Shown here: in pieces, positions 1-64,000 of the stretch
Layout of the letters: each line of letters begins with the position of its first letter
Position numbering within the stretch: the stretch's first letter is position 1
Assembly (NCBI RefSeq): GCF_021379005.1
Contig: NZ_CP075171.1
Coordinates: forward strand, 2,542,001-2,606,000
From: Leptodesmis sichuanensis A121
GTDB lineage: Bacteria > Cyanobacteriota > Cyanobacteriia > Leptolyngbyales > Leptolyngbyaceae
DNA: 64,000 nucleotides
Reading direction: 5' to 3'
Notes under the pieces: generated by a model
What the model saw: only the letters and a program-made list of their open reading frames with translations
Told to the model about the DNA's origin: nothing
Database searches by the model: none
Made by a program: the position numbers and the translations under genes

Positions 1-1259
1 TTGGGGTGGATCTGGATATCACAGAGCGCAAACGGGTTGAGGAAGACCTGCAGCAGGCTGTGGAGACTAATCAAGCCCTACTCGCAGCCATTCCTGACTT
101 GATTTTGCGGATCAGTCGGGATGGGATCTTGCGAGAGGGTATCCCAGCCAAAGAGGCATCGCTCTTGCTACCCATCGACAAGATAGTAGGTAAAAGTGTT
201 TGGGAAATCCTGCCCACGGATCTCGCTTGCGAACGGATGGATGCGATCGAACAGGCATTCCAAACTGGGCTGACTCAGGTTCATGAATACCCTGTCTGCT
301 TGAACGACGAGTGGCGCTATGAAGAAGCCCGCTGTGTTGTTTGTGGTGAGGATGAAGTAATGGTGCTGGTGCGGGATATCACTGATCGTAAACGCACCGA
401 AGCGGCTTTGCAGCAACAGTTACAGCGGGAACAGGCCCTCAATCGGGTATTCCAGGCCATTCGCCAATCTCTTGACCTGGAAGTCATTTTTGCCACCGCC
501 ACAGCCGAAACTGCACGCTTATTACCCGGTCTTACCTGTTCTGTGGTGCAGTATTTACCCACTCGGAAAGTCTGGAAAAACGTTGCAGAATTCCGTCATA
601 ACCCAGAACTTCCTTACTTAATCGGATTTGAAATTTCAGATGTAGACAACCCCTTTGCCGATCAACTCAAACGCCTGCAAACTGTCCGAGTTGAAACAAC
701 CAGTCAACTCGAAGACAAGCTTAACCAGAACATTGCCCGCATGGTTCCTGGTGCATGGTTACTACTTCCCCTCCAAGTTGAAAACCAGGTCTGGGGCAGT
801 TTTACTCTGCATACATCTCACCACCCGTTTAGCTGGACTGAAGAACAGGTTACTCTGGCTCAGACTGTGGCAGGGCAGTTAGAAGTTGCCATTCAGCAAG
901 CTGAACTGTATCAACGGGTCAAACAGGAAAAACAAAAGCTGCTTAACAGTCAGATGGCTCTAGTTCAGGCCCAACAAATTGCTCAGGTTGGCAGTTGGGA
1001 ACTGGATGCCACCACCCAGGCAATGGTCTGGTCAGATACGTTATTTCAAATCTTTGGCTTTGATTCCGCTGCACCAGAACCTGATTTTGCAGAAGTAATG
1101 CTGAATTACGTTCACCCAGAGGATCGCCCCCGCCTGGAACAGTACTTGACGCAGGCGATGACGGAGGGAAGCCCCTACGAAATTGATCTGAGATTTTTTA
1201 GAACAGACGGCACAATGGGCTATATGGAAGCACGGGCCGAAGCAGTCCGAAATGACTAG
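1..1259 (+). pseudogene. Histidine kinase, N-terminal sensor part; cut by the window edge and ended by an internal amber codon
   Basis: The reading frame is already open at base 1 and the first residues (VDLDITERKR) are the end of a PAS/PAC domain, so the 5' end lies outside the window. Then follow a PAS domain (about residues 20-130), a GAF domain (about 140-300, ending in a coiled linker) and a second PAS (about 318-415). The frame stops at TAG 1257-1259 in the middle of the last PAC motif; the next codons (GQIVKVVGTSLDISDRKRAE) continue the same motif in the same frame. The family normally has a Gln or similar codon here, so CAG to TAG is the simplest explanation. The protein would be a cytoplasmic PAS/GAF sensor kinase. 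Unless the stop is read through, or is a sequencing error, the sensor has no transmitter. The ligand cannot be told. Confidence 0.85.
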
Positions 1260-1277
1260 GGGCAGATTGTCAAGGTC

Positions 1278-2108
1278 GTGGGCACCTCACTGGATATTAG
1301 CGATCGCAAGCGTGCAGAGTTAGAGATTCGCCAACTGAATGAGGCACTGGAACAGCAAAACCAGAACCTGGAAGTGCTGATAGAACAGCGCACAGCAGAA
1401 TTGACTCAACGCACTATCCAGCTAGAAGCCAGTAATCAAGAACTGGAATCGTTCTCCTATTCGGTATCCCATGATTTGCGTGCGCCACTGCGCCACATTA
1501 ATGGTTTCGTCAATGTTTTGCAACAGCACTTGCAAAATCATCAAGCTCTGTCCGATCCCAAGGTTGTTCACTATTTACAGGTAATTGAGAGCAGCAGTCA
1601 AAAAATGGCCTTGTTGATTGATGGGTTACTGACCCTATCCCGCATTGGGCGCAAAGACATGACCTCGGATCTTGTGTCGCTGCGGGCACTGGTGGATGAG
1701 GCGATCGCTCTGGTTCAGAGTCACTCAGAAACAGCTAGCAGTGTCGAGTTTGCGATCGGTAAGTTGCCAACTGTTCAAGGGGATACCACCTTACTGCAGC
1801 AAGTATTCAGTAATTTAATTAATAATGCGGTTAAGTTTAGCCGCAATCATCCTGCTCCTCGGATCGAAATTGGCAGCTTGCCCGACGGTACACTTTTTGT
1901 CAAAGACAACGGGGTTGGCTTTCAGATGGAGTATGCCGACAAGCTGTTTGGTGCTTTTCAACGCTTGCACTCACAGGCTGTGTTTGAGGGATCGGGGATT
2001 GGGTTGGCGATCGTGCAACGGATCATCCACCGTCATGGCGGCATCATCTGGGCAGAGTCCAGCCCCAATCAAGGCGCAACCTTTTACTTCACCATAGGCT
2101 CTCAATAG
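1278..2108 (+). pseudogene. Histidine kinase, C-terminal transmitter part of the amber-interrupted gene
   Basis: This is the in-frame continuation of the preceding fragment (distance between start points is a multiple of three). GTG 1278 is the first possible start after the amber codon, but I see no convincing ribosome site there. It contains the PAS exit motif DISDRKRAE, a coiled coil, the HisKA H-box SVSHDLRAPL (His about residue 65), an N-box NLINNAVKFSRNH, a G1 box VKDNGVGF and a G2 box GSGIGLAIV. This H-box type is that of Cph1-like kinases, which pair with small Rcp1-like receivers; two such receivers lie downstream at 9392 and 10021. The transmitter is closely similar, also at DNA level, to that at about 8550-9355. 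If expressed alone it would be an unsensed kinase. Confidence 0.8.
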
Positions 2109-2121
2109 GAAGTTTTGCTTG

Positions 2122-5100
2122 ATGAGTGCAATTTCTCAATTACCAGGATATTGGATCGTGGCATCGCTGTACGAAAGCTCTCAGACGCTGGTCTATAGAG
2201 GAATTCGGGAGCGCGATCGCCAGCCGGTGATGATCAAAGTTCCGCGCAACCCCTTTCCTAGCGTTCACGAACTGGTGCAGTTCCGCAACCAGTACACCAT
2301 TGCCTGCAACCTCGACCACCCGAATATCATTAAACCCCTTGCGCTGGAACCCTACCAGAACGGCTACGCCCTGGTGATGGAAGATTTTCAGGGGATCTCG
2401 CTCAAAGAACAGTTGAAGCAAGCGGGGCCGTGGGGGAAGATGCCGCAACGCCTGACGGCATTTTTTCAAATTGCCCTGCAAGTGGTGGATGCCCTCTTTG
2501 ATCTGCACCGTCAGCGTGTGATTCACAAAGACCTCAAGCCCAGCAACATTCTGATCCATCCAGACACCCAGCAGGTCAAACTGGCTGATTTCAGCCTCGC
2601 TTCCCTGCTGCCCCGCGAGACCCAGGAGATACAAACGGCCCAGGCCCTGGAGGGCACCCTTGCCTATCTGGCACCAGAGCAAACGGGGCGGATGAATCGC
2701 GGCATTGACTATCGCAGCGACTTCTATGCCCTGGGCATCACCTTTTATCAGTTGCTCACGGGGCAGTTGCCGTTTGTTAGCGATGACCCGATGGAGTTAA
2801 TCCATTGCCATCTGGCAAAATACCCCGTGCCACCGCATGAAGTCGGGGCTTCAGGGTCTATCATTCCCTCTGTCCTCTCAGACATTGTTCTGAAGCTGAT
2901 GGCGAAGAATGCTGAAGATCGCTATCAAAGTGCGCTAGGCATCCGGCATGACCTCGAGGAGTGCCTGGCCCAGTGGCAGGAAAATCTGAGGATTGTGCCC
3001 TTTCAGTTAGGTCGGCGAGATGTCAGCGATCGCTTCCTGATTCCCGAAACGCTCTATGGACGCGACCAGGAAGTCCAGACCTTGCTGGATGCCTTTACCC
3101 GCATCGCATCTTCGCCAGCGGACAACGCCCCTGACCAACCCCCATCCCAAACCCCAAATCCCCCATCCCCCATCCCCCATCCCAAATCCGAACTGGTTCT
3201 GGTTACTGGCTTTTCTGGCATTGGCAAAACGGCTGTTGTCAATGAGGTTCACAAGCCGATTACCCGTCAGCACGGCTATTTCATCAAAGGCAAATTTGAC
3301 CAATTTAACCGCAACATTCCCTTCTCTGGTGTGGTGCAGGCCCTGCGCGACCTGATGCGGCAACTGCTGAGTGAAAGTGACACCCAGTTGCAGTCCTGGA
3401 AGTCTCAGATTCTCGCGGCCCTGGGAGAGAGTGGCCAGGTGATGATTGACGTGATCCCAGAACTAGAGCAGGTGATTGGCCCTCAACCCGCCGCCGTTGA
3501 CCTCTCTGGCATGGCAGCCCAGAATCGGTTTAATTTACTGTTCCAGAAGTTCATTCAAGTTTTTGCAACGCCAGCCCATCCGCTGGTGTTGTTTTTAGAT
3601 GACTTGCAGTGGGCAGATTCTGCCTCCCTCAACCTGATGCATCAGGTAATGACCGAGTTGGGCACAGGCTATCTGTTGCTGATTGGAGCCTACCGGGACA
3701 ATGAAGTATCCCCCGCCCACCCCCTGATGCTGGCGATCGCCGCTATTGCCCAAGCGGGGACAACAGTCAACACCATCACGCTGCCACCCCTGAACCCAGC
3801 CGATCTAAATCACTTGGTGGCCGATACGCTCCATTGCCCTGAGGCAGTGGCTCAACCACTTACAAGTCTGGTAGTTCAGAAAACCCAGGGCAACCCGTTT
3901 TTTGCCACCCAGTTTCTCAGAGCTTTGCACCAGGACGGGTTAATTACGTTTGACTGGCAGGCAGGGCACTGGCAGTGCGATCTGGCGCGGGTGCAGGATG
4001 CCGCCCTGACGGATGATGTGGTGGAGTTTATGGCGTTGCAGTTGCAGAAGTTGCCACAGGAAACACAACAGATCCTTAAACTTGCCGCCTGCATTGGCAA
4101 TCAATTTGACCTGGCCACGCTGGCAATCGTCTCGGAGCAATCGGAAGTCGAAACAGCAACTCAGCTGTGGACGGCACTGCAACAGGGCTTCATTCTGCCC
4201 CAGAGTCAAATCTACAAGTTTTTCCAGGAGCAGGCTGAAGGCCAGGGAAAACCGGCTTCTGAAGTCTGGAGGCAGGATCCTGGCTCCTGTGTCTATCGAT
4301 TCTTGCACGATCGCGTCCAGCAGGCGGCCTATTCCCTCATCCCGGATGACCAGAAGCAGGCAACCCACTATCACATCGGCCAATTGCTGTTGCAGCAAAT
4401 CTCCCCCGCCGAGCAAGAAGAGCGCATTTTTGAACTGGTAAACCAACTCAACTGGGGCGCCGCACTGATGACCGACCAGGGCGATCGCGATGCCCTCGCC
4501 CACCTGAATCTGATTGCCAGTCGCAGGGCAAAAGCAGCAACGGCCTATCAGGCCGGACGCGACTATGCCGCCCTGGGCCTGTCATTGTTGGGCACAGCAG
4601 CCTGGCAACGGCAATACAGCCTCACCCTGGCCCTGCACGAACTCGCCGCCGAATCGGCCTCCCTGTGCGGTGACTTTGCACAGATGGAGCAGTGGATTGA
4701 TGCTGTGATTGAACAGGCCCATACCCTGCTGGAAACGATCCCCGTTTACCGCACGAGGATTCTGGCCAATGTCTACCAGAATCAGCTAACCGAGGCCATT
4801 GCGATCGGGCAGCAGATTTTGCAACAGTTGGGCATCTGGTTTCCCGAAACTCCCACCCCCGCCGACATTCACCAGCAGATCCAGGCGATCGCCGCATTGA
4901 TAGGCGATCGCCCCATTGAGGAGCTGGTTCACCTCCCGGTGATGACCGATCCGACCTCCCTTGCCATCGTCCAGATCGCCAGTAGCCTGTTGGGCACCGC
5001 TTACCTGTCGGGTTCGCCCCTGTACCCGTTGCTGGTGGTGTTGGGTGTCAGGCTCTCGATTCAGTCAGGCAACACCCTGGCTTCGCCCGTCAGCTATGCC

Positions 5101-5844
5101 TTCTATGGGGCAATTTTGTGCAACCTGCTGCAGGATGTGGAGACGGGCGTGCAGTTTGGTCAATTGGCGCTGAACATTGTTGCCGCCCTGGATGCCAAAG
5201 CCTCGCAACCGGAAGTCATCGGTGCGGTAGTCGCATTTATTCTGCACCGCAAACGCCACCTCAGAGACCTGCTGCCGATCGCCCAAGAGGGCTACGCAAC
5301 GGGGCTGGAGGTGGGTAGTCTGGAATATGCTGGTTATAATGCGATTCTTTTTTGCGTCAAGGCGTTTAACTGTGGTCAGCCACTGGCCACGTTAGAGCCA
5401 GAAGTGCGGGCTTACTCCCATGGCATGGTGCAACTGCACCAACTGACTGCTGCCAGCTATTGTTGGATTGTCTGGCAATCGATCTTAAATTTACTGGGCG
5501 ATTCAGATCACCCCACCCGCCTGTCAGGGGAGGCGTTACAGGAAGCGGAGTTTCTACCGTCTCTGCTCTCCGCCAATGATCCCGGAAAGTTATTTCAGTT
5601 TTATCTCTACAAGGCGATGCTGTGCTTCCTGTTCGGGGAAGTTGCCCCCGCCATGACCCAGATCACAGAGGCCCGGAAATACTTAAGGGGAGCCGTCGGC
5701 CTGGTTGGTGAACCAACGCTCTATTTCTACGATTCTTTGATTGCGATCGCCCACTGGGAGCAATCTCAGAATAACTCAGTAGATGACCTGGCAGCGGTGT
5801 TGCAGCGCGTGGCGGAGAACCAAACCCAGTTACAACGGGTTTGA
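2122..5844 (+). pseudogene. Ser/Thr kinase - AAA-type ATPase - sensor kinase, N-terminal part, split by an insertion sequence
   Basis: N-terminal two thirds of a giant hybrid kinase. I chose ATG 2122 because AGGAAG lies about 9 bases upstream; TTG 2119 is an alternative. A Hanks-type kinase domain (about residues 10-280) has HKDLKPSN, DFS in place of DFG, and the activation-loop sequence GTLAYLAPEQTGRMN. An ATPase domain follows with Walker A GFSGIGKTAV (near residue 363) and Walker B VLFLDDLQWAD (near 487), then a helical repeat region. The native frame ends at 5836 where the IS begins; the last two residues and stop come from the IS. Removing the IS (5837-7226) plus one 8-bp target copy joins this in frame to 7235 onward, giving about 1948 residues, close to the intact 1956-residue paralogue at 12655. 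A proline-rich stretch from a heptamer repeat sits just before the ATPase. Confidence 0.9.
3139..3187 (+). repeat. Heptameric short tandem repeat (CCCCATC-like) inside a coding region
   Basis: Degenerate repeats of CCCCATC/CCCAAAT lie in frame inside the kinase-ATPase gene and encode a Pro-rich linker just before the Walker A motif. The intact paralogue at 12655 goes directly from RVSKGASELLL to the ATPase domain and lacks about 25 of these residues, so the repeat looks like an in-frame insertion or expansion. Confidence 0.75.
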
Positions 5845-7226
5845 CTAAAATTTGATGTAGGAGGTAAGACCTGATATGCTCTGAAGACTGGATTCTCTTT
5901 CCCAGACTTGTGGAGGGGCAAGGAATGACCGCAACTATTGTCCAAAGTACAACAGAGTCAATCACTCTTCAAATTACTATTCCTCTGAGTCAATCATTTC
6001 TAGACACCGAAGAAACCATCCAATCAGTACTGAATGAAGCAGGAACTCTGGCCAGTGGAGCAGCGCTCAAACAGTTTGATACCGATGGCAGTGCCATTGC
6101 AATGGGCGGGATGAATTGGACGAGTAAAGGACAATTGCCCAAAACCTATCAAACCCCTTATGGAACAGTAGAAGTACATCGGCATGTGTACCAAACGAGC
6201 GCGGGTGGACCCACCTTTTGTCCCCTGGAAGTCGATGCTCGGATCATCATGACTTCAACCCCCCGGTTGGCCAAACAAATCTCCCACAAATATGCGGAGA
6301 TGAGTAGTGTCCGAGTGGTAGAAGATTTGCGGGAAAATCATGGACGAGTGATCCACCGTTCGTTTGTGCAAACGTTAGCCGAAGCGGTCGGTGAGATTGC
6401 CTTGCTCAAGGAAGAGGATTGGCACTATCAGACACCAAAATTACCTGTAGAGGTGGCAACGGTCAGTCTCGGTGTCGATGGCACCTGCCTGTTGTTATGC
6501 AAAGACGGATTTCGCCAAGCCATGATTGGGACCCTCAGTCTCTATGATGCTCAAGGGGAAAGGCTCCACACCACCTATGTCGCCGCCGCACCCGAACAGG
6601 GACGGCAAACCTTTTTAGATCGAATGCGACGAGAAATTGAACACATCAAACGGTTGTATCCCAACTCCCATTATCAAGGGTTAGCCGATGGAGCACCGGA
6701 GAATTGGACGTTTCTCGAACCCGTCACGGATAGTCAAGTTTTGGATTTCTTTCATGCCACTCAGTATCTCGACAACGTTGCTAAAGCCATCCATCCCCGC
6801 AATCCTAAACATCAAAAAAGCTGGATGGATGAGCATTGTCATCTGCTGAAGCACGAGGTGGGTGCCGCTCAACGACTGCTGACAGAAATGGAAACCATTG
6901 TGCCGAAACGGGTGAGTCAATCGGTGCAAAAGGGATTACAAGATGCCATCACTTACTTTCGCAATCACCACCATCAGATGCGCTATGCCGAGGCGATTGC
7001 TGCTCATTTACCCATTGGCTCAGGAGTCACCGAAGCGGGATGTAAAGTCATTGTCAAAGCACGTCTGTGTGGCTCTGGAATGAAGTGGAAAGAACATGGA
7101 GCGGGGATTGTTTTGAGCTTACGAACCTTGAGTTACAGTCAAGGACGATGGCAGCAATTTTGGTCAAAGATTAATCGCTATGGCTTCACTTTTGCAGAAT
7201 AGCTACATCAAATTTTAGTCACACCC
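5837..7226 (+). mobile_element. ISKra4-type insertion sequence, 1390 bp, with 8-bp target duplication
   Basis: The element is bounded by inverted ends beginning GGG, with the core GACTAAAATTTGATGTAG present perfectly inverted at both ends (5842-5859 and 7203-7220) and only one mismatch in the outer six bases. The 8-bp target GTTACAAC occurs directly outside both ends (5829-5836 and 7227-7234). It carries one transposase gene. Deleting the element and one target copy restores an uninterrupted reading frame of the host kinase gene, proving the insertion point. Ends starting with GGG and an 8-bp duplication fit what I know of the ISKra4 family. Both ends and the transposase look intact, so the copy may be recent and potentially mobile. 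Confidence 0.92.
5925..7202 (+). CDS. ISKra4 family transposase
   Basis: A 425-residue DDE-type transposase filling the insertion sequence. I chose ATG 5925, preceded by GGAGGGGCAAGGA; a GTG at 5910 is possible but is less well placed. The catalytic residues can be read as the first Asp in SLGVDGTCLLL, the second Asp in QGLADGAPENW and the Glu in GVTEAGCKVIVKARLCGSG, with the family motif LDFFHATQYLDNVAKA between the last two. The N-terminal region carries a probable DNA-binding section. There is no frameshift or premature stop, so the protein should be active for cut-and-paste or copy transposition. Transcription runs in the same direction as the disrupted kinase gene. Confidence 0.9.
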   Translation: MTATIVQSTTESITLQITIPLSQSFLDTEETIQSVLNEAGTLASGAALKQFDTDGSAIAMGGMNWTSKGQLPKTYQTPYGTVEVHRHVYQTSAGGPTFCPLEVDARIIMTSTPRLAKQISHKYAEMSSVRVVEDLRENHGRVIHRSFVQTLAEAVGEIALLKEEDWHYQTPKLPVEVATVSLGVDGTCLLLCKDGFRQAMIGTLSLYDAQGERLHTTYVAAAPEQGRQTFLDRMRREIEHIKRLYPNSHYQGLADGAPENWTFLEPVTDSQVLDFFHATQYLDNVAKAIHPRNPKHQKSWMDEHCHLLKHEVGAAQRLLTEMETIVPKRVSQSVQKGLQDAITYFRNHHHQMRYAEAIAAHLPIGSGVTEAGCKVIVKARLCGSGMKWKEHGAGIVLSLRTLSYSQGRWQQFWSKINRYGFTFAE

Positions 7227-7257
7227 GTTACAACAAGCCTGGGCACAGTATGCCCCG

Positions 7258-9363
7258 ATGAATCACCAGCACAAGGTGGACCTGGTGACTGCCGAACACG
7301 ATCGCATCTTAGGGAGAAACTACGAAGCGGCAGACGGGTACGATCAGGCGATCGCAAGAGCCAGAGAAAACGGCTATGTCCAGGAAGCTGCCCTGGCCAA
7401 TGAACTGGCTGCCCGGTTCTACCTCCAGTGGGGCAAAGAAAAGGTTGCAGCCGGGTATATGCAAGAAGCTTACTACGACTATGCCCGCTGGGGCGCGAAA
7501 GCCAAAACTGATGACCTGGAAAACCTCTATCCTCAGCTTCTGGGGCCTCTCTTCCAGGCGCGGCAACACCACTTTGTTCTCGGTCAAACTAACCTCCAGG
7601 CGGTTAGCACCGCTTCATCCTTCGACCAGACCCTTCAGACCAGCCCCTCTAGCAGTCACTTTCCTGCTGCAACGCTCGATTTCACCACTGTCTTCAAAGC
7701 CTCCCAGGCTCTATCAAGTGAAATTCAACTCGAGCAATTGGTGGCAAAACTGCTCCAGGTGGTGATGGAAAATGCTGGGGCCAAAAAGGCCGCCTTGCTG
7801 ATTGCCCAGGACGATAGCTTAGCGATTGAAGCCATGGCCACCCTGACCGATGCCGACATCACGGTGTTCTCGGTGCCCCTATCCGTTAGCGAGGTGATTC
7901 CCCTGAGCCTGGTGAACTACGTCAAACACAGCTTAAAAACCGTGGTTCTGGATGACGCGACCGCTCAGACGGATTTCACCGCTGACCCCTATCTGATGCG
8001 CTACCAACCCAGGAGTGTGTTGTGTACGCCCATCCTCAATCAGGGGAAGCTCATTGGGCTGTTGTATTTGGAAAATCCGTTGACCGTCGCTGCCTTCACC
8101 CGCGATCGCCTGGAAGTGATTCACCTGCTCTGCACCCAGGCTGCGATTTCCTTAGAAAACGCCCGTCTATATCGCAACCTCCAGGCCAGCGAAGCTCGCT
8201 ATCAACGGCTGGCCGAAAACGTTCCTGGGGTGATTTATCAGTTTCGGCTTAGTCCTGATGGGCACCGAGAACTGTCCTACATCAGCCCCCTCTGTGTTGA
8301 AATCTTTGAAGTAGAGCCGGAATCAGCGTTGGCAGATGCTCAGGTGATTCTGGGCATGGTTCATCCAGACGACACTGTTGAGTTTGAGCAGTCTATCCTG
8401 GCCTCAGCCCAAACCCTACAACCCTGGCAGTGGGTAGGCCGCATTCGGTTGCCCTCGGGTCGGGTCAAATGGATTCAGGGAGGCTCCCGACCGGAACGCC
8501 AGTCGGATGGGGCGATTGTTTGGGATGGCATCCTGATGGATGTGAGCGATCGCAAACAGGCAGAGTTAGAAATTCTACGACTCAACCAGGCACTGGAACA
8601 ACAAAACCGGAATCTGGAAACAGTAGTCGAGCAACGCACTGCGGAACTGATGCAACGGACTATCCAGCTAGAAGCCAGCAATCAGGAACTGGAATTCTTC
8701 TCCTATTCCGTCTCCCATGACCTGCGTGCTCCCCTGCGCCATATCAATGGCTTTGCCAGTGCCCTACAACAGCGGTTGCAGAGCCACAATGCCCTGTCTG
8801 ACCCCAAAGTTGACCACTATGTGCAGGTGATTCAGAACGGTAGCCAGAAAATGGCTCAATTGATCGATGGCCTCCTCGACCTCTCCCGGATTGGGCGCAA
8901 ACCAATGGAGTACCGACTGGTTAACCTGCAACAACTGGTGGATGAAGCGATCGCCTCATTGCAGCACAATCCAGACATCGGGACTGCAGCAGAATTTGTC
9001 ATTGGCGAGTTGCCCACCGTCCAGGGAGATGCCCGATTACTGCAACAGGTTCTGAGTAATCTGATTGGCAACGCTCTCAAATTCAGCCGTCATCATCCTA
9101 CTCCTCGGATTGAAATTGGCAGTTTACCAGCGGGGGTGATCTTCATCCGGGACAACGGGGCGGGGTTTGACATGAAATATGCCGACAAACTGTTTGGGCC
9201 ATTTCAGCGGTTACACACGCCAACCGAATTTGAGGGCACCGGGATTGGACTGGCGATCGTGCAACGGATCATCCACCGTCATGGCGGCACCATCTGGGCC
9301 GAGAGTCAGCCCAACCAGGGAGCGACCTTCTACTTCACCCTTGGAGGCCCTGCTCAAGATTAA
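7258..9363 (+). pseudogene. C-terminal GAF-PAS-histidine kinase part of the IS-split kinase
   Basis: This is the downstream part of the gene broken at 5836. Native coding resumes at 7235; ATG 7258 is the first start if this part is translated separately. It begins with the end of the helical repeat region (NHQHKVDLVTAEHDRI matches NYQHKYHLVEAVRYDV in the paralogue), then a GAF domain (about residues 145-305), a PAS domain (about 312-438), a coiled coil, HisKA with SVSHDLRAPL (His about 484) and a HATPase ending GGTIWAESQPNQGATFYF. No frameshift is visible, so an uncoupled GAF/PAS kinase could still be made if a promoter exists, for example outward from the IS. Its transmitter belongs to the Cph1/Rcp1-linked type, unlike that of the intact paralogue. 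Two Rcp1-like receivers follow directly, the first starting 28 bases after the stop. Confidence 0.88.
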
Positions 9364-9391
9364 AGTTCTGACTAAAAGAAATTGGAAAAAC

Positions 9392-9835
9392 ATGGTAAAT
9401 GTAGATCCAACCCGAATTCTATTGGTAGAGGATGACCCCAATGATGTGGAGTTAATTCAGTTAGCGCTGGAGCGCTACAACTTTGTCAATCAGCTTGATG
9501 TTGTGACTGATGGAGAGCAAGCACTGAACTATTTGCATGGTCGAGGGGAAGAACCTCCGATCCATCCCTTACCTCGTCTGGTTTTACTTGATCTAAAACT
9601 ACCTAAAGTCGATGGAATTCAAGTTTTACAGGCAATCCGCAGCCATCCACGCACTCAAAAGCTAATCGTAGTTGTAATGACTTCTTCTGCTGAGAACCAG
9701 GATCTCACTGGTTGCTATGAGCTAGGAGTAAATAGCTACATTGTCAAGCCACTGGAATTTCAGCAATTCATAGACGTGGCTCGCCAGATTGGCCTTTACT
9801 GGATGCTGCTAAATCAAGTTCCATCGCAGGAATAG
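9392..9835 (+). CDS. Rcp1-like single-domain response regulator
   Basis: A 147-residue stand-alone receiver. The acidic pair is in LLVEDDPNDVELI, the phospho-acceptor is Asp67 in VLLDLKLPKVDG, and the signalling residues follow in VMTSSAE and YIVKPLEF. The insert around HGRGEEPPIHPLPR and the lack of any output domain are typical of Rcp1, the partner of cyanobacterial phytochrome Cph1. It starts at ATG 9392, 28 bases after the stop of a histidine kinase with the matching Cph1-type H-box, so phosphotransfer from that kinase is the obvious expectation; no sequence feature proves it. A longer frame from 9179 overlaps the kinase and is rejected. The next gene is a paralogue, so the two probably arose by tandem duplication. 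Confidence 0.9.
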   Translation: MVNVDPTRILLVEDDPNDVELIQLALERYNFVNQLDVVTDGEQALNYLHGRGEEPPIHPLPRLVLLDLKLPKVDGIQVLQAIRSHPRTQKLIVVVMTSSAENQDLTGCYELGVNSYIVKPLEFQQFIDVARQIGLYWMLLNQVPSQE

Positions 9836-10020
9836 CCAGTTTTACTTACGTTCCAGGCTGTAATTTTGTCCTTGATGCTGCTCATCACCCAATTTCACGT
9901 GGCAGTTTATAGCAGTCAGTAATATCACCGAATATAATGCTGTAAATAATACCAGAAATGCCCGATGAATTTCGCCAGTTCCTGAAAATCGTTCTGATGC
10001 TCCTGGGGGAGCCAATAAAT

Positions 10021-10458
10021 ATGGTGATTGATGCATCCCGCCTTCTGATTGTTGAAGATGATCCAAATGATGTTGAGTTAATCCGTTTAGCGCTAAATAG
10101 CTATCCCTTTGTCAACCAAATGGATGTGGCAGAGGATGGTGAGCAGGCGTTGCTCTATCTACTTGGGCAGGGAGACATCCCTCCTGGTCACCCATTACCG
10201 CGTATGGTTTTGCTCGATCTGAAACTGCCAAAAGTAAGTGGTCTACAAGTGCTGGAGGCCATTCGTCGTCATCCCCGCACCCATAATCTGGTGGTTGTAG
10301 TCATGACTTCCTCGGCTGAAAGTCGAGATATCGAAGCTTGCTACGATCTCGGAGCGAATAGCTACATTGTTAAGCCCCTGGATTTTCAACAGTTTCAAAA
10401 CGTATCTCAGCAAGTCGGTGTGTATTGGATGCAACTCAATCAACCGCCGCGAATATAG
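10021..10458 (+). CDS. Rcp1-like single-domain response regulator, tandem paralogue
   Basis: A 145-residue receiver closely related to the one just upstream (shared blocks LVEDDPNDVELI, LLDLKLPKV, VVVMTSSAE and NSYIVKPL). The acceptor is Asp66. I chose ATG 10021 because GGGGGAG lies a short way upstream and because the family starts just before the first beta strand; a start at 9958 would add 21 unconserved residues. It has no output domain, so it acts by protein contact or as a phosphate sink. The gap to the preceding receiver is 185 bases, so it may have its own promoter. Together with the damaged Cph1-type kinases upstream, it may now lack its original partner. Confidence 0.88.
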   Translation: MVIDASRLLIVEDDPNDVELIRLALNSYPFVNQMDVAEDGEQALLYLLGQGDIPPGHPLPRMVLLDLKLPKVSGLQVLEAIRRHPRTHNLVVVVMTSSAESRDIEACYDLGANSYIVKPLDFQQFQNVSQQVGVYWMQLNQPPRI

Positions 10459-10572
10459 CCAATTATTGTCGGTGGCACTGGTTCCGCGAGTGGGGAGACA
10501 TAAAGGCTTGATATTGTTACATTAGAGCAACTTACAGTGTTTTGAAAGCCTCTGGTTGATCAAGAGCGGAAG

Positions 10573-10952
10573 ATGGATTTATTTTCCCCAAATTGCCCGT
10601 GCTGTGATAGTGCCGAAGTCCACGCTCACACCCGTTATACAACCCAGACCAATGGAACACGCCCGATACATCATTGTCGCAGTTGTGAGAGTTATTTTAG
10701 TGATACCTTTGCCACAGCGATTGCTGGCTTAAGAACCCCGTTGAGTCGAATTATCGAGGTGTTGAAAGCAAGAACTGAGGGACAAGGTCTCAATGCCACA
10801 GCACAAGTATGGAGTGCAGGTACGCCTAAAGAATAAAGGGGCAAGGAAACGTTCTGGTCGTAAACGTCCCAAGTACCAAGCCCCCGTTGCTGAACATCCA
10901 GAGACAGATTCTAAAATGGTTAGTTCACAACTTTGTCCGGGTTCATTTGGGG
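10573..10952 (+). pseudogene. IS1-like transposase remnant with two internal deletions
   Basis: The N-terminal zinc-finger part of a cyanobacterial IS1-type transposase is clear: CPCC near residue 10, HTRYTTQTNGTRPIHHCRSC, then a helix-turn-helix start ending NATAQ. At about 10806 the frame jumps into the C-terminal basic region (GVQVRLKNKGARKRSGRKR, read in another frame), and at about 10916 it jumps again to WLVHNFVRVHLG, the last helix of the family, ending TAG 10953-10955. So one full-length gene has collapsed to three pieces by two deletions. It cannot make an active enzyme. A GGTGGCACTGG sequence at 10471 may be the old left end of the element, but I cannot confirm it. Confidence 0.75.
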
Positions 10953-10954
10953 TA

Positions 10955-11198
10955 GAGCCAACCAAATAATGCCGCAGAACAGGCAATTCGTCCTGTGGTG
11001 TTGTGGCGACGCTGTAGCTATGGTTCCCAAAGTGAGGCAGGCAGTTTGTTTGTCGGACGCATGATGACCGTCGTAGCAACGCTGCGCTGGCAAAATCGCC
11101 ATGTTCTCGATTATCTCGCCGATGCTTGGCGTGCCAAGCGTCAAGGCTTGCCTGCGCCTTCTTTACTGCCGCTTCCCGAACTGCCTCAATCCTCCTGA
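10955..11198 (+). pseudogene. IS66 family transposase C-terminal remnant
   Basis: Translation from 10956 gives NNAAEQAIRPVVLWRRCSYG, GSLFVGRMMTVVATLR and LDYLADAWRAKRQGLPAPSL, the C-terminal part of IS66-family DDE transposases. The preceding EPT codons (gag cca acc) are one base out of frame because of an extra A, so even this fragment is frameshifted. It abuts the IS1-like remnant directly and the two share bases at 10953-10955, indicating that a deletion fused the two dead elements. The upstream two thirds of the gene are absent. Confidence 0.75.
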
Positions 11199-11206
11199 CT
11201 GTCTCT

Positions 11207-12295
11207 CTAACCCTGTGTACGGATACCATCACTCTCCTTTGTCACACGCCAACCTGTTTGAGTCCCCAACTTACCCGCTTTGACAAAGATCCAACAACCT
11301 CGCTGAAACGAGTCACTGCCCTTGGGACAGGTGGGTTGCACACCAATCAGTTTTTGAATCTCGGCACTGGTCAGCACCCAGTTCCCGGCATAAGCCCGTT
11401 CCAGTACCTCCATGTACCAGAGTGGATCGGGGGGGGGTTGAGTTGGGGAAGTCAGGGTTTCGCTGAGTTTAGTTAATGCCCCAGCAATAGTTTCCAGATG
11501 ACGCGTGATCTGTTCATAATTTGATAAATCTTGCGATGGGGCAGGAACAAGCTCCGGCGCTGGAGTTAGGGGTTCTACCAGTGGCTGTTCAGGGATGGGC
11601 AACGGCTGTGGTTGAGGTTGAGCAGGTGCTTCAGGTTGAACAGGTGCTTCAGACAGTTCGGCCCAGATATCCTGTTCGTCTTCTGGGGGAGCAGGCGGTT
11701 TGCTCTGGGGAACGGGTGTAGAGGGGGAAGATTTCACTTGGGAGGGAGTAAAGCGAACCGTCCCCAATGGGCTGTTGGGATGTTTCGGTTCTGGTTCCGG
11801 TTTCAAAATGGTTTGAAAATTATGCTGTTGTAGCCAGAGGCGATTCAGTTCTGTGGCCCAATGTTGCAAGTAGTTCGCTGTCTCCAAATCACCTTTAGCC
11901 GCCAGTTGTGCTGCCACTTGCTGCATCATGTGAACCAAGCCAGGATCAATGAGTTCCTGGTTGGCAGCCAGCAGTTCACCTTCAGAACCTTTCGGACAGG
12001 CGAGCAGCGACTGAATCAGTTGCAGATAGGCTTCGGATTGATCGTCCTCTTCCGATCGCTGAACGGTCTGAGCCACAAACAGATGATGAATCTGACCCGC
12101 AAGATTGTGCAGAAATTTAGCTTCTTTGAGATTTCCCTGGTTCGCCAGTTGCGTAGCCACTTGTTCCATGACCTGCACCAGTTCTGGAGTGACTAATGCT
12201 TCATTCTGGCGGAGCAAGATCCATTCTTCACCACTGGGACAGGCTAACAGTTTCTGGATCAGGTTGATATAGGACTGTAAGCGTTGTTGATTCAT
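11207..12295 (-). CDS. Cyanobacterial repeat protein with Pro-rich linker and WIFVKAGKLG-type C-terminal domain
   Basis: A 362-residue protein without a recognised enzyme domain. The N-terminal half holds two copies of a helical repeat of about 65-70 residues, each with the pattern LLACPxGxE, VxxMxQVAxQLAxxG, ANxLxxxA (residues about 5-70 and 88-155). I know this repeat from the N-termini of cyanobacterial TPR/CHAT-type proteins. A Pro/Gln/Glu-rich linker (about 170-260) follows, then a conserved C-terminal part with YMEVLERAYAGNWVLTSAEI and FQRGCWIFVKAGKLGTQTGW (about 290-350). No signal peptide or membrane segment is seen, so it is probably cytosolic and serves in protein contact. It is transcribed against its neighbours, facing the transposase relics. 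ATG is at 12295. Confidence 0.75.
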   Translation of the reverse strand: MNQQRLQSYINLIQKLLACPSGEEWILLRQNEALVTPELVQVMEQVATQLANQGNLKEAKFLHNLAGQIHHLFVAQTVQRSEEDDQSEAYLQLIQSLLACPKGSEGELLAANQELIDPGLVHMMQQVAAQLAAKGDLETANYLQHWATELNRLWLQQHNFQTILKPEPEPKHPNSPLGTVRFTPSQVKSSPSTPVPQSKPPAPPEDEQDIWAELSEAPVQPEAPAQPQPQPLPIPEQPLVEPLTPAPELVPAPSQDLSNYEQITRHLETIAGALTKLSETLTSPTQPPPDPLWYMEVLERAYAGNWVLTSAEIQKLIGVQPTCPKGSDSFQRGCWIFVKAGKLGTQTGWRVTKESDGIRTQG

Positions 12296-12654
12296 ATGAG
12301 CGACTGCTCCATAACGCTATAACGCTACTTCCATCCTCCTCTGAAACTTAGTCAAATGGTTGCGGAATTCATGAATTGTAGATTTTCCATGCCCCTGATC
12401 GATCTGGGAATGGCGTGAGGTAGTGGCTCGAATATTAAGATGCCCCCCTAATAGGTTGGGGGGCGGCTTTCAGTATAAGTTCTCCAGTGGGTGGAAAACG
12501 GCTTTAGATAACTGTTTTAAACTTCGCTCGCCCATTATTGGATTCCGGATGAAATGGCCTCCGTTTATATAACGACGACAAAAATGTTTGGCTTGCCAGG
12601 TTCTAGGGAAATTTAGGAGCAATTCTCACTCTCTAGACGTTTCTACTGGGCATT
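12296..12654. other. Intergenic region between divergent genes
   Basis: Contains the promoters of the minus-strand repeat protein and of the giant kinase. The only structure I see is a GC-rich hairpin, GCCCCCC / GGGGGGC with a 9-base loop, at about 12440-12463. It lacks a T-run, so it is not a clear terminator. Nothing else is recognisable. Confidence 0.5.
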
Positions 12655-15600
12655 ATGACTCTGGCTGCAAGTAACCCATATCCATTGCCTCAAATTCCTG
12701 GCTACACCCTGGTTGAACAGCTTTATGAGGGTTCCCGAACGGTTGTTTACCGAGCCGTAGAAACGTCAAGTCAGCAGCAGGTGATTATTAAGTTTTTGAA
12801 ACAGGATTATCCCAGTTTTAATGATTTGTTACAGTTTCGCAATCAATATACGATCGCCAGAAATCTGGATATTCCTAGTGTGATTCGACCCTATCAGTTG
12901 AAAGCTTGCGGTAATAGCTACGCTCTGGTGATGGAAGATTTCGGTGGCGGCTCCTTACGTCATTATGCTCAAAATCATCCGCTGTCTTTACGAGAAATTC
13001 TGGCGATCGCGCTGCAGCTCACGGATATTCTGCACGGCCTCTGTCAACATCGGGTGATTCACAAAGATATCAAACCCGCCAATATCCTGATTCATCCCCA
13101 GTCTCAACAAATCAAACTCATTGACTTCAGCATCGCTTCGCTGTTGCCAAAAGAAACACCGGAAATCAAAAATCCCGCTGGGTTAGAAGGCACGCTGGCC
13201 TATATAGCTCCCGAACAGACAGGCCGGATGAACCGGGGGATCGACTATCGGGCTGATTTCTATGCGCTCGGAGTCACGCTATTTGAACTGCTAACCGGAC
13301 AATTGCCCTTCCAATCGTCTGATCCGATGGAACTGGTGCATTGTCATCTGGCAAAATGCCCACCCACAGTTCAGAGTCTGCGACCGGAGATTCCCACTGT
13401 GCTATCGCAGATTGTCAGCAAATTAATGGCAAAAAATGCGGAAGATCGGTATCAAAGTGCCTTGGGGTTACAGCATGATTTGCAGATTTGTTGGACTCAG
13501 TTGAAAGAAACTGGGGAGATTGCCACGTTTGAGATTGGCCAGCGGGACATCAGCGATCGCTTCAATCTTCCCGAAACCCTTTATGGTCGGGCATCAGAGG
13601 TCAAAACCTTGCTGGAGTCATTTGAACGGGTTAGCAAGGGGGCTTCAGAGTTACTGCTAGTCGCGGGCTTCTCAGGGATTGGCAAAACAGCGTTGGTCAA
13701 TGAAGTGCACAAACCGATTGTCAAACAACGGGGCTATTTCATTAAAGGCAAGTTTGACCAGTTCAATCGCAATATTCCGTTCTCGGCGTTTGTCCAGGCA
13801 TTTCGGGATTTGATGAGTCAACTGCTGAGTGAGAGCGACACGCAACTGGCAAGCTGGAAAACCAAAATTCTGGCAGCCGTGGGCGAAAATGGACAGGTGA
13901 TTGTTGATGTGATTCCTGAACTGGAACGAATTATTGGGCCACAACCGCCCGTAGCAGAATTGACTGGTAGTGCTGCCCAAAATCGCTTCAATCTACTGTT
14001 TCAAAAATTCATTCAAGTATTCACGACTTCTGAGCATCCCCTGGTGATGTTTTTGGATGACTTGCAGTGGGCCGATTCTGCTTCCCTCAACTTACTGAAG
14101 TTATTGATGGGTAAGGCTAGTGCTGGCTATTTACTGATTCTGGGAGCCTATCGAGACAATGAAGTGTTTCCAGCTCATCCCCTGATGTTGACGCTGGAGG
14201 AGATCCAGGAAAGTGCTGCAATCGTCCATACCGTGACCCTGGCTCCTCTGCAGGAAATGACAGTGAATCAACTCGTGGCCGATACCCTGAGTTGTAGCCA
14301 TGAATTGGCCTATCCCCTGACCCAATTGGTGTATCAAAAAACGCAAGGAAATCCCTTTTTCACGATCCAGTTTCTCAAAGCGCTGCATGATGAGGGCCAC
14401 ATTCAATTTCAGCCAGAACTGGGGTACTGGCACTGCGACATGGTTTCAGTCCGGCAGTTGGCCTTAACCAATGACGTAGTGGAGTTCATGACATTGCAGT
14501 TACAGAAACTGCCCATAGAGACGCAGGAGGTGTTAAAACTGGCTGCCTGCATTGGCAATCAATTTGATTTGCATACTCTGGCGATCGTTTCCCAGCAACC
14601 GGAAACTGAAATCGCAGCAGTGCTATGGAAAGCCTTGCAGGAAGGGTTCATTTTGCCCATTGGTGAAAGCTACAGGTTTTTTCAATTCACAGAAGCTGTA
14701 GAAGCTGGCTCTAGTTGTGAGATCACAGCATCCTATAAATTTCTGCACGATCGCATTCAGCAAGCCGCCTATTCGTTGATTCCAGAAGCACAGAAACAAT
14801 TAACTCATCTCACCATTGGACAACTGTTGTTGCAGAATAGTGATGCCATACAACAGGACGATCGCTTGTTTGAGATTGTCAATCAGATCAATTGCGGCAT
14901 TGCACTGGTCACTTTGCCCACTCAGCGTCATCAGTATGCCCAATTAAATTTGCAGGCAGGCCGTAAAGCAAAAGAATCAACGGCTTATCGGGCAGCGCTC
15001 CATTACCTGAATGATGGAATGCAGCTACTTAGCACGGATGGTTGGGAGGTTGATGCAAAACTAATGCACAGTCTTTATGAGGAAGCTGCAGAAGTTGCAT
15101 TGCTCAATTATGATTTTGAGCAAATGGACTCTTTGATTCAAGTGGTATTGCAACGAAGCAGTACTTTATTTGAACAGTTAAAAGTTTATGAGATTAAACT
15201 TCAATCTTATCAAGTAAGAAATCAACAGTTCCAGGCGATTAATATCGGGCGAGAGATTCTGCAAAAGCTGGGCGTGATGTTACCTGAATCTGCAACTCCT
15301 CAAGCCATTCATCAGCAAGTGAAACAGACCCTGGAACAGACCTTAGCCTCTCAACCCGGTCGAGCGATCGCAGATCTGCTCCATTTACCTCCCATGCAAG
15401 ATGCGAATGCTCTAGCCGCTTTGCGAATTATGACTAGACTGGTACCATGCATCCATCAGGCCGCACCGCATCTGTTTCCCATTATTGCCTGTGAAGAAGT
15501 GAACTTATCCTTGAAATACGGTAATTCGCCCTTCTCGGCACCAGGTTATGCAGATTTTGGCATTGTGGTCAGTTCTGTGCTGAATCAGTTAGAGGCAGGC

Positions 15601-18525
15601 TATCAATTTGGCCAGTTAGCGCTTCAAATCATGGAGCAATTTTCCGAAAAATCGGTTCAGAGCATGGTTCAGTTTAAGGTTGCTGCTTTTAATCAATCGA
15701 ATCAGCAGAGTATTCGGCAGGCGATCGATTTATTAAAAGAGTCTTATCGAGTTGGTTTAGAAACGGGAGATTCAGTCCATGCCCTGGTTTCCACTTCGTT
15801 TCGGTTATTCTATACCTATCTCAGCGGTACAGAGGATTTAGCCACCCTGTTGGAAGAAATAGAAATTTATCAATCCAGATTTGCTACCAGCCAGCATTTT
15901 TTAACTTGGGCATATATCCTGCGCGCATCGATTCAGAAATTCACGGAGCTTCACGAAAACCCAGGCTGTTTGGGACTTGATACCGCTGGTGAAGACCAGC
16001 ATTTATCGTTAATTCTTCAGGAGAATGATGAATTAGCCCTGCATCTGTTCTACCTGAGTAAATTGATCCTGAATTACTCCTTTGGGCGGTTCTCTGACGC
16101 AATTCAGGCCGCAGACCAAGGAGCAACCTATCTCAACGCTGGTTTGGGAATGCCCTCGGCACCAATTTACTACTACTACGATTCCTTAATTCGTCTGGCA
16201 CTTTGTCCAACGGCTGATTCTGCTCAACAACTGAAACTGCTCGCCCAAGTGAGGGAAAATCAGGAGAAACTGAGGCTCTATGCCAATGCGGCTCCGATGA
16301 ATTATCAACATAAATATCATCTGGTAGAAGCCGTTCGCTATGATGTTTCAGGCAACCGGATAGAAGCCGTGGAATGGTACGATCGCGCTATTACAGGTGC
16401 CCAAACCAATTCCTTTATCCAAGACGAAGCCCTGGCTAATGAACTGGCTGGCAAATTTTATCTCAATTGGGGCAAAGACAAAGTGGCTGCCAGCTATATG
16501 CAGGAAGCATATTACTGCTACAGCCGCTGGGGAGCCAGAGCCAAAGCCAATGATCTGGAAAATCGTTACCCTCGTTTACTGCGCTCTATCTTCCCATCAG
16601 GTGCCCAATCCTTAAATATCCTTGAAACCCTGGCAACGGGAAGCGTATCCCATGTTTCAATGCGAGCTTCGACTGATCCCGGTCATTCTTCTAGCACAAG
16701 TATTAACACCACACTGGACTTTGTTACTATCCTGAAAGCCTCTCAAAGTCTGTCCGAAACAATTCAACTTGATGAGTTGCTGCACCAACTTACCCAAATT
16801 ATTTTGCAGCATTCGGGGAGCGATCGCTGTGCTGTTTTGCAGCCAGACTCTACAGGACAATGGATGGTGCGAGCGATCGCCACCGACGAAGCAACTGAGC
16901 TTTGTTCAGAGCCACTAGAGGATCATGTCAATCTGCCCATTAAATTGATTCAGTATGTCAAACGCACTCAAGACATCATTGTCATTGACAATTGCAAAAC
17001 TGATCTGCCTGTAATGGATGATTATCTCAATCAGCACCAACCCAAAAGTATCCTTTGCCTGCCGATTGTAAACCGGAGGCATTTAGTTGGTATGGCATAC
17101 CTGGAAAATCGAGCTGTGAGCCATGTGTTTACCCGCGATCGCACCCTGCTGCTAAATTTCCTGTGTACTCAGGCGGCGATTTCCCTGGAGAATGCTCGTC
17201 TTTATCAAGCAGCGCAAACCTATGCTCGGCAATTAGAACACTCTTTGGAACAGTTGCAGAGCAGCGAAGCTCGTTTCCAGAAGCTGGCAGATAATGTTCC
17301 TGGACTCATTTATCAGATTCGGATTCAGTCTGATGGTTCAGCCTCAATCCCCTACGTCAGTTCTGGCTGTCAAACCCTTTACGAAGTACCAGCAGAGGAT
17401 TTGATGACCGGAAAGTATAGTCTGCGTGATTTTGAACATCCCGAGGATCAGGCTGCCGTGTTTCAGGCTGTGGTCGAGTCCGCGCAAAATCTTACTCCAT
17501 TTCGGCAGGAATGGCGCATTATTACACCCAATGGAAATCTGAAATGGGTCAAGGCCGCTTCCCAACCGGAGCGCTGGGAAGATGGTGAGATCGTTTGGGA
17601 TGGTATTCTCATCGATATCAGCGATCGCAAACAGGCAGAAATGGCTGTGCTGCAAAAATCTCAAGAACTGGAAGCCGCCTTAGCTGAGTTGCAAAACACG
17701 CAATTGCAAATGGTACAAAATGAGAAAATGGCATCCCTGGGAAATTTGGTGGCCGGAGTCGCTCATGAAATTAATAACCCGATTGGTTTCCTCAAAGGCA
17801 GCATCAACAACGGCAAAGATTATGTAGAGGATTTACTCGCCCATCTGGCGCTTTATCAACAGCACTATCCCCAACCTGCCTCCGCTATTCAAAACCATGC
17901 CGAGGAGATCGATCTGCAATTTCTCTGCGAAGACTTACCGAAGTTACTGAATTCGATGCAAGGGGCCAGCGATCGCATTCAATCCATCAGCACCAGCCTC
18001 CGCACTTTCTCCCGTGCCGATACGGAACACAAAGTCAAGGCAAATATTCATGACGGCATTGATAGTACATTGTTGATTTTGAAGTATCGACTCAAAGCCA
18101 ACGAGATACGTCCGGAGATCAAAGTTACTAAGAACTATGGCGAGCTACCTCTCGTTGAATGCTTTCCAGGTCAACTTAATCAGGTCTTTATGAATATTCT
18201 GGCGAATGCGATCGATATATTTGATGAAATGGCAAAGACGCAACCTTCCCAGGATATTAAAACGTATCAGCAACAGATCCAAATTGATACTTCCCTAGTT
18301 GAAAATCAAGTGCAGATTAAGATTCAGGATAACGGTACGGGGATGACGAAAGAGATGCAAACAAGAATTTTTGATCATTTATTCACGACAAAGGGCGTGG
18401 GCAAAGGAACCGGCTTGGGACTGGCGATCGCCCGCCAGATTATTGAAGAGAAACATCAGGGTTCCTTAAAAGTAAGGTCTGCACCAGGGCAGGGCAGTGA
18501 GTTCTCGATTCACCTGCCATTTTAG
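12655..18525 (+). CDS. Ser/Thr kinase - AAA-type ATPase - GAF - PAS - histidine kinase (giant hybrid sensor kinase)
   Basis: An intact 1956-residue protein. Order of domains: Hanks-type Ser/Thr kinase (about 10-280; HKDIKPAN near 140, DFS instead of DFG, GTLAYIAPEQTGRMN); ATPase with Walker A GFSGIGKTAL (near 337) and Walker B VMFLDDLQWAD (near 465); a long helical repeat region; GAF (about 1355-1520); PAS (about 1540-1660); HisKA with VAGVAHEINNPIGF; HATPase with IQDNGTGM and GTGLGLAIARQI, ending in HLPF. Thus it has both a Ser/Thr and a His kinase, as in cyanobacterial HstK-type proteins. The replacement of DFG by DFS makes metal binding in the Ser/Thr kinase uncertain. It is paralogous to the IS-split gene at 2122, but its transmitter is of a different class. 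No receiver follows at once. ATG 12655 has no clear ribosome site. Confidence 0.93.
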   Translation: MTLAASNPYPLPQIPGYTLVEQLYEGSRTVVYRAVETSSQQQVIIKFLKQDYPSFNDLLQFRNQYTIARNLDIPSVIRPYQLKACGNSYALVMEDFGGGSLRHYAQNHPLSLREILAIALQLTDILHGLCQHRVIHKDIKPANILIHPQSQQIKLIDFSIASLLPKETPEIKNPAGLEGTLAYIAPEQTGRMNRGIDYRADFYALGVTLFELLTGQLPFQSSDPMELVHCHLAKCPPTVQSLRPEIPTVLSQIVSKLMAKNAEDRYQSALGLQHDLQICWTQLKETGEIATFEIGQRDISDRFNLPETLYGRASEVKTLLESFERVSKGASELLLVAGFSGIGKTALVNEVHKPIVKQRGYFIKGKFDQFNRNIPFSAFVQAFRDLMSQLLSESDTQLASWKTKILAAVGENGQVIVDVIPELERIIGPQPPVAELTGSAAQNRFNLLFQKFIQVFTTSEHPLVMFLDDLQWADSASLNLLKLLMGKASAGYLLILGAYRDNEVFPAHPLMLTLEEIQESAAIVHTVTLAPLQEMTVNQLVADTLSCSHELAYPLTQLVYQKTQGNPFFTIQFLKALHDEGHIQFQPELGYWHCDMVSVRQLALTNDVVEFMTLQLQKLPIETQEVLKLAACIGNQFDLHTLAIVSQQPETEIAAVLWKALQEGFILPIGESYRFFQFTEAVEAGSSCEITASYKFLHDRIQQAAYSLIPEAQKQLTHLTIGQLLLQNSDAIQQDDRLFEIVNQINCGIALVTLPTQRHQYAQLNLQAGRKAKESTAYRAALHYLNDGMQLLSTDGWEVDAKLMHSLYEEAAEVALLNYDFEQMDSLIQVVLQRSSTLFEQLKVYEIKLQSYQVRNQQFQAINIGREILQKLGVMLPESATPQAIHQQVKQTLEQTLASQPGRAIADLLHLPPMQDANALAALRIMTRLVPCIHQAAPHLFPIIACEEVNLSLKYGNSPFSAPGYADFGIVVSSVLNQLEAGYQFGQLALQIMEQFSEKSVQSMVQFKVAAFNQSNQQSIRQAIDLLKESYRVGLETGDSVHALVSTSFRLFYTYLSGTEDLATLLEEIEIYQSRFATSQHFLTWAYILRASIQKFTELHENPGCLGLDTAGEDQHLSLILQENDELALHLFYLSKLILNYSFGRFSDAIQAADQGATYLNAGLGMPSAPIYYYYDSLIRLALCPTADSAQQLKLLAQVRENQEKLRLYANAAPMNYQHKYHLVEAVRYDVSGNRIEAVEWYDRAITGAQTNSFIQDEALANELAGKFYLNWGKDKVAASYMQEAYYCYSRWGARAKANDLENRYPRLLRSIFPSGAQSLNILETLATGSVSHVSMRASTDPGHSSSTSINTTLDFVTILKASQSLSETIQLDELLHQLTQIILQHSGSDRCAVLQPDSTGQWMVRAIATDEATELCSEPLEDHVNLPIKLIQYVKRTQDIIVIDNCKTDLPVMDDYLNQHQPKSILCLPIVNRRHLVGMAYLENRAVSHVFTRDRTLLLNFLCTQAAISLENARLYQAAQTYARQLEHSLEQLQSSEARFQKLADNVPGLIYQIRIQSDGSASIPYVSSGCQTLYEVPAEDLMTGKYSLRDFEHPEDQAAVFQAVVESAQNLTPFRQEWRIITPNGNLKWVKAASQPERWEDGEIVWDGILIDISDRKQAEMAVLQKSQELEAALAELQNTQLQMVQNEKMASLGNLVAGVAHEINNPIGFLKGSINNGKDYVEDLLAHLALYQQHYPQPASAIQNHAEEIDLQFLCEDLPKLLNSMQGASDRIQSISTSLRTFSRADTEHKVKANIHDGIDSTLLILKYRLKANEIRPEIKVTKNYGELPLVECFPGQLNQVFMNILANAIDIFDEMAKTQPSQDIKTYQQQIQIDTSLVENQVQIKIQDNGTGMTKEMQTRIFDHLFTTKGVGKGTGLGLAIARQIIEEKHQGSLKVRSAPGQGSEFSIHLPF

Positions 18526-18553
18526 ATCTCTCCTAGCACGCCTCTGTTTAAAT

Positions 18554-18754
18554 ACTGGTTGACTGACAAATCTCCTGAACACCCGCTGCATCACCAGGAA
18601 ATCAATTTCCTGGCTCATCGCCAAAGTCATCTAAAGATGACTGGACAAGAGTTTCAGTCCATTTGAATGGACTTGCGCTGTTAGCCCAAAATTTATTTTA
18701 GGGCGGGTTGACAACAGAGACATGAGCCTTTCAGAACTTTTGTCAGTCAACCAG
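18554..18754 (+). mobile_element. MITE-like element, copy A (201 bp)
   Basis: A non-coding element with terminal inverted repeats CTGGTTGACTGACAAA (left, from 18555) and the inverse ending at 18754. It is flanked by a perfect 8-bp duplication GTTTAAAT (18546-18553 and 18755-18762), direct evidence of transposition. The inside is a chain of small hairpins: CCAGGAAAT/ATTTCCTGG (18594-18613), AGTCATC/GATGACT (18625-18642), AGTCCAT/ATGGACT (18656-18673), and an AT-rich stem bounded by GCCC/GGGC (18684-18704). Related copies are at 23087-23288 (inverted) and 58344-58589. No transposase in this window has matching ends, so the mobilising element is unknown. Confidence 0.85.
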
Positions 18755-18762
18755 GTTTAAAT

Positions 18763-19023
18763 GACTTCTCTTGGTACTTGCCGGAGGTTAATTTTGTGTA
18801 TAAACATACGGCTGCATGACCATGCTCAAAATTCCATCTTATTATTCCCAGGTCGATCTATCTAACAATTTTCAGAATCGGTCAATCATCCAACTTTAAG
18901 AATAGCTAAAGACAATTTCACAAAAATGTCACAAAGTTCGGTTAGTGTTTTGTTAGAAATCAACGCAACCGGATACTTTAACCTTAAAAATCTACCTACA
19001 AATCAAATTCTAAATCTATTTCC
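18763..19023. other. Leader region of the FIST gene
   Basis: AT-rich sequence between the MITE-like element and the FIST start. It should hold the promoter; I see no distinctive operator, riboswitch or open frame in it. Confidence 0.4.
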
Positions 19024-20196
19024 ATGATTAAGACAGCGATCGGCCACAGTGAAGATCCTGATTCCCTGGCAGCCATTGATGAAGTTTTAGCACAATGCCA
19101 TGCAACGTTAGCCGATTACCCCCCTCAGGCTGGCATTCTGTTTGCGGGAATCGACTTTGAGCATGAACTGCTTTTGCAACGAATCCATCAATCTTTTCCT
19201 GACATAGCCCTGATTGGTGGCACCACCGATGGCGAAATCTCTTCTCAACTCGGATGCCAGCAGGATTCCATCACTCTGATGCTGCTCTGTAGCGATCGCA
19301 TTCAGTTCAGTGCAGGCATTGGTATCCATCTTTCCCAAAATCCTCAGACAGCCGTACAACAAGCTGTTCAACAGGCCCAGGCTCCCCTATCAGAAACGGC
19401 CCGCCTGTGCTTAACTACCCCAGAGAGCCTGACGATCGCTCCTCAGACGGTCGTGGAACACTTGCAGCAGGCACTGGGGCCACACATCCCCATTTTTGGA
19501 GGGGCAACAGGAGATCAGTGGCGATTTCAGCAAACCTATCAGTTCTGTGGCACTCAGGTTTTTAGTGATGCTGTTCCTATCCTGCTGCTGGCAGGGGATG
19601 TTTGTTTTTCCTACGGTGCCGTCAGTGGTTGGACTCCCATCAGTCAAGCGGGGATTGTCACCAAGTCCCACGGCCCAACCCTCTATGAAATTGATGGGCA
19701 ACCTGCCCTGGAATTTTATCGACGCTATCTGGGAAACCTACCGCCATCAGGGGAATATCCCTTAGCTGTTTTTGCAACCGAAGGCAGTGACTTTTGCTTG
19801 CAAGGCTGTGTTACCTATGATCCAGAGCTAGGAAGCGTCACCTTTTTTGATCATATTCCTGAACAGGCGATCGTTAAATTAACCAAAGCCAGCCGCGATG
19901 AAATCCTGGCCGCTTCTCGTACCTCCTTTATGCATGCCCTGGAAACCTATCCTGGTACGGAACCTGAAGTGGCTTTGTTCTTCTCTTGTGGTGCCCGTCG
20001 CTATCTATTGGGAACCCGTACTCAGGAAGAACACCAGCTAATTCACACCTGTCTCCCCCACCCCATCCCCTATATCGGCCTCTATTCCTATGGAGAAATT
20101 GCACCTGCAGACTATAACTCCGCGAGTCGCATCCATAACATGACCTTTGTTACCCTGCTATTGGGTAGTGGGAGCAACTACCCAATCGATTCGTAA
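19024..20196 (+). CDS. FIST domain sensor protein
   Basis: A 390-residue soluble protein made of a FIST N domain (about 25-220) and a FIST C domain (about 225-370). Recognition comes from the overall pattern: AGILFAGIDFEHELLLQRIH, IALIGGTTDGEISS, IPIFGGATGDQW, GAVSGWTPI and, near the end, CGARRYLLG and YIGLYSYGEIAP. FIST proteins are thought to bind small ligands, perhaps amino acids or related compounds, and pass the signal to a kinase or cyclase. The gene is followed after 21 bases by a PAS histidine kinase, so the two very likely form a sensor pair in one operon. The residue binding the ligand cannot be deduced here. Start ATG 19024 fits the domain start closely. Confidence 0.88.
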   Translation: MIKTAIGHSEDPDSLAAIDEVLAQCHATLADYPPQAGILFAGIDFEHELLLQRIHQSFPDIALIGGTTDGEISSQLGCQQDSITLMLLCSDRIQFSAGIGIHLSQNPQTAVQQAVQQAQAPLSETARLCLTTPESLTIAPQTVVEHLQQALGPHIPIFGGATGDQWRFQQTYQFCGTQVFSDAVPILLLAGDVCFSYGAVSGWTPISQAGIVTKSHGPTLYEIDGQPALEFYRRYLGNLPPSGEYPLAVFATEGSDFCLQGCVTYDPELGSVTFFDHIPEQAIVKLTKASRDEILAASRTSFMHALETYPGTEPEVALFFSCGARRYLLGTRTQEEHQLIHTCLPHPIPYIGLYSYGEIAPADYNSASRIHNMTFVTLLLGSGSNYPIDS

Positions 20197-20217
20197 AAAG
20201 GTATTTTTTGATAATGG

Positions 20218-21567
20218 ATGGAATTTTGGGATGACTTGATGGATGATAGCAGTGGCCAACAGACGATTAAAGAACTGGAAAAAGCCAACCGCATTCTTCA
20301 GAAAAAGTTGCAACAAATGGAACGAACATTGTTGCAACTGGAAGGGGCTAATGCTCGCAAAGAATCGATGCTGGAACAGGTGATTGCAGAGCTAAAGGAG
20401 AGTGAAGAACGGTTTCGCTTAGTCGTGGAACAGACGAGACAATTGATTTACGACTATGATGCGGCATCGGAGCAAATTCGCTGGGAAGGAGCAATTCAGG
20501 AGATTACAGGTTTCTCGCCACTGGAGTTCAAAAAAATCAATGTCTCAACCTGGCTCGATCAGATACACCCTAACGATCGCACTATCGCTGCCCAAGTTTT
20601 TGAGCAGGCCCGGCACCAGGGAGAGCATTACCATGTGGAATATCGCTTTCGACGAGCTGATGATAGCTATATCCCATTGGAAGATTACGGTGTTTGCCTT
20701 TCCCAGGGAAATTCTTATCGCCTGGTGGGTGCCATTAATGATATCAGTGAATTGAAGCAGGCCCAGGCCCAATTGGTACAACAGGAGAAGATGTCCTCAT
20801 TGGGACAACTTGTGGCAGGAATTGCTCATGAAATTAACAATCCTGTCAGTTTTATCTACGGCAATCTCAACCCAGCTAGAAATTATATCCAAGATTTGCT
20901 GAGACTGATTCATCTCTATGAAGAGCATCATCCTAATCCAGATCCTGCCATTCAAGCAGAAATGGTCGCGATCGATCTCGATTTCCTCAAAACTGATTTA
21001 CCCCGGTTACTGGCATCAATGGAAATGGGTGCAACCCGAATCAAGGATATTGTGCTGTCTTTACGCACCTTTTCGCGTCTGGATGAAGCAGATTTTAAAT
21101 CAGTAAATATTCACGAAGGTCTCGATAGCACGTTAGTGATTCTTGATCACCGTTTGAAAGCGCAACCTGACCGTGATGCCATTCAAGTAATCAAAAGCTA
21201 TGGTAACTTACCTAAAATCGCGTGTTATCCAGGACAACTCAATCAAGTCTTCATGAATATTCTGGTAAATGCGATCGATGCTCTGGAAGAACTCAACCCG
21301 CCTCAGCCTATAATTCATATTCGCACTGTGCAAGTGTGCGATCGCCAAATTGCAGTTCATATTGCTGATAATGGTCCTGGCATTCCAGACACCATTCAGA
21401 AATCATTGTTTGATCCATTTTTCACTACTAAAACTGTTGGCAAAGGAACGGGATTGGGATTAGCGATCGCTCGTCAAATTGTTGAAGAGAAACATGGTGG
21501 GACGATCTCAGTCACGTCTAAAGTGGGTGAGGGAACAGAGTTCAGGTTGACATTGCCACTTCTCTGA
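20218..21567 (+). CDS. PAS domain histidine kinase, partner of the FIST protein
   Basis: A 449-residue cytosolic kinase: an N-terminal coiled coil (about 10-65), a PAS domain with PAC motif (about 65-180, EERFRLVVEQTRQLIYDYD to LVGAINDISELKQAQ), HisKA with LVAGIAHEINNPVSF (His near 204), and HATPase with NQVFMNILVNAIDALEE, IADNGPGI and GTGLGLAIARQIVEE. The transmitter is of the same class as that of the giant kinase at 12655, not of the Cph1 class. There is no transmembrane segment; input probably comes from the upstream FIST protein through the PAS domain or coiled coil. No response regulator lies next to it. The ATG at 20218 was chosen over an out-of-frame ATG four bases upstream. Confidence 0.9.
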   Translation: MEFWDDLMDDSSGQQTIKELEKANRILQKKLQQMERTLLQLEGANARKESMLEQVIAELKESEERFRLVVEQTRQLIYDYDAASEQIRWEGAIQEITGFSPLEFKKINVSTWLDQIHPNDRTIAAQVFEQARHQGEHYHVEYRFRRADDSYIPLEDYGVCLSQGNSYRLVGAINDISELKQAQAQLVQQEKMSSLGQLVAGIAHEINNPVSFIYGNLNPARNYIQDLLRLIHLYEEHHPNPDPAIQAEMVAIDLDFLKTDLPRLLASMEMGATRIKDIVLSLRTFSRLDEADFKSVNIHEGLDSTLVILDHRLKAQPDRDAIQVIKSYGNLPKIACYPGQLNQVFMNILVNAIDALEELNPPQPIIHIRTVQVCDRQIAVHIADNGPGIPDTIQKSLFDPFFTTKTVGKGTGLGLAIARQIVEEKHGGTISVTSKVGEGTEFRLTLPLL

Positions 21568-21584
21568 TGAGGAACTTCACCCCA

Positions 21585-21775
21585 GAACAATGCTGCAAAG
21601 CAGCGAGTGGAGTAGGCGAGCGACGAATCACCAATAAGTCTGTGGTACAGGTGTTGCTGGGCAAAAGTTCCCAGGACACGGCGAGAATGCCACCTGTCGG
21701 GAGGGATAAGCCACCGCTACCTCGCGTTAGCAGGTGGGGGAGCATTCATAACCGAACTAAGCTAGGCGGTTATTA
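21585..21775 (+). repeat. Structured IS605/TnpB-type right-end relic (probable)
   Basis: Between the kinase and the protease gene lies a stretch that folds into a long hairpin: GAATGCCACCTG (about 21684-21695) pairs with CAGGTGG and GCATTC (about 21730-21746), the two separated by a short bulge. The wording of the sequence (ACACGGCGAGAATGCCACC, then GCAGGTGGGGGAGCATTC) resembles the transcribed right ends that follow tnpB genes in cyanobacteria, where a guide RNA is encoded. No tnpB or tnpA frame is present. I take it as a leftover of a lost IS605-type element; this is recognition from memory, not proof. Confidence 0.4.
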
Positions 21776-21895
21776 CTATAACTGCAGAATAAGAGGATTG
21801 TTCACATTTCGTTACATTAAGGATATGGAATTGTCCTGAGCCAGCTTTATTGATGCAAGAAGTTGTTGGCCCAATTCCTTTAGTGAGGTAACGAA

Positions 21896-23029
21896 ATGAA
21901 CAATAACATTCGTATCGGAAGCCTGTTTGGGATTCCCTTCTATATCAATCCCTCCTGGTTCCTGGTGTTAGGACTGGTGACATTCAGCTATGGCAGTGGT
22001 TTAACCGCCCAATTTCCACTCCTACCGGGTGGTCTGGCCTGGATGTTGGGTTTAATAACAGCGCTGCTACTGTTTGCGTCGGTACTGGCCCATGAATTGG
22101 GACACAGTTTGGTGGCACTCAGACAAGGGGTGGGCGTGAAGTCGATCACGCTGTTTCTGTTTGGTGGATTGGCCAGCCTGGAAAAAGAATCTAAAACTCC
22201 AGCAGAAGCGTTTTGGGTGGCGATCGCTGGGCCGCTCGTTAGTCTATTGCTGTTTGGCACTATTACAGCCCTGACCACTGTGACTCATGTAGCAGGCCCA
22301 CTGGCCGCAATTCTGGGTACGGTGGCTTACATCAACTTGGTGCTGGCGTTGTTTAACCTGATTCCCGGTTTGCCGTTGGATGGGGGCAATATTCTGAAAG
22401 CGATCGTCTGGAAAGTGACGGGCAATCCGTATAAAGGCATTCAATTTGCCAGTCGCGTGGGGCAATTGTTTGGTTGGGTTGCGGTGATCTCTGGTTTACT
22501 ACCGCTGATTCTGGCAGGCAGTTTCGCGAATATCTGGAACCTGCTGATTGGTGGCTTTTTGCTGCAAAATGCTGGACGCTCGGCTCAATATGCTAGATTG
22601 CAGGATTCCTTAATCGGCCTGACTGCGGCGGATGCTGTAGACCCCAACGGCCCGATCGTGTCTGAGCAGCTTTCCCTGCGCGAGTTTGCCGATCAACGGA
22701 TTCTCGATCGCTCTCACTGGCGTAAGTTTCTGGTGACGAATGCGATGGGACAGTTAATCGGAACGATCGCCGTCGAGGATCTCGCGACCATTCCCAGTAC
22801 TTTGTGGCTAGAACGGACTGTCAGTGAATTGGTGCAACCGATTGAACCATCAACCATGGTGGACCGCGATCGGCCTTTAGGAGATGTAATCAACCTTCTG
22901 GAAGAACGTCAACTCACTGCAGTCCCCGTTGTGCAAACGAATGGCGTGTTAGTTGGATTGTTGGAAAAAACCGCAATTATCAAGTTGCTTGATTGGCAGC
23001 AGCGGGATCGCGTCGGTGCGTTATGCTAG
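21896..23029 (+). CDS. M50 family site-2 type metalloprotease with CBS domains
   Basis: A 377-residue integral membrane protease. The zinc motif HELGH is at about residues 66-70 in the second hydrophobic segment, and the second metal motif NLIPGLPLDGG at about 155-165. About six hydrophobic stretches cover residues 10-225. The C-terminal part (about 235-370) is a pair of CBS domains that may bind adenine nucleotides and gate the protease. This arrangement is that of the Rip3/SpoIVFB-like subgroup, which cleaves membrane-bound regulators within the lipid bilayer; the substrate cannot be told from the sequence. The gene stands alone, with its ATG 21896 preceded by GTGAGGTAACGAA, and is followed by a MITE-like element. 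Confidence 0.92.
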   Translation: MNNNIRIGSLFGIPFYINPSWFLVLGLVTFSYGSGLTAQFPLLPGGLAWMLGLITALLLFASVLAHELGHSLVALRQGVGVKSITLFLFGGLASLEKESKTPAEAFWVAIAGPLVSLLLFGTITALTTVTHVAGPLAAILGTVAYINLVLALFNLIPGLPLDGGNILKAIVWKVTGNPYKGIQFASRVGQLFGWVAVISGLLPLILAGSFANIWNLLIGGFLLQNAGRSAQYARLQDSLIGLTAADAVDPNGPIVSEQLSLREFADQRILDRSHWRKFLVTNAMGQLIGTIAVEDLATIPSTLWLERTVSELVQPIEPSTMVDRDRPLGDVINLLEERQLTAVPVVQTNGVLVGLLEKTAIIKLLDWQQRDRVGALC

Positions 23030-23086
23030 CACCAACAGCACCCTGCAGGAACTGAATGCTTAATTTTTAACTGTTCACTCTTCCCC

Positions 23087-23288
23087 CTGATTGACCGACA
23101 AAAGTTCCGCAAGGCTCATGTCTCTGTTGTCCACCCGCCCTAAAATAAATTTTGGGCTAACAGCGCAAGTCCATGCAAATGGACTGAAACTCTTGTCCAG
23201 TCATCTTTAGATGACTTTGGCTACATCATTAGGAAATCAATTTCCTGATGATGTAGCGGGTGTTCAGGAGATTTGTCAGTCAACCAGT
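23087..23288 (-). mobile_element. MITE-like element, copy B (inverted)
   Basis: Reverse-complement relative of the element at 18554. The end near 23288 is a perfect CTGGTTGACTGACAAA; the other end has two substitutions (CTGATTGACCGACAAA). Flanks are TCTTCCCC (23079-23086) and TCTTTCCC (23289-23296), an 8-bp duplication with one mismatch. Read in the same sense as copy A, its first internal hairpin is longer: an arm beginning GCTACATCAT and its inverse ATGATGTAGC extend the GGAAAT/ATTTCC stem. The element ends only 12 bases before the start codon of the methyltransferase gene. Confidence 0.85.
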
Positions 23289-23300
23289 TCTTTCCCTCCT

Positions 23301-23927
23301 ATGGCAACCATTCTCAGAGATTTAAGCTATCGCTATCAGTGGCTGTACGACAGCATTTCCTGGCTGGCTGCTCTCAGTGTTGGGGGAGAGGACCGTTTCC
23401 GGCGACTGGCCTTAGAAGGGCTGGAAATTCAACCAGAAACACAGGTGCTGGATCTGTGCTGTGGCAGTGGACAGGCAACTCAGATTCTGGTGCAGCGATC
23501 GCACCACGTCACAGGACTGGATGCCTCCCCCTTTTCAATTCAACGGGCACAGCGAAATGTTCCACAAGCGCAGTATGTGGAAGCATTTGCAGAATCGATG
23601 CCATTCCCAGACCAGCACTTCGATCTGGTTCATACCAGTGCCGCCTTACACGAGATGCAACCGGAGCAACTACAACAGATTCTGCGAGAGGTTTATCGGG
23701 TTTTAAAACCAGGAGGAATATTTTGTCTGGTAGACTTTCATGCTCCCAGTAATCCCCTGTTTTTACCCGGAGTGTACCTATTTCTTTACCTGTTTGAAAC
23801 GGAAACCGCCTGGAAGTTGTTAGAGACAGATTTAGGTGAGGGGTTAAAGGCGATCGGCTTCCAAATCAACCGTTCTCAACTCTACGCTGGAGGCAGTCTA
23901 CAAGTCATTCAAGCCCAAAAACCTTAG
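23301..23927 (+). CDS. Class I SAM-dependent methyltransferase
   Basis: A 208-residue soluble methyltransferase. Motif I is VLDLCCGSGQATQ (about residue 48), the acidic residue after strand 2 is in VTGLDASPFSI, motif II region is FDLVHTSAALHEM and motif III follows in VYRVLKPGGIFCLVDFH. It is closest in style to the UbiE/COQ5 group, but the substrate cannot be told. I chose ATG 23301: the frame is open further up to 23211, yet those 30 residues would be coded by the MITE-like element and are not conserved family sequence. No ribosome site is visible just before the ATG, so the insertion may have replaced the native leader. Confidence 0.85.
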   Translation: MATILRDLSYRYQWLYDSISWLAALSVGGEDRFRRLALEGLEIQPETQVLDLCCGSGQATQILVQRSHHVTGLDASPFSIQRAQRNVPQAQYVEAFAESMPFPDQHFDLVHTSAALHEMQPEQLQQILREVYRVLKPGGIFCLVDFHAPSNPLFLPGVYLFLYLFETETAWKLLETDLGEGLKAIGFQINRSQLYAGGSLQVIQAQKP

Positions 23928-24242
23928 ACGAGTTTGCTTGTGGTTGATCAAGATGTTTCACCGAAGTATTTCTGGAAAGCAAGGGAATTGATTGAACAAA
24001 ATTAGCCTGCACTCCCCCATCCTGGCGTAGCAGGTGGGGGTTAAAACTAGGCACAGGAAGCCCTGGCAGAATCGCTGGTGGAACCTATTTTGGTAGTGCT
24101 AGAAAATACTGTGTAATTCCATTTTTCGTTGAAAGGCTGAAATTAAAATTAAGCCTCATTCAAACTCATGCAAGCTAGGCTGGAAGTGAGAACAAAAGCC
24201 TATTTTTCATCTACTGATAAATCTATCTGTGACAAGCTTGCT
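23928..24242. other. Intergenic region with a hairpin relic
   Basis: Holds a hairpin CCCCCATCCTG / CAGGTGGGGG at about 24011-24037 whose right arm (GTAGCAGGTGGGGG, then AACTAGGC) resembles the end of the relic at 21585-21775, so it may be another piece of an IS605-type right end. The rest should contain the promoter of the following regulator gene; no clear motif is seen. Confidence 0.4.
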
Positions 24243-26669
24243 ATGAGAATCCTGTTGATTGAGGACGATGACCTGATCGTTGAGTCTCTAACCAAAGCTC
24301 TAACGGAGCAGCATTATGTTGTAGATGTCGCCACGGATGGTGAAACGGGTTGGGAACTTGCTGAAGCTTTTGGGTATGACTTGATTTTGCTGGATGTCGT
24401 GCTACCCAGGTTAGATGGGTTCAGCCTCTGTCAACGCTTGCGATCGCAGGGTAATCAAACCCCGATTCTGCTGCTCACGGCTCAAGATACCAGCACCAGC
24501 AAAGTCACAGGACTGGATGCTGGGGCAGATGATTACCTGGCTAAACCGTTTGATATGTCGGAATTGTTAGCCCGAATGCGGGCCTTGCTGCGACGGGGTG
24601 GAGTCAGTTTGCCGCCGTTGCTGGAATGGCGCAATTTGCAACTGGATCCCAGTACTTGTGAAGTGACTTGTAATGGGCAACCTCTGCACTTGACCCCGAA
24701 AGAATATGAACTTTTGGAGTTATTTTTGCGGAACAATCATCGGATTTTTAGCTGCAGTGCGTTGATTGATCAACTATGGTCGTTTGGGGAACCACCGACG
24801 GAAGAAACCGTACGATCGCACGTCAAAGGATTGCGCCAAAAACTTAAGGCCGCCGGAATTATCGATGATCCACTGGAGACGGTTTATGGGATTGGCTATC
24901 GTCTCAAGCCTGCAGCATTGCCGCGCAAAGAGATGGCAGACGATAAAACTGGCGGATTAGAATCCACTGAAGCAGGCTCATCGAAATTGAAGTTTGCTCA
25001 AAAGGCAACTCCAGCATCGGCCAGGACTACTGCTATCCCTCCATCGACTGCATCATCCAGCACTCAGGTCTGGCAACAGGCGAAAGAGAACCTGAATCGT
25101 CGGGTGGCGGTCGTAGAACGAGCAACGACTTTACTCCTACAGGATCAATTAAGCGACGAATTGCGGCAACAGGCTGAGCATGAGGTGCATAAACTGGCCG
25201 GATCCCTGGGGATGTTTGGTTCAGATGCAGGATCCCGGATTGCAAGGGCGATCGAGCCATTATTAGAGTGCGAGACACTGGGGCAGGAGCAACTTGCCCA
25301 GTTGTCCCAATTGGTCAACCAGTTGCGCTGGGAGTTACAGCACATTACCGATGGCATGATTGCCGACCTATTGCCGACTGCGATTCCTAAAGCTACTGAT
25401 GAACGACCTCTACTGTTGGTTATTGCCGACCAGACTCAAGCTGCCGCCTTTTCTGATGCCGCAAAGCGTTGGGGGATGCGATCGCAGCAGGTGAGTACGT
25501 TAGTCGAGGCCAGGAAACGAATTGATCAGTCGCATCCCGATATCGTTCTGCTGGATCTTCCAGGCCATTCCCAGTCATCCAGTCCCGCCTTTTCTGTATC
25601 AAAAGCACTGGCTTTTCTGGCCGAACTGAGCCATTATTGTCCACCCATTCCGACCGTCGTGTTGACTGAGCAAGAACACCTGATGGATCGGGTGCGAATT
25701 ACCCGGTTGGGTGCCCGACGGGTGTTGTCCAAGCCTGTCATAGCAGCGCAGGTTCTGGAGACGATCGCTCAGGTGCTGGAGCATACTCGCACTGCAGAAA
25801 CACGAGTCCTGGTGGTAGACGATGATTCGGAAGTGTTGACGGTTTTGCAAACCTTGCTGGAACCCTGGGGCCTCCGTGTGTCTACATTGGATGATCCGCT
25901 GCGATTTCTGGAAGCCCTGGCCACAACCTCGCCGGATCTGGTGATTCTGGATGTGGAAATGCCGCATATTAATGGCATTGAGCTTTGCCAGGTGGTGCGC
26001 AATGATCCGCAATGGAGTGACTTGCCGATTCTGTTTCTGACGATGCATACGGATGCAGAAACGATGCATCGGGTCTTTGCTGCCGGAGCCGATGATTTTA
26101 TTGCCAAACCGATCGTTGGTCCAGAACTGGTAACGCGAATTTTGAACCGACTGGAGCGATCGCGCTGGCAACACAGTTGGTTAGATCGAGATGCCCTCAC
26201 AGGAGTAGCCAATCGTCGCAAAGCCACTCAGGAATTAACCCAGCGTCTGCACCATCGGCAAGACAAGCAACCGTTTTGTGTAGCGGTTTTGCAGGTAGAC
26301 CAGATGCAAACGATTAATCAGCAGTATGGTTACGATACGGGCGATCGCGTGTTGTCTCGCTTGGGGCAACTCCTGCGGCAAACTTTCCATAGTGAAGATG
26401 TGGTAGGTCGTTGGGGGGGAACTGAATTTGTGATTGGCATGGCTGGTATGAGCAAACATGATGGGATGCGGCGGCTCTCCGAAGTGGTGCAGAACTTGCA
26501 AACTCAGTTTCTCATGGCAGTCGAGGGCGAAGCATTCTGGGTGCAGTGTACAGGGGGTGTGGTGCAGTGTCCGACCGATGGCACGGATTTGCCAACTCTC
26601 TACCGAGCAGCCAGTCAAGTATTAAGGCAAACTCAAGCGACCGGAGGCGATCGCATTCAGTGCAGTTAG
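24243..26669 (+). CDS. Multi-domain response regulator: REC - OmpR-type DNA-binding - Hpt - REC - REC - GGDEF
   Basis: An 808-residue protein. Domains in order: receiver (1-120, MRILLIEDDD, acceptor Asp in LILLDVVLPRLDG); winged-helix OmpR/PhoB DNA-binding domain (about 126-222, LTPKEYELLELFL, ETVRSHVKGLRQKL); Hpt with HKLAGSLGMFG (His near 315); a degenerate receiver-like part (about 386-510); a good receiver (about 520-636, VLVVDDDSEV, VILDVEMPHING, FIAKP); and a GGDEF domain (about 650-800). The GGDEF active-site sequence reads GGTEF (near 725), so cyclase activity is doubtful. It could bind DNA and relay phosphate in one chain. I chose ATG 24243, just before the first beta strand; an upstream start at 24168 adds 25 unconserved residues. 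The next kinase gene starts 3 bases after its stop, so they form an operon. Confidence 0.88.
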   Translation: MRILLIEDDDLIVESLTKALTEQHYVVDVATDGETGWELAEAFGYDLILLDVVLPRLDGFSLCQRLRSQGNQTPILLLTAQDTSTSKVTGLDAGADDYLAKPFDMSELLARMRALLRRGGVSLPPLLEWRNLQLDPSTCEVTCNGQPLHLTPKEYELLELFLRNNHRIFSCSALIDQLWSFGEPPTEETVRSHVKGLRQKLKAAGIIDDPLETVYGIGYRLKPAALPRKEMADDKTGGLESTEAGSSKLKFAQKATPASARTTAIPPSTASSSTQVWQQAKENLNRRVAVVERATTLLLQDQLSDELRQQAEHEVHKLAGSLGMFGSDAGSRIARAIEPLLECETLGQEQLAQLSQLVNQLRWELQHITDGMIADLLPTAIPKATDERPLLLVIADQTQAAAFSDAAKRWGMRSQQVSTLVEARKRIDQSHPDIVLLDLPGHSQSSSPAFSVSKALAFLAELSHYCPPIPTVVLTEQEHLMDRVRITRLGARRVLSKPVIAAQVLETIAQVLEHTRTAETRVLVVDDDSEVLTVLQTLLEPWGLRVSTLDDPLRFLEALATTSPDLVILDVEMPHINGIELCQVVRNDPQWSDLPILFLTMHTDAETMHRVFAAGADDFIAKPIVGPELVTRILNRLERSRWQHSWLDRDALTGVANRRKATQELTQRLHHRQDKQPFCVAVLQVDQMQTINQQYGYDTGDRVLSRLGQLLRQTFHSEDVVGRWGGTEFVIGMAGMSKHDGMRRLSEVVQNLQTQFLMAVEGEAFWVQCTGGVVQCPTDGTDLPTLYRAASQVLRQTQATGGDRIQCS

Positions 26670-26672
26670 TCC

Positions 26673-27866
26673 ATGAGGGTACAGTTGATGTCCATGCAAA
26701 TCCCCCGACCTGAGAATGAATCTGCCCGACTGGATGCTTTGCGTCAGTATCAGATTTTAGATACGGAACCAGATGCCGCATTTGATGATTTGACGGCATT
26801 AGCGGCTCAGATCTGTGGCACCCCGATCGCCCTCATCAGTCTGATTGATGAACATCGCCAGTGGTTCAAGTCAAAAGTTGGGTTGACAATTAATGAAACG
26901 CTGCGAGATCAAGCCTTTTGTGCTTTTGCTGTGTTACGTCCTGAGGAAATGCTGATTGTTGCAGATGCGCTGGCAGACGATCGGTTTGCCCACAATCCGC
27001 TGGTCACGGGAGAACCCTACATCCGCTTCTATGCAGGCGCACCCCTGACAACCTCGACTGGCTATAGTTTGGGGACGCTATGTGTGATCGATCGGGTGCC
27101 CCGACAACTGAGCCATGAGCAACTCCAGGCTCTAGCCACCTTAAGTCGCCAGGTCGTTTCCCAATTGGAACTCCGGCAAAGTCTGGCGCGGGTGAGCCAA
27201 ATCACTGAGGAGTACAGACAGGCCAAATTGCAGTTACAGGGCACCACGGCTCTGCAACAGGCCATTTTGGATAGTGCCAACTACACGATTATTTCTACAA
27301 CCGTGGATGGCACCATTCTTACATTCAATCGGGCGGCAGAGCAGTGGTTGGGTTACTCAGCCGCAGAAGTAGTTGGCAAAACTACTCCGGTGCTGATTCA
27401 TGATCAGGCCGAAATTGTGGCGCGATCGCAAGCTCTCTCCCAAGAACTGGGAGAACCGATCGCACCGGGATTTGCAACCTTTGTGGCAAAAGCACGGCGG
27501 GGACTGCTAGATGAACAGGAATGGACCTACATTCGCAAGGATGGTTCCCGCTTCCCCGTCCTGCTTTCCATTACCGCTTTGTGGGATCAGCAGGGAAGGC
27601 TGACGGGTTTTTTGGGAATTGGCAGCGATATTACTGAACGCCAGCAAACGGAAGCCGCCTTGCGAGAAAGTGAAGAACGGTTCCATCAAGCATTTGAAAA
27701 TGCGGCGATCGGCATGGCCCTGGTCTCGCTGGAAGGACACTGGCTCCAGGTTAACCGCTCTCTCTGCGACATGCTGGGCTACTCGGAACAGGACTTGCTG
27801 AATACAACCTTTCAGGCCGTCACCCATCCCGATGATCTGGCAGCAATTCTAAATTCAAAAAGCTAA
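26673..27866 (+). pseudogene. GAF/PAS hybrid sensor kinase, N-terminal part, split by an insertion sequence
   Basis: Begins 3 bases after the preceding regulator gene (other possible starts at 26688 and 26694). It has a GAF domain (about 10-165, ARLDALRQYQILDTEPDAAF, AAQICGTPIALISLIDE), a coiled linker, a PAS domain (about 195-325, LDSANYTIISTTVDGTILTF to GIGSDITERQQTE) and the start of a second PAS. Native coding ends at 27840; the last residues come from the IS. Deleting 27841-29284 and one 9-bp target copy rejoins the frame exactly at 29294, with HPDD followed by LETDLDYMQQLL, which is normal PAS sequence. The restored protein would have about 1307 residues. Confidence 0.9.
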
Positions 27867-29284
27867 GAGGAATCAGCAGTTTGAGCAGGCGGGGAATCAG
27901 AGAGCATGAAATTGAGGAGATGCTGCCAACTTTCAAACCAGAGGTATTTGGTGAGCGCCAAAATATCTTGGAAAAAGCCCCTGCGCGTCCCTCGCTTGTG
28001 GCGAATCTGCTGATAGGAGAGGTCAACGAGATGCAAGACGGTATGAAAGAGGAATGCCAAGAGATTGAGGGTGACAAGAGATTGAGGGTGAGCAGAGTAG
28101 CAGCTAGATGGTGTTGACCATGGCCAAAGTTATGTTCGAGATGATAGCCCTTGGTCTTGAGGACGTTATGATTTTCGTTCTCAGTCTTCCACCGACTTCT
28201 GCCAGCGCTGACCACGTGGGGCACCGTTGCGGGAGTCAGGTCGTGGTCAGTCACCCAGGCATTGGTGTAGAGGACTTTGCCGTCTGATTCGCGCACCACT
28301 GTGAGTTCACACCAGTTGACTTGCAAAGCAGGTTGGGTGTCGCGCAGCGGAATTTGATTGACATAGCGGTAGCGATAAATTTCTTTCGTGCGTTTGTTCC
28401 ACTGCGCTTGTTCTAAGGTTTTGACTTCGCCGTTGGCATCCAAATAGCCCAGCCAGTCGTAGAGGGCAGGGTGCGACTGTGGCAGACACGTAAAAATAAA
28501 GCTGAGTTGATGCTGTAAGCAGTGTTCGCACAGGGGTTGATGGCTATAGAGGTCATCTCCAAGCAGGGTTATCCCTTGAGTTCCAAACCGAGCCGCATGA
28601 GTGCTGATCCACCGTTTGGCGGCTGCCACTTCACAGTCTTGCTTCTCATGCCCATCTTGCGGGGTGACAAACTCTGGGACTAACGCAATCACCTGCGGTT
28701 GATCAGGCGCGACAATCGCTGGCAAAATCGCCTGATGAACGTAAGTGACCTTGCCATTCTTGTGGGTTCGACTCGAACAGTACTGACAGTGAATCTTCTG
28801 CGACTTGAAGTACTCCGTGCCATCCAATGCCACCAACAAATCTCCATTCCATTGCTGATAGGATTTGAAATATCCCCCTCGCATCAAAGCGGCATAAACC
28901 TGGAAAAACACGGCAAACAATCCCACCGCTGCCACTTCATCCAACAAATTGCGGATTTGCGCTGAACTCGGAATCTGGGCAATCCCAAACAAACTTTGGG
29001 CGTTGTCTTTGCCCCGCTGACTTTGCATCTGCCGCTGATGCTCTAGAAACGATTCACATTGCATGAAGAACACCGAAAACGCCCCCAAAATCCCATCGCT
29101 CAGCTTGTAGCGCGTTCCATTGCTCGGCTGTCGCGGGTCAGCAATCTGTTCCACGACTTGACGTAGATAGCTCAGCAACACAGCAAAACTCAGGGGCAGA
29201 CTCTCCATGTTTCGGCTCTCGCGTAGGAATCTCTATCCTCTCTTCAGTTGTTCTTCCTGTCAAAATCTGAATTTGGAATTGCTG
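27841..29284 (-). mobile_element. IS4-like (DDE_Tnp_1 type) insertion sequence, 1444 bp, with 9-bp target duplication
   Basis: The ends are inverted repeats: CAGCAATTCTAAATTCA at 27841 and its inverse with one difference ending at 29284. The sequence ATGATCTGG is present outside both ends (27832-27840 and 29285-29293). The element carries one transposase gene on the minus strand, opposite to the disrupted kinase. The exact family within the IS4-like group (IS4 or ISNCY-type) I cannot settle. Its transposase is frameshifted, so this copy is probably stuck unless helped in trans. Confidence 0.9.
27863..29208 (-). pseudogene. IS4-like transposase, frameshifted by a 17-bp tandem duplication
   Basis: The protein starts MESLPLSFAVLLSYLRQVVE and shows a DDE set: Asp in LVALDGTEYF, Asp in ITLLGDDLYSHQ and Glu in RWKTENENHNVLKTKGYH. 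After TLLTLNLL the main frame turns into unrelated sequence and runs out of the IS into the target gene (to 27820). The cause is visible: CAAGAGATTGAGGGTGA is repeated at 28058-28074 and 28075-28091. Removing one copy continues the protein as AFLFHTVLHLVDLSYQQIRH and so on to a stop at 27863-27865, a 442-residue enzyme. The lost part lies downstream of the catalytic Glu, but the foreign tail of about 90 residues probably inactivates it. Confidence 0.88.
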
Positions 29285-32049
29285 ATGATCTGGAAACCGA
29301 TCTCGATTATATGCAGCAGTTGTTAACGGGTAAAATCCGGGCTTACCAGCTAGAGAAACGGTACTTGCATCAGTCTGGAACGATCGTCTGGGGCCGATTA
29401 AGTGGTTCTGTAGTTCGCGATGCTCAAGGTCAGTTGCTCTACTTCGTGGCCCAGATTGAAGATATTACAGAAGCCAAGCAAGCTGAAATCGCGTTGCGGG
29501 AAAGCGAAAAGCGATCGCAACTATTCGCAGAAGTGACCCTGAAAATTCGCCAATCTCTACAACTGGAAGATATCCTGCAAACGACAGTGACTGAAGTTCA
29601 GCAATTTCTGCAGGCCGATCGCGTCGTACTTTTTCAACTTGCGCCCGATGGTTCTGGAGTCGTGGTACAAGAAGCACTGGTGCCCGGTTATCAACCAACC
29701 CTGGGGCAAAGTTTTGATGATCCCTGTTTTCAGGAGGGCTATCTGTACCAGTATCAACAGGGACGAATTGCCACGATCGCCGACATCCAACAGTATGAAG
29801 GAGAATCCTGCTACATCGAATTTCTACAACAACTCCAGGTCAGAGCCAGTCTGGTTGTGCCCATTTTCATTCGAGAGCAACTTTGGGGTTTACTGATTGC
29901 TCACCAGCGGCAGGCGCGTTCCTGGGCAGAATTTGAAATTGACCTGTTGCGGCAACTGGCGGATCAGATTGGCATTGCTCTCGCTCAAGCTCAATTACTC
30001 AGTCAGGAAATTCAGCAGCGGGAGGAACTGGCTCGTTCTCAAGAAGCCCTGCAAAATCTCAGTGCCGCCCTGGAAAGTGCGGTCGAAGGCATTGCTCAGT
30101 TCGATCGCGAGGGCCGTTACATTCATGTCAATCCGGCCTATGCTGCGATGGTGGGCTATACCCCAGAAGAACTGATTGGCAAGGATTGGCAGCGAACGGT
30201 ACATCCTGACGACCTGGAAACAATGATGGCGGCCTATCAACGTATGTTAGCGGACGGCAAAGTAGAGGTGGAAGCCAGAGGGATTCGCAAAGATGGCACG
30301 ATTTTTGACAAGCAATTGTTCATGATCACAGCCTACAATCCGCAGCAGGAATTCATTGGCCACTACTGCTTCATGAAAGATGTAAGCGATCGCCGCGAAG
30401 TAGAACGGCTCAAAGATGAATTCATCTCCATCGTCAGCCACGAACTCCGCACCCCCCTGACCTCGATTTCCGGCGCACTGGATCTGCTGGCTCATGGGGT
30501 ATTGCAGTCCAAACCGGAGCAGGCCCAGCGGATGCTCAATATTGCCGCCAATAATGCCGATCGCCTGGTGCGGCTGATCAATGACATTCTCGACATTGAA
30601 CGCATCGAGTCTGGCAAAGTCACCATGACCCTGCAAGTCTGCGATGCCGCTGATCTGATGAATCAATCCGTGGAAGCCATGCAAGACTTGGCCGATCGCT
30701 CCGGAATCACCCTCTCCGCCGCCCCCCTCTCTGTTCCCGTCTGGGCCGACTGCGATCGTATCATCCAGGTCTTCACCAACCTGATCAGTAATGCCATTAA
30801 GTTTTCTGAAGCGGGCAGTACGGTCTGGTTGAAAGCGGAATTGGCGATCGGGGAGCGGGGATCAGGGATCAGGGATCAGGGATTGGGGATCGGGGAAGCA
30901 GGTCATTCGTCATTAGAGGATACAGGACAAAGGACAAAAGCCAATTTAGAATTCAAAATTCAAAATTTAGAATTTCCTTACCTCCTCTTTTCCATCAGCG
31001 ATCAGGGGCGCGGCATTCCTGCCGACAAGCTGGAATCCATCTTCGAGCGGTTTCAACAGGTGGATGCTTCTGATTCGCGGCAAAAAGGCGGAACCGGTTT
31101 AGGGCTGGCCATTTGCCGGACGATCGTGCAACTGCATCATGGTCGCATTTGGGTCGAAAGTTCACCTGGAAGGGGTAGCACCTTCTTCTTTACCCTCCCG
31201 CTTGCCCCATCAGACAATAAGGTTGATTCAGCAGTCAATTCCGAACTGGCTTTTACCCGTCCCGTCCCTCGCCCCTCGCCCCTTGCCCCCCTAGTCTTAG
31301 TGTGTGATGACGATGCTTCCGTGCGGATGGTGGTGACGGCTCTGTTAGAACAACAGGGATATCGGGTGGTGACGGCGGCCTCTGGACGGGAGGCGATCTC
31401 CCAGGCCAGCCATGCGGCACCGGATGTGATTTTGCTCAATATTTTGATGCCGGATATGAATGGTTGGGAAACACTGGCCGTCCTGAAGCAGCACCCCAAT
31501 ACTCAAAGTATCCCGGTGATTATTTTGAGTGGATTGTTTCCGGATCAGCAACCCCTACCGGAAGAGATTAGTGATTGGGTAGTCAAGCCTCCCAATCAGC
31601 GGCGACTCGTACAAGCGCTAGAACAGGCTTTAGCCAAGCAGCCCCAAGGGATTAAAGTCCTGGTGATTGAGGACGATCGCGATCTGGCTCAGGTACTGCT
31701 AACCCTGTTTTCCCGGCATGGCATTCCAGCCTTTTATGCTGCCACCGGGGAAGAAGCTCTGCGGCTCAGTCCCCAGGTGCTGCCTGATCTGGTCTTGCTG
31801 GATCTGGGCTTGCCTGGAACGGATGGGTTTGCGGTGGTGGATTGGTTACGTCACCATAATCGCTTGTGTCAGGTGCCCCTGGTGGTTTACACGGCTCAGG
31901 ATCTGAATCAACACGATCGCGATCGCCTGAAGTTGGGAGATACCCTGTTTTTCACCAAGGGGCGCATCTCCCCGCAGGAATTTGAACGTCGAATGGTAGA
32001 CTTGCTCAACCGGATCACTGCAGCAGGGGACAGGTCGGGTTGTGACTAA
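29248..32049 (+). pseudogene. Hybrid sensor kinase, C-terminal GAF-PAS-HK-REC-REC part of the IS-split gene
   Basis: The native sequence resumes at 29285. It contains the end of a PAS domain, a GAF domain (about residues 85-250), a PAS domain (about 265-385), HisKA with FISIVSHELRTPLTS (His near 397), HATPase, and two C-terminal receivers. The first receiver has Asn in place of the acceptor Asp (ILLNILMPDMNG, near residue 731); the second is normal (VLLDLGLPGTDG, near 852). The HATPase carries an insertion of about 40 residues coded by heptamer repeats (30850-30985), between the N and G1 boxes. The frame is otherwise open, so an uncoupled kinase could be made if transcribed. The next receiver gene overlaps its end by 8 bases. 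Confidence 0.88.
30850..30896 (+). repeat. Heptameric short tandem repeat (GGGATCA-like) inside a HATPase domain
   Basis: GGGATCAGGGATCAGGG and related units, followed by an AATTCAAA-type repeat to about 30985, lie in frame in the kinase gene. They code for RGSGIRDQGLGIGEAG and a Lys/Asn/Phe-rich piece that interrupt the ATP-binding domain between NLISNAIKFSE and ISDQGRGIP. Such repeats normally sit between genes in cyanobacteria. Confidence 0.75.
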
Positions 32050-32419
32050 ACGCATTCTGATTATTGATGATGACCCAGACATTCTTGCCGTGGCTCAACT
32101 GGCGTTGGAAACGATCGGGGAATGGGACGTAATCACCGCCCTTTCTGGTAAGGAAGGCATTGAGCTGGCCAGGGAGGAACGCCCAGACGCGATTTTGCTG
32201 GATGTGATGATGCCTGAAATGGACGGCATTGCCACCTTGCGGGTGCTGCAATCAGGGTCTGAAACTGCCTCCATTCCGGTGATTCTCATGACTGCAAAAG
32301 TGCAACCTGCGGATCAGCAGCGATTTGCCAACTTGGGAGTGGTTGCCACAATCGTTAAACCCTTCAAGGCAATGCAATTATCTACCCAGATCTCTGAATT
32401 ATTGGGATGGCAATCTTAA
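32042..32419 (+). CDS. Single-domain response regulator
   Basis: A 125-residue CheY-like receiver with the acidic pocket IIDDDPDI, acceptor Asp in ILLDVMMPEMDG, Thr in LMTAKV and Lys in TIVKPFKAMQ. It starts at GTG 32042 and overlaps the stop of the hybrid kinase gene by 8 bases, the usual sign of translational coupling, so it is the likely phospho-acceptor of that kinase. Since the kinase gene is split by an insertion sequence, this receiver may now be orphaned or expressed only from a promoter behind the IS. There is no output domain. Confidence 0.9.
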   Translation: MTKRILIIDDDPDILAVAQLALETIGEWDVITALSGKEGIELAREERPDAILLDVMMPEMDGIATLRVLQSGSETASIPVILMTAKVQPADQQRFANLGVVATIVKPFKAMQLSTQISELLGWQS

Positions 32420-32428
32420 CATTTGCTG

Positions 32429-32565
32429 TCTCCACAAAGTCTCCATGTTCGGGGTCTATCTTGGAAATCACGCTAGAGGTAGGTTGACGAGATCTCCACA
32501 CAATCTCCACGTTCCCCAGCTATCCTGGAGATCCTACTTAAGGTAGATGTCGAAAACCTCATTTA
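32429..32565 (+). promoter_or_regulatory. Two tandem regulatory repeat units with 11-bp-spaced CTCCA boxes
   Basis: Upstream of the Mo-nitro_C gene two units of about 64 bases follow each other. Each begins with two CTCCA pentamers whose starts are 11 bases apart (32430 and 32441; 32494 and 32505), followed by a similar tail (GGGGTCTATCTTGGA and CCCAGCTATCCTGGA). An 11-bp spacing of direct half-sites is typical for OmpR-family dimers. It is a good candidate operator; the regulator is unknown. Confidence 0.55.
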
Positions 32566-32605
32566 GTCAAGCGATCCAGGCGTTTTTGTAAGTTTCTTCC
32601 TGACC

Positions 32606-32893
32606 ATGAATCATGCTTCCCTGAACCACCAACGTTCCTTTGTTCTCCAACCAATGCAGCACTGGTTGGAGTCCATCGAAATTCGCAATCCCTGGATGGC
32701 GCGATCGCTCTGCAAGCTCATCCCAGCCCGTTGTCCGTTTGAACGCAAAATCACCCTGTTTAACCACACTGTTCTCTACATTCCCCCTTTGTGCAAACTT
32801 AATCCTTTCTATGACCAACTGGTAGAACTGCGCTTTAAGTCGCTGACGTACCTGGCAGATCAGTGTGGAGAGGACATAACACTCTATTGCTAG
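32606..32893 (+). CDS. Mo-nitro_C domain small protein
   Basis: A 95-residue cyanobacterial protein matching the Mo-dependent nitrogenase C-terminal-like family: WLESIEIRNPWMARSLCKLI, PARCPFERKITLFN, IPPLCKLNPFYDQLVELRFK and LADQCGEDITLYC. Cysteines in LCKLIPARCPFE, LCKLNPF, DQCGED and the C-terminal Cys are conserved in the family as I remember it. The function is not known; in spite of the family name such proteins occur widely in cyanobacteria without nitrogenase genes nearby, and none are seen here. It is the only gene between the tandem CTCCA repeats and the NYN gene. ATG 32606 was chosen as the start matching the family length. Confidence 0.8.
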   Translation: MNHASLNHQRSFVLQPMQHWLESIEIRNPWMARSLCKLIPARCPFERKITLFNHTVLYIPPLCKLNPFYDQLVELRFKSLTYLADQCGEDITLYC

Positions 32894-32926
32894 CTAACAT
32901 CTGTGTTAATACCTGAGGAATTGACC

Positions 32927-33577
32927 ATGTTTACTAAACTTTCAAAAGAAACCCCTGGTTTGCAAGGAAGACCTGAGCTTCCCTCACAGCCCCAGGATTT
33001 AATAAACACTTATAACCACGTTGACCACCGAGAAATGCCAATTTCTGCCCCAAGATCCCACGATCGCGGTCGGGTTGCCATTTTTGTGGATGGATCCAAT
33101 CTGTTTTATGCCGCTATGCAACTGGGCATTGAAATTGATTACACCAAGTTGCTGTGTTATCTCACCCAGGGTAGCCAACTGTTACGAGCCTTCTTCTACA
33201 CCGGCATCGATCGCGTCAATGATAAACAACAGGGTTTTCTCCTGTGGATGCGGCGGAATGGTTATCGAGTTGTTACCAAAGATCTGGTGCAACTTCCCGA
33301 TGGCTCGAAAAAGGCCAACCTGGATGTGGAAATTGCGGTGGATATGATGACGCTGGCCGACCACTACGATACAGCAGTATTAGTTAGTGGGGATGGGGAT
33401 CTGGCCTATGCCGTGAATGCCGTATCTTACCGGGGGGCACGGATTGAAGTGGTGAGTTTGCGATCGATGACCAGTGATAGCTTGATCAATGTAGCCGACC
33501 AATATACCGATGTGGCTGACCTGAAACCTTATATTCAAAAAGTTTCCCGCACCAACTACACTTACCACCCCCTCTAA
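32927..33577 (+). CDS. LabA-type NYN domain protein (putative RNase)
   Basis: A 216-residue protein with a NYN (PIN-like) domain at about 45-195. The acidic residues that would bind metal can be read in AIFVDGSNLFY, ANLDVEIAVDMM and VLVSGDGDLAYAV. The family includes LabA, which affects circadian gene expression in Synechococcus, and other predicted ribonucleases. The N-terminal 40 residues are Pro/Gln-rich and probably disordered. I chose ATG 32927, preceded by GAGGA at a good distance, over a GTG at 32903. A clear terminator follows at 33641. It stands alone, so its partner cannot be inferred. Confidence 0.87.
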   Translation: MFTKLSKETPGLQGRPELPSQPQDLINTYNHVDHREMPISAPRSHDRGRVAIFVDGSNLFYAAMQLGIEIDYTKLLCYLTQGSQLLRAFFYTGIDRVNDKQQGFLLWMRRNGYRVVTKDLVQLPDGSKKANLDVEIAVDMMTLADHYDTAVLVSGDGDLAYAVNAVSYRGARIEVVSLRSMTSDSLINVADQYTDVADLKPYIQKVSRTNYTYHPL

Positions 33578-33640
33578 AGTTAGAGCAATCAAACCATAAA
33601 GTCCGATCTCGTTCTGGGCATTCTAGGAAAGAAATCGAAC

Positions 33641-33667
33641 AAGGGCCACATCGTTGGCCTTTTTTTG
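33641..33667 (+). terminator. Rho-independent terminator after the NYN gene
   Basis: GGCCA (33644-33648) pairs with TGGCC (33655-33659), extended by A-T pairs, and is followed by seven T residues. It ends the NYN transcript before the ABC transporter genes. Confidence 0.85.
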
Positions 33668-33738
33668 TATTTCAGACCACAAAAGGTTAAACCGGAACTA
33701 CTCAAGATAGAATCGCTGAAAAGGCTTCTCCAAAACGG

Positions 33739-35232
33739 ATGAAAGTAGAACTGAAACATATCTCCAAATCCTTTGGTCCGGTACAGGCCAATGAGGATGT
33801 GTCTTTACTGGTGCAGGCGGGAACGATTCATGGACTGTTGGGGGAAAATGGTGCAGGCAAAAGTACGCTGGTGAAGGTGCTGAGTGGGTTTATTTCCCGC
33901 GATCGGGGCGAGGTGTTGCTGGATGGGCAGCCTGTAGAAATTCGCACGCCTGCCGATGCGATCCGGGTGGGAGTCGGCATGCTGCACCAGGATCCGCTCG
34001 ATTTCCCGCCTTTATCGGTACTAGACAACTTTATGGCAGGACGACCCGGCAGCTTTTTTTTCAATCGCCAAAAAGCGATTCAGGAATTTAAGCAACTGTC
34101 GTTCCAGTTCAACTTTAATCTGGACATTCATCGCAAAGTTAGTGAGTTGACCGTGGGCGAACGGCAGCAGTTAGAAATTCTCCGGCTGCTGTCTCTGGGG
34201 GTGCAAACGCTGATTCTGGATGAACCCACCACTGGAATTTCTGCCTCACAAAAAACGGCTCTATTTGCAGCCATGAAGCAATTAGCGGCTGAGGGCAAAT
34301 CGATTATTTTTGTCTCCCATAAATTGGAAGATGTCGAGGAATTGTGCAATGAGGTGACGGTGCTGCGGCAGGGAAAGGTGATGGGCAACCTGCCGATTCC
34401 GGTTCCCGACAGTCAACTGATTGATTTGATGTTCGGACGGGAACTGGCTCCTCCCCTCAAACCTGCCACTCGACGGGATGAAATCGCCCTGCAACTGACC
34501 GATGTTGTGATTGCCAGCGATCGCCTCACCATTGCCATCGATCAGCTCACGGTTTATCAGGGAGAAGTGATGGGACTGGCTGGGCTGGAGGGCAGCGGGC
34601 AGGAACTGTTACTGCTGCTGTGCGCTGGTCTGCTCAAAGCAAGCCAGGGCCAGATCCGAATTGATGGCAGAGACATGACCCACCAGCCTTACAAAGACTA
34701 TCTGAAGCTGGGAGTGGGCTATTCCCCTGCCGATCGCTTACAGGATGGCCTAGTGCGGAGCTTAACGATTCAGGAGCATGTGGCCCTCCGTACCCCGAAA
34801 CGCCGCCTGTTTGTGGATTGGAAAGATGCCCTGGCTCGCACGCAGCAAGCGATCGCCCTGTTTAATATTCGCGGCAAAGCCACCACCCCAGTCGAACGCT
34901 TATCCGGTGGCAACCAGCAGCGCACCCAACTGGCCCTGCTCCCCGTGCCCCTTAACCTGCTGCTGATGGAACATCCCACCCGTGGTCTGGATATTGAATC
35001 CACACTCTGGGTGTGGCAGCAACTGATTGCCCGTTGTGAAGGCGGAACCGCCATTCTGTTCATATCCTCTGACCTGGATGAAATTATGCAATACAGCGAT
35101 CGCGTGATTGTCTTCAGTGGGGGACGCCTTTCCCAACCCATGGATGTCACTCAACTGACGGTGGAAAAATTGGGGCAATTAATTGGCGGACGCTTTAATG
35201 ATTCCGTTCAGTCCGGATCGGTTCATGCTTAA
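33739..35232 (+). CDS. ABC transporter ATP-binding protein, nucleoside/BMP (NupO) type, two ABC domains
   Basis: A 497-residue protein with two fused ATP-binding cassettes. The first has Walker A GENGAGKST (near 35-43), signature LTVGERQQ and Walker B LILDEPTTGIS; the second has a degenerate P-loop (GLEGSGQELLLL), signature RLSGGNQQRTQ and MEHPTRGLDIES. The degenerate second site and the order are typical of the ribose/nucleoside (BMP-linked) transporters such as YufO/NupO. It would energise uptake of purine nucleosides or a related sugar compound. The permease gene overlaps its 3' end. The usual periplasmic lipoprotein and second permease are not in the window. The start ATG 33739 fits the first beta strand. 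Confidence 0.9.
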   Translation: MKVELKHISKSFGPVQANEDVSLLVQAGTIHGLLGENGAGKSTLVKVLSGFISRDRGEVLLDGQPVEIRTPADAIRVGVGMLHQDPLDFPPLSVLDNFMAGRPGSFFFNRQKAIQEFKQLSFQFNFNLDIHRKVSELTVGERQQLEILRLLSLGVQTLILDEPTTGISASQKTALFAAMKQLAAEGKSIIFVSHKLEDVEELCNEVTVLRQGKVMGNLPIPVPDSQLIDLMFGRELAPPLKPATRRDEIALQLTDVVIASDRLTIAIDQLTVYQGEVMGLAGLEGSGQELLLLLCAGLLKASQGQIRIDGRDMTHQPYKDYLKLGVGYSPADRLQDGLVRSLTIQEHVALRTPKRRLFVDWKDALARTQQAIALFNIRGKATTPVERLSGGNQQRTQLALLPVPLNLLLMEHPTRGLDIESTLWVWQQLIARCEGGTAILFISSDLDEIMQYSDRVIVFSGGRLSQPMDVTQLTVEKLGQLIGGRFNDSVQSGSVHA

Positions 35233-36331
35233 AGCTCGTTGGTTGCTTATGTCGAAAACTCTTTATTATCAGGTTGGTGCTATTCTCATTTCCCTGGTGT
35301 TTGTGGGGATTGTGATTCTCCTGGCAGGCGGTCATCCGATCGCAGTCATTTCCAACATCTGGGTCGGGGCATTTGGCACCCCCGATCGCCTTGGACGAGT
35401 CCTGGCTACCCTGGTGCCACTCATGCTCTGTACCAGTGGCTTACTGTTCACCTTCACCGCCGGACTCTACAACCTGGGGATTGAAGGCGAGATTACGCTG
35501 GGGGCGATCGCCACGACCTTCGTTCTGCGGCTCACTCAGGATAATCTGCCGCCCTCTCTGGCCATTCTTCTGGCCATTCTGGCAGGTGGTTTGGGTGGGG
35601 CGCTGTGGGGCGTGTTAGCCGGAGTTTTGAATATCTATGGGCGTGTGAATGAGATTTTTGCCGGATTGGGATTGAACTTTGCGGCGGATGGATTGGCGCT
35701 GTATCTCATCTTTGGTCCCTGGAAAAAGGAGGGAGTGGCCTCTATGAGCGGCACCGAACCTTTCAAAGATTCTGTCTGGTTGCCCACCATTGCAGGAACA
35801 GTAGCCAGCCCGATCGCATTGCTGATTGCGATCGCAGCCGTGATTATGACGTTAATTGTGCTGCGGGGTACCTACTTCGGCTTACAACTGCGGGCCGTGG
35901 GGCAGAATCTGCGGGCTTCTTATGTACTGGGTATTCCATCTATTCGGCAACTGATGAGTGCCTTTGCTATCTGCGGTGCTTTAGCTGGATTAGCCGGAGC
36001 CTTACAGGTACTGGCTATCTTCCATCGTCTGATTCCCAGTATTTCCAGTAACCTCGGCTTTCTCTCGCTGCTGATTGCCATGTTGATTGGTCTGAACGGT
36101 TGGTTAATTATTCCTGTCGCCTTCTTTTTCAGTGCCCTCAACGTCGGCAGTTTACAACTCCCCCTGGCCCTCAACCTCGAATCCGCCCTGGCTGGTGTAA
36201 TCCAGGGAACGCTTGTGTTGTTTGTGCTCCTGGGACGCGGATTTAGTGAGACGAATCTACTGCCTGCTCTGTATCAACGCGGGCGATCGCTCCTGGCACC
36301 GCATCAGCCAAAGATTTTGCCAGAGGAATAA
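35225..36331 (+). CDS. ABC transporter permease, NupP/BPD_transp_2 type
   Basis: A 368-residue permease with about nine hydrophobic segments. Recognisable parts are [56 protein letters not shown] and [14 protein letters not shown], all characteristic of the branched-chain/nucleoside-type inner membrane component. I chose ATG 35225, which overlaps the ATP-binding gene stop by 8 bases; 35183 gives a longer, unlikely N-terminus. In most genomes two different permease genes follow the ATPase gene; here the next gene is dtd. The complex would then need a permease from elsewhere or work as a homodimer. Confidence 0.88.
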
Positions 36332-36384
36332 ATTGCCAGAAGCTTTGGATTTGCAGTTTTGGATTTTGGATTGCAAAACGTTTT

Positions 36385-36834
36385 ATGAAAGTAGTGATTC
36401 AACGAGTTCTGTCTTCCCAAGTGGTTGTAGATGGACAAATCGTGGGCAAAATTGCACGGGGATTAAACCTGCTGGTCGGCATCTCGAACACGGACACAGA
36501 AGCAGAACTGGAGTGGATGGCCCGTAAATGCCTGGAATTAAGACTCTTTCCTGCGGCGGAAGGGGGACGATTTGATTGCTCGGTGCAAGACATCAAGGGC
36601 GAACTGCTGGTGATCAGTCAATTCACCCTCTATGGCGATTGCCGCAAAGGTCGTCGTCCCTCCTTCGATCGCGCCGCTGCCCCGGAAGTTGCTCAAGCCC
36701 TCTATGAAAAATTCGTCGAGAAACTGCGAACCAGCGGCCTCAAAGTAGAAACAGGTATCTTTGGGGCCATGATGCAAGTGTCGATCGAAAACGATGGCCC
36801 AGTAACTTTGGTAATTGAGAATTATGAATTATGA
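36385..36834 (+). CDS. dtd: D-aminoacyl-tRNA deacylase
   Basis: A 149-residue cytosolic enzyme of normal length. It removes D-amino acids wrongly attached to tRNA, and also glycine from tRNA-Ala. The two active-site motifs are present: SQFTLYGD (near residues 78-85) and the Gly-cisPro motif in [11 protein letters not shown] (near 136-140). The start ATG 36385 is followed by the typical [17 protein letters not shown]. It follows the ABC permease gene after about 50 bases, but a functional link is unlikely. Behind it an AT-rich stretch with AATTCATAATTCT-like repeats separates it from the convergent NTRC gene. Confidence 0.95.
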
Positions 36835-36835
36835 A

Positions 36836-36898
36836 TGAATAATTTAAGAACACTCAATATTCATAATTCTCAATTTATAATTCATAATTCTTAATTCC
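36836..36898. repeat. AT-rich short repeats between convergent genes
   Basis: Units such as TTCATAATTCT and TTTATAATTCATAATTCT recur here in both orientations (TATGAATTATGAATGAAT at the start), so the RNA could fold weakly. It lies between the ends of dtd and the NTRC gene. No strong terminator with a GC stem is visible. Confidence 0.5.
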
Positions 36899-38269
36899 TC
36901 AAAGGTTGGCCTGGATCAGTTCCCGATACTGGCTTTTCTGCTTCACGCCCTTCAATTCACCCACTTTATCCTTCAACTTGAACAGGTGAACCGTGGGAGT
37001 TCCCACAACACCTGCAGCTTCGGCAATCTCTGGGTCTTGCTCAATATCGATGTTGATGTAGTGGATCTGGCCATCAAATTCATCAATCACCTTACTCAAA
37101 ATCGGTTTAAGGGTGTGGCAGGGGCCGCATTGGGGTGAAGAATAAAGCACGAGAATTGGTCGATCGCTCTCATGATAAAGCTTCCGCAACGCATAGCTAC
37201 CTTCATGACGAGTCTTGGTCGGATCAAATTCAGAGGACTGTTCAGCTTCGCTTTTCTTGTCTGGAGTGGCTGCAGGACGGGTTTCTGCTTCCTTGGTCTG
37301 GTGGAACTCTTGCACTAACCCATTAGAAGACAGCCAGCGCTCGGCCAGCATCGCCGCCATACAGCCTGTTCCTGCCGCCGTAATCGCCTGCCGGAATTCG
37401 TGATCCTGTACGTCTCCTGCTGCAAAGACCCCTTCCACACTGGTTTCGACTGAACCGGGCCGGGTCACAATATAACCAATGTCATCTAGTTCAAGCTGAC
37501 CTTTGAAGAGAGCGGTATTGGGTGTGTGACCGATCGCATAAAACAAGCCTTTCACATATAGCTCACTCTCTGCGCCGGTCTGCTTATTTTTCAGCTTCAC
37601 ACCTTTCAGGTGATCCGCTTCACCGAACACATCCAAAACTTCTGTGTTCCAATGCACTGTAATTTTGTCGTTGTTCAACACCCGATCCTGCATGGCTTTA
37701 CTGGCTCGCATCTTGTCACTCCGCACCAGCAAATGTACATGGGAGCCGTACTTGGTTAGATAAACGGCTTCTTCAGCGGCTGAATCTCCGCCTCCCACAA
37801 CTGCTAATTCCGCAGATCGGAAAATGGGAGTCGCCCCGTCGCAGATGGCACAGGCCGAAATTCCTCGACTCCAAAATTGATGTTCACTGGCCAATCCTAA
37901 TCGTTTGGCGGTGGCTCCAGTGGCGATAATGACACTGTGCGATCGCAGTTCCCAACTTTCTGACCGAATCACAAAAGGACGTTGACTAAAATCTACCTCG
38001 GTCACATCTTCGGTTACCAGTTCTGCTCCCCAGCGGAGTGCCTGCTCTTTCATCCGAGTCATCAGCATCGGCCCCGTAATGCCATCTGGAAAACCAGGAA
38101 AATTTTCTACCTCCGTGGTGGTCATCAGTTGGCCACCTGGCAATCCTCCGGCCTGAAATCCTTCAAACACGAACGGTTTCAAGTTCGCACGAGCTGCATA
38201 GATGGCAGCAGTATAGCCCGCTGGCCCAGAGCCAATAATCACAACATTTTCAATGGTTGGAGTACTCAT
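36899..38269 (-). CDS. trxB: NADPH-dependent thioredoxin reductase with fused thioredoxin domain (NTRC)
   Basis: A 456-residue fusion. Residues 1-320 are a thioredoxin reductase: FAD-binding [10 protein letters not shown], redox centre CAIC (Cys140 and Cys143), NADPH-binding [12 protein letters not shown] and FAD motif [10 protein letters not shown]. After a Glu/Pro/Lys-rich linker comes a thioredoxin domain (about 355-456) with [12 protein letters not shown]. This fusion is NTRC of oxygenic phototrophs, which passes NADPH electrons to 2-Cys peroxiredoxins and Calvin cycle regulators, chiefly in the dark or low light. Its place a few kilobases from a dark fermentation cluster and from a CP12-domain gene is suggestive, but it is not in that operon. 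Start ATG 38269 gives the normal N-terminus. Confidence 0.95.
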
Positions 38270-38472
38270 GCTTTAATTGAACTCGTAACGACTACGCCTA
38301 GTATACCCAATCTTTACAAAGCCTTGAAACTTATAGTCCGGATTTAAAGTCTTTCTGTAGAAAGGGTTAAGTAGATTTGCTGAACGCTAAGATTAAGCCG
38401 TTGAATTGGCTACTTAGCGAGAGCAGGGCTTCTAGTATTCCCTTCCATCTCCGACCTAAGTTATTTTCCTTT

Positions 38473-39366
38473 ATGAAACACTTTTGGGCTTACACGGCAA
38501 TTTCTGCACTGGTTCTCGCCGAGGCTATTAATTTTGCCTCTCCCATCTCTGCTCAGGCTCAGTCAATCACAGCAGCTCCCGATGGTACGGGGACGATCGT
38601 TGCCCCAAATGGTAATACTTACAACATTACGGGCGGTACTCAGACGGGAACAAACCTATTTCATAGTTTTCAACAGTTTGGCCTGACATCTGGAGAAGCG
38701 GCCAACTTCATTGCCAATCCCTCTGTACAAAATGTATTAGGTCGGGTAACAGGTGGCAATCCTTCCGTCATCAACGGCTTGATTCAGTTGACGGGCAGTA
38801 AAGCCAACCTGTATCTGATGAATCCTGCAGGAATTGTCTTCGGTCGCAATGCCAGTTTAGATGTGCCGGCTTCATTCACCGCAACGACGGCTACCGCGAT
38901 CGGCTTTCGTCCTGGCATTACTGGTTATCCTGATGACTGGTTTAATGCGTCTGGAGCCAACACCTATTCCCAATTGGGAGGTGCTCCTTCGACCTTTGCC
39001 TTTACTGTTCCAAAGGCTGGGGCAGTGGTGAATGCAGGAAACCTGGCTGTTGCTCCTGGACGAACCCTGACGCTGCTGGGAGGAACCGTCACCAATACTG
39101 GAACTCTTACGGGTGGGAAGGTGACCGTCTTAGAAGTTACTGGCGAAAAGCTGATCCGAATACAACAGGGCGGCAACCTGCTATCCCTGGATTTACCTTT
39201 GGTGGTCAAAAATTCGGTCAACCCGCTCCCCTATACTCCCCAATCGCTGCCGGAATTGCTAACTGGGGGAGAAGCCTCCAATGCCACCCAAATTACAGTT
39301 GAAGATGGAGTTGTGAAATTGTCTGGCTCCGGAGCAACGGTAGAAACTGGCCCTGCTACTCCTTAA
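38473..39366 (+). CDS. Secreted TPS-domain (filamentous haemagglutinin N-terminal) protein, short form
   Basis: A 297-residue protein starting MKHFWAYTAISALVLAEAIN, a signal peptide probably cut after ISAQA. The following part is a two-partner secretion domain: NTYNITGGTQTGTNLFHSF, VLGRVTGGNPSVINGLIQL, NLYLMNPAGIVFGRNASLDV and PASFTATTATAIGF. Such domains guide very long beta-helical exoproteins through a TpsB pore. Here the protein stops only about 100 residues after the domain (VETGPATP) with no recognisable continuation in other frames, so the long passenger part is missing. No TpsB gene is in the window. ATG 38473 was chosen over 38377 because the signal peptide begins there. Confidence 0.8.
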   Translation: MKHFWAYTAISALVLAEAINFASPISAQAQSITAAPDGTGTIVAPNGNTYNITGGTQTGTNLFHSFQQFGLTSGEAANFIANPSVQNVLGRVTGGNPSVINGLIQLTGSKANLYLMNPAGIVFGRNASLDVPASFTATTATAIGFRPGITGYPDDWFNASGANTYSQLGGAPSTFAFTVPKAGAVVNAGNLAVAPGRTLTLLGGTVTNTGTLTGGKVTVLEVTGEKLIRIQQGGNLLSLDLPLVVKNSVNPLPYTPQSLPELLTGGEASNATQITVEDGVVKLSGSGATVETGPATP

Positions 39367-39503
39367 AAGCTGCTTGAGCAACCAGAGCCTTTAAAAATCT
39401 GCCTTCCAGAAAATTAAGGACGGACGTTTGAGCGATCGCGCTTGATGGTCTGTCGCTTTCTGGTGTAGGAGGTGGGGAAGGTCAGTGAAAGCGGTTGGAA
39501 GAG

Positions 39504-40691
39504 CTATTCCACGCTGAGGTCGCCCACATAGATGCCGATGTCGCGAGCAGTTTGTACCAGGAAACCCTGGGAATCGACGCGGGAGGGGGCTTTGCCTTCC
39601 TTACGGGCTTTCTTGATCTGGTCAATCACGCGACTGAGTGGAACACTGCTAACACGGCCATTTTCCCAGATCACCATCTGATTATAGTTGCCGTTAGCAA
39701 TCAGGTCGATCGCTTCCCGGCCAAAGGCAGTGGCTAACAGGCGATCGGTGGAACTGGGAGTGCCCCCCCGTTGTAAATGGCCCAGCACCGTGACGCGAGT
39801 ATCCACCTGATCTAAATTGCAAAATTCGGGTTGCCCAGAAAAACAGAGTTTATCGCAGTAATCCTTAATTTTATGGGCCAGGTAATCTCCAATGTATTTC
39901 TCTTTCTGGCCGCTGCGATTCTTCACGCCTTCAGCAATCACAATCAGGGCAAACCGTCGGCCATCCCGTCGCAGACTGGCCAGTTTCTGACAGATGCCGT
40001 AAATCACGCCATCGTTCAGAATGGGAGTCAATTCAGGAATCAGAATGCCATCGGCTCCTCCGGCAATACCAGCTTCCAGAGCCAGGTATCCGGCATCCCG
40101 TCCCATGACTTCCACAACCATCACCCGATCATGGCTGGCGGCAGTAAAGGTGAGGTCATACAGCGCTTGCGTCACCCGGTTGACGGCGGTATCGAATCCG
40201 ACTGACAGTTCGGTAAAGGGGACATCGTTGTCGATCGTTTTGGGAATGACCACCCAGTTCCAGGCCACCCCTTCTGCGATCGCCTGTTTGGCTAATTTGT
40301 CCATAATTTCGATACTGCCATCGCCTCCGATCGCGATCAGAGCATCCAACCCCATCTTTTGATAGCCATGAATAATGTCATCGGCATGGCGATCGGGATC
40401 TCCTTTGCTGATCGATCCCAGGACGCTACCACTAAGAAAGTGCAACACGTCTAACCCCTGCAGCAAGCCCGGAATATCATAGCCATGTTCATGCAGTCTC
40501 AGGTCTTCGATGCGACGTTTTCCAGTCAGCAATTCGATAAATCCATCAGTGCCATAGGGAATTCCATACACCTCCCAGCCATATTTGTAGGTTGCAGCCC
40601 TGACAACAGCCCGAATTACAGCATTGAGTCCGGGACAATCTCCGCCACTGGTTAAAATACCGATGCGTTTAGAATGCGTGGTCGTTGTCAT
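39504..40691 (-). CDS. pfkA: ATP-dependent 6-phosphofructokinase
   Basis: A 395-residue glycolytic enzyme converting fructose 6-phosphate to the 1,6-bisphosphate. Motifs: GGDCPGLNAVIRA (ATP site start), GGDGSIEIM, PKTIDNDVPFTE (catalytic Asp region), VMGRDAGYLA, and LGHLQRGGTPSSTDRLLA. The GGDGS form indicates ATP rather than pyrophosphate as donor. I chose ATG 40691, preceded by GGAGAG; ATG 40706 gives five extra residues. The gene ends a minus-strand run: the DHOD-like gene stops 17 bases before it, and nifJ lies upstream of both, so it is likely to be co-transcribed with them. In the dark it opens glycolysis, supplying pyruvate for NifJ. The protein is a little longer than bacterial PfkA at the C-terminus. 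Confidence 0.95.
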   Translation of the reverse strand: MTTTTHSKRIGILTSGGDCPGLNAVIRAVVRAATYKYGWEVYGIPYGTDGFIELLTGKRRIEDLRLHEHGYDIPGLLQGLDVLHFLSGSVLGSISKGDPDRHADDIIHGYQKMGLDALIAIGGDGSIEIMDKLAKQAIAEGVAWNWVVIPKTIDNDVPFTELSVGFDTAVNRVTQALYDLTFTAASHDRVMVVEVMGRDAGYLALEAGIAGGADGILIPELTPILNDGVIYGICQKLASLRRDGRRFALIVIAEGVKNRSGQKEKYIGDYLAHKIKDYCDKLCFSGQPEFCNLDQVDTRVTVLGHLQRGGTPSSTDRLLATAFGREAIDLIANGNYNQMVIWENGRVSSVPLSRVIDQIKKARKEGKAPSRVDSQGFLVQTARDIGIYVGDLSVE

Positions 40692-40708
40692 GGCTCTGCT
40701 CTCCATAA

Positions 40709-41722
40709 TTAAAAGGCACTGGTGAATTCTGGCGTGAAGGTTTGAATTGCTTTCATATACTGTGCCCGTTCAAAAGCACTGGAATCGGGACAATACATCT
40801 GACTCATACTTCCCTGCATTTGCTGCACCGATTCATATTCATGTTCTTCCATCCAGTGACACATTTCCTGTTCAATGACCTGAATATGTTCGATGCCATG
40901 TCGCAATAGAGCAGAACAAATTTGCGTAATTTTTGCTCCTGCCATTAACATCTTTAAGGCATCCTGGCCTTTTTGAACCCCGCTAGTCGCTGCCAGATCT
41001 GCTCCAATGCGGCTGTAGAGAATGGCAATCCAGCGCATGGGTAATCGAGCATCCTGGGGCGAACTCAGGATCAAATGGGGATAAACTTCCAGATTGTCCA
41101 GATCAATATCCGGTTGATAGAAACGATTAAATAACACCAGCCCATCGGCTCCGGCATCATCCAACCGTTTCGCCATGTTGGCAAAATTGCTGAAATAGGG
41201 ACTTAGCTTAATCGAGACGGGAATTGTCACTTCCGATTTCACATCCCGCAGGATATCAATATAGTTCTGTTCGACCTCTGCGCCTGTGAGATTGAAGTCA
41301 GTTGGCACGTAGTACACATTGAGTTCGATCGCGTCGGCTCCCGCCTGCTGCATCAATTGGGCATATTCCACCCATCCACCCGGGGTGTACCCATTCAAAC
41401 TGGCAATGATAGGAATCGACGCACTTTCCTTGGCCTTGCGAATATGCTCCAGGTAAACCTCTGGCCCAACGTGAAATTGCTCCGGTTCAGGAAAGAAGGT
41501 AAGGGATTCGGCATAGCTGTCCGTCCCGTAGGTGAGGTGATGGTGCAATTCAAATTTTTCATGCACCAGTTGTTCCTCAAACAGGGAATGCAACACGACG
41601 GCTCCTGCTCCCGCGTCCTCCATGCGCTTGATATTATCAATGTCTTCGGTTAAGGGAGCCGCCGCTGAAGGAACCAGGGGCGATCGCAGGGTTAAGCCAA
41701 GGTAAGTGGTGGTGAGATTCAT
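40709..41722 (-). CDS. Dihydroorotate dehydrogenase-like flavoprotein linked to PFOR
   Basis: A 337-residue TIM-barrel FMN protein. It starts MNLTTTYLGLTLRSPLVPSA at 41722; the frame is open further up to 41821, but that part is coded by G-rich repeats and is not conserved. Family features: ASLNGYTPGGW, ADAIELNVYYVPTDF, IPVSIKLSPYFSN, GADGLVLFNRFYQPD and DLAATSGVQKGQDALKMLMAGA. The position that holds the catalytic Cys or Ser loop of true dihydroorotate dehydrogenases (ELNVSCPN type) reads ELNVYYVPTD, so pyrimidine synthesis is doubtful. In many cyanobacteria this gene accompanies nifJ, as here; its reaction is not established. It lies between nifJ and pfkA on the same strand. Confidence 0.87.
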   Translation of the reverse strand: MNLTTTYLGLTLRSPLVPSAAAPLTEDIDNIKRMEDAGAGAVVLHSLFEEQLVHEKFELHHHLTYGTDSYAESLTFFPEPEQFHVGPEVYLEHIRKAKESASIPIIASLNGYTPGGWVEYAQLMQQAGADAIELNVYYVPTDFNLTGAEVEQNYIDILRDVKSEVTIPVSIKLSPYFSNFANMAKRLDDAGADGLVLFNRFYQPDIDLDNLEVYPHLILSSPQDARLPMRWIAILYSRIGADLAATSGVQKGQDALKMLMAGAKITQICSALLRHGIEHIQVIEQEMCHWMEEHEYESVQQMQGSMSQMYCPDSSAFERAQYMKAIQTFTPEFTSAF

Positions 41723-41735
41723 AGGAGTTTTTTTA

Positions 41736-41800
41736 AGGGTGGATGGTGGGTGGTGGGGAGGGTGGGGGAGGGGGGAAGGATAGGGGAGGGAGAGGGCAAG
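41736..41800. repeat. G-rich (GGTGGGGA-like) short repeat upstream of the DHOD-like gene
   Basis: A purine/G-rich stretch of degenerate GGTGGGG and GGGAGGG units on the plus strand lies between nifJ and the DHOD-like gene. Read on the transcribed strand it is C-rich and would be part of the mRNA leader or the intercistronic region. Such repeats are common between cyanobacterial genes. Confidence 0.6.
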
Positions 41801-41815
41801 GAGTTTTTCAACCTT

Positions 41816-41890
41816 GTCCAAGTCCAGAACCGTAGTTTTTCTGATCGGAAAACGACTGTTCTCTAGCTGGACTGGGTTTAATTTACTTCT
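41816..41890 (+). repeat. Dispersed ~75-bp repeat, copy 1
   Basis: Shares the block CCAAGTCCAGAACCGTAGTT and most of the following 50 bases with 58680-58755, at roughly 75 per cent identity. In this copy CCAAGTCCAG can pair with CTGGACTGGG about 40 bases on, so it may fold as a hairpin. It lies between nifJ and the DHOD-like gene. Confidence 0.6.
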
Positions 41891-41928
41891 TTTTCATCTT
41901 CCCTATCGCCCCTATCTCCCTCATCTGA

Positions 41929-44900
41929 TTACCCCATCTTCGCTGGCTGGCTTCCCATGGGCTGATCCCCTTTGGAGTGTCCATTGTGGCCGTTATGACC
42001 GTTGTGGCCGTTAGGAACCACGCTGGGAGGCATAACGGGGCGTGTTGGACTGGGGGAATGGTCGGCTAGAGGACGGGCGGCAAGGTGTTCGTAGAACTTC
42101 CAGCGCATATTCACGTCCTGTTGCGCTTCCTGAAGAAGCCGTTTGGCTTGTTCCGGTTTGCTCTTGGTCAGCATCTTGAAGCGGTTTTCTTCGTACATGG
42201 ACTGGCTGACGGGTTTCTTGGGCGCTCCCATATCCAGGTGGAGAGGATTTTTACCTTCGGCAAGCAGAGCGGGATTGTAGCGGTAGAGCAACCAGCGACC
42301 ACTTTCGACGATCGCCTTCTGATGGTTCATGGCCGTTTGCATATTGATGCCGTGAGCAATGCAATGGCTGTAGGCAATGATTAGCGATGGGCCATCATAG
42401 GCTTCCGCTTCCAGGAAAGCTTTCAGAGTATGTTCGTCTTTGGCTCCCATCGCCACGCTGGCCACATAGACATTGCCGTAGGTCATGGCAATCAGGCCCA
42501 AGTCTTTCTTGGGAGCGGGTTTGCCACCAGCGGCGAATTTGGCAACGGCTCCTCTGGGGGTGGCTTTGGAAGACTGACCTCCGGTATTGGAGTAGACTTC
42601 CGTATCCATCACCAGAATATTGACATTGTGGCCACTGGCGATCACATGATCTAACCCACCAAAGCCAATATCATACGCCCAGCCGTCACCCCCGATGATC
42701 CAGACACTCTTCTTCACCAGGTAATCGGCCAGGGACTTCAGGCTTCTGAGTTTGGCTTGGATAGGCGGATCGGTTTCGGTGGTCAGCAGGCGATCGAGGA
42801 TTTGCTTCAGTTCGGCCACTCGTTCCCGCTGTTCGTAAATATCCGCTTCCGATCGCTGCTCGGCGTTGATCAGGCCCGTCACGAGATGGTCGCCAATCAA
42901 ACTGCCCAGGTCTTGCAGCAGTTCAACGGCCATGTCGGCGTGCTTGTCGATCGCCAGCCGGAAGCCCAGACCAAATTCGGCATTGTCTTCAAACAGGCTG
43001 TTTGACCACGCAGGGCCGCGACCTTCCGCATTTTGCGTCCAGGGGGTAGTGGGCAGGTTGCCGCCATAGATGGAGGAACACCCGGTAGCATTGGCCACTA
43101 ACATACGATCGCCAAACAACTGAGAGGCCAGTTTCAGATAGGGGGTTTCACCACATCCAGCACAGGCTCCGGAGAATTCAAATAGGGGTTCCTGCAGTTG
43201 CTGTTGCCGAATCAAATTCAGTTTTAGATCGCGGCGATCGGGGGTGGGCAGACTCAGGAAGAAGTCCCAGTTTTCCCGTTCCTGTTCCCGCAGGGGTAAC
43301 TGCTCGGCCATGTTAATCGCCTTACGGGATGGCATGGATTTGTTCTTGGCAGGACAGACATCGACACAGATGCCACAGCCTGTACAGTCTTCTGCCGCTA
43401 CCTGAATCGTAAACTTCTGTCCGGTGAAATCGTGATCGCGGGCATTGGCCGATTTAAAGGTGTCGGGGGCATTTTCCAGGGCGGCAGGCTCGTAAGCTTT
43501 GCCCCGGATCACGCTGTGGGGACAGACCATCACACATTTGCCGCACTGAATGCAAACATCCGGATCCCAGACGGGAATTTCCTGAGCAATGTTACGTTTT
43601 TCCCATTTCGCGGTGCCTGTGGGATAGGTGCCATCGACAGGCATAGCACTGACGGGCAATTCATCCCCTTCTCGCGCAATCATTTTGCCCAAGACATCAT
43701 GGACAAAGGCCGGAGCGCAGTCAGGAATTGGGAACTGGAGCGATTGTGTGCTGGTGACAGTGGCCGGGATCTTCACCTCATACAGGTTTTCCAAAGTGTT
43801 GTCTACCGCTTGCAAATTCAGGCGGACAATTTCGGCCCCTTTCTTGCCGTAGGTCTTTTCGATCGATTTCTTGATGCGGGCGATCGCTTCCTCGCGGGGC
43901 AGCACTCCGGCCAGGGCAAAGAAGCAGGTTTGCATCACGGTATTAATCCGGCTACCCATGCCATTGGTACGGGCCACCTGATTGGCATCAATGGTGAACA
44001 CTTTGATGTGCTTGCGGATAATTTCTTCCTGGGCTTCGATCGGCAGGTGATCCCAGATCTCTTCCGGCGGATAGGGACTGTTGATCAATAGGGTGGCACC
44101 GGGAGCGGCAGATTTGAGAATATCCATGCGTTCCAGGAAACCCCATTGGTGACAACCGACAAAGTTGGCCTGCTCGATTAAATAGGTGGAGCGAATCGGG
44201 GTGGGGCCAAACCGCAGGTGAGACACGGTGGTGGAGCCAGATTTCTTCGAGTCGTAAACGAAATAGCCCTGAGCGTAGTTATCCGTTTCCTCGCCAATAA
44301 TTTTGATCGAGTTTTTGTTCGCACCCACCGTGCCATCCGCCCCCAGCCCGTAGAACATGGCCCGCACAACGCGATCGGATTCCGTGGAGAAGCGGGGATC
44401 GTAGTCCAGGGAGGTGTGGCTGACATCATCCAGGATGCCAACTGTAAAATGATTTTTCGGCCTGGGTTGCGCCAGGTTATCAAAGACAGCCTTCACCATG
44501 GCCGGAGTGAATTCTTTGGAAGACAGGCCATAGCGACCTCCGACCACTTTCGGCATGGCACCTTCCCAGGCTTCATTCAATGCCGTCACCACATCCAGAT
44601 ACAGGGGTTCGCCGCCTGCTCCCGGTTCTTTGGTGCGATCGAGCACGGCAATATTTTTTACGGTTTTCGGTAAGGCCGCCACCAGGCGATCGGCCGCCCA
44701 GGGACGGTAGAGCCGGACTTTCAGCACACCCACCTTGTCGCCTGTTGCCAGCAGGGCATCAACCGTTTCATGAGCCGTTTCACAGCCAGATCCCATCAGG
44801 ATGATCACGCGATCGGCATCCGGAGCCCCGTAGTAGTCAAACAGGTGATAGTGCCTTCCGGTCAGTTCCCCAAACTGATCCATCGCCTGTTGCACAATCT

Positions 44901-45624
44901 CAATGCAGGACTCGTAGTAGGGGTTGACCGTTTCCCGGGCCTGGAAGTAGACATCCGGGTTTTGGGCCGTACCGCGCAGAACGGGATGATCGGGGGTGAG
45001 GGCACGATCGCGGTGCGCCAGGATCCACTCCTGCCGGATCATCGCCTCCAGGTCGCGGTCTTCTAGCAGTTCGATCTTTTGGATTTCGTGGGAGGTGCGG
45101 AAGCCATCAAAAAAGTGAATGAAGGGAATGCGCGATTCCAGGGTAGCGGCCTGGGCAATCAGAGCGAAATCATGGGCTTCCTGGACGGAGGCGGAGCAGA
45201 GGAGGGCAAATCCTGTAGCGCGAACGGCCATCACATCACTGTGATCCCCGAAAATGGATAACCCTTGAGCGGCCAGCGATCGAGCCGCGACGTGAATTAC
45301 GGCACTGGTTAACTCTCCCGCAATCTTGTACATATTCGGGATCATTAACAGTAAGCCCTGAGAAGCCGTGAATGTAGTGGTTAAAGCTCCTGTTTGCAGG
45401 GCACCATGCACGGCTCCGGCGGCTCCGGCTTCACTTTGCATTTCGGCCACACTGGGCACCGTTCCCCATAAGTTCTTCCGTCCTTCGGACGTCCAGGTAT
45501 CGGCCCATTCACCCATCGGGGAAGCGGGAGTAATGGGATAAATGGCGATCACTTCATTAAGGGCATAGGCAACGCGGGCGACGGCTTCATTTCCATCCAA
45601 CGTTGCGTAAATTCTACTGTTCAT
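41929..45624 (-). CDS. nifJ: Pyruvate:ferredoxin (flavodoxin) oxidoreductase
   Basis: A 1231-residue single-chain PFOR. It oxidises pyruvate with CoA to acetyl-CoA and CO2 and reduces ferredoxin or flavodoxin. Seen: the N-terminal YPITPASPMGEWAD domain; two [4Fe-4S] motifs, CIQCGKCVMVCP (near 685) and CTGCGICVDVCP (near 745); FSGACAGCGETPY for the proximal cluster; and thiamine diphosphate binding GDGWAYDIGFGG (near 975) with DTEVYSNTGGQSSKATPRG. The C-terminal tail is unusual: four Asn-Gly-His repeats coded by 9-base repeats (41977-42015). The gene is transcribed divergently from the hox operon over a shared region of about 1 kb. No nif genes are near, so it serves fermentation or mixotrophic redox balance. 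Reduced ferredoxin made here can feed the Hox hydrogenase. Confidence 0.97.
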   Translation of the reverse strand: MNSRIYATLDGNEAVARVAYALNEVIAIYPITPASPMGEWADTWTSEGRKNLWGTVPSVAEMQSEAGAAGAVHGALQTGALTTTFTASQGLLLMIPNMYKIAGELTSAVIHVAARSLAAQGLSIFGDHSDVMAVRATGFALLCSASVQEAHDFALIAQAATLESRIPFIHFFDGFRTSHEIQKIELLEDRDLEAMIRQEWILAHRDRALTPDHPVLRGTAQNPDVYFQARETVNPYYESCIEIVQQAMDQFGELTGRHYHLFDYYGAPDADRVIILMGSGCETAHETVDALLATGDKVGVLKVRLYRPWAADRLVAALPKTVKNIAVLDRTKEPGAGGEPLYLDVVTALNEAWEGAMPKVVGGRYGLSSKEFTPAMVKAVFDNLAQPRPKNHFTVGILDDVSHTSLDYDPRFSTESDRVVRAMFYGLGADGTVGANKNSIKIIGEETDNYAQGYFVYDSKKSGSTTVSHLRFGPTPIRSTYLIEQANFVGCHQWGFLERMDILKSAAPGATLLINSPYPPEEIWDHLPIEAQEEIIRKHIKVFTIDANQVARTNGMGSRINTVMQTCFFALAGVLPREEAIARIKKSIEKTYGKKGAEIVRLNLQAVDNTLENLYEVKIPATVTSTQSLQFPIPDCAPAFVHDVLGKMIAREGDELPVSAMPVDGTYPTGTAKWEKRNIAQEIPVWDPDVCIQCGKCVMVCPHSVIRGKAYEPAALENAPDTFKSANARDHDFTGQKFTIQVAAEDCTGCGICVDVCPAKNKSMPSRKAINMAEQLPLREQERENWDFFLSLPTPDRRDLKLNLIRQQQLQEPLFEFSGACAGCGETPYLKLASQLFGDRMLVANATGCSSIYGGNLPTTPWTQNAEGRGPAWSNSLFEDNAEFGLGFRLAIDKHADMAVELLQDLGSLIGDHLVTGLINAEQRSEADIYEQRERVAELKQILDRLLTTETDPPIQAKLRSLKSLADYLVKKSVWIIGGDGWAYDIGFGGLDHVIASGHNVNILVMDTEVYSNTGGQSSKATPRGAVAKFAAGGKPAPKKDLGLIAMTYGNVYVASVAMGAKDEHTLKAFLEAEAYDGPSLIIAYSHCIAHGINMQTAMNHQKAIVESGRWLLYRYNPALLAEGKNPLHLDMGAPKKPVSQSMYEENRFKMLTKSKPEQAKRLLQEAQQDVNMRWKFYEHLAARPLADHSPSPTRPVMPPSVVPNGHNGHNGHNGHSKGDQPMGSQPAKMG

Positions 45625-45904
45625 ACTGCAATCCTTTGCGGGTGGCTACCGGGCTAAATGAGAGCGGTCAACTGTTATCGATTCACTGCACACATTAAAC
45701 GACTCGATGCTCATAAGCGAAATATTTCACTAAATCTTCCCAAGCATCAGTAATAAGCAACGGTTTACTCCTGAGAGCTGAAGTTCCTGACTGCTGCATC
45801 ATTGCTGCACCATTGAGAACACTTGACGATTAAGAATACATTAAGTAGTCTCTTTACGCTTCTAATCTTTCCCTTCTATCTTTCCTTCCCTTCTCATCAA
45901 TTGT

Positions 45905-45948
45905 CTATCCCCTATTCCCTGCTCCCTATTCCCTACTCCCTATTTTTT
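45905..45948. repeat. CCCTATT-type short tandem repeat
   Basis: Six or so degenerate heptamers (CCCTATT, CCCTGCT, CCCTACT) in a row upstream of nifJ. These are the usual cyanobacterial short tandemly repeated repetitive sequences. No coding role here. Confidence 0.75.
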
Positions 45949-46377
45949 ATGGAATTTATGATTCATCGACTTCTTCTGTCTCAATTATCCAGCAACTTCG
46001 CAGAACAGAACGCATTCACACCGTTAACTTTTCTAATCTAGCTTTTTTCAGAACAGATGCGTGTGCGATCGCCCTGACTTCCCTTTTCTGGATTTTCTGG
46101 AATCAGCTTGCCAGACAGCATTCCAAGCTTTTCCTGAAAGATTCAATTTAGTGTTTTAAACTACATTTTTATCATTCAAACCGGGGGACTTTCTTTATGA
46201 GAACTGGATTAAATTTGGTAAATTAACTTTAGTAAAGAGCTAAGGCTGGTTCTCTGGCGGTCATTTCATCCAGGTGCAAATTGAATTGCCATACCAGCCC
46301 CCACTATTTAAAGAAATAATTAACCTTTCCTCTCTGGTCGGCAGTCTGATAATAGGGTGGAGCGGTCAGGTTTCCAC

Positions 46378-46413
46378 TTTGTTAGAGCAACAGATATTTG
46401 TTAGAGCAACAGA
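46378..46413 (+). promoter_or_regulatory. 17-bp direct repeat upstream of hoxE
   Basis: TTTGTTAGAGCAACAGA occurs perfectly at 46378-46394 and 46397-46413, 19 bases apart, close to two helical turns. It lies about 200 bases before the hoxE start. Such spacing suits a regulator binding as two dimers on one face of DNA, but which one is unknown. Confidence 0.5.
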
Positions 46414-46483
46414 AAAACGCTGAACCAGGGTATTAGGATAGATTCGAGAGCATCATTTGGTCACATCGTCTGGAGGAAGAATT

Positions 46484-46543
46484 GTGACCATTAACCAACA
46501 GGAAAGTTGTTTAATTAAATATTTAGAATTTATCCTTTATTGA
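46484..46543 (+). CDS. Possible 19-residue leader peptide upstream of hoxE
   Basis: GTG 46484 is preceded by TGGAGGAAGAATT, a stronger ribosome site than that of hoxE itself. The frame reads VTINQQESCLIKYLEFILY and stops at TGA 46541-46543, about 70 bases before hoxE. An imperfect palindrome (46491-46514) overlaps it. It could be a leader peptide or a decayed gene start; there is no homology to go on, so this is only a candidate. Confidence 0.3.
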   Translation: MTINQQESCLIKYLEFILY

Positions 46544-46612
46544 GTAAAGTTTAAGCCCTCCATCAAAACTAGAATTTCAGCCTAAATTGTTGGGAAGTTA
46601 AAGGATATCGCG

Positions 46613-47143
46613 ATGCAATCTGCAACTGATCGACCCAAGGCACAAGAGGCCGCCAAAACAAAACCAGCCCATCCCAGTGGCGATCGTCGCTTCAAAACGC
46701 TGGACATGACAATGAAGCGCTTTCAATACAAGCCGGATGCGTTGATTGAAGTGCTGCATAAAGCGCAGGAAGCATTTGGCTACCTGGAAGAAGATGTGTT
46801 GCTGTATATTGCCAGGGGGCTAAAACTGCCACTCAGCAAGGTTTACGGGACGGCCACATTTTATCATTTGTTCTCTCTTAAGCCAGCAGGTGCCCATACC
46901 TGCGTGGTTTGTTTGGGAACAGCCTGTTATGTGAAAGGGAGTGACAAGGTATTGGCAGAACTGGAAAAAGAACTGGGCATTAAAGTTGGCGAAACCACAC
47001 CCGATGGTAAGGTGTCGTTGATGGCGGCTCGCTGCATTGGAGCCTGTGGCATCGCTCCAGCCGTCGTCTTTGATGGCAAGGTAGCCGGAAAACAAGAGCC
47101 AGCGATGGCGTTAGAACATATCAAAGCCTGGGAAACCGAATAG
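46613..47143 (+). CDS. hoxE: Bidirectional [NiFe] hydrogenase diaphorase subunit HoxE
   Basis: A 176-residue subunit related to the 24-kDa (NuoE) protein of complex I. It carries a thioredoxin-fold [2Fe-2S] cluster; ligands are Cys100 and Cys105 (CLGTACY) and Cys141 and Cys145 (CIGACGIAP). The helical N-terminal part PDALIEVLHKAQEAFGYLEED is as in NuoE. In the HoxEFUYH complex it is part of the electron input from NAD(P)H or ferredoxin. It is the first gene of the hox operon; hoxF starts 21 bases after its stop. ATG 46613 follows AAAGGATATCGCG. Confidence 0.96.
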   Translation: MQSATDRPKAQEAAKTKPAHPSGDRRFKTLDMTMKRFQYKPDALIEVLHKAQEAFGYLEEDVLLYIARGLKLPLSKVYGTATFYHLFSLKPAGAHTCVVCLGTACYVKGSDKVLAELEKELGIKVGETTPDGKVSLMAARCIGACGIAPAVVFDGKVAGKQEPAMALEHIKAWETE

Positions 47144-47164
47144 CCGAGTAGGAGAAGGTGAATT

Positions 47165-48805
47165 ATGGATTTAGCCGATCTGTTGGAAATTGCGGAAACC
47201 CAACGCACGAAACAAAAGCCGACTCGTGTTCACTGTTGCACGTCTACGGGATGTCGGGCGGCCCGATCGCTGGAAGTTTTGCACAACCTGAAGAGCGCCA
47301 CAGAAGCTGCCGGGTTGCAGGATCAGGTGGAAGTGGTCGGAGTCGGATGCAGTGGCTTTTGTGGACGCGGCCCACTGGTGGAAATTGATCCCAAGAATGT
47401 GCTGTACGAAGAGGTAAAGCCAGAGGATGCGGCCAGCATCATTGACACCTTGAAGGGGGGGACAGCGACGGCTACCCAGGGCGATTTAAACCACCCGTTT
47501 TTCTCTCGCCAACTCAAGATAGTTCGGCAACACAGCGGTAAGCTCGATCCCGAAAGTATTGAAGAATATATTGCGGTGGGGGGCTACCGCTCTCTCTACA
47601 AAGCGCTATACGAGATGTCTCCGGCAGAGGTGGTTGAGGAAATTACCAAAAGCGGATTGCGGGGGCGTGGCGGCGGCGGCTATCCCACAGGCTTAAAGTG
47701 GGCGACCGTAGCCAAAATGCCAGGAGATCAAAAGTATGTGATTTGTAATGGAGATGAAGGCGATCCCGGTGCGTTTATGGATCGCAGTGTCTTAGAAAGT
47801 GATCCCCATCTGGTATTGGAAGGGATGGCGATCGCTGGGTATGCAGTGGGTGCTAATCATGGTTTTATTTATGTGCGGGCAGAATATCCCTTAGCTATTC
47901 AACGCTTGCAAAAAGCGATTCAGCAGGCAAAGAAATATGGATTGCTGGGAAGCCAGATCTTTGATTCCCATTTCGATTTCAAAGTGGATATTCGCATTGG
48001 TGCCGGAGCGTTTGTCTGTGGTGAAGAAACGGCATTGATTCAATCGATCGAAGGGGGGCGAGGTAATCCCAGAACTCGCCCTCCCTATCCTGCTCAGTCC
48101 GGCCTCTGGGAATGTCCTACCCTGATCAATAATGTGGAATCTTTTGCCAATATCACTGCCATTATTCGGGAAGGTTCCGAGTGGTATGCCAGCATCGGTA
48201 CCGAGAAAAGTAAAGGTACGAAAATCTTTGCGCTGACTGGCAAAATCCGCAATAACGGCCTGATTGAAGTGCCAATGGGAATTACGCTACGGGAAATTGT
48301 GGAAGAGATGGGCGGAGGCGTTCCCGATGGCGAAGTCAAAGCGGTGCAAACGGGTGGCCCTTCCGGGGGTTGCATTCCGGCTTCACTGTTGGATACCCCC
48401 GTGGATTACGATTCCCTGATGGCGATCGGCTCTATGATGGGTTCCGGCGGCATGGTCGTGATGGATCAGACCACCAACATGGTGGAAGTTGCCCAGTTTT
48501 ACATGGAGTTCTGCCGGGGCGAAAGTTGCGGCAAATGTATTCCCTGCCGTGCCGGAACCGTTCAACTCTACGGTATGCTCACCCGCTTGCTGAAGAAGCA
48601 AGCCACCCAGGCAGATTTAGAGAAGTTAAAAGACCTCTGCTACATGGTCAAAGAAACCAGTCTCTGCGGCCTGGGAATGAGCGCTCCCAATCCTGTTCTC
48701 AGTACCTTACGTTATTTCACTGAAGAGTATGAAGCCTTACTCCAACCTCCTGCCTACCTGAATGGCAAAGTTACTGCTGGCAGTGTCGAAAACTCGGAGC
48801 TTTGA
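47165..48805 (+). CDS. hoxF: Bidirectional hydrogenase diaphorase subunit HoxF
   Basis: A 546-residue NuoF-like flavoprotein. The N-terminal domain has a [2Fe-2S] pattern HCCTSTGC and [10 protein letters not shown]. Then come the NADH and FMN sites, [16 protein letters not shown] and [20 protein letters not shown], a SLBB domain, and a [4Fe-4S] motif [16 protein letters not shown] with the fourth Cys in [13 protein letters not shown]. It oxidises or reduces NAD(H) and passes electrons to HoxU and on to the hydrogenase half. GGAGAAGG stands before ATG 47165. Its stop region overlaps a small AAAACTC/GGAGCTTT inverted repeat. Confidence 0.97.
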
Positions 48806-48891
48806 ATAATGCAAGGTGGGATTAAGTTAAATCCCTGGCAAAAACTCCAAGTTTCAGGTTAACCTCGCCCTTTCTTCCTCAAGGAGAACCT

Positions 48892-49608
48892 ATGTCAGTC
48901 AAGACGCTCAAAATTGACAACAAAGATATTGCGATCGAAGAAGGTGCAACTATCCTGCAAGCGGCGCAGGAAAATGGCATCCCGATTCCTACTTTGTGTC
49001 ACCTGGAAGGGGTGACGGATGTGGGGGCCTGTCGCCTGTGCCTGGTTGAAATTAAGGGCACGAATCGGCTACTACCAGCTTGTGTAACAGAAGTCGCCGA
49101 AGGCATGGAAATTCAGACTAACACTGAAAAATTGCAGGAATACCGCAAGATGACGGTGGAGTTGCTGTTCTCTGAAGGCAACCATATTTGTGCCGTATGC
49201 GTGGCGAACGGTAACTGTGAACTGCAGGATGTGGCAATTCAGGTAGGCATGGATCATACCCGGTTTACCTATCGCTTTCCCGATCGCGGTGTGGATATGT
49301 CCCACGAACTATTCGGCATTGACCACAACCGTTGCATTCTCTGTACCCGCTGTGTACGGGTGTGTGACGAGATCGAAGGTGCCCACGTTTGGGATGTGGC
49401 CATGCGAGGAGCGGCCTGCTATATCGTCTCTGGCCTTAACCAACCCTGGGGTGAAGTTGATGCCTGTACCTCCTGTGGTAAATGTGTGGATGCCTGCCCG
49501 ACTGGATCCATTTTCAGGAAGGGCGAAACCACAGCCGAGAAAGAACGCGATCGGGCCAAGTTGGAATTCTTGGTGAACGCGAGAGAGAAGCACCAATGGA
49601 CGAGGTAG
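48892..49608 (+). CDS. hoxU: Bidirectional hydrogenase diaphorase subunit HoxU
   Basis: A 238-residue iron-sulfur subunit like the N-terminal part of NuoG. A ferredoxin-like [2Fe-2S] motif reads CHLEGVTDVGACRLCLVEI with its last ligand in LLPACVTEV. Next are the His/Cys motif HICAVCVANGNCELQ and two [4Fe-4S] motifs, CILCTRCVRVCDEI and CTSCGKCVDACPTG. It wires electrons between the flavin in HoxF and the hydrogenase HoxYH. Start ATG 48892 follows CAAGGAGAACCT, a strong ribosome site. HoxY starts 23 bases after its stop. Confidence 0.97.
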   Translation: MSVKTLKIDNKDIAIEEGATILQAAQENGIPIPTLCHLEGVTDVGACRLCLVEIKGTNRLLPACVTEVAEGMEIQTNTEKLQEYRKMTVELLFSEGNHICAVCVANGNCELQDVAIQVGMDHTRFTYRFPDRGVDMSHELFGIDHNRCILCTRCVRVCDEIEGAHVWDVAMRGAACYIVSGLNQPWGEVDACTSCGKCVDACPTGSIFRKGETTAEKERDRAKLEFLVNAREKHQWTR

Positions 49609-49631
49609 GGAGTGAATTGAGGACAAAACTA

Positions 49632-50180
49632 ATGAGCAAAATCAAATTCGCCACCGTATGGTTAGCCGGATGTTCAGGTTGTCACATGTCGTTTCTGGAT
49701 TTGGACGAGTGGTTGATTGACTTGGCGCAATCTGTGGATGTCGTGTTCAGTCCGGTGGGCAGTGACATTAAGGACTATCCAGAAGAAGTGGATGTGTGCC
49801 TGGTGGAAGGGGGGGTGGCCAATGAAGAAAACTTAGAATTGGCAATCAAACTGCGACAGCACACCAAGGTTGTGATTTCGTTTGGCGATTGTGCGGTGAC
49901 AGCGAACGTTCCGGCGATGCGAAATATGCAGGGAGGAGCCGATGGCGTATTGAAACGTGCTTATTTAGAACTGGCAGATACCGGAAAACAACTGCCCCAC
50001 GAACCGGGAATTGTCCCAGAGTTACTCGATCGCGTCATTCCCTTGCACGAAGTCATCCCTGTTGATATCTTTATGCCCGGTTGCCCACCTCCTGCTGAGC
50101 GGATCAAGGCAACGATCGAACCCCTTCTGAGAGGGGAACATCCAAATATGCAGGGGCGGGAGATGATCAAGTTTGGTTAG
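49632..50180 (+). CDS. hoxY: Bidirectional [NiFe] hydrogenase small subunit HoxY
   Basis: A 182-residue small subunit holding the proximal [4Fe-4S] cluster: CSGCHMSFLD (Cys near 14 and 17), GDCAVTANVPAMRN and GCPPPAERI. It lacks the medial and distal clusters of uptake hydrogenases, as expected for HoxY. I chose ATG 49632 because it gives the standard MSKIKFATVWLAGCSGCH start and has GAGG upstream; ATG 49596 would overlap hoxU and adds unconserved residues. It is followed by two small AAAACTC-type hairpins and then by the CBS-CP12 gene rather than directly by hoxH. Confidence 0.96.
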   Translation: MSKIKFATVWLAGCSGCHMSFLDLDEWLIDLAQSVDVVFSPVGSDIKDYPEEVDVCLVEGGVANEENLELAIKLRQHTKVVISFGDCAVTANVPAMRNMQGGADGVLKRAYLELADTGKQLPHEPGIVPELLDRVIPLHEVIPVDIFMPGCPPPAERIKATIEPLLRGEHPNMQGREMIKFG

Positions 50181-50186
50181 TGTCTT

Positions 50187-50252
50187 AAAACTCGGAGTTT
50201 TTCCTCGGAATCTTAGTCAACTCCAACTCCACAACTTAAAACTTCGAGTTTT
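50187..50252 (+). repeat. Paired AAAACT hairpins between hoxY and the CBS-CP12 gene
   Basis: AAAACTCGGAGTTTT (50187-50202) and AAAACTTCGAGTTTT (50238-50252) are two small near-perfect palindromes; the first continues into TTCC and could act as a weak terminator. Related forms are at the hoxF end (48789-48803) and before hoxU (48840-48855). They may be processing or attenuation sites inside the operon. Confidence 0.5.
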
Positions 50253-50310
50253 GGCCGCCAGCCACCATCCACCAATCCAAAATCCAAAATAGTGTTCGGA
50301 GGAGGAAATT

Positions 50311-50922
50311 ATGATGAAAGCTTCGGAAATTATGACAAAGGATGTGGTGACGATTCGCGGGTCGGCGACGGTGGCGGAGGCGATCGAACTGATGAAGATC
50401 AGAGGGTATCATACCCTGGTGGTCGAGCGCCGTCATGAGCAGGATGCCTATGGAATCGTGACAGAGAGCGATATTGTCGGTAAGGTAGCGGCCTTTGGTA
50501 AGGATCCGAAACGGATGCGGGTCTATGAAATTATGACGAAACCCTGTATTTCGATTAATCCTGATCTGGGTGTGGAATATGTGGCGCGGCTATTTATTAA
50601 CACAGGCATTCATAGTGCTCCAGTGATTCAGGGGAAACTCCTGGGTCTGGTGACGATGAGTGATATCTTGCATAAGAGTGATTTCGTTGAGCAACCGAAA
50701 GAAATTACCTTAAGCAAAGAAATCCAAAAGGCGATCGAAAATGCCAGGGCTGTTTGTGCTGAAAAAGGGGCGGCCTCTAAGGAGTGTGCCGTGGCCTGGG
50801 AAGTCGTGGAAGAGTTACAGGCGGAAGCGTCTCATCAACAAGCAAGGACGCACAAAAGTGCATTTGAAGAATATTGTGAGGAATTTCCCGAAGCCTTAGA
50901 GGCTCGGATGTATGACGTTTAA
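50311..50922 (+). CDS. CBS-CP12 fusion protein within the hox operon
   Basis: A 203-residue fusion. Residues 1-125 are two CBS domains (MKASEIMTKDVVTI, GIVTESDIVGKV, RVYEIMTKPCISI, LGLVTMSDIL), which bind adenine nucleotides in other proteins. Residues 134-203 are a CP12 domain: AIENARAVCAEKGAASKECA with the N-terminal Cys pair (Cys149, Cys159), and the core AWEVVEELQAEASHQ. CP12 inhibits GAPDH and phosphoribulokinase in the dark through disulfides. Here the C-terminal pair is incomplete: YCEEFPEALEARMYDV keeps Cys189, but the place of its partner is Ala198. CBS-CP12 fusions are known in cyanobacteria. Its position between hoxY and hoxH suggests that it reports energy or redox state to hydrogen metabolism or ties it to the Calvin cycle (inference). 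ATG 50311 is preceded by GGAGGAGG. Confidence 0.93.
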   Translation: MMKASEIMTKDVVTIRGSATVAEAIELMKIRGYHTLVVERRHEQDAYGIVTESDIVGKVAAFGKDPKRMRVYEIMTKPCISINPDLGVEYVARLFINTGIHSAPVIQGKLLGLVTMSDILHKSDFVEQPKEITLSKEIQKAIENARAVCAEKGAASKECAVAWEVVEELQAEASHQQARTHKSAFEEYCEEFPEALEARMYDV

Positions 50923-50962
50923 TTTGCAATTAGTTTGGGATGTTTAAACGGGGAGGGGCGTG

Positions 50963-52390
50963 ATGTCAAAGACTGTTGTAATTGATCCGGTAACTCGCAT
51001 TGAAGGACATGCTAAAATTTCCGTTTTCTTGAATGATGCGGGCGAAGTGGATAACGCTCGCTTCCACGTAGTGGAATACCGGGGCTTTGAAAAATTCTGC
51101 GAAGGTAGACCGTTTACGGAAATGGCTGGAATCACAGCCCGAATTTGTGGCATTTGTCCAGTCAGCCACCTGCTGGCTTCGGCAAAAACGGGTGACAAGA
51201 TTCTGGCGGTGCAGATTCCCCCAGCGGCTGAAAAATTGCGGCGGTTGATGAATTTGGGGCAACTGACTCAATCCCATGCGCTGTCCTTCTTCCACCTCAG
51301 CAGCCCCGATTTCTTTTTGGGTTGGGATAGTGATCCGGCCAAGCGTAATGTGTTTGGATTGATTGCTGAAAATCCCGATCTTGCCCGTGCCGGAATTCGC
51401 TTGCGGCAGTTTGGTCAGACGGTAATCGAAATCTTAGGCGCGAAAAAGATCCATGCGGCCTGGGCAGTTCCCGGTGGAGTCCGATCGCACCTTTCCGAAG
51501 AAGGGCGGCAATGGATCCGCGATCGCCTGCCCGAATCTTTTGATACGATTACCCTCGGTCTCAACCTGTTCAAAACCATGCTGGACACCCAGTTCAAGGA
51601 TGAGCCTGCCATCTTTGGTGAATTTCCCTCCCTGTTTATGAGTTTGGTCGGCAAAGATGGCGAATGGGAGCACTATGGAGGCCACCTGCGGTTTACTGAT
51701 AGCCAGGGCAATATTGTTGCGGATGGGTTGAGCGAAGACGATTACCATGACTTTATCGGTGAAGCCGTCGAACCCTGGTCGTACCTCAAGTTCCCTTACT
51801 ACAAGCCAATGGGCTATCCAGAGGGGATGTATCGCGTTGGGCCTCTGGCACGACTGAACACCTGCAGTTATATTGGCACGGAAGCAGCCGATCGCGAACT
51901 TCAAGAGTTACGGCAACGGGCAGGCGGAGTCCCCACCTCGTCCTTCCTGTACCACTACGCCCGGTTGATTGAAATCCTTGCCTGTCTGGAGAAGATCCAG
52001 CAATACATGGATGACCCAGATCTGAGCAGCGATCGTATTCGTGCCCATGCAGGAGTCAACCAACTGGAAGCGGTAGGAGTTAGCGAAGCTCCCAGAGGCA
52101 CCCTATTCCACCACTACAACGTGGACGAAAACGGCTTGATTCAAAAGGTGAATTTAATCATTGCTACCGGACAAAACAATCTAGCAATGAACAAGACTGT
52201 CACCCAAATTGCCCAAAATTACATCCACAACAACGACATTTCCGAAGGATTTCTCAACCGGATTGAACACGGGATTCGCTGTTTTGATCCCTGTCTTTCC
52301 TGCTCCACCCATGCCGTTGGCCAAATGCCCCTGCATGTGGAATTAATTGCCCCCGATGGTGCGGTTATCAAAGAAGTTTATCGAAGTTAG
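50963..52390 (+). CDS. hoxH: Bidirectional [NiFe] hydrogenase large subunit HoxH
   Basis: The 475-residue catalytic subunit. The four Cys ligands of the NiFe centre lie in [10 protein letters not shown] (near 62-65) and [10 protein letters not shown] near the C-terminus. After that motif comes a tail ([15 protein letters not shown] and on) that the protease HoxW removes after nickel insertion; hoxW is present at 57865. Together with HoxY it makes or consumes H2 using NAD(P)H or ferredoxin. I chose ATG 50963, with GGGAGGGG close upstream; GTG 50960 is directly before. The hyp maturation genes are not in this window. Next downstream is a palindromic repeat, then adhE. Confidence 0.97.
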
Positions 52391-52748
52391 GAGATTGGTT
52401 TTTAGTGATTAGTCATTTGTCCCTGGTCATTGTAAAGGCGTAGCATGCGGCCAATGATCCCTGAAAAACATGGCAAAACTACTACCCGCATGCTACGCCC
52501 TTACAGATCTAAGGTATACAGGGTCTTGAAAGCACCCTCTAAGCACGAAATTTCTGAGACGGTTTCTATTGCCTTGACTCACCTTTAAGCATGATTTCTT
52601 CTACCTCTAGCCTGCTGTGAGGTTGGGAAATAAGCCTTTCGCCTTCTGCCCTCGTTCGGCTGAGCGCTCACGTCGAAGTCTGCCTTCTTTCAATCACAAG
52701 GTGTACTTCACGGGTTACAGATACCCTCAACTTAAGGAAGAGACTGTC
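52391..52748 (+). repeat. hoxH-adhE intergenic region with a 20-bp inverted repeat
   Basis: TGTAAAGGCGTAGCATGCGG (52431-52450) is inverted with one mismatch at 52486-52505, with a 35-base loop. GCATGC/GTAGCATGC palindromes are frequent dispersed repeats in cyanobacteria. The hairpin has no T-run, so it is a repeat or processing stem rather than a standard terminator. The remaining part, up to the ribosome site AAGGAAGAG before adhE, shows nothing else. Confidence 0.6.
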
Positions 52749-55433
52749 ATGACGAATCAAGTTACAAATACCGGAGAATTGGATGCCCTGATCCAGCGAG
52801 TTCACATTGCTCAGGAAAAATACGCCACGTTTACTCAGGAACAGGTCGATCGCATTTTCAAGAAAGCAGCACTGGCGGCTAACGCGGCTCGCATTCCGCT
52901 AGCAAAACTGGCAGTTGCGGAAACAGGAATGGGGATCGCAGAAGATAAGGTGATCAAAAATCACTTTGCATCGGAGATTATTTACAACAAGTACAAACAC
53001 GAAAAAACCTGCGGGGTGATTGAAGCCGATAAATCCTTCGGCATTCAGCGCATTGCTGAACCTGTGGGGATTCTGGCGGGAATCGTACCGACCACAAATC
53101 CGACTGCGACCACCATCTTTAAAGCGTTGATTGCCTTAAAGACACGCAATGGCATTATCTTTTCTCCCCATCCCCGTGCTAAGGAATGCACTGTTGCCGC
53201 CGCCAAAGTGATCTTAGAAGCCGCGATCGCAGCGGGCGCACCAGAAGACATTATTGGCTGGATTGATGAGCCGACGGTCGCCCTGTCCCAGGCATTGATG
53301 CAAAACAACAACATCAAGCTGATCCTGGCAACGGGTGGCCCCGGTATGGTAAGAGCGGCTTATTCATCCGGTCGTCCGTCGCTGGGTGTGGGTGCCGGAA
53401 ACACACCTGCCATCATTGACTCCAGTGCTCACATTAAGATGGCGGTTTCTTCCATCATCATCAGTAAAACCTTTGATAATGGCATGATCTGTGCCAGCGA
53501 ACAGTCAGTGATTGTACTGGATGATGTGTATGAGCAGGTCAGAGAAGAGTTTCGCGATCGCGGAGCCTATTTTCTGACTCCAGAGGAGCGAGATCGGCTG
53601 AGTCGGGTCTTGATCGTAGACGGTCACTTAAACGCCGATGTGGTAGGTCAACCCGTAGAGCGCATTGCTGCCATGATTGACCTCACCCTACCCCTCCAAA
53701 CCCGATTGCTGATTGCCGAAGTATCTGAGATTGGCAGTGAAGAGCCGTTCTCCTACGAAAAACTTTGTCCGGTGCTGGCGATGTACCGTGCCAGTGATTT
53801 TGCAGATGCGGTGGATAAAGCCAGTCGCCTGGTACTGTTTGGGGGACGAGGACACACGGCGGCGCTCTACACGGATCCCGCCGATCGGGTGCATATTCAC
53901 CAGTTTGAAGATCGGGTACAGACGGCGCGGGTATTGATCAACACACCTTCCTCTCAGGGAGCGATCGGGGATCTGTATAACTTCCGCCTGGATCCATCCT
54001 TGACGTTGGGTTGTGGCACCTGGGGCGGCAACTCGGTGTCTGAAAACGTGGAACCACGCCACTTGCTCAACATCAAAACAGTGGCTGAGCGGCGGGAAAA
54101 TATGCTGTGGTTCCGGGTGCCGCCCAAAATTTACTTCAAGTATGGCGCACTGCCAGTCGCTCTGCGGGAGTTGGCCGACAAAAAACGGGCCTTCATTGTC
54201 ACCGACAAACCAATTTACGAATTGGGAATGACACGGGCGATCGAAGAAGTGCTGGACGAAATCGGTGTGAAGTACGACACCTTTTATGATGTGGAACCCG
54301 ATCCTTCGTTGGATACAGTGAATCGTGGTTTGGAACTAATTCGCACCTTCAACCCGGATGTCATCATTGCCTTTGGGGGTGGTTCCCCCATGGATGCGGC
54401 CAAGATTATCTGGTTGATGTATGAGCATCCTGAAATTGAATTTGAAGGCTTGGCAATGCGGTTTATGGACATCCGCAAGCGGGTTTATGAACTGCCACCT
54501 TTGGGCCAAAAGGCGACGATGGTTGCTATTCCCACCACCTCCGGCACGGGTTCAGAAGTGACTCCCTTTGCTGTGGTCACCGATCGCCGCCACAACATCA
54601 AATATCCCCTGGCGGACTATGCCCTCACCCCCAACATGGCGATCATCGATCCGGAACTGGTGTTGACCATGCCTAAGTCCCTGACGGCTTACGGGGGTGT
54701 GGATGCGCTGGTACACGCGATCGAAGCCTATGTCTCTGTCCTGGCCTCGGAATATACCAACGGTCTGGCACTGGAGGCTATCCGACTGCTGTTCAAATAT
54801 CTACCCAGTGCGTACCACAACGGTAGACAAGATCTGAAAGCACGGGAGAAAGTTCACTATGCCGCGACAATGGCAGGAATGGCTTTTGCCAATGCCTTTC
54901 TCGGGATTTGTCACTCCATGGCGCACCAATTGGGGGCTACCTTCCACATTCCGCATGGACTCGCCAATGCCTTGATGATCTCCCATGTGATTCGCTACAA
55001 CGCCACCGATGCGCCCTTTAAGCAAGCCATCTTTCCCCAATACAAGTATCCCAATGCTAAGTGGCGCTATGCCCGGATTGCTGATTACCTGGGTCTGGGG
55101 GGAGCCACGGAAGCCGAAAAAGTCGATCGTCTGATTGCCGCTGTCGAAGCTCTCAAACGCGACCTGGATATTCCAGGCAGTATCCGGGAATACATGAACG
55201 ACGACACCCTGTTTTATGCCCAGGTCGATCACATGGCGGATCAGGCATTCGACGACCAGTGTACGGGTGCAAATCCGCGCTATCCCCTGATCAGCGACCT
55301 GCGGCAACTCCTGATGGAAGCCTATCATGGGAAACCCCTACCCCCTGTCAACGAGTTGCCCAGTCAGGAAACGGATACTCCGATCGCAGAGTCGCTGCAG
55401 AGAGCACTGGATGATCTAACCGTATCCCTGTAG
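52749..55433 (+). CDS. adhE: Bifunctional acetaldehyde-CoA/alcohol dehydrogenase
   Basis: An 894-residue fusion. Residues 1-440 are a CoA-dependent aldehyde dehydrogenase, with the catalytic Cys in MICASEQSVIV and the nucleotide site in ATGGPGMVRAAYSSG. Residues 455-894 are an iron-dependent alcohol dehydrogenase: FGGGSPMDAAK, TTSGTGSEVTPF and the metal His/Asp residues in GGVDALVHAIEAYVS and GICHSMAHQLGATFHIPHG. It turns acetyl-CoA into ethanol using two NADH. I chose ATG 52749, preceded by AAGGAAGAG; the open frame upstream to 52617 is not conserved. AdhE is found in only part of the cyanobacteria and may have been acquired. Here it directly follows hoxH, so NADH can be disposed of as H2 or ethanol from the same region. 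Confidence 0.96.
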   Translation: MTNQVTNTGELDALIQRVHIAQEKYATFTQEQVDRIFKKAALAANAARIPLAKLAVAETGMGIAEDKVIKNHFASEIIYNKYKHEKTCGVIEADKSFGIQRIAEPVGILAGIVPTTNPTATTIFKALIALKTRNGIIFSPHPRAKECTVAAAKVILEAAIAAGAPEDIIGWIDEPTVALSQALMQNNNIKLILATGGPGMVRAAYSSGRPSLGVGAGNTPAIIDSSAHIKMAVSSIIISKTFDNGMICASEQSVIVLDDVYEQVREEFRDRGAYFLTPEERDRLSRVLIVDGHLNADVVGQPVERIAAMIDLTLPLQTRLLIAEVSEIGSEEPFSYEKLCPVLAMYRASDFADAVDKASRLVLFGGRGHTAALYTDPADRVHIHQFEDRVQTARVLINTPSSQGAIGDLYNFRLDPSLTLGCGTWGGNSVSENVEPRHLLNIKTVAERRENMLWFRVPPKIYFKYGALPVALRELADKKRAFIVTDKPIYELGMTRAIEEVLDEIGVKYDTFYDVEPDPSLDTVNRGLELIRTFNPDVIIAFGGGSPMDAAKIIWLMYEHPEIEFEGLAMRFMDIRKRVYELPPLGQKATMVAIPTTSGTGSEVTPFAVVTDRRHNIKYPLADYALTPNMAIIDPELVLTMPKSLTAYGGVDALVHAIEAYVSVLASEYTNGLALEAIRLLFKYLPSAYHNGRQDLKAREKVHYAATMAGMAFANAFLGICHSMAHQLGATFHIPHGLANALMISHVIRYNATDAPFKQAIFPQYKYPNAKWRYARIADYLGLGGATEAEKVDRLIAAVEALKRDLDIPGSIREYMNDDTLFYAQVDHMADQAFDDQCTGANPRYPLISDLRQLLMEAYHGKPLPPVNELPSQETDTPIAESLQRALDDLTVSL

Positions 55434-55484
55434 CGATCGGCTATCTCCTGTGGAGGGGGTGCATATTACTTTTGCCCTCACCCT

Positions 55485-55694
55485 AAATCCCTCTCCCAAA
55501 TTGGGCTACTGTGTACAGACATCTCGGTAAAACCCAAAGTCTAGATCCGGGGGACTTCCCCCCGGTTCCCCGCTGCGGGGGGTTTGGGGGGCTGCCACCC
55601 AAGCCAGGAGTTTGGGTCTAACAAGTAGACTTCGGTGCAACCACGTCCTAATGACTTGTGTGTACACGGCAGCCCAAGTTGGGAGAGGGACTTT
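55485..55694. repeat. Large palindromic repeat element
   Basis: About 210 bases with inverted outer arms: TCCCTCTCCCAAATTGGGCT at the left pairs with AGCCCAAGTTGGGAGAGGGA at the right, continued by TGTGTACA and TGTACAC. Inside there is a second inverted pair (ACCCAAAGT at about 55531 and TTTGGGT at about 55613) around a very GC-rich core with CCCCCC/GGGGGG runs. It looks like a nested, MITE-like or REP-like element between adhE and the [2Fe-2S] gene. No coding sequence is found, and I saw no clear target duplication. Confidence 0.6.
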
Positions 55695-55881
55695 GAGCTG
55701 GCTCGACTTCCCTTCTCCAGCCGCCCTTACGCACGATTCGCCCCTATCAACTCTGGTGAATTAACCAGTCCTCTAATCTTTAGATTTCCTTCTCCCTTCC
55801 TACCCTTCACTTACCCCCCTTTTCACTATCATAAAAACAGTTTTTCCTTCTATCCTCTGCCTTCTGCCTTCATTGTTTGTT
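55695..55881. other. Pyrimidine-rich leader before the [2Fe-2S]-PAS-SpoIIE cassette
   Basis: A strongly C/T-rich stretch including CTTCTGC-type heptamers reaches up to the start codon of the [2Fe-2S] gene. There is no visible ribosome site before that ATG. It may hold the promoter of the cassette; no specific site can be named. Confidence 0.4.
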
Positions 55882-56154
55882 ATGGCAAAAGAAAACTTAT
55901 TCCTCTGTATGGGATCAGCGTGTCATCAGTTGGGTGTATATGAAGTACTGCCCAAACTGCAGATGTTGATTCAAACTCACAAGCTGGAAGACATTCTGGA
56001 ACTCAAAGGCTCGTTCTGTTTGGAAACTTGTAGTCATGGCATTGTCATGAAGTTTAAAGGTCAGCATTTCTTGAATATCAGTTCTCAGAACATCGAAGAA
56101 AAGTTTACGCAGGAAATTCTTCCAGTCATTAAGGCAAAACTCAGCCATGTCTGA
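55882..56154 (+). CDS. [2Fe-2S] thioredoxin-like ferredoxin protein
   Basis: A 90-residue protein with the NuoE/HoxE-like cluster pattern: Cys9 and Cys14 (CMGSACHQLG), then Cys46 and Cys50 (CLETCSHG). It is a stand-alone version of the thioredoxin-fold [2Fe-2S] domain that ends NADH-dependent hydrogenase subunits. I chose ATG 55882; GTT ATG sequence before it gives no ribosome site. The next gene (PAS protein) overlaps its end by 8 bases, and a SpoIIE-type phosphatase follows. This trio occurs beside [FeFe] hydrogenases of presumed sensory function in clostridia and relatives (from memory). Here it sits between adhE and hoxW and may pass the redox state of the hydrogenase pool to the PAS protein. 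Confidence 0.85.
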   Translation: MAKENLFLCMGSACHQLGVYEVLPKLQMLIQTHKLEDILELKGSFCLETCSHGIVMKFKGQHFLNISSQNIEEKFTQEILPVIKAKLSHV

Positions 56155-56668
56155 CAGTGGTGTCACTCACAATAGCCTCTGGAAGCGGTTGTGGGAATAT
56201 GATCCCAACGGCTTACTTGTTGTTGATCCTGATCTGTATATCCGGGTTGTCAATCCCGCGTTTTGTCGTATGTTTAACGTCGCAATGCCGGATGATGTGT
56301 TGGGTCATCCCGTGCAGACCTTACTGGATGATGTAAACGACTTCAAAAAGGTTTGGCAAGATGACATTGTAATTCAGGGGAAACAGAAAGAGTACCCCCG
56401 GTATGGGTTGTATGTGAGCGAAGTCATTTTTTCCATTGAAGAGGAGGGAATTATTGCCTGCATCATGGTGGATAGGAGTCATGAGTTAGAACGCAAGCGG
56501 GAACTGGAAAAACTGAAGCATGAAACCGTGAAGCAAGTCAATGAAGTGGTAGACAATCAGATGAAAGTGGTTCAGGAAATTGCTGGACTGTTGGGGGAAA
56601 CCACTGCCGAAACAAAAGTCAGTTTACTCAAAATTATTGGCATGTTAGAACGGGAGCCATTTATCTAG
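56147..56668 (+). CDS. PAS domain protein of the hydrogenase-linked cassette
   Basis: A 173-residue protein. A PAS domain covers about residues 10-115 (LWEYDPNGLLVVDPDLYIRV, AFCRMFNVAMPDDVLGHPV). After a short linker, EIAGLLGETTAETKVSLLKI ends the protein; this tail, VVQEIAGLLGETTAETK, is the same as in PAS proteins encoded with [FeFe] hydrogenases in Firmicutes as I remember them. There is no kinase or DNA-binding domain, so the output must go by protein contact, most simply to the SpoIIE-type phosphatase coded 18 bases downstream. Cys residues occur in the PAS part (near residues 39 and 106) and could hold a cofactor, but this cannot be decided by eye. Start ATG 56147 overlaps the upstream gene. 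Confidence 0.85.
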   Translation: MSDSGVTHNSLWKRLWEYDPNGLLVVDPDLYIRVVNPAFCRMFNVAMPDDVLGHPVQTLLDDVNDFKKVWQDDIVIQGKQKEYPRYGLYVSEVIFSIEEEGIIACIMVDRSHELERKRELEKLKHETVKQVNEVVDNQMKVVQEIAGLLGETTAETKVSLLKIIGMLEREPFI

Positions 56669-56686
56669 CGATCGCACAAATTACCT

Positions 56687-57853
56687 ATGCCAGTTGATAG
56701 CTTTCTCGATATCCACACCTCCAGCCTGAACAGAAAAGGTGAAGAATTGTGTGGCGATAAAGTGAAGTATTTGAAAACAGAAAATAAGACTATTATTGTC
56801 CTATCGGATGGGCTGGGAAGTGGGGTGAAGGCTAACATCCTGGCAACCCTGACCACCGAAATTTTATTGAAAATGTTAACGGCGGATATTCCCCTTGTAG
56901 AGGTGCTAAAGACTGTTATTGCAACTCTACCCATCTGCCAGGTACGGAAGATCGCCTATTCTACCTTCACCATTATTGAAATCAATAGTGAAACGAATCG
57001 CTTCAAAGTCATTAATTTTGATAACCCCAATTGCTTCTATTTTCGTCAGGGTAAAGCCGTGAATCTGGAAAGTCATACCGAAGAAATTCTCAACCGCAAG
57101 ATTCACATTGCAAAAGGACAGCTATCCCGGGGAGATTTCTTAGCGGCAGCCAGCGATGGGATTCTCTATGCAGGCATGGGAATCACTCTTAACTTCGGTT
57201 GGGGTTGGGAGAATATTTCTCAATTTATTGAAGAAGTGTTAGCACAAAAATCAAAAACGGCCAGGGAAATTGTTCAGGATGTAATTCAGACAACCCGATC
57301 GCTGTATCAGGGGGAAGTCGGTGATGATGCAACTTTTGTGGGTGTGTATGTCAGAAGTCGAAATCCACTGATGATCTTTACTGGTCCACCGTTGAATGAA
57401 GACACAGACGAGGTTCATATCGATCGTCTGCTCAATTTCCAGGGACGCAAAGTGATCTGTGGGGGAACAACGGGCAACATTGTCGCTAATTACCTGGGGG
57501 AAACGATCGAGATGGATCTGTCCACTATCCGCAAGGAGCTACCCCCGATTGGTATGCTCAGTGCCATTGATCTGGTGACGGAGGGAATCTTAACCATTTC
57601 TAAAGCAACGGAATATATCAAGAATTGCGAGGGTGATCTGAGCCGTCTCAAATTTGATAATAATGGGGCATACTTGCTGGCACGGGAGATCCTGCAGGCT
57701 GATTCAATTCATTTTCTGGTGGGTCAAAGTATCAATGAGTTTTACCAAAATCCCTTACTGCCTAAAAACATTTCAATCCGCCGTAGTTTAATTGAAGATC
57801 TGGTAAAATTTCTGCGGGACAAACAGAAAGAAGTAACGATCGAATATTGTTAA
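56687..57853 (+). CDS. SpoIIE-type protein phosphatase of the hydrogenase-linked cassette
   Basis: A 388-residue soluble PP2C-type Ser/Thr phosphatase. Metal-binding Asp residues are conserved: Asp24 (EELCGDKV), Asp41 (VLSDGLGSGVKAN), Asp157 (AASDGILYAG) and Asp213/214 (VGDDATFVGV). Residues 1-220 form the SpoIIE domain. A second part of about 165 residues follows with VICGGTTGNIVANYLGE; this extension also belongs to the hydrogenase-linked family, and its role is unknown. SpoIIE proteins normally dephosphorylate anti-sigma antagonists; no STAS or anti-sigma gene is in the window, so the target is open. It probably takes input from the upstream PAS and [2Fe-2S] proteins. HoxW starts 11 bases after its stop. 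Confidence 0.88.
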   Translation: MPVDSFLDIHTSSLNRKGEELCGDKVKYLKTENKTIIVLSDGLGSGVKANILATLTTEILLKMLTADIPLVEVLKTVIATLPICQVRKIAYSTFTIIEINSETNRFKVINFDNPNCFYFRQGKAVNLESHTEEILNRKIHIAKGQLSRGDFLAAASDGILYAGMGITLNFGWGWENISQFIEEVLAQKSKTAREIVQDVIQTTRSLYQGEVGDDATFVGVYVRSRNPLMIFTGPPLNEDTDEVHIDRLLNFQGRKVICGGTTGNIVANYLGETIEMDLSTIRKELPPIGMLSAIDLVTEGILTISKATEYIKNCEGDLSRLKFDNNGAYLLAREILQADSIHFLVGQSINEFYQNPLLPKNISIRRSLIEDLVKFLRDKQKEVTIEYC

Positions 57854-57864
57854 GCAAATCTAAA

Positions 57865-58305
57865 ATGAACTATCTGGTCATTGGCTATGGCAACTCCTTA
57901 AGAGGGGATGATGGGGCAGGTCAACGAGTTGCCGAACAGGTTGAGGACTGGCATCTGGACAATGTTCGATCGCTCGCCCTGCACCAACTGACTCCAGAAG
58001 TGGCCGCTGACATTGCCGAGGCCGGAACGGTAATTTTTGTGGATGCCACTTTACCTACGGAGGAGCCGATCACCCAGGTTCAGTTGGTGCCGATTCAGGC
58101 GCAGGACACTCCAACCCACTGGGCCCATTTTCAAGATCCGCGATCGCTCCTGACTCTCACTCAACGGGTCTATGGTACTGTTCCTCCCAGTTGGTGGATC
58201 TTAATTCCTGCAATAGATTTTGAATTTGGTGAGCAGTTTTCTGCTATCACCCAACAGGGAATTAGAGATGCATTAATACAGATTAAAGATTTGCTTAACG
58301 ATTGA
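57865..58305 (+). CDS. hoxW: Hydrogenase maturation protease HoxW
   Basis: A 146-residue endopeptidase of the HyaD/HybD family. It cuts the C-terminal tail of HoxH after nickel has been inserted. Recognition: YGNSLRGDDGAG near the N-terminus (metal-binding acidic residue), TPEVAADIAEAGTVIFVDAT with the second Asp, and the SLLTLTQRVYG and PSWWILIPAIDFEFGE blocks of the HoxW subfamily. Start ATG 57865; a TTG at 57847 is in frame but inside the previous gene. Its distance from hoxH (about 5.5 kb) with adhE and the cassette in between indicates that the whole block is a functional unit for the hydrogenase. Confidence 0.92.
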   Translation: MNYLVIGYGNSLRGDDGAGQRVAEQVEDWHLDNVRSLALHQLTPEVAADIAEAGTVIFVDATLPTEEPITQVQLVPIQAQDTPTHWAHFQDPRSLLTLTQRVYGTVPPSWWILIPAIDFEFGEQFSAITQQGIRDALIQIKDLLND

Positions 58306-58343
58306 TTAAATTACTTGCGACTCATATAGCAACTTTTGGTCAA

Positions 58344-58589
58344 GCATCACCAGGAAATCAATTTCCTGGCTCATCGCCAAAGTCATCTAAAGACGACTGG
58401 ACAAGAGTTTCAGTCCATTTGCATGGACTTGCGCTGTTAGCCCAAAATTTATCTTAGCGGGTTGACAACAGAGACATGAGCCTTTCAGAACTTTTGTCAG
58501 TCAATCAGCTTGCGCTGTTAGCCCAAAATTTATTTTAGCGGGTTGACAACAGAGACATGAGCCTTTCAGAACTTTTGTCAGTCAATCAG
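58344..58589 (+). mobile_element. MITE-like element, copy C (5'-truncated, with tandem 3' duplication)
   Basis: Homologous to the elements at 18554 and 23087 from GCATCACCAGG on; the left terminal repeat is missing or decayed. The same hairpins CCAGGAAAT/ATTTCCTGG and AGTCCAT/ATGGACT are present. The 3' part (81 bases, 58428-58508) is repeated directly at 58509-58589 with a single difference. Both copies end TTTTGTCAGTCAATCAG. I see no target duplication for this copy. Confidence 0.8.
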
Positions 58590-59344
58590 CCGAAGACTGC
58601 AAACTTTCTCATGCCTGGTGCCGCATAGGAATATTAACCAATGACAATCCTAATTTAGCCGATCATTGCATCTAAACCTGGCCCAAGTCCAGAACCGTAG
58701 TTTCTTCTAGGGGAAAACTCCAGTTTTCTAGCTAACCTTGGTTTACCTACTTTCTCGTAGTTATTATCAATAATTTCATGAATTCATGATAAACAACTAA
58801 CTTGTTGTTTTTAAGCTACGTTTTGTCATCAATTGCCAACAAAAACTCTTTGGTTTGTTTCCAGCAGCGAATTCGGCTTGTCCCTGGTCAGTTGATTAGC
58901 CCGTTGCTCATAAACAGAGTATTGCTCACGCCTTCTGCCCAATGCCAGATATGGCCTAATGACCAATGACCAACGAAAAAATAGTGTTTCATATTATAAA
59001 TTCAGTTCCCTATGCTACTAAATTGAAGTATTATTGAAGAGGGAAACAAAGCAAGATGCCGTTATAAAAGACGTAGTAAAGCCAGAAAGCAATTGCATCA
59101 TTTGTGGAGTTTGAAGTTTCTTCTAAGTAAATAGATTGTGATCAAGGTGTTCAAGTTGTCGTCCGGGAATATAAAGCAAAACTTAAGAGTGAATTTGGGT
59201 TGGTACTGGTTTCCAGAGTTTCGTTGATTTTCACAAAGTGCCTCCATTGAATGCAGTTATTAGCTGCAACCCAATTCTTGTTCCTTTCAAAGGTACTGTC
59301 CCTGTCACTCGATCCACCCTCGATAGTCGATAGGAGATTAAAAG
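58590..59344. other. Long leader region upstream of pckA
   Basis: Holds a dispersed repeat at 58680-58755, AATGACC-type short repeats at about 58958-58974 and AT-rich sequence. The pckA promoter should be here. The last 15 bases before pckA contain TAGGAG, a ribosome site. I see no open frame, riboswitch or terminator of note. Confidence 0.45.
58680..58755 (+). repeat. Dispersed ~75-bp repeat, copy 2
   Basis: Relative of 41816-41890, starting with CCAAGTCCAGAACCGTAGTT and continuing with scattered differences through TTTTCTAGCT. Here CCAAG can pair with CTTGG about 50 bases on. It lies between the MITE-like element and the pckA leader. Confidence 0.6.
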
Positions 59345-61057
59345 ATGGCCACCCTCAGTAATCTACAGGGCAATTGTTATCAGGATCTCATTAATGCCAA
59401 GTACAGCGCATCCCGGTTAGGCTCTGGGCTAGGTTATCCCGCTCAGGGGTTGAGTAGTGTGGGGATACGACACGATGACCAGTTCTACGGCTTAGAAGAA
59501 TTAGGAATGAAAAATTTGGGGCAGATTTATCGCAATCTGCCCGTTCCTGTGTTAGTGGAACATGCCTTGGTGAGGGGAGAGGGACGGTTGGCAACCAATG
59601 GGGCATTATGTGTGGAAACGGGTAAGTACACGGGACGATCGCCCAAGGACAAATTTATTGTCGAGGAAGCTAGCAGTTGGTCGAACATTGATTGGAATAA
59701 GTTTAACGTTCCCATTTCCGAAGCCAAGTTTCAGCAGTTATACCAACGAGTGCTGTCTTATATTCAGGGACGTGATCTGTATATTTTCGATGGCTATGTG
59801 GGAGCGGATCCACGCTATCAATTTGGAGTTCGTGTGATTAATGAATTCGCATGGCAGAATCTGTTTGTGCATCAGTTATTCTTGCGTCCTACCGCAGCCG
59901 AATTGGAAGGCCACAAAGCTGATTTCACCGTGATTTCTGTCCCTGGATTACAAGCCGATCCAGAGGTAGATGGGATTCACAGTGAAGCCTTTGTTGTGTT
60001 ACATATCGGCAAGCGGTTGGTGCTGGTGGGAGGCACCCACTATGCTGGAGAAATGAAAAAGTCTGTGTTCTCGCTGATGAATTACCTGATGCCCCAACAG
60101 GATGTGCTGCCGATGCACGGAGCCGCCAATATTGATCATCATGGCCATACGGCGCTGTTCTTTGGACTGTCAGGAACGGGGAAAACCACGCTCTCGGCGG
60201 ATCCTGATCGCAGCCTGATTGGCGATGATGAACATGGTTGGTCAGCCGAAGGTATCTTCAACTTTGAGGGTGGCTGTTACGCCAAAACCATTCACCTGTC
60301 CCAGGAAAATGAACCGCAAATCTGGTCAGCGATCCGGTTTGGCTCGATCCTGGAAAATGTGGCGATCGCACCTGATAGCCGGGTCCTGGATTATGATGAT
60401 GGCCACCTGACGGAAAATACCCGTGCCGCCTATCCCCTGACCTACATTCCCAACTGTTCTATTTCGGGGGTAGGGGGGCATCCTAAAACGGTGATTTTCC
60501 TGACGGCAGATGCCTTTGGTGTATTGCCCCCCATCTCCCGGTTGACTCGTGAGCAGGCCATGTACCACTTCCTCTCCGGCTACACCAGCAAGTTGGCTGG
60601 AACGGAACGGGACATTACTGCACCACAAGTGACCTTCTCTGCCTGCTTTGGTCAGTGCTTCTTCCCACTGCCAGCCACAGTCTACGCAGAGATGCTGGGC
60701 GATCGCCTGGAGCAACATCCCGAAACCCAGGTTTACCTGGTCAATACGGGCTGGTCAGGGGGTGCTTACGGGATTGGCAAACGGATGTCCATCAAGCATA
60801 CGCGGGCCATGGTGTCAGCGGCGCTGAATGGGGATCTGGACAACGTCAAGTATACGCCCCATCCTGTATTTCAGATTCTGGTGCCAGAACGGGTTCCGGG
60901 TGTGCCGACTGAAATTCTGAATCCCCGCAATGCCTGGGAAGATGCAGAAGCCTATGACCAGCAGGCCCAGGAACTGGCGAGACAATTTGTGGAAAATTTC
61001 AAACAATTTGGCTCGGTACGCCCAGAAATTCTGGAAGCTGGCCCGATCGTGCGGTGA
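59345..61057 (+). CDS. pckA: ATP-dependent phosphoenolpyruvate carboxykinase
   Basis: A 570-residue enzyme. It interconverts oxaloacetate + ATP and PEP + CO2 + ADP. The P-loop is [16 protein letters not shown] and the metal/PEP site residues lie in [34 protein letters not shown] and [20 protein letters not shown] are other family blocks. The length and N-terminus (about 40 extra residues before the conserved [17 protein letters not shown]) fit other cyanobacterial copies. Most cyanobacteria rely on PEP carboxylase, so this enzyme, with ppsA next, gives flexible PEP/oxaloacetate use in the dark. The start ATG 59345 has AGGAG upstream. A palindrome of 31 bases separates it from ppsA. Confidence 0.96.
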
Positions 61058-61060
61058 TCT

Positions 61061-61091
61061 GGTAGAGACGTGTGGCCCACACGTCTCTACC
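61061..61091 (+). repeat. Perfect 15-bp palindrome between pckA and ppsA
   Basis: GGTAGAGACGTGTGG and CCACACGTCTCTACC face each other around one base. GTAGAGACG palindromes are common dispersed repeats in cyanobacteria. It has no T-run, so it probably stabilises the upstream mRNA or is a simple repeat rather than a terminator. Confidence 0.75.
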
Positions 61092-61161
61092 ACCGGGAAA
61101 TTTGGGGTTTTAGAGACGCAAGGACGGAAGAAAGTTTAGAAGTTTTTTTGAGGAGTCTATT

Positions 61162-63669
61162 ATGGTAGCCACCATTGAGAATCGTGATGCTGTGCAATCT
61201 TCCAGAGAAAATGCGCTGGTGTTGTGGTTTGAAGAAGTCGGAATTGCCGACATTCCACTTGTAGGCGGGAAAAACGCCTCTCTGGGAGAGATGATTCAGC
61301 AGTTAAATTCCAAGGGCGTGAATGTACCCACGGGATTTGCAACCACGGCTTATGCTTTTCGCTATTTCATTGAACGGGCCGGATTAGAAGAAAAACTGCG
61401 GCAATTGTTCTCTGACCTGGATGTGGAGGATATGAACAACCTGCGGGAACGGGGCAGACAGGCTCGATCGCTGATCCTGCACACCCCCTTCCCAGCGGAA
61501 CTAGAAGCTGCGATTACGCAAGCCTATCTGAAGCTGTGTGAGCGCTATAACGGGTCGTCTGATTTCTGCGATCGCCTCGCTCCCGACCAACAGGAGGAGT
61601 GCAAGCGCTACAGCGTCAACACGGATGTGGCGGTACGCTCCAGCGCCACCGCTGAAGACCTGCCGGATGCCAGCTTTGCCGGACAACAGGAAACCTACCT
61701 CAACGTCTACGGCGTGAATGCAGTCCTGGATGCCTGCCACAAGTGTTTTGCTTCCCTGTTCACCGATCGTGCGATTTCCTACCGCACCATCAAGGGCTTC
61801 AGTCACTTTGATGTGGCCCTTTCCGTGGGGGTGCAAAAGATGGTGCGCTCTGACCTGGCCACTTCTGGAGTGATGTTCTCGATTGATACCGAAACGGGCT
61901 TCAAGAATGCCGCTCTCGTTACTGCCGCTTACGGTCTGGGTGAAAATGTGGTGCAGGGAGCCGTCAACCCGGATGAATACTTTGTCTTTAAGCCGACCCT
62001 GAAGCAGGGCTACAAGCCAATCCTGGAAAAACGGTTGGGCAGTAAGGAAATCAAGATGGTGTATGACATTGGCGGCAGTAAGCTGACCAAGAATATTCCG
62101 GTTCCCGAACCCGATCGCAAAAAATACGCCCTCAGCGATGATGAAATTCTCACCCTGGCGAAGTGGGCCTGCATCATCGAAGACCACTATTCTGAAGTTC
62201 GGGGTGTCTACACGCCGATGGATATTGAGTGGGCGAAAGATGGCTTAACGGGTGAACTCTTTATCGTCCAGGCTCGTCCTGAAACGGTGCAATCTCAGAA
62301 GTCCGGTAATGTACTTCGTAATTACAAACTGCAAGGCACGGGTGACGTCATCGTCAGAGGTCGTGCAGTTGGTGAGATGATTGGCCAGGGTAAGGCGCGT
62401 GTGATTCTGGATGTTCATAAAATCGATGAATTCCAGGCTGGCGAAGTGCTGGTGACTAACAAGACCGACCCGGATTGGGAACCGATTATGAAAAAGGCCA
62501 GCGCGATCGTCACCAACCAGGGCGGACGCACCTGTCATGCGGCGATCATTGCCCGGGAGATGGGGATTCCCGCGATCGTCGGGTGTGGTGACGCAACCGG
62601 AGTGATTAAAAACGGTCAGGACATCACCGTATCCTGCTCAGAAGGAGAAGAAGGTCGGGTTTATAGCGGTCTGGTGCCCTTTGAAGTGGTGGAAACGGAA
62701 CTCGATAATCTGCCGCGCACCAAGACCCAGATCTTGATGAATGTGGGCAACCCGGAAGAAGCCTTTGGGCTGGCCTCTGTTCCCTGCGATGGGGTGGGTC
62801 TGGCGCGGCTGGAGTTCATCATTGCCAACCACATCAAAGCCCACCCACTGGCGTTGATGCACTTCGATCAATTGCAAGACGAATCGGTGAAACGAGAAAT
62901 CGCTACTCTCACCGCACTCTACACCCACAAACCCGACTTCTTTGTCGATAAAGTGGCTCAGGGAATTGGCCTGATTGCGGCGGCCTTCTATCCCAAACCT
63001 GTTGTCGTTCGGATGTCTGACTTCAAGAGCAACGAGTATGCCAACCTGCTGGGCGGCAGACAGTTTGAACCCCATGAAGAAAACCCGATGATTGGCTGGC
63101 GGGGTGCCTCTCGCTACTATGACGAGAAATACCGCGATGCCTACGGGCTGGAATGCAAGGCGCTGAAACGAGTCCGGGATGAAATGGGCCTCACCAACGT
63201 GATTCCCATGATCCCCTTCTGCCGCACTCCCGATGAAGGCCGCAAGGTGCTGGCAGAAATGGAAAAACACGGACTGAAACGGGGTGAAAACGGTCTGCAA
63301 GTCTACGTGATGTGTGAAATTCCCAATAACGTGATTCTGGCTGAGCAATTCAGTGAGGTCTTTGATGGCTTCTCGATCGGATCCAATGATTTGACTCAGC
63401 TCACCCTGGGCCTCGATCGCGACTCGGCTCTGGTGGCCCACATCTTCGACGAACGGAATGAAGGTGTGAAGGAAATGGTACGTCAGGTGATCGCCCGCGC
63501 CAAAGCCAAAGGCCGCAAAGTCGGCATCTGTGGTCAGGCTCCCAGCGATTACCCCGAATTCGCCCGCTTCCTGGTGGAACAAGGCATCGACTCCATCAGC
63601 CTCAACCCCGACTCTGTACTGAAGACGCTGCTGGATATTGCCAAAACGGAGGAGGCGATCGGACGTTAA
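61162..63669 (+). CDS. ppsA: Phosphoenolpyruvate synthase
   Basis: An 835-residue enzyme converting pyruvate + ATP to PEP + AMP + phosphate. Domains: ATP-grasp N-terminal part (LVGGKNASLGEMIQQL near 35, VAVRSSATAEDLPDASFAGQ near 155), a swivelling domain with the phosphorylated His in GGRTCHAAIIAREMGI (near 455), and a C-terminal PEP-binding barrel (NVGNPEEAFGLA, VRMSDFKSNEYANLLGG, SIGSNDLTQLTLGLDRDSA, GICGQAPSDYPEFA). The last block includes the active-site Cys in VGICGQAPS. It lies about 100 bases behind pckA on the same strand, probably in one transcription unit. It replenishes PEP from pyruvate or lactate. A terminator follows at 63704. Confidence 0.96.
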   Translation: MVATIENRDAVQSSRENALVLWFEEVGIADIPLVGGKNASLGEMIQQLNSKGVNVPTGFATTAYAFRYFIERAGLEEKLRQLFSDLDVEDMNNLRERGRQARSLILHTPFPAELEAAITQAYLKLCERYNGSSDFCDRLAPDQQEECKRYSVNTDVAVRSSATAEDLPDASFAGQQETYLNVYGVNAVLDACHKCFASLFTDRAISYRTIKGFSHFDVALSVGVQKMVRSDLATSGVMFSIDTETGFKNAALVTAAYGLGENVVQGAVNPDEYFVFKPTLKQGYKPILEKRLGSKEIKMVYDIGGSKLTKNIPVPEPDRKKYALSDDEILTLAKWACIIEDHYSEVRGVYTPMDIEWAKDGLTGELFIVQARPETVQSQKSGNVLRNYKLQGTGDVIVRGRAVGEMIGQGKARVILDVHKIDEFQAGEVLVTNKTDPDWEPIMKKASAIVTNQGGRTCHAAIIAREMGIPAIVGCGDATGVIKNGQDITVSCSEGEEGRVYSGLVPFEVVETELDNLPRTKTQILMNVGNPEEAFGLASVPCDGVGLARLEFIIANHIKAHPLALMHFDQLQDESVKREIATLTALYTHKPDFFVDKVAQGIGLIAAAFYPKPVVVRMSDFKSNEYANLLGGRQFEPHEENPMIGWRGASRYYDEKYRDAYGLECKALKRVRDEMGLTNVIPMIPFCRTPDEGRKVLAEMEKHGLKRGENGLQVYVMCEIPNNVILAEQFSEVFDGFSIGSNDLTQLTLGLDRDSALVAHIFDERNEGVKEMVRQVIARAKAKGRKVGICGQAPSDYPEFARFLVEQGIDSISLNPDSVLKTLLDIAKTEEAIGR

Positions 63670-63703
63670 GCTCGTCTGCTAAATTCAGCACGATAAGTTG
63701 AAG

Positions 63704-63746
63704 AGTTTCATGGTCACGCTTTCCAGGTGTGGCCATGAAACTTTTT
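63704..63746. terminator. Rho-independent terminator shared by ppsA and the integrase gene
   Basis: AGTTTCATGG (63704-63713) pairs with CCATGAAACT (63733-63742), with a possible inner CAC/GTG pair, followed by five T residues on the plus strand. The minus strand has fewer T residues after the stem, so it mainly serves ppsA. Confidence 0.85.
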
Positions 63747-64000
63747 ATCCATCCAGGGGACTTCTAACTCCTCGTCCACCTCGATTCAGTACATGAGTGT
63801 AAATCATCGTCGTTTTCACATCCTTATGTCCCAATAACTCTTGCACAGTGCGAATGTCATAGCCGTCCTGCAATAAATGTGTAGCAAAGCTATGCCGAAG
63901 CGTATGGCAACTGACTCGCTTCTGAATGTTGGCTAAAAATACTGCCTGCTTAAGATTCTTCTGAACATTGGATGGATGCAGATGATAGCGTCCAATTTGG
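63745..64000 (-). CDS. Integron-type tyrosine recombinase (IntI-like), C-terminal part, cut by the window edge
   Basis: Translation of the minus strand from the right edge gives 85 residues: [56 protein letters not shown] and [14 protein letters not shown], stop at 63745-63747. The catalytic Arg is in [10 protein letters not shown], His in LLGHKD and the nucleophile Tyr in TTMIYTHV. The tail [10 protein letters not shown] and the segment [17 protein letters not shown] are those of integron integrases, which recombine attI with cassette attC sites, rather than XerCD. The N-terminal part and any attI/cassettes lie to the right of the window. It could be a chromosomal integron or an isolated relic. 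Confidence 0.82.

Follow-up and report, generated by a model that had tools for sequence, protein, structure and literature searches.

The CBS-CP12 gene described here lies in a 64,000-nucleotide stretch of the Leptodesmis sichuanensis A121 contig NZ_CP075171.1 (the window, positions 2,542,001 to 2,606,000), within a run of hydrogenase genes in the order HoxE-HoxF-HoxU-HoxY-CBSCP12-HoxH-AdhE that is carried entirely on the + strand. The gene is set off from its neighbours by 130 bp and about 40 bp, and the features of the locus are as follows, in window coordinates.

46613–47143, + strand: hoxE (Pfam 2Fe-2S_thioredx, 5e-46)
47165–48805, + strand: hoxF (open reading frame; conserved in hox loci)
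48892–49608, + strand: hoxU (Pfam Fer2_4, NADH-G_4Fe-4S_3)
49632–50180, + strand: hoxY, with ATG at 49632 (a longer reading frame from 49482 overlaps hoxU; Pfam Oxidored_q6, 4e-29)
50185–50252, no strand: dispersed repeat of ~66 bp in the gap between hoxY and CBS-CP12, bounded by two AAAACTYNRAGTTTT palindromes (sequence comparison)
50311–50922, + strand: CBS-CP12 gene encoding 203 aa, with CP12 after two CBS motifs (open reading frame and translation; Pfam CBS, CP12)
50314–50673, + strand: CBS pair, residues 2–121, with GxxT/SxxD motifs and invariant Cys79 (Pfam, alignment)
50710–50916, + strand: CP12 domain, residues 134–202, with Cys149, Cys159, core AWEVVEEL, Cys189 and Ala198 (translation, Pfam)
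50963–52390, + strand: hoxH (Pfam NiFeSe_Hases, 2e-30; 82% identical to relatives)
52749–55433, + strand: adhE, a downstream fermentation gene (NCBIfam NF010378, above cut-off)
57862–58305, + strand: hoxW maturation protease (NCBIfam TIGR00072, above cut-off)

The palindrome AAAACTCSGAGTTTT occurs at only nine places in the genome, two of which fall in the hox gap and five in the vicinity of nif. It was considered as an operator shared by hox and nif and dropped, as five of the places align as copies of one ~66 bp repeat, which is also present at loci L316, L317, L319, and L322. Predicted promoters and terminators were not more frequent than in shuffled sequences. Between adhE and hoxW (55873–57853 of the window) lie a small reading frame with no Pfam match, a PAS protein, and a SpoIIE-type phosphatase, a trio that recurs 3′ of hoxH in Planktothrix-like and f2 genomes and is possibly a signalling module for fermentation.

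The CBS-CP12 reading frame opens with an ATG preceded by GGAGGAGG, a good ribosome-binding site, and its product matches two CBS motifs (PF00571, 1.1e-26) and CP12 (PF02672, residues 134–202, 3.2e-29) above the Pfam cut-offs. Both CBS repeats carry the nucleotide-binding GxxT/SxxD motif, as YGIVTESDIV (residues 47–56) and LGLVTMSDIL (residues 111–120), and the CP12 part contains the core AWEVVEELQAEASHQ. The only cysteines of the protein are residues 79, 149, 159, and 189, and residue 198 is alanine. The closest relative in the PDB, by sequence search, is the Microcystis structure 5nmu (2.8e-82), and an AlphaFold model (pLDDT 87, pTM 0.66) has 5npl and 5nmu as its top Foldseek matches. The reading frame is real, and the PDB relative and the fold exclude a chance match. 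The earlier note's description of a fusion between hoxY and hoxH is thus borne out by the reading frame, Pfam, and gene order, as is its reading of the CP12 core and of Cys149, Cys159, Cys189, and Ala198; it had overlooked Cys79, which sits in the second CBS motif (TKPC) and is invariant in an alignment of 39 relatives.

Canonical CP12 binds GAPDH through a C-terminal disulfide loop and PRK through an N-terminal hairpin and the AWD_VEEL core (PMC9406205, PMC3906501). The canonical CP12 proteins compared here, from the same genome (C1:3414120) and from PDB entries 6gfo and 3qv1, share the CP12 core and N-terminal cysteine pair with the hox-linked protein but, unlike it, have no CBS part and possess the C-terminal disulfide that binds GAPDH. 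A canonical CP12 is defined by both cysteine pairs and an AWD_VEE core, and the present protein falls outside this definition with alanine in place of the fourth cysteine and a core reading AWEVVEE. It belongs instead to the CBS-CP12 fusions, having two CBS motifs followed by CP12 and GxxT/SxxD in both repeats. The closest solved relative among them, that of Microcystis aeruginosa (5nmu, 5npl, 5nvd), is about two thirds identical and has the same two-domain architecture and fold, with the N-terminal cysteine pair, AWD_VEEL core, CBS nucleotide motifs, and Cys79 equivalent in common; it retains all four CP12 cysteines, whereas here the fourth is alanine and the gene stands in a hox operon. According to PMC9406205, the Microcystis protein binds AMP, is a hexamer, forms no GAPDH/PRK complex, and slows the activation of PRK.

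By its CBS fusion, its N-terminal pair (Cys149/Cys159), and its incomplete C-terminal pair, the present protein also fits the CP12-N-CBS class (Stanley et al. 2013, following the description in PMC3906501); it differs in retaining Cys189 of the C-terminal pair, which is broken by Ala198. No mention of a hydrogenase link for this class was found in the sources covered. In Synechocystis, glucose catabolism needs the C-terminal cysteine pair of canonical CP12, for which a CBS-CP12 of Synechococcus PCC 7002 is no substitute (PMC9514657), and CBS-CP12 has been predicted by modelling not to bind GAPDH (cited in PMC3906501). For SYNPCC7002_A0199, the literature yielded nothing usable on a hox neighbourhood.

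Three CP12-domain genes are present in the genome: the canonical CP12, the CBS-CP12 at hox, and another CBS-CP12 (C1:5308608-5309159; L208 9109-9708) that has no CP12 cysteines and lies inside a nif cluster, flanked by feoA and the gene of a 4Fe-4S ferredoxin, together with genes for NifE/N-type, NifX-type, DUF269, NifW, ThiF/HesA, HesB, 2Fe-2S ferredoxin, FeoA, and 4Fe-4S ferredoxin proteins. Of 24 cases of the cysteine-less clade to which it belongs, at least 16 are linked to nif, as against 1 of 177 others, and nifH, whole, interrupted, or partial, occurs in 25 of the 26 genomes with this clade.

Cysteine patterns were compared in an alignment of 201 distinct CBS-CP12 and CP12 proteins drawn from a phylum sample and a scan of genome contigs, in which C4 denotes the fourth and last CP12 cysteine (the Ala198 position here) and proteins without it are termed C4-less. 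Cys-Cys-Cys-Ala is the commonest pattern, shown by 82 unlinked proteins and by 17 hox-adjacent ones, and loss of the last cysteine is the majority state of CBS-CP12. The earlier note had singled out the cysteine set of this gene and had proposed scoring the four positions against genomic context. Such scoring shows that hox-linked members do share the loss of C4, which none of 35 keeps, but alanine or serine occupies the position in most unlinked members as well, and Ala198 is therefore ruled out as a mark of hox linkage. C4 is kept in 0 of 34 hox-linked proteins versus 23 of 122 unlinked CBS-CP12s with the N-terminal pair (p 0.004, uncorrected for relatedness).

Loss of C4 also extends to the three CP12 proteins at hox loci that have no CBS part. 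Two of these lie between hoxY and hoxH, with the pattern Ser-Ser-Cys-Ala in one genome (G296) and Cys-Cys-Leu-Ala in another (G170), and the third lies after hoxW and is again Ser-Ser-Cys-Ala (G027); among the other CBS-less CP12s of hox-bearing genomes, C4 is absent in 1 of ~21 (p 0.002). A CP12-only tree offered too few columns to speak to their origin. Two further variants of the fusion were observed. Eleven full-length CBS-CP12s, five of them hox-linked, have a C-terminal WCSG tail in place of the usual end and are scattered over mostly hox-bearing genomes (L158, L177, L186, L189, L095, L030, L133, L155, L170, L193, and L200). At L172, L174, L175, and L184, tandem relatives occur in which one member without a CP12 tail adjoins a short, 151-aa partner with CBS and the CP12 tail only, an arrangement resembling a single CP12 domain divided over two genes.

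HoxH was found in 74 of the 128 non-picocyanobacterial genomes with a CP12 match, and 35 of these 74, in 10 of 21 families, carry a CP12-domain gene at the hox locus, mostly exactly between hoxY and hoxH. This compares with a chance expectation of ~0.5 genomes under a rough uniform model; the hox genomes are related to one another, which makes the family count the safer figure. The 35 cases comprise 31 CBS-CP12 genes beside hoxY and/or hoxH, one after hoxW, and the three CBS-less CP12s. Exact placement between hoxY and hoxH is seen for the fusion in six families and for CBS-less CP12 in two more, and the strand and position seen in L. sichuanensis recur in other genomes. The hox-linked CBS-CP12s do not form one clade (AU p 5e-6; 8 changes in the protein tree), so that the gene either entered the hox site several times or was repeatedly lost from an old linkage. 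In one genome (G385, L199), the locus looks decayed: HoxH is interrupted by a stop codon, HoxF is fragmented, and the CBS-CP12 within the locus is disrupted too. In Anabaena PCC 7120, alr0765 likewise lies between hoxY and hoxH; it falls within the hox expression cluster and is annotated as hypothetical (PMC4915528), and by analogy with Nostocaceae loci we infer that it is a CBS-CP12. No link of CP12 to hox was found in the literature searched, beyond whose reach lay the two papers likeliest to hold one.

The association with Hox extends beyond physical linkage. C4-less CBS-CP12 with the N-terminal pair is present in 57 of 74 Hox-positive versus 10 of 54 Hox-negative genomes (odds ratio 14.8, p 3e-11), or, read by form, Hox is present in 57 of 67 genomes with the C4-less form versus 17 of 61 without it, the C4 classes having been fixed with the first tables already in view and set membership copied by hand. 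Stratification by family leaves the association in place (p 1.5e-8 by genome, 1.2e-4 by genus), and four-cysteine CBS-CP12 has no association with Hox in the 128 genomes (odds ratio 1.2). Among PFOR-positive genomes, the C4-less form occurs in 56 of 69 with Hox and in none of 12 without it, and PFOR-negative genomes show no such association. The presence of nifH explains little of the co-occurrence (odds ratio 2.1), and neither PFOR nor nitrogen fixation is sufficient as its cause. The fusion is absent from 17 non-picocyanobacterial hox genomes, two of which carry in its place a hox-locus CP12 with neither CBS part nor C4, and CBS-CP12 is wholly missing from 12 picocyanobacterial Hox genomes. 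Conversely, HoxH is absent from ten genomes with the C4-less form. In Microcoleus, whose sampled genomes are without HoxH, a C4-less CBS-CP12 is divergent from a gene that we take to be glpX, for the Calvin-cycle fructose/sedoheptulose bisphosphatase, a name given from sequence; Microcoleus-like loci of this arrangement include L065, L099, L113, and L056, among others. The cross-talk between Calvin cycle and H2 metabolism suggested in the earlier note is supported in part, by position, by co-occurrence, and by the shared loss of C4 in hox-linked members. The protein family and class were already known; what is found here is the recurrent tie between C4-less CP12 and Hox.

The reading we favour, although we would put it a little short of an even chance, is that the protein is a nucleotide-gated brake on PRK, co-expressed with hox and lacking the GAPDH-docking disulfide, that keeps the Calvin cycle switched off whenever Hox serves as the electron sink. 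A CP12-N-CBS-type protein would have been drawn into fermentative or transitional metabolism that depends on Hox, with co-expression setting its role: it would be made together with the bidirectional hydrogenase, presumably by co-transcription, and its CBS pair would sense an adenine nucleotide, AMP in the Microcystis homologue. The N-terminal hairpin (Cys149/Cys159 with AWxxVEEL) may keep a PRK-facing surface, so that at high AMP, in a dark or anoxic cell, phosphoribulokinase would be held inactive. A C-terminal disulfide is impossible because of Ala198, which argues against canonical GAPDH binding while the PRK side is kept, and GAPDH would probably remain free for glycolysis towards PFOR, AdhE, and Hox. 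A PRK brake is favoured by the biochemistry of the Microcystis homologue (PMC9406205) and by the failure of the PCC 7002 protein to replace CP12. The domains, motifs, and fold, the linkage and co-occurrence, the Microcoleus glpX neighbour, and the expression cluster of alr0765 count in its favour; hox genomes without the fusion, C4-less genomes without HoxH, the null result in PFOR-negative genomes, the Ser-Ser variants among CBS-less CP12s at hox, and the setting of the classes with the data in view count against it.

The same loci allow a more direct tie, in which the CP12 part docks on HoxYH, or on the HoxEFU diaphorase as an NAD-binding stand-in for GAPDH, and gates or stabilizes the enzyme according to nucleotide level. 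We consider this unlikely, yet the exact hoxY-hoxH position across the six families with the fusion and the two with CBS-less CP12 speaks for it, as do the tracking of Hox by the C4-less form within PFOR-positive genomes and the joint decay of locus and gene in G385. A shared redox switch is not required, because two of the three CBS-less hox-linked CP12s have Ser-Ser at the N-terminal pair; at least some hox-linked members can thus do without the N-terminal disulfide, so that a reading in redox terms alone loses ground and hydrogenase binding stays live. Against hydrogenase binding stand the presence of the same kind of protein beside glpX in hox-less Microcoleus and the many Hox enzymes from which a linked CP12 is absent.

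The protein could also resemble reduced CP12 in binding both PRK and GAPDH weakly, as a general microoxic paralogue whose Cys189 and Cys79 enter other, perhaps intermolecular, disulfides. The tail (FEEYC-PEA-EARxYD) is highly conserved despite having no disulfide of its own, and the invariance of Cys79 points the same way, but the need for the C-terminal cysteine pair in vivo in Synechocystis (PMC9514657) and the modelling cited in PMC3906501, which predicts no GAPDH binding, make such weak dual binding distinctly improbable. Least probable is that the gene is a passenger, whose position between hoxY and hoxH was inherited with no functional tie to the hydrogenase. One family, Nostocaceae-like f7, does make up much of the linked set, but a very slim chance is left to this explanation by linkage in 10 of 21 families, the rejection of a single hox-linked clade, the CBS-less CP12s at the same place, and co-occurrence that holds within families.

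Taken across many cyanobacteria, the comparison of genomes points to a tie of C4-less CP12 to Hox that may serve cross-control of CO2 fixation and H2 metabolism, and the cysteine-less relative in nif clusters suggests that nitrogen fixation is handled on the same principle. A wider reading, which we hold to be doubtful, is that CP12 domains are operon-specific regulators of low-potential electron metabolism, with C4-less members acting on Hox and the cysteine-less nif clade on nitrogenase, the cysteine set being tuned to each setting. If this is true, C4-less members would act on Hox directly or through PRK held off during Hox activity, and redox control would have been given up in some settings with nucleotide sensing kept. 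The choice of electron sink in cyanobacteria, CO2 fixation versus H2, matters to physiology and to biohydrogen engineering alike, and a nucleotide-sensing CP12 that sits inside the hox operon and tracks Hox through evolution would offer a concrete single-gene test of that choice.

Follow-up and report, generated by a model that had tools for sequence, protein, structure and literature searches.

A FeS-PAS-SpoIIE cassette within a cyanobacterial Hox hydrogenase cluster, a probable H-cluster-less relative of phosphatase-linked sensory [FeFe] hydrogenase sets

The window, by which we mean the whole stretch of 64,000 nucleotides of Leptodesmis sichuanensis A121 that was analysed, carries a cassette of three plus-strand genes at 55882-57853, flanked by adhE and hoxW (Table 1). 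These encode a small iron-sulphur protein (FeS), a PAS protein and a SpoIIE-type phosphatase. FeS and PAS overlap by 8 bases, PAS and SpoIIE are separated by 18 bases, and the hoxW ATG (57865) lies 11 bases past the SpoIIE stop; given this short spacing, FeS, PAS, SpoIIE and hoxW probably form one operon. The original prediction had described three tightly packed genes between adhE and hoxW, and all three reading frames are indeed found there. The genes run in the order nifJ, hoxEFUY, CBS-CP12, hoxH, adhE, FeS, PAS, SpoIIE and hoxW, with nifJ alone on the minus strand. The composition is that of a cyanobacterial [NiFe] Hox cluster, with hoxE and hoxU equivalogs above cut-off and hoxF, hoxY, hoxH and hoxW all present. 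A search with Fe_hyd_lg_C (PF02906) returned 0 matches anywhere in the genome (single contig, 5.35 Mb), which bears out the prediction that no [FeFe] hydrogenase is present. Scans for promoters and terminators gave chance-level results only. At 58428-58590, 3' of hoxW, an 81-bp unit stands in two tandem copies with a 98% match. CP12 or CBS-CP12 genes recur in the vicinity of hox at further cyanobacterial loci (L046, L048, L055, L069, L092).

Table 1. Coordinates of the cassette genes and their neighbours in the window
Feature	Position	Strand	Remarks
FeS	55882..56154	+	90-aa thioredoxin-like [2Fe-2S] protein (predicted), C9-X4-C...C-X3-C; related to the [2Fe-2S] domain at the C-terminus of T. 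maritima HydA
PAS	56147..56668	+	stand-alone PAS protein, 173 aa; long helical tail EIAGLLGETTAETK, invariant Cys40; homologous to HydS C-terminus
SpoIIE	56687..57853	+	388-aa PP2C-type serine/threonine phosphatase (predicted)
Phosphatase C-terminal domain	57359..57850	+	CGGTTGN motif; without known family; common to HydS-linked phosphatases
hoxW, hydrogenase maturation protease	57865..58305	+	likely same operon as cassette
hoxE	46613..47143	+	equivalog model above cut-off
hoxF	47165..48805	+	
hoxU	48892..49608	+	equivalog model above cut-off
hoxY	49632..50180	+	start set by homology
hoxH, large subunit	50960..52390	+	
adhE, acetaldehyde/alcohol dehydrogenase	52749..55433	+	AdhE model above cut-off
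nifJ, pyruvate:ferredoxin oxidoreductase	41929..45624	-	by reading and recurrence beside hox
CBS-CP12 fusion gene	50311-50922	+	inside hox cluster, between hoxY and hoxH

Comparison of FeS with Pfam gave a weak match to the thioredoxin-like [2Fe-2S] family (E 0.037), and its best match among solved structures is the [2Fe-2S] domain at the C-terminus of the bifurcating HydA of T. maritima (7p5h; E 3.6e-6). Of 83 relatives, 82 retain the cysteines of its CX4C...CX3C pattern; only a broken copy from a Trichodesmium MAG departs from it. Judged by its sequence, FeS is a [2Fe-2S] thioredoxin-like protein, and a small [2Fe-2S] gene is likewise adjacent in HydS sets.

The PAS protein narrowly exceeds the PAS_9 cut-off (27.7 bits against 27) and is 35% identical to the end of R. 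albus HydS across 144 residues; profile alignment with the HydS C-terminus by hhalign extends over 155 columns (E 9e-23). A C-terminal PAS domain followed by an EIAxLLGETTAETK tail is a trait of HydS, and both are found in the window protein. Its 173 residues comprise the PAS region only, with no H-cluster domain (Fe_hyd_lg_C), and the [4Fe-4S] CX2CX4CX(n)C domain that precedes PAS in 12 of 12 HydS proteins occurs in none of the 55 split PAS proteins. By homology, the window PAS gene is thus the tail of HydS without its hydrogenase. The original prediction had read the ending of this protein as the mark of a companion of group C hydrogenases; the relation to HydS holds, but EIAGLLGETTAETK corresponds to the C-terminus of HydS itself, not to a companion. 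Every one of the 55 stand-alone PAS proteins has Cys40 within an NPAFC-like motif, and aligned HydS sequences have other residues at that site; the motif could possibly have arisen by chance, since a PAS domain of NifL has a similar NPSFC. Structure prediction yields a PAS fold with two helices, one of them 41 residues long, and with pLDDT of about 90 in the PAS core and lower values in the tail, and matches to the fold include the PAS domains of LOV, FixL and NifL.

The phosphatase is recognized by the SpoIIE domain model PF07228 (E 2.7e-18; score 67 bits, cut-off 25), and structure search returned a PP2C fold like that of B. subtilis SpoIIE. Residues D41, D157 and D213/D214 are invariant in the alignment of relatives, indicating that the predicted PP2C metal-site motifs are intact. 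Over its full length (385 residues) it is 38% identical to the HydS-partner phosphatase of R. albus and shares with the HydS-linked phosphatases the CGGTT C-terminal domain, so that the kinship proposed from its GGTTGN extension was well founded. Of 12 relatives checked, 11 have the GGT motif of this domain. The domain matched no Pfam family, and the structure search listed PP2C-domain matches only; a hit to Rad9 (E 0.036) was taken as noise. No dedicated kinase or STAS gene was found in the cassette. At 841-844 kb of the same genome (L161:5401-7771), genes for an RsbW-like kinase, a STAS protein and a response regulator that bears a SpoIIE-type phosphatase domain (assigned by reading) are clustered, apparently as a separate partner-switching system.

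We scored orthologues of SpoIIE, PAS, FeS and HoxH across a sample of 390 genomes of the cyanobacterial class. HoxH was detected in 127 genomes and SpoIIE in 26, every one of which is HoxH-positive; PAS occurs in exactly these 26, and FeS in 26/26. The cassette genomes span nine family codes, and the hypergeometric p for co-occurrence with hoxH is ~3e-14, a figure that ignores kinship and is hence not a true probability. PF02906 had 0 matches in the other 25 cassette genomes as in the window's own, so that an overlooked [FeFe] hydrogenase at another genomic site can be rejected. SpoIIE lies at most ~5 kb from hoxH in 17/26 genomes; in the rest it is unlinked, with all genes of the set kept. 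Even within one family the block can be split, FeS-PAS standing behind hoxH with SpoIIE elsewhere in one genome (G187) and SpoIIE standing beside hoxW in two others (G109, G119). Gene order is nonetheless conserved in dozens of cyanobacterial contigs, and the arrangement is therefore not due to chance; the expected clade beside hox was recovered in dozens of cyanobacterial genomes, as the proposed tie to hox had implied. The adhE gene adjoins the cassette in the window, L034 and L041, and is near it in L089.

HoxH of all 26 cassette genomes is at least 75% identical to the window HoxH, and ~60 genomes with a more distant HoxH have no cassette; the limitation to genomes with a close HoxH may reflect shared ancestry. 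The cassette is absent from 101 of the 127 sampled hoxH-bearing genomes and so is not needed for Hox. Its carriers belong to genera that are widespread and in use, among them Planktothrix, Arthrospira, Oscillatoria, Phormidium, Okeania and relatives of Leptolyngbya. At two Nodosilinea-type loci (L043, L044) the cassette has no linkage to hox, and a conserved gene of ~335 aa comes after it. In the Trichodesmium MAG (L090), the copies of hoxU, hoxH, FeS, PAS and SpoIIE all seem to be damaged, which would point to joint decay of hydrogenase and cassette or to assembly errors.

A genome scan located the cassette also in Anaerolineae and in one Desulfobacteraceae bin. At two Anaerolineae-type loci (L072, L082) it lies behind or near an [FeFe] HydABC-like set, whose HydA has no C-terminal [2Fe-2S] domain; this is compatible with FeS being that domain in detached form, and is not proof of it. 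At two others (L080, from Bellilinea, and L081) the cassette stands directly behind HoxE-HoxF, in genomes with no match to [FeFe] hydrogenase. Hox-like HoxYH-W genes occur elsewhere in 5/8 Chloroflexi genomes (43-60% identity for HoxY/HoxH), and the examined flanks of four Chloroflexi cassettes (L071, L073, L074, L084) contain no hydrogenase neighbour recognizable by homology. A CBS-like gene lies upstream of HoxE in L080 and L081. Directly upstream of the cassette in L082 (716-1315) is a gene for a Rex-like redox repressor; Rex likewise heads the R. albus cluster.

Genomes of Firmicutes and of Gastranaerophilales type carry the fused form, in which PAS is the end of HydS. One Desulfobacteraceae bin has both a stand-alone PAS cassette and a HydS-fused cassette (L078, L148). 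In the phosphatase tree, all split-form rows fall on one side of a branch supported at 100/100, and the cyanobacteria on one side of a branch supported at 100/99. The tree contains a single change between fused and split forms, whose direction is not fixed because the root is not, and several fused rows sit on very long branches. In this tree the H-cluster-less form appears as one well-supported clade that includes cyanobacteria and Anaerolineae. That the cyanobacteria inherited the cassette vertically from the fused HydS set found in their sister class (genomes of Gastranaerophilales type) is not favoured, as the cyanobacterial sequences group with those of Anaerolineae. The original prediction, that the cassette may have been recruited to sense Hox or the ferredoxin/NADH pool, is partly sustained: the hydrogenase link stands, but the H-cluster-less clade is not unique to Hox, its Anaerolineae members being associated with HoxEF or with the [FeFe] HydABC-like set.

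These comparisons indicate that all three cassette proteins are homologous to parts of the HydS set. We consider it probable that the cassette is a redox-signalling module that has a common ancestor with the phosphatase-linked set of sensory [FeFe] hydrogenases (HydS/HfsABC), lacks the H-cluster and works as the relay proposed below; it is best read as a version of the phosphatase-linked sensory module that has no H-cluster and was rewired to NAD-linked hydrogenases. This reading draws on the homologies with R. albus, the co-occurrence of the genes in the same 26 genomes, the retention of the set when dispersed and the single split clade, and also on the absence of [4Fe-4S] from split PAS proteins, the adjacency to HoxEF in L080 and L081 and the PAS and PP2C folds. 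Against it we count the lack of a kinase or STAS gene in the cassette, the 101/127 hoxH genomes without it, the four lone Chloroflexi cassettes and the weak Pfam match of FeS.

We infer the electron input, signal, PAS cofactor, phosphatase substrate and output of such a relay along the following lines. The [2Fe-2S] protein would take electrons from an NAD-linked hydrogenase or its diaphorase, or from the ferredoxin/NADH pool, the hydrogenase or its diaphorase being the probable input. The PAS protein would turn redox state into a change of its helical tail, which would in turn switch the SpoIIE-type phosphatase. The latter may dephosphorylate a Ser/Thr-phosphorylated regulator, by default a STAS anti-anti-sigma-like protein, that would then adjust genes of dark fermentation, for example hox, adhE and nifJ. 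The working hydrogenase may here replace the missing dedicated H2 sensor; since the cassette was found only in hoxH-bearing cyanobacteria among those sampled, it probably reports the redox state of Hox to the cell. That the relay would act on dark fermentation is suggested by the adjacency of adhE and by the relatives of the cassette, which themselves act on fermentation. Deletion of hfsA or hfsB in Thermoanaerobacterium raised adhE transcripts two- to threefold, with no rise on deletion of hfsC or hfsD, and part of the AdhE effect may arise post-transcriptionally (PMC5707799). The eight-gene cluster of R. albus with adhE, HydS and phosphatase, arranged as Rex-adhE-PTase-FeS-FeS-hydS-spoIIE-hydrogenase, showed a 111-fold drop in co-culture with an H2 consumer (PMC6776011). 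More tentatively, a module that elsewhere has its own H-cluster sensor may have been rewired once, before its cyanobacterial spread, to read a catalytic NAD-linked hydrogenase through a small [2Fe-2S] shuttle and a PAS protein bearing a new, invariant cysteine; the same unit could then serve [NiFe] Hox and [FeFe] HydABC, their common part being a HoxEF-type diaphorase.

The proteins could instead act on the enzyme directly, with FeS serving Hox as an additional electron-transfer subunit or as a repair factor, the phosphatase setting the activity of Hox (or AdhE) by dephosphorylating the enzyme, and no transcriptional relay. The location of the cassette genes inside the hox-hoxW block, the resemblance of FeS to the bifurcating HydA domain and the possibly post-transcriptional component of the AdhE effect would all suit such an accessory role; we nevertheless judge it unlikely, as PAS with PP2C is a signalling architecture and most Hox enzymes work without the cassette. 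A sensor of general redox state or of light and dark that only accompanies hox, its PAS reading oxygen or NAD(P)H by a cofactor of its own (flavin, haem or a Cys40 switch) and independently of hydrogenase, strikes us as quite improbable: the cassette never occurs without hoxH in the 390 genomes, and FeS is always kept with PAS and SpoIIE. The invariance of Cys40, the LOV, FixL and NifL fold matches and the Chloroflexi cassettes that are not beside hydrogenase genes are the observations in its favour. That unrelated general-stress genes came to lie here by chance, or that the cassette is a decaying remnant, is hardly credible; the generic PAS and SpoIIE labels and the broken Trichodesmium copy might suggest it, but the conserved order, the invariant residues and the strict co-occurrence with hoxH seen in the survey already refute it.

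Little is understood of how cyanobacteria regulate their bidirectional Hox hydrogenase under dark anoxic conditions. LexA and others have been proposed as Hox regulators. The cassette adds a candidate regulator that, among the cyanobacteria sampled, is strictly associated with Hox. Its parts, and the idea of a phosphatase-linked sensory hydrogenase (HydDB class C3), were known already; of an H-cluster-less version tied to Hox, no description was found in the open-access literature searched. The published hox maps consulted (PMC3858816 and PMC2674450) leave the cassette genes unnamed. The cassette also shows that a sensory hydrogenase's readout half can occur on its own, and it becomes testable whether the phosphatase reports the redox state of a working hydrogenase.

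Several known systems resemble the cassette in part. The regulatory hydrogenase of Ralstonia, with HoxJ and HoxA, to which PMC5707799 also refers, is likewise a case of hydrogenase-linked signalling of hydrogen metabolism, but employs a histidine kinase together with a dedicated [NiFe] sensor. The partner-switching phosphatases SpoIIE, RsbU and RsbX share the PP2C fold and the SDG...SDG...GDD metal motifs; unlike them, the window phosphatase has an extra C-terminal domain without known family and no STAS or anti-sigma neighbour. HydDB [FeFe] class C3, termed 'phosphatase-linked' (PMC5037454), shares hydrogenase-linked serine/threonine phosphatase signalling, but is defined by an H-cluster catalytic subunit, of which the window cassette has none. 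By description, HfsABCD of Thermoanaerobacterium (PMC5707799, PMC11837493) is similar in its HydS-like HfsB with PAS, its serine phosphatase HfsC and its genetic link to adhE, and differs in having the [FeFe] hydrogenase proteins HfsB and HfsD. Relative to the HydS cluster of R. albus, the window PAS protein lacks the H-cluster and [4Fe-4S] domains, and the partner is [NiFe] Hox in place of a downstream ferredoxin-only [FeFe] hydrogenase; both loci have a [2Fe-2S] gene, the same PAS helical tail, a full-length SpoIIE with the CGGTT domain, and adhE nearby.
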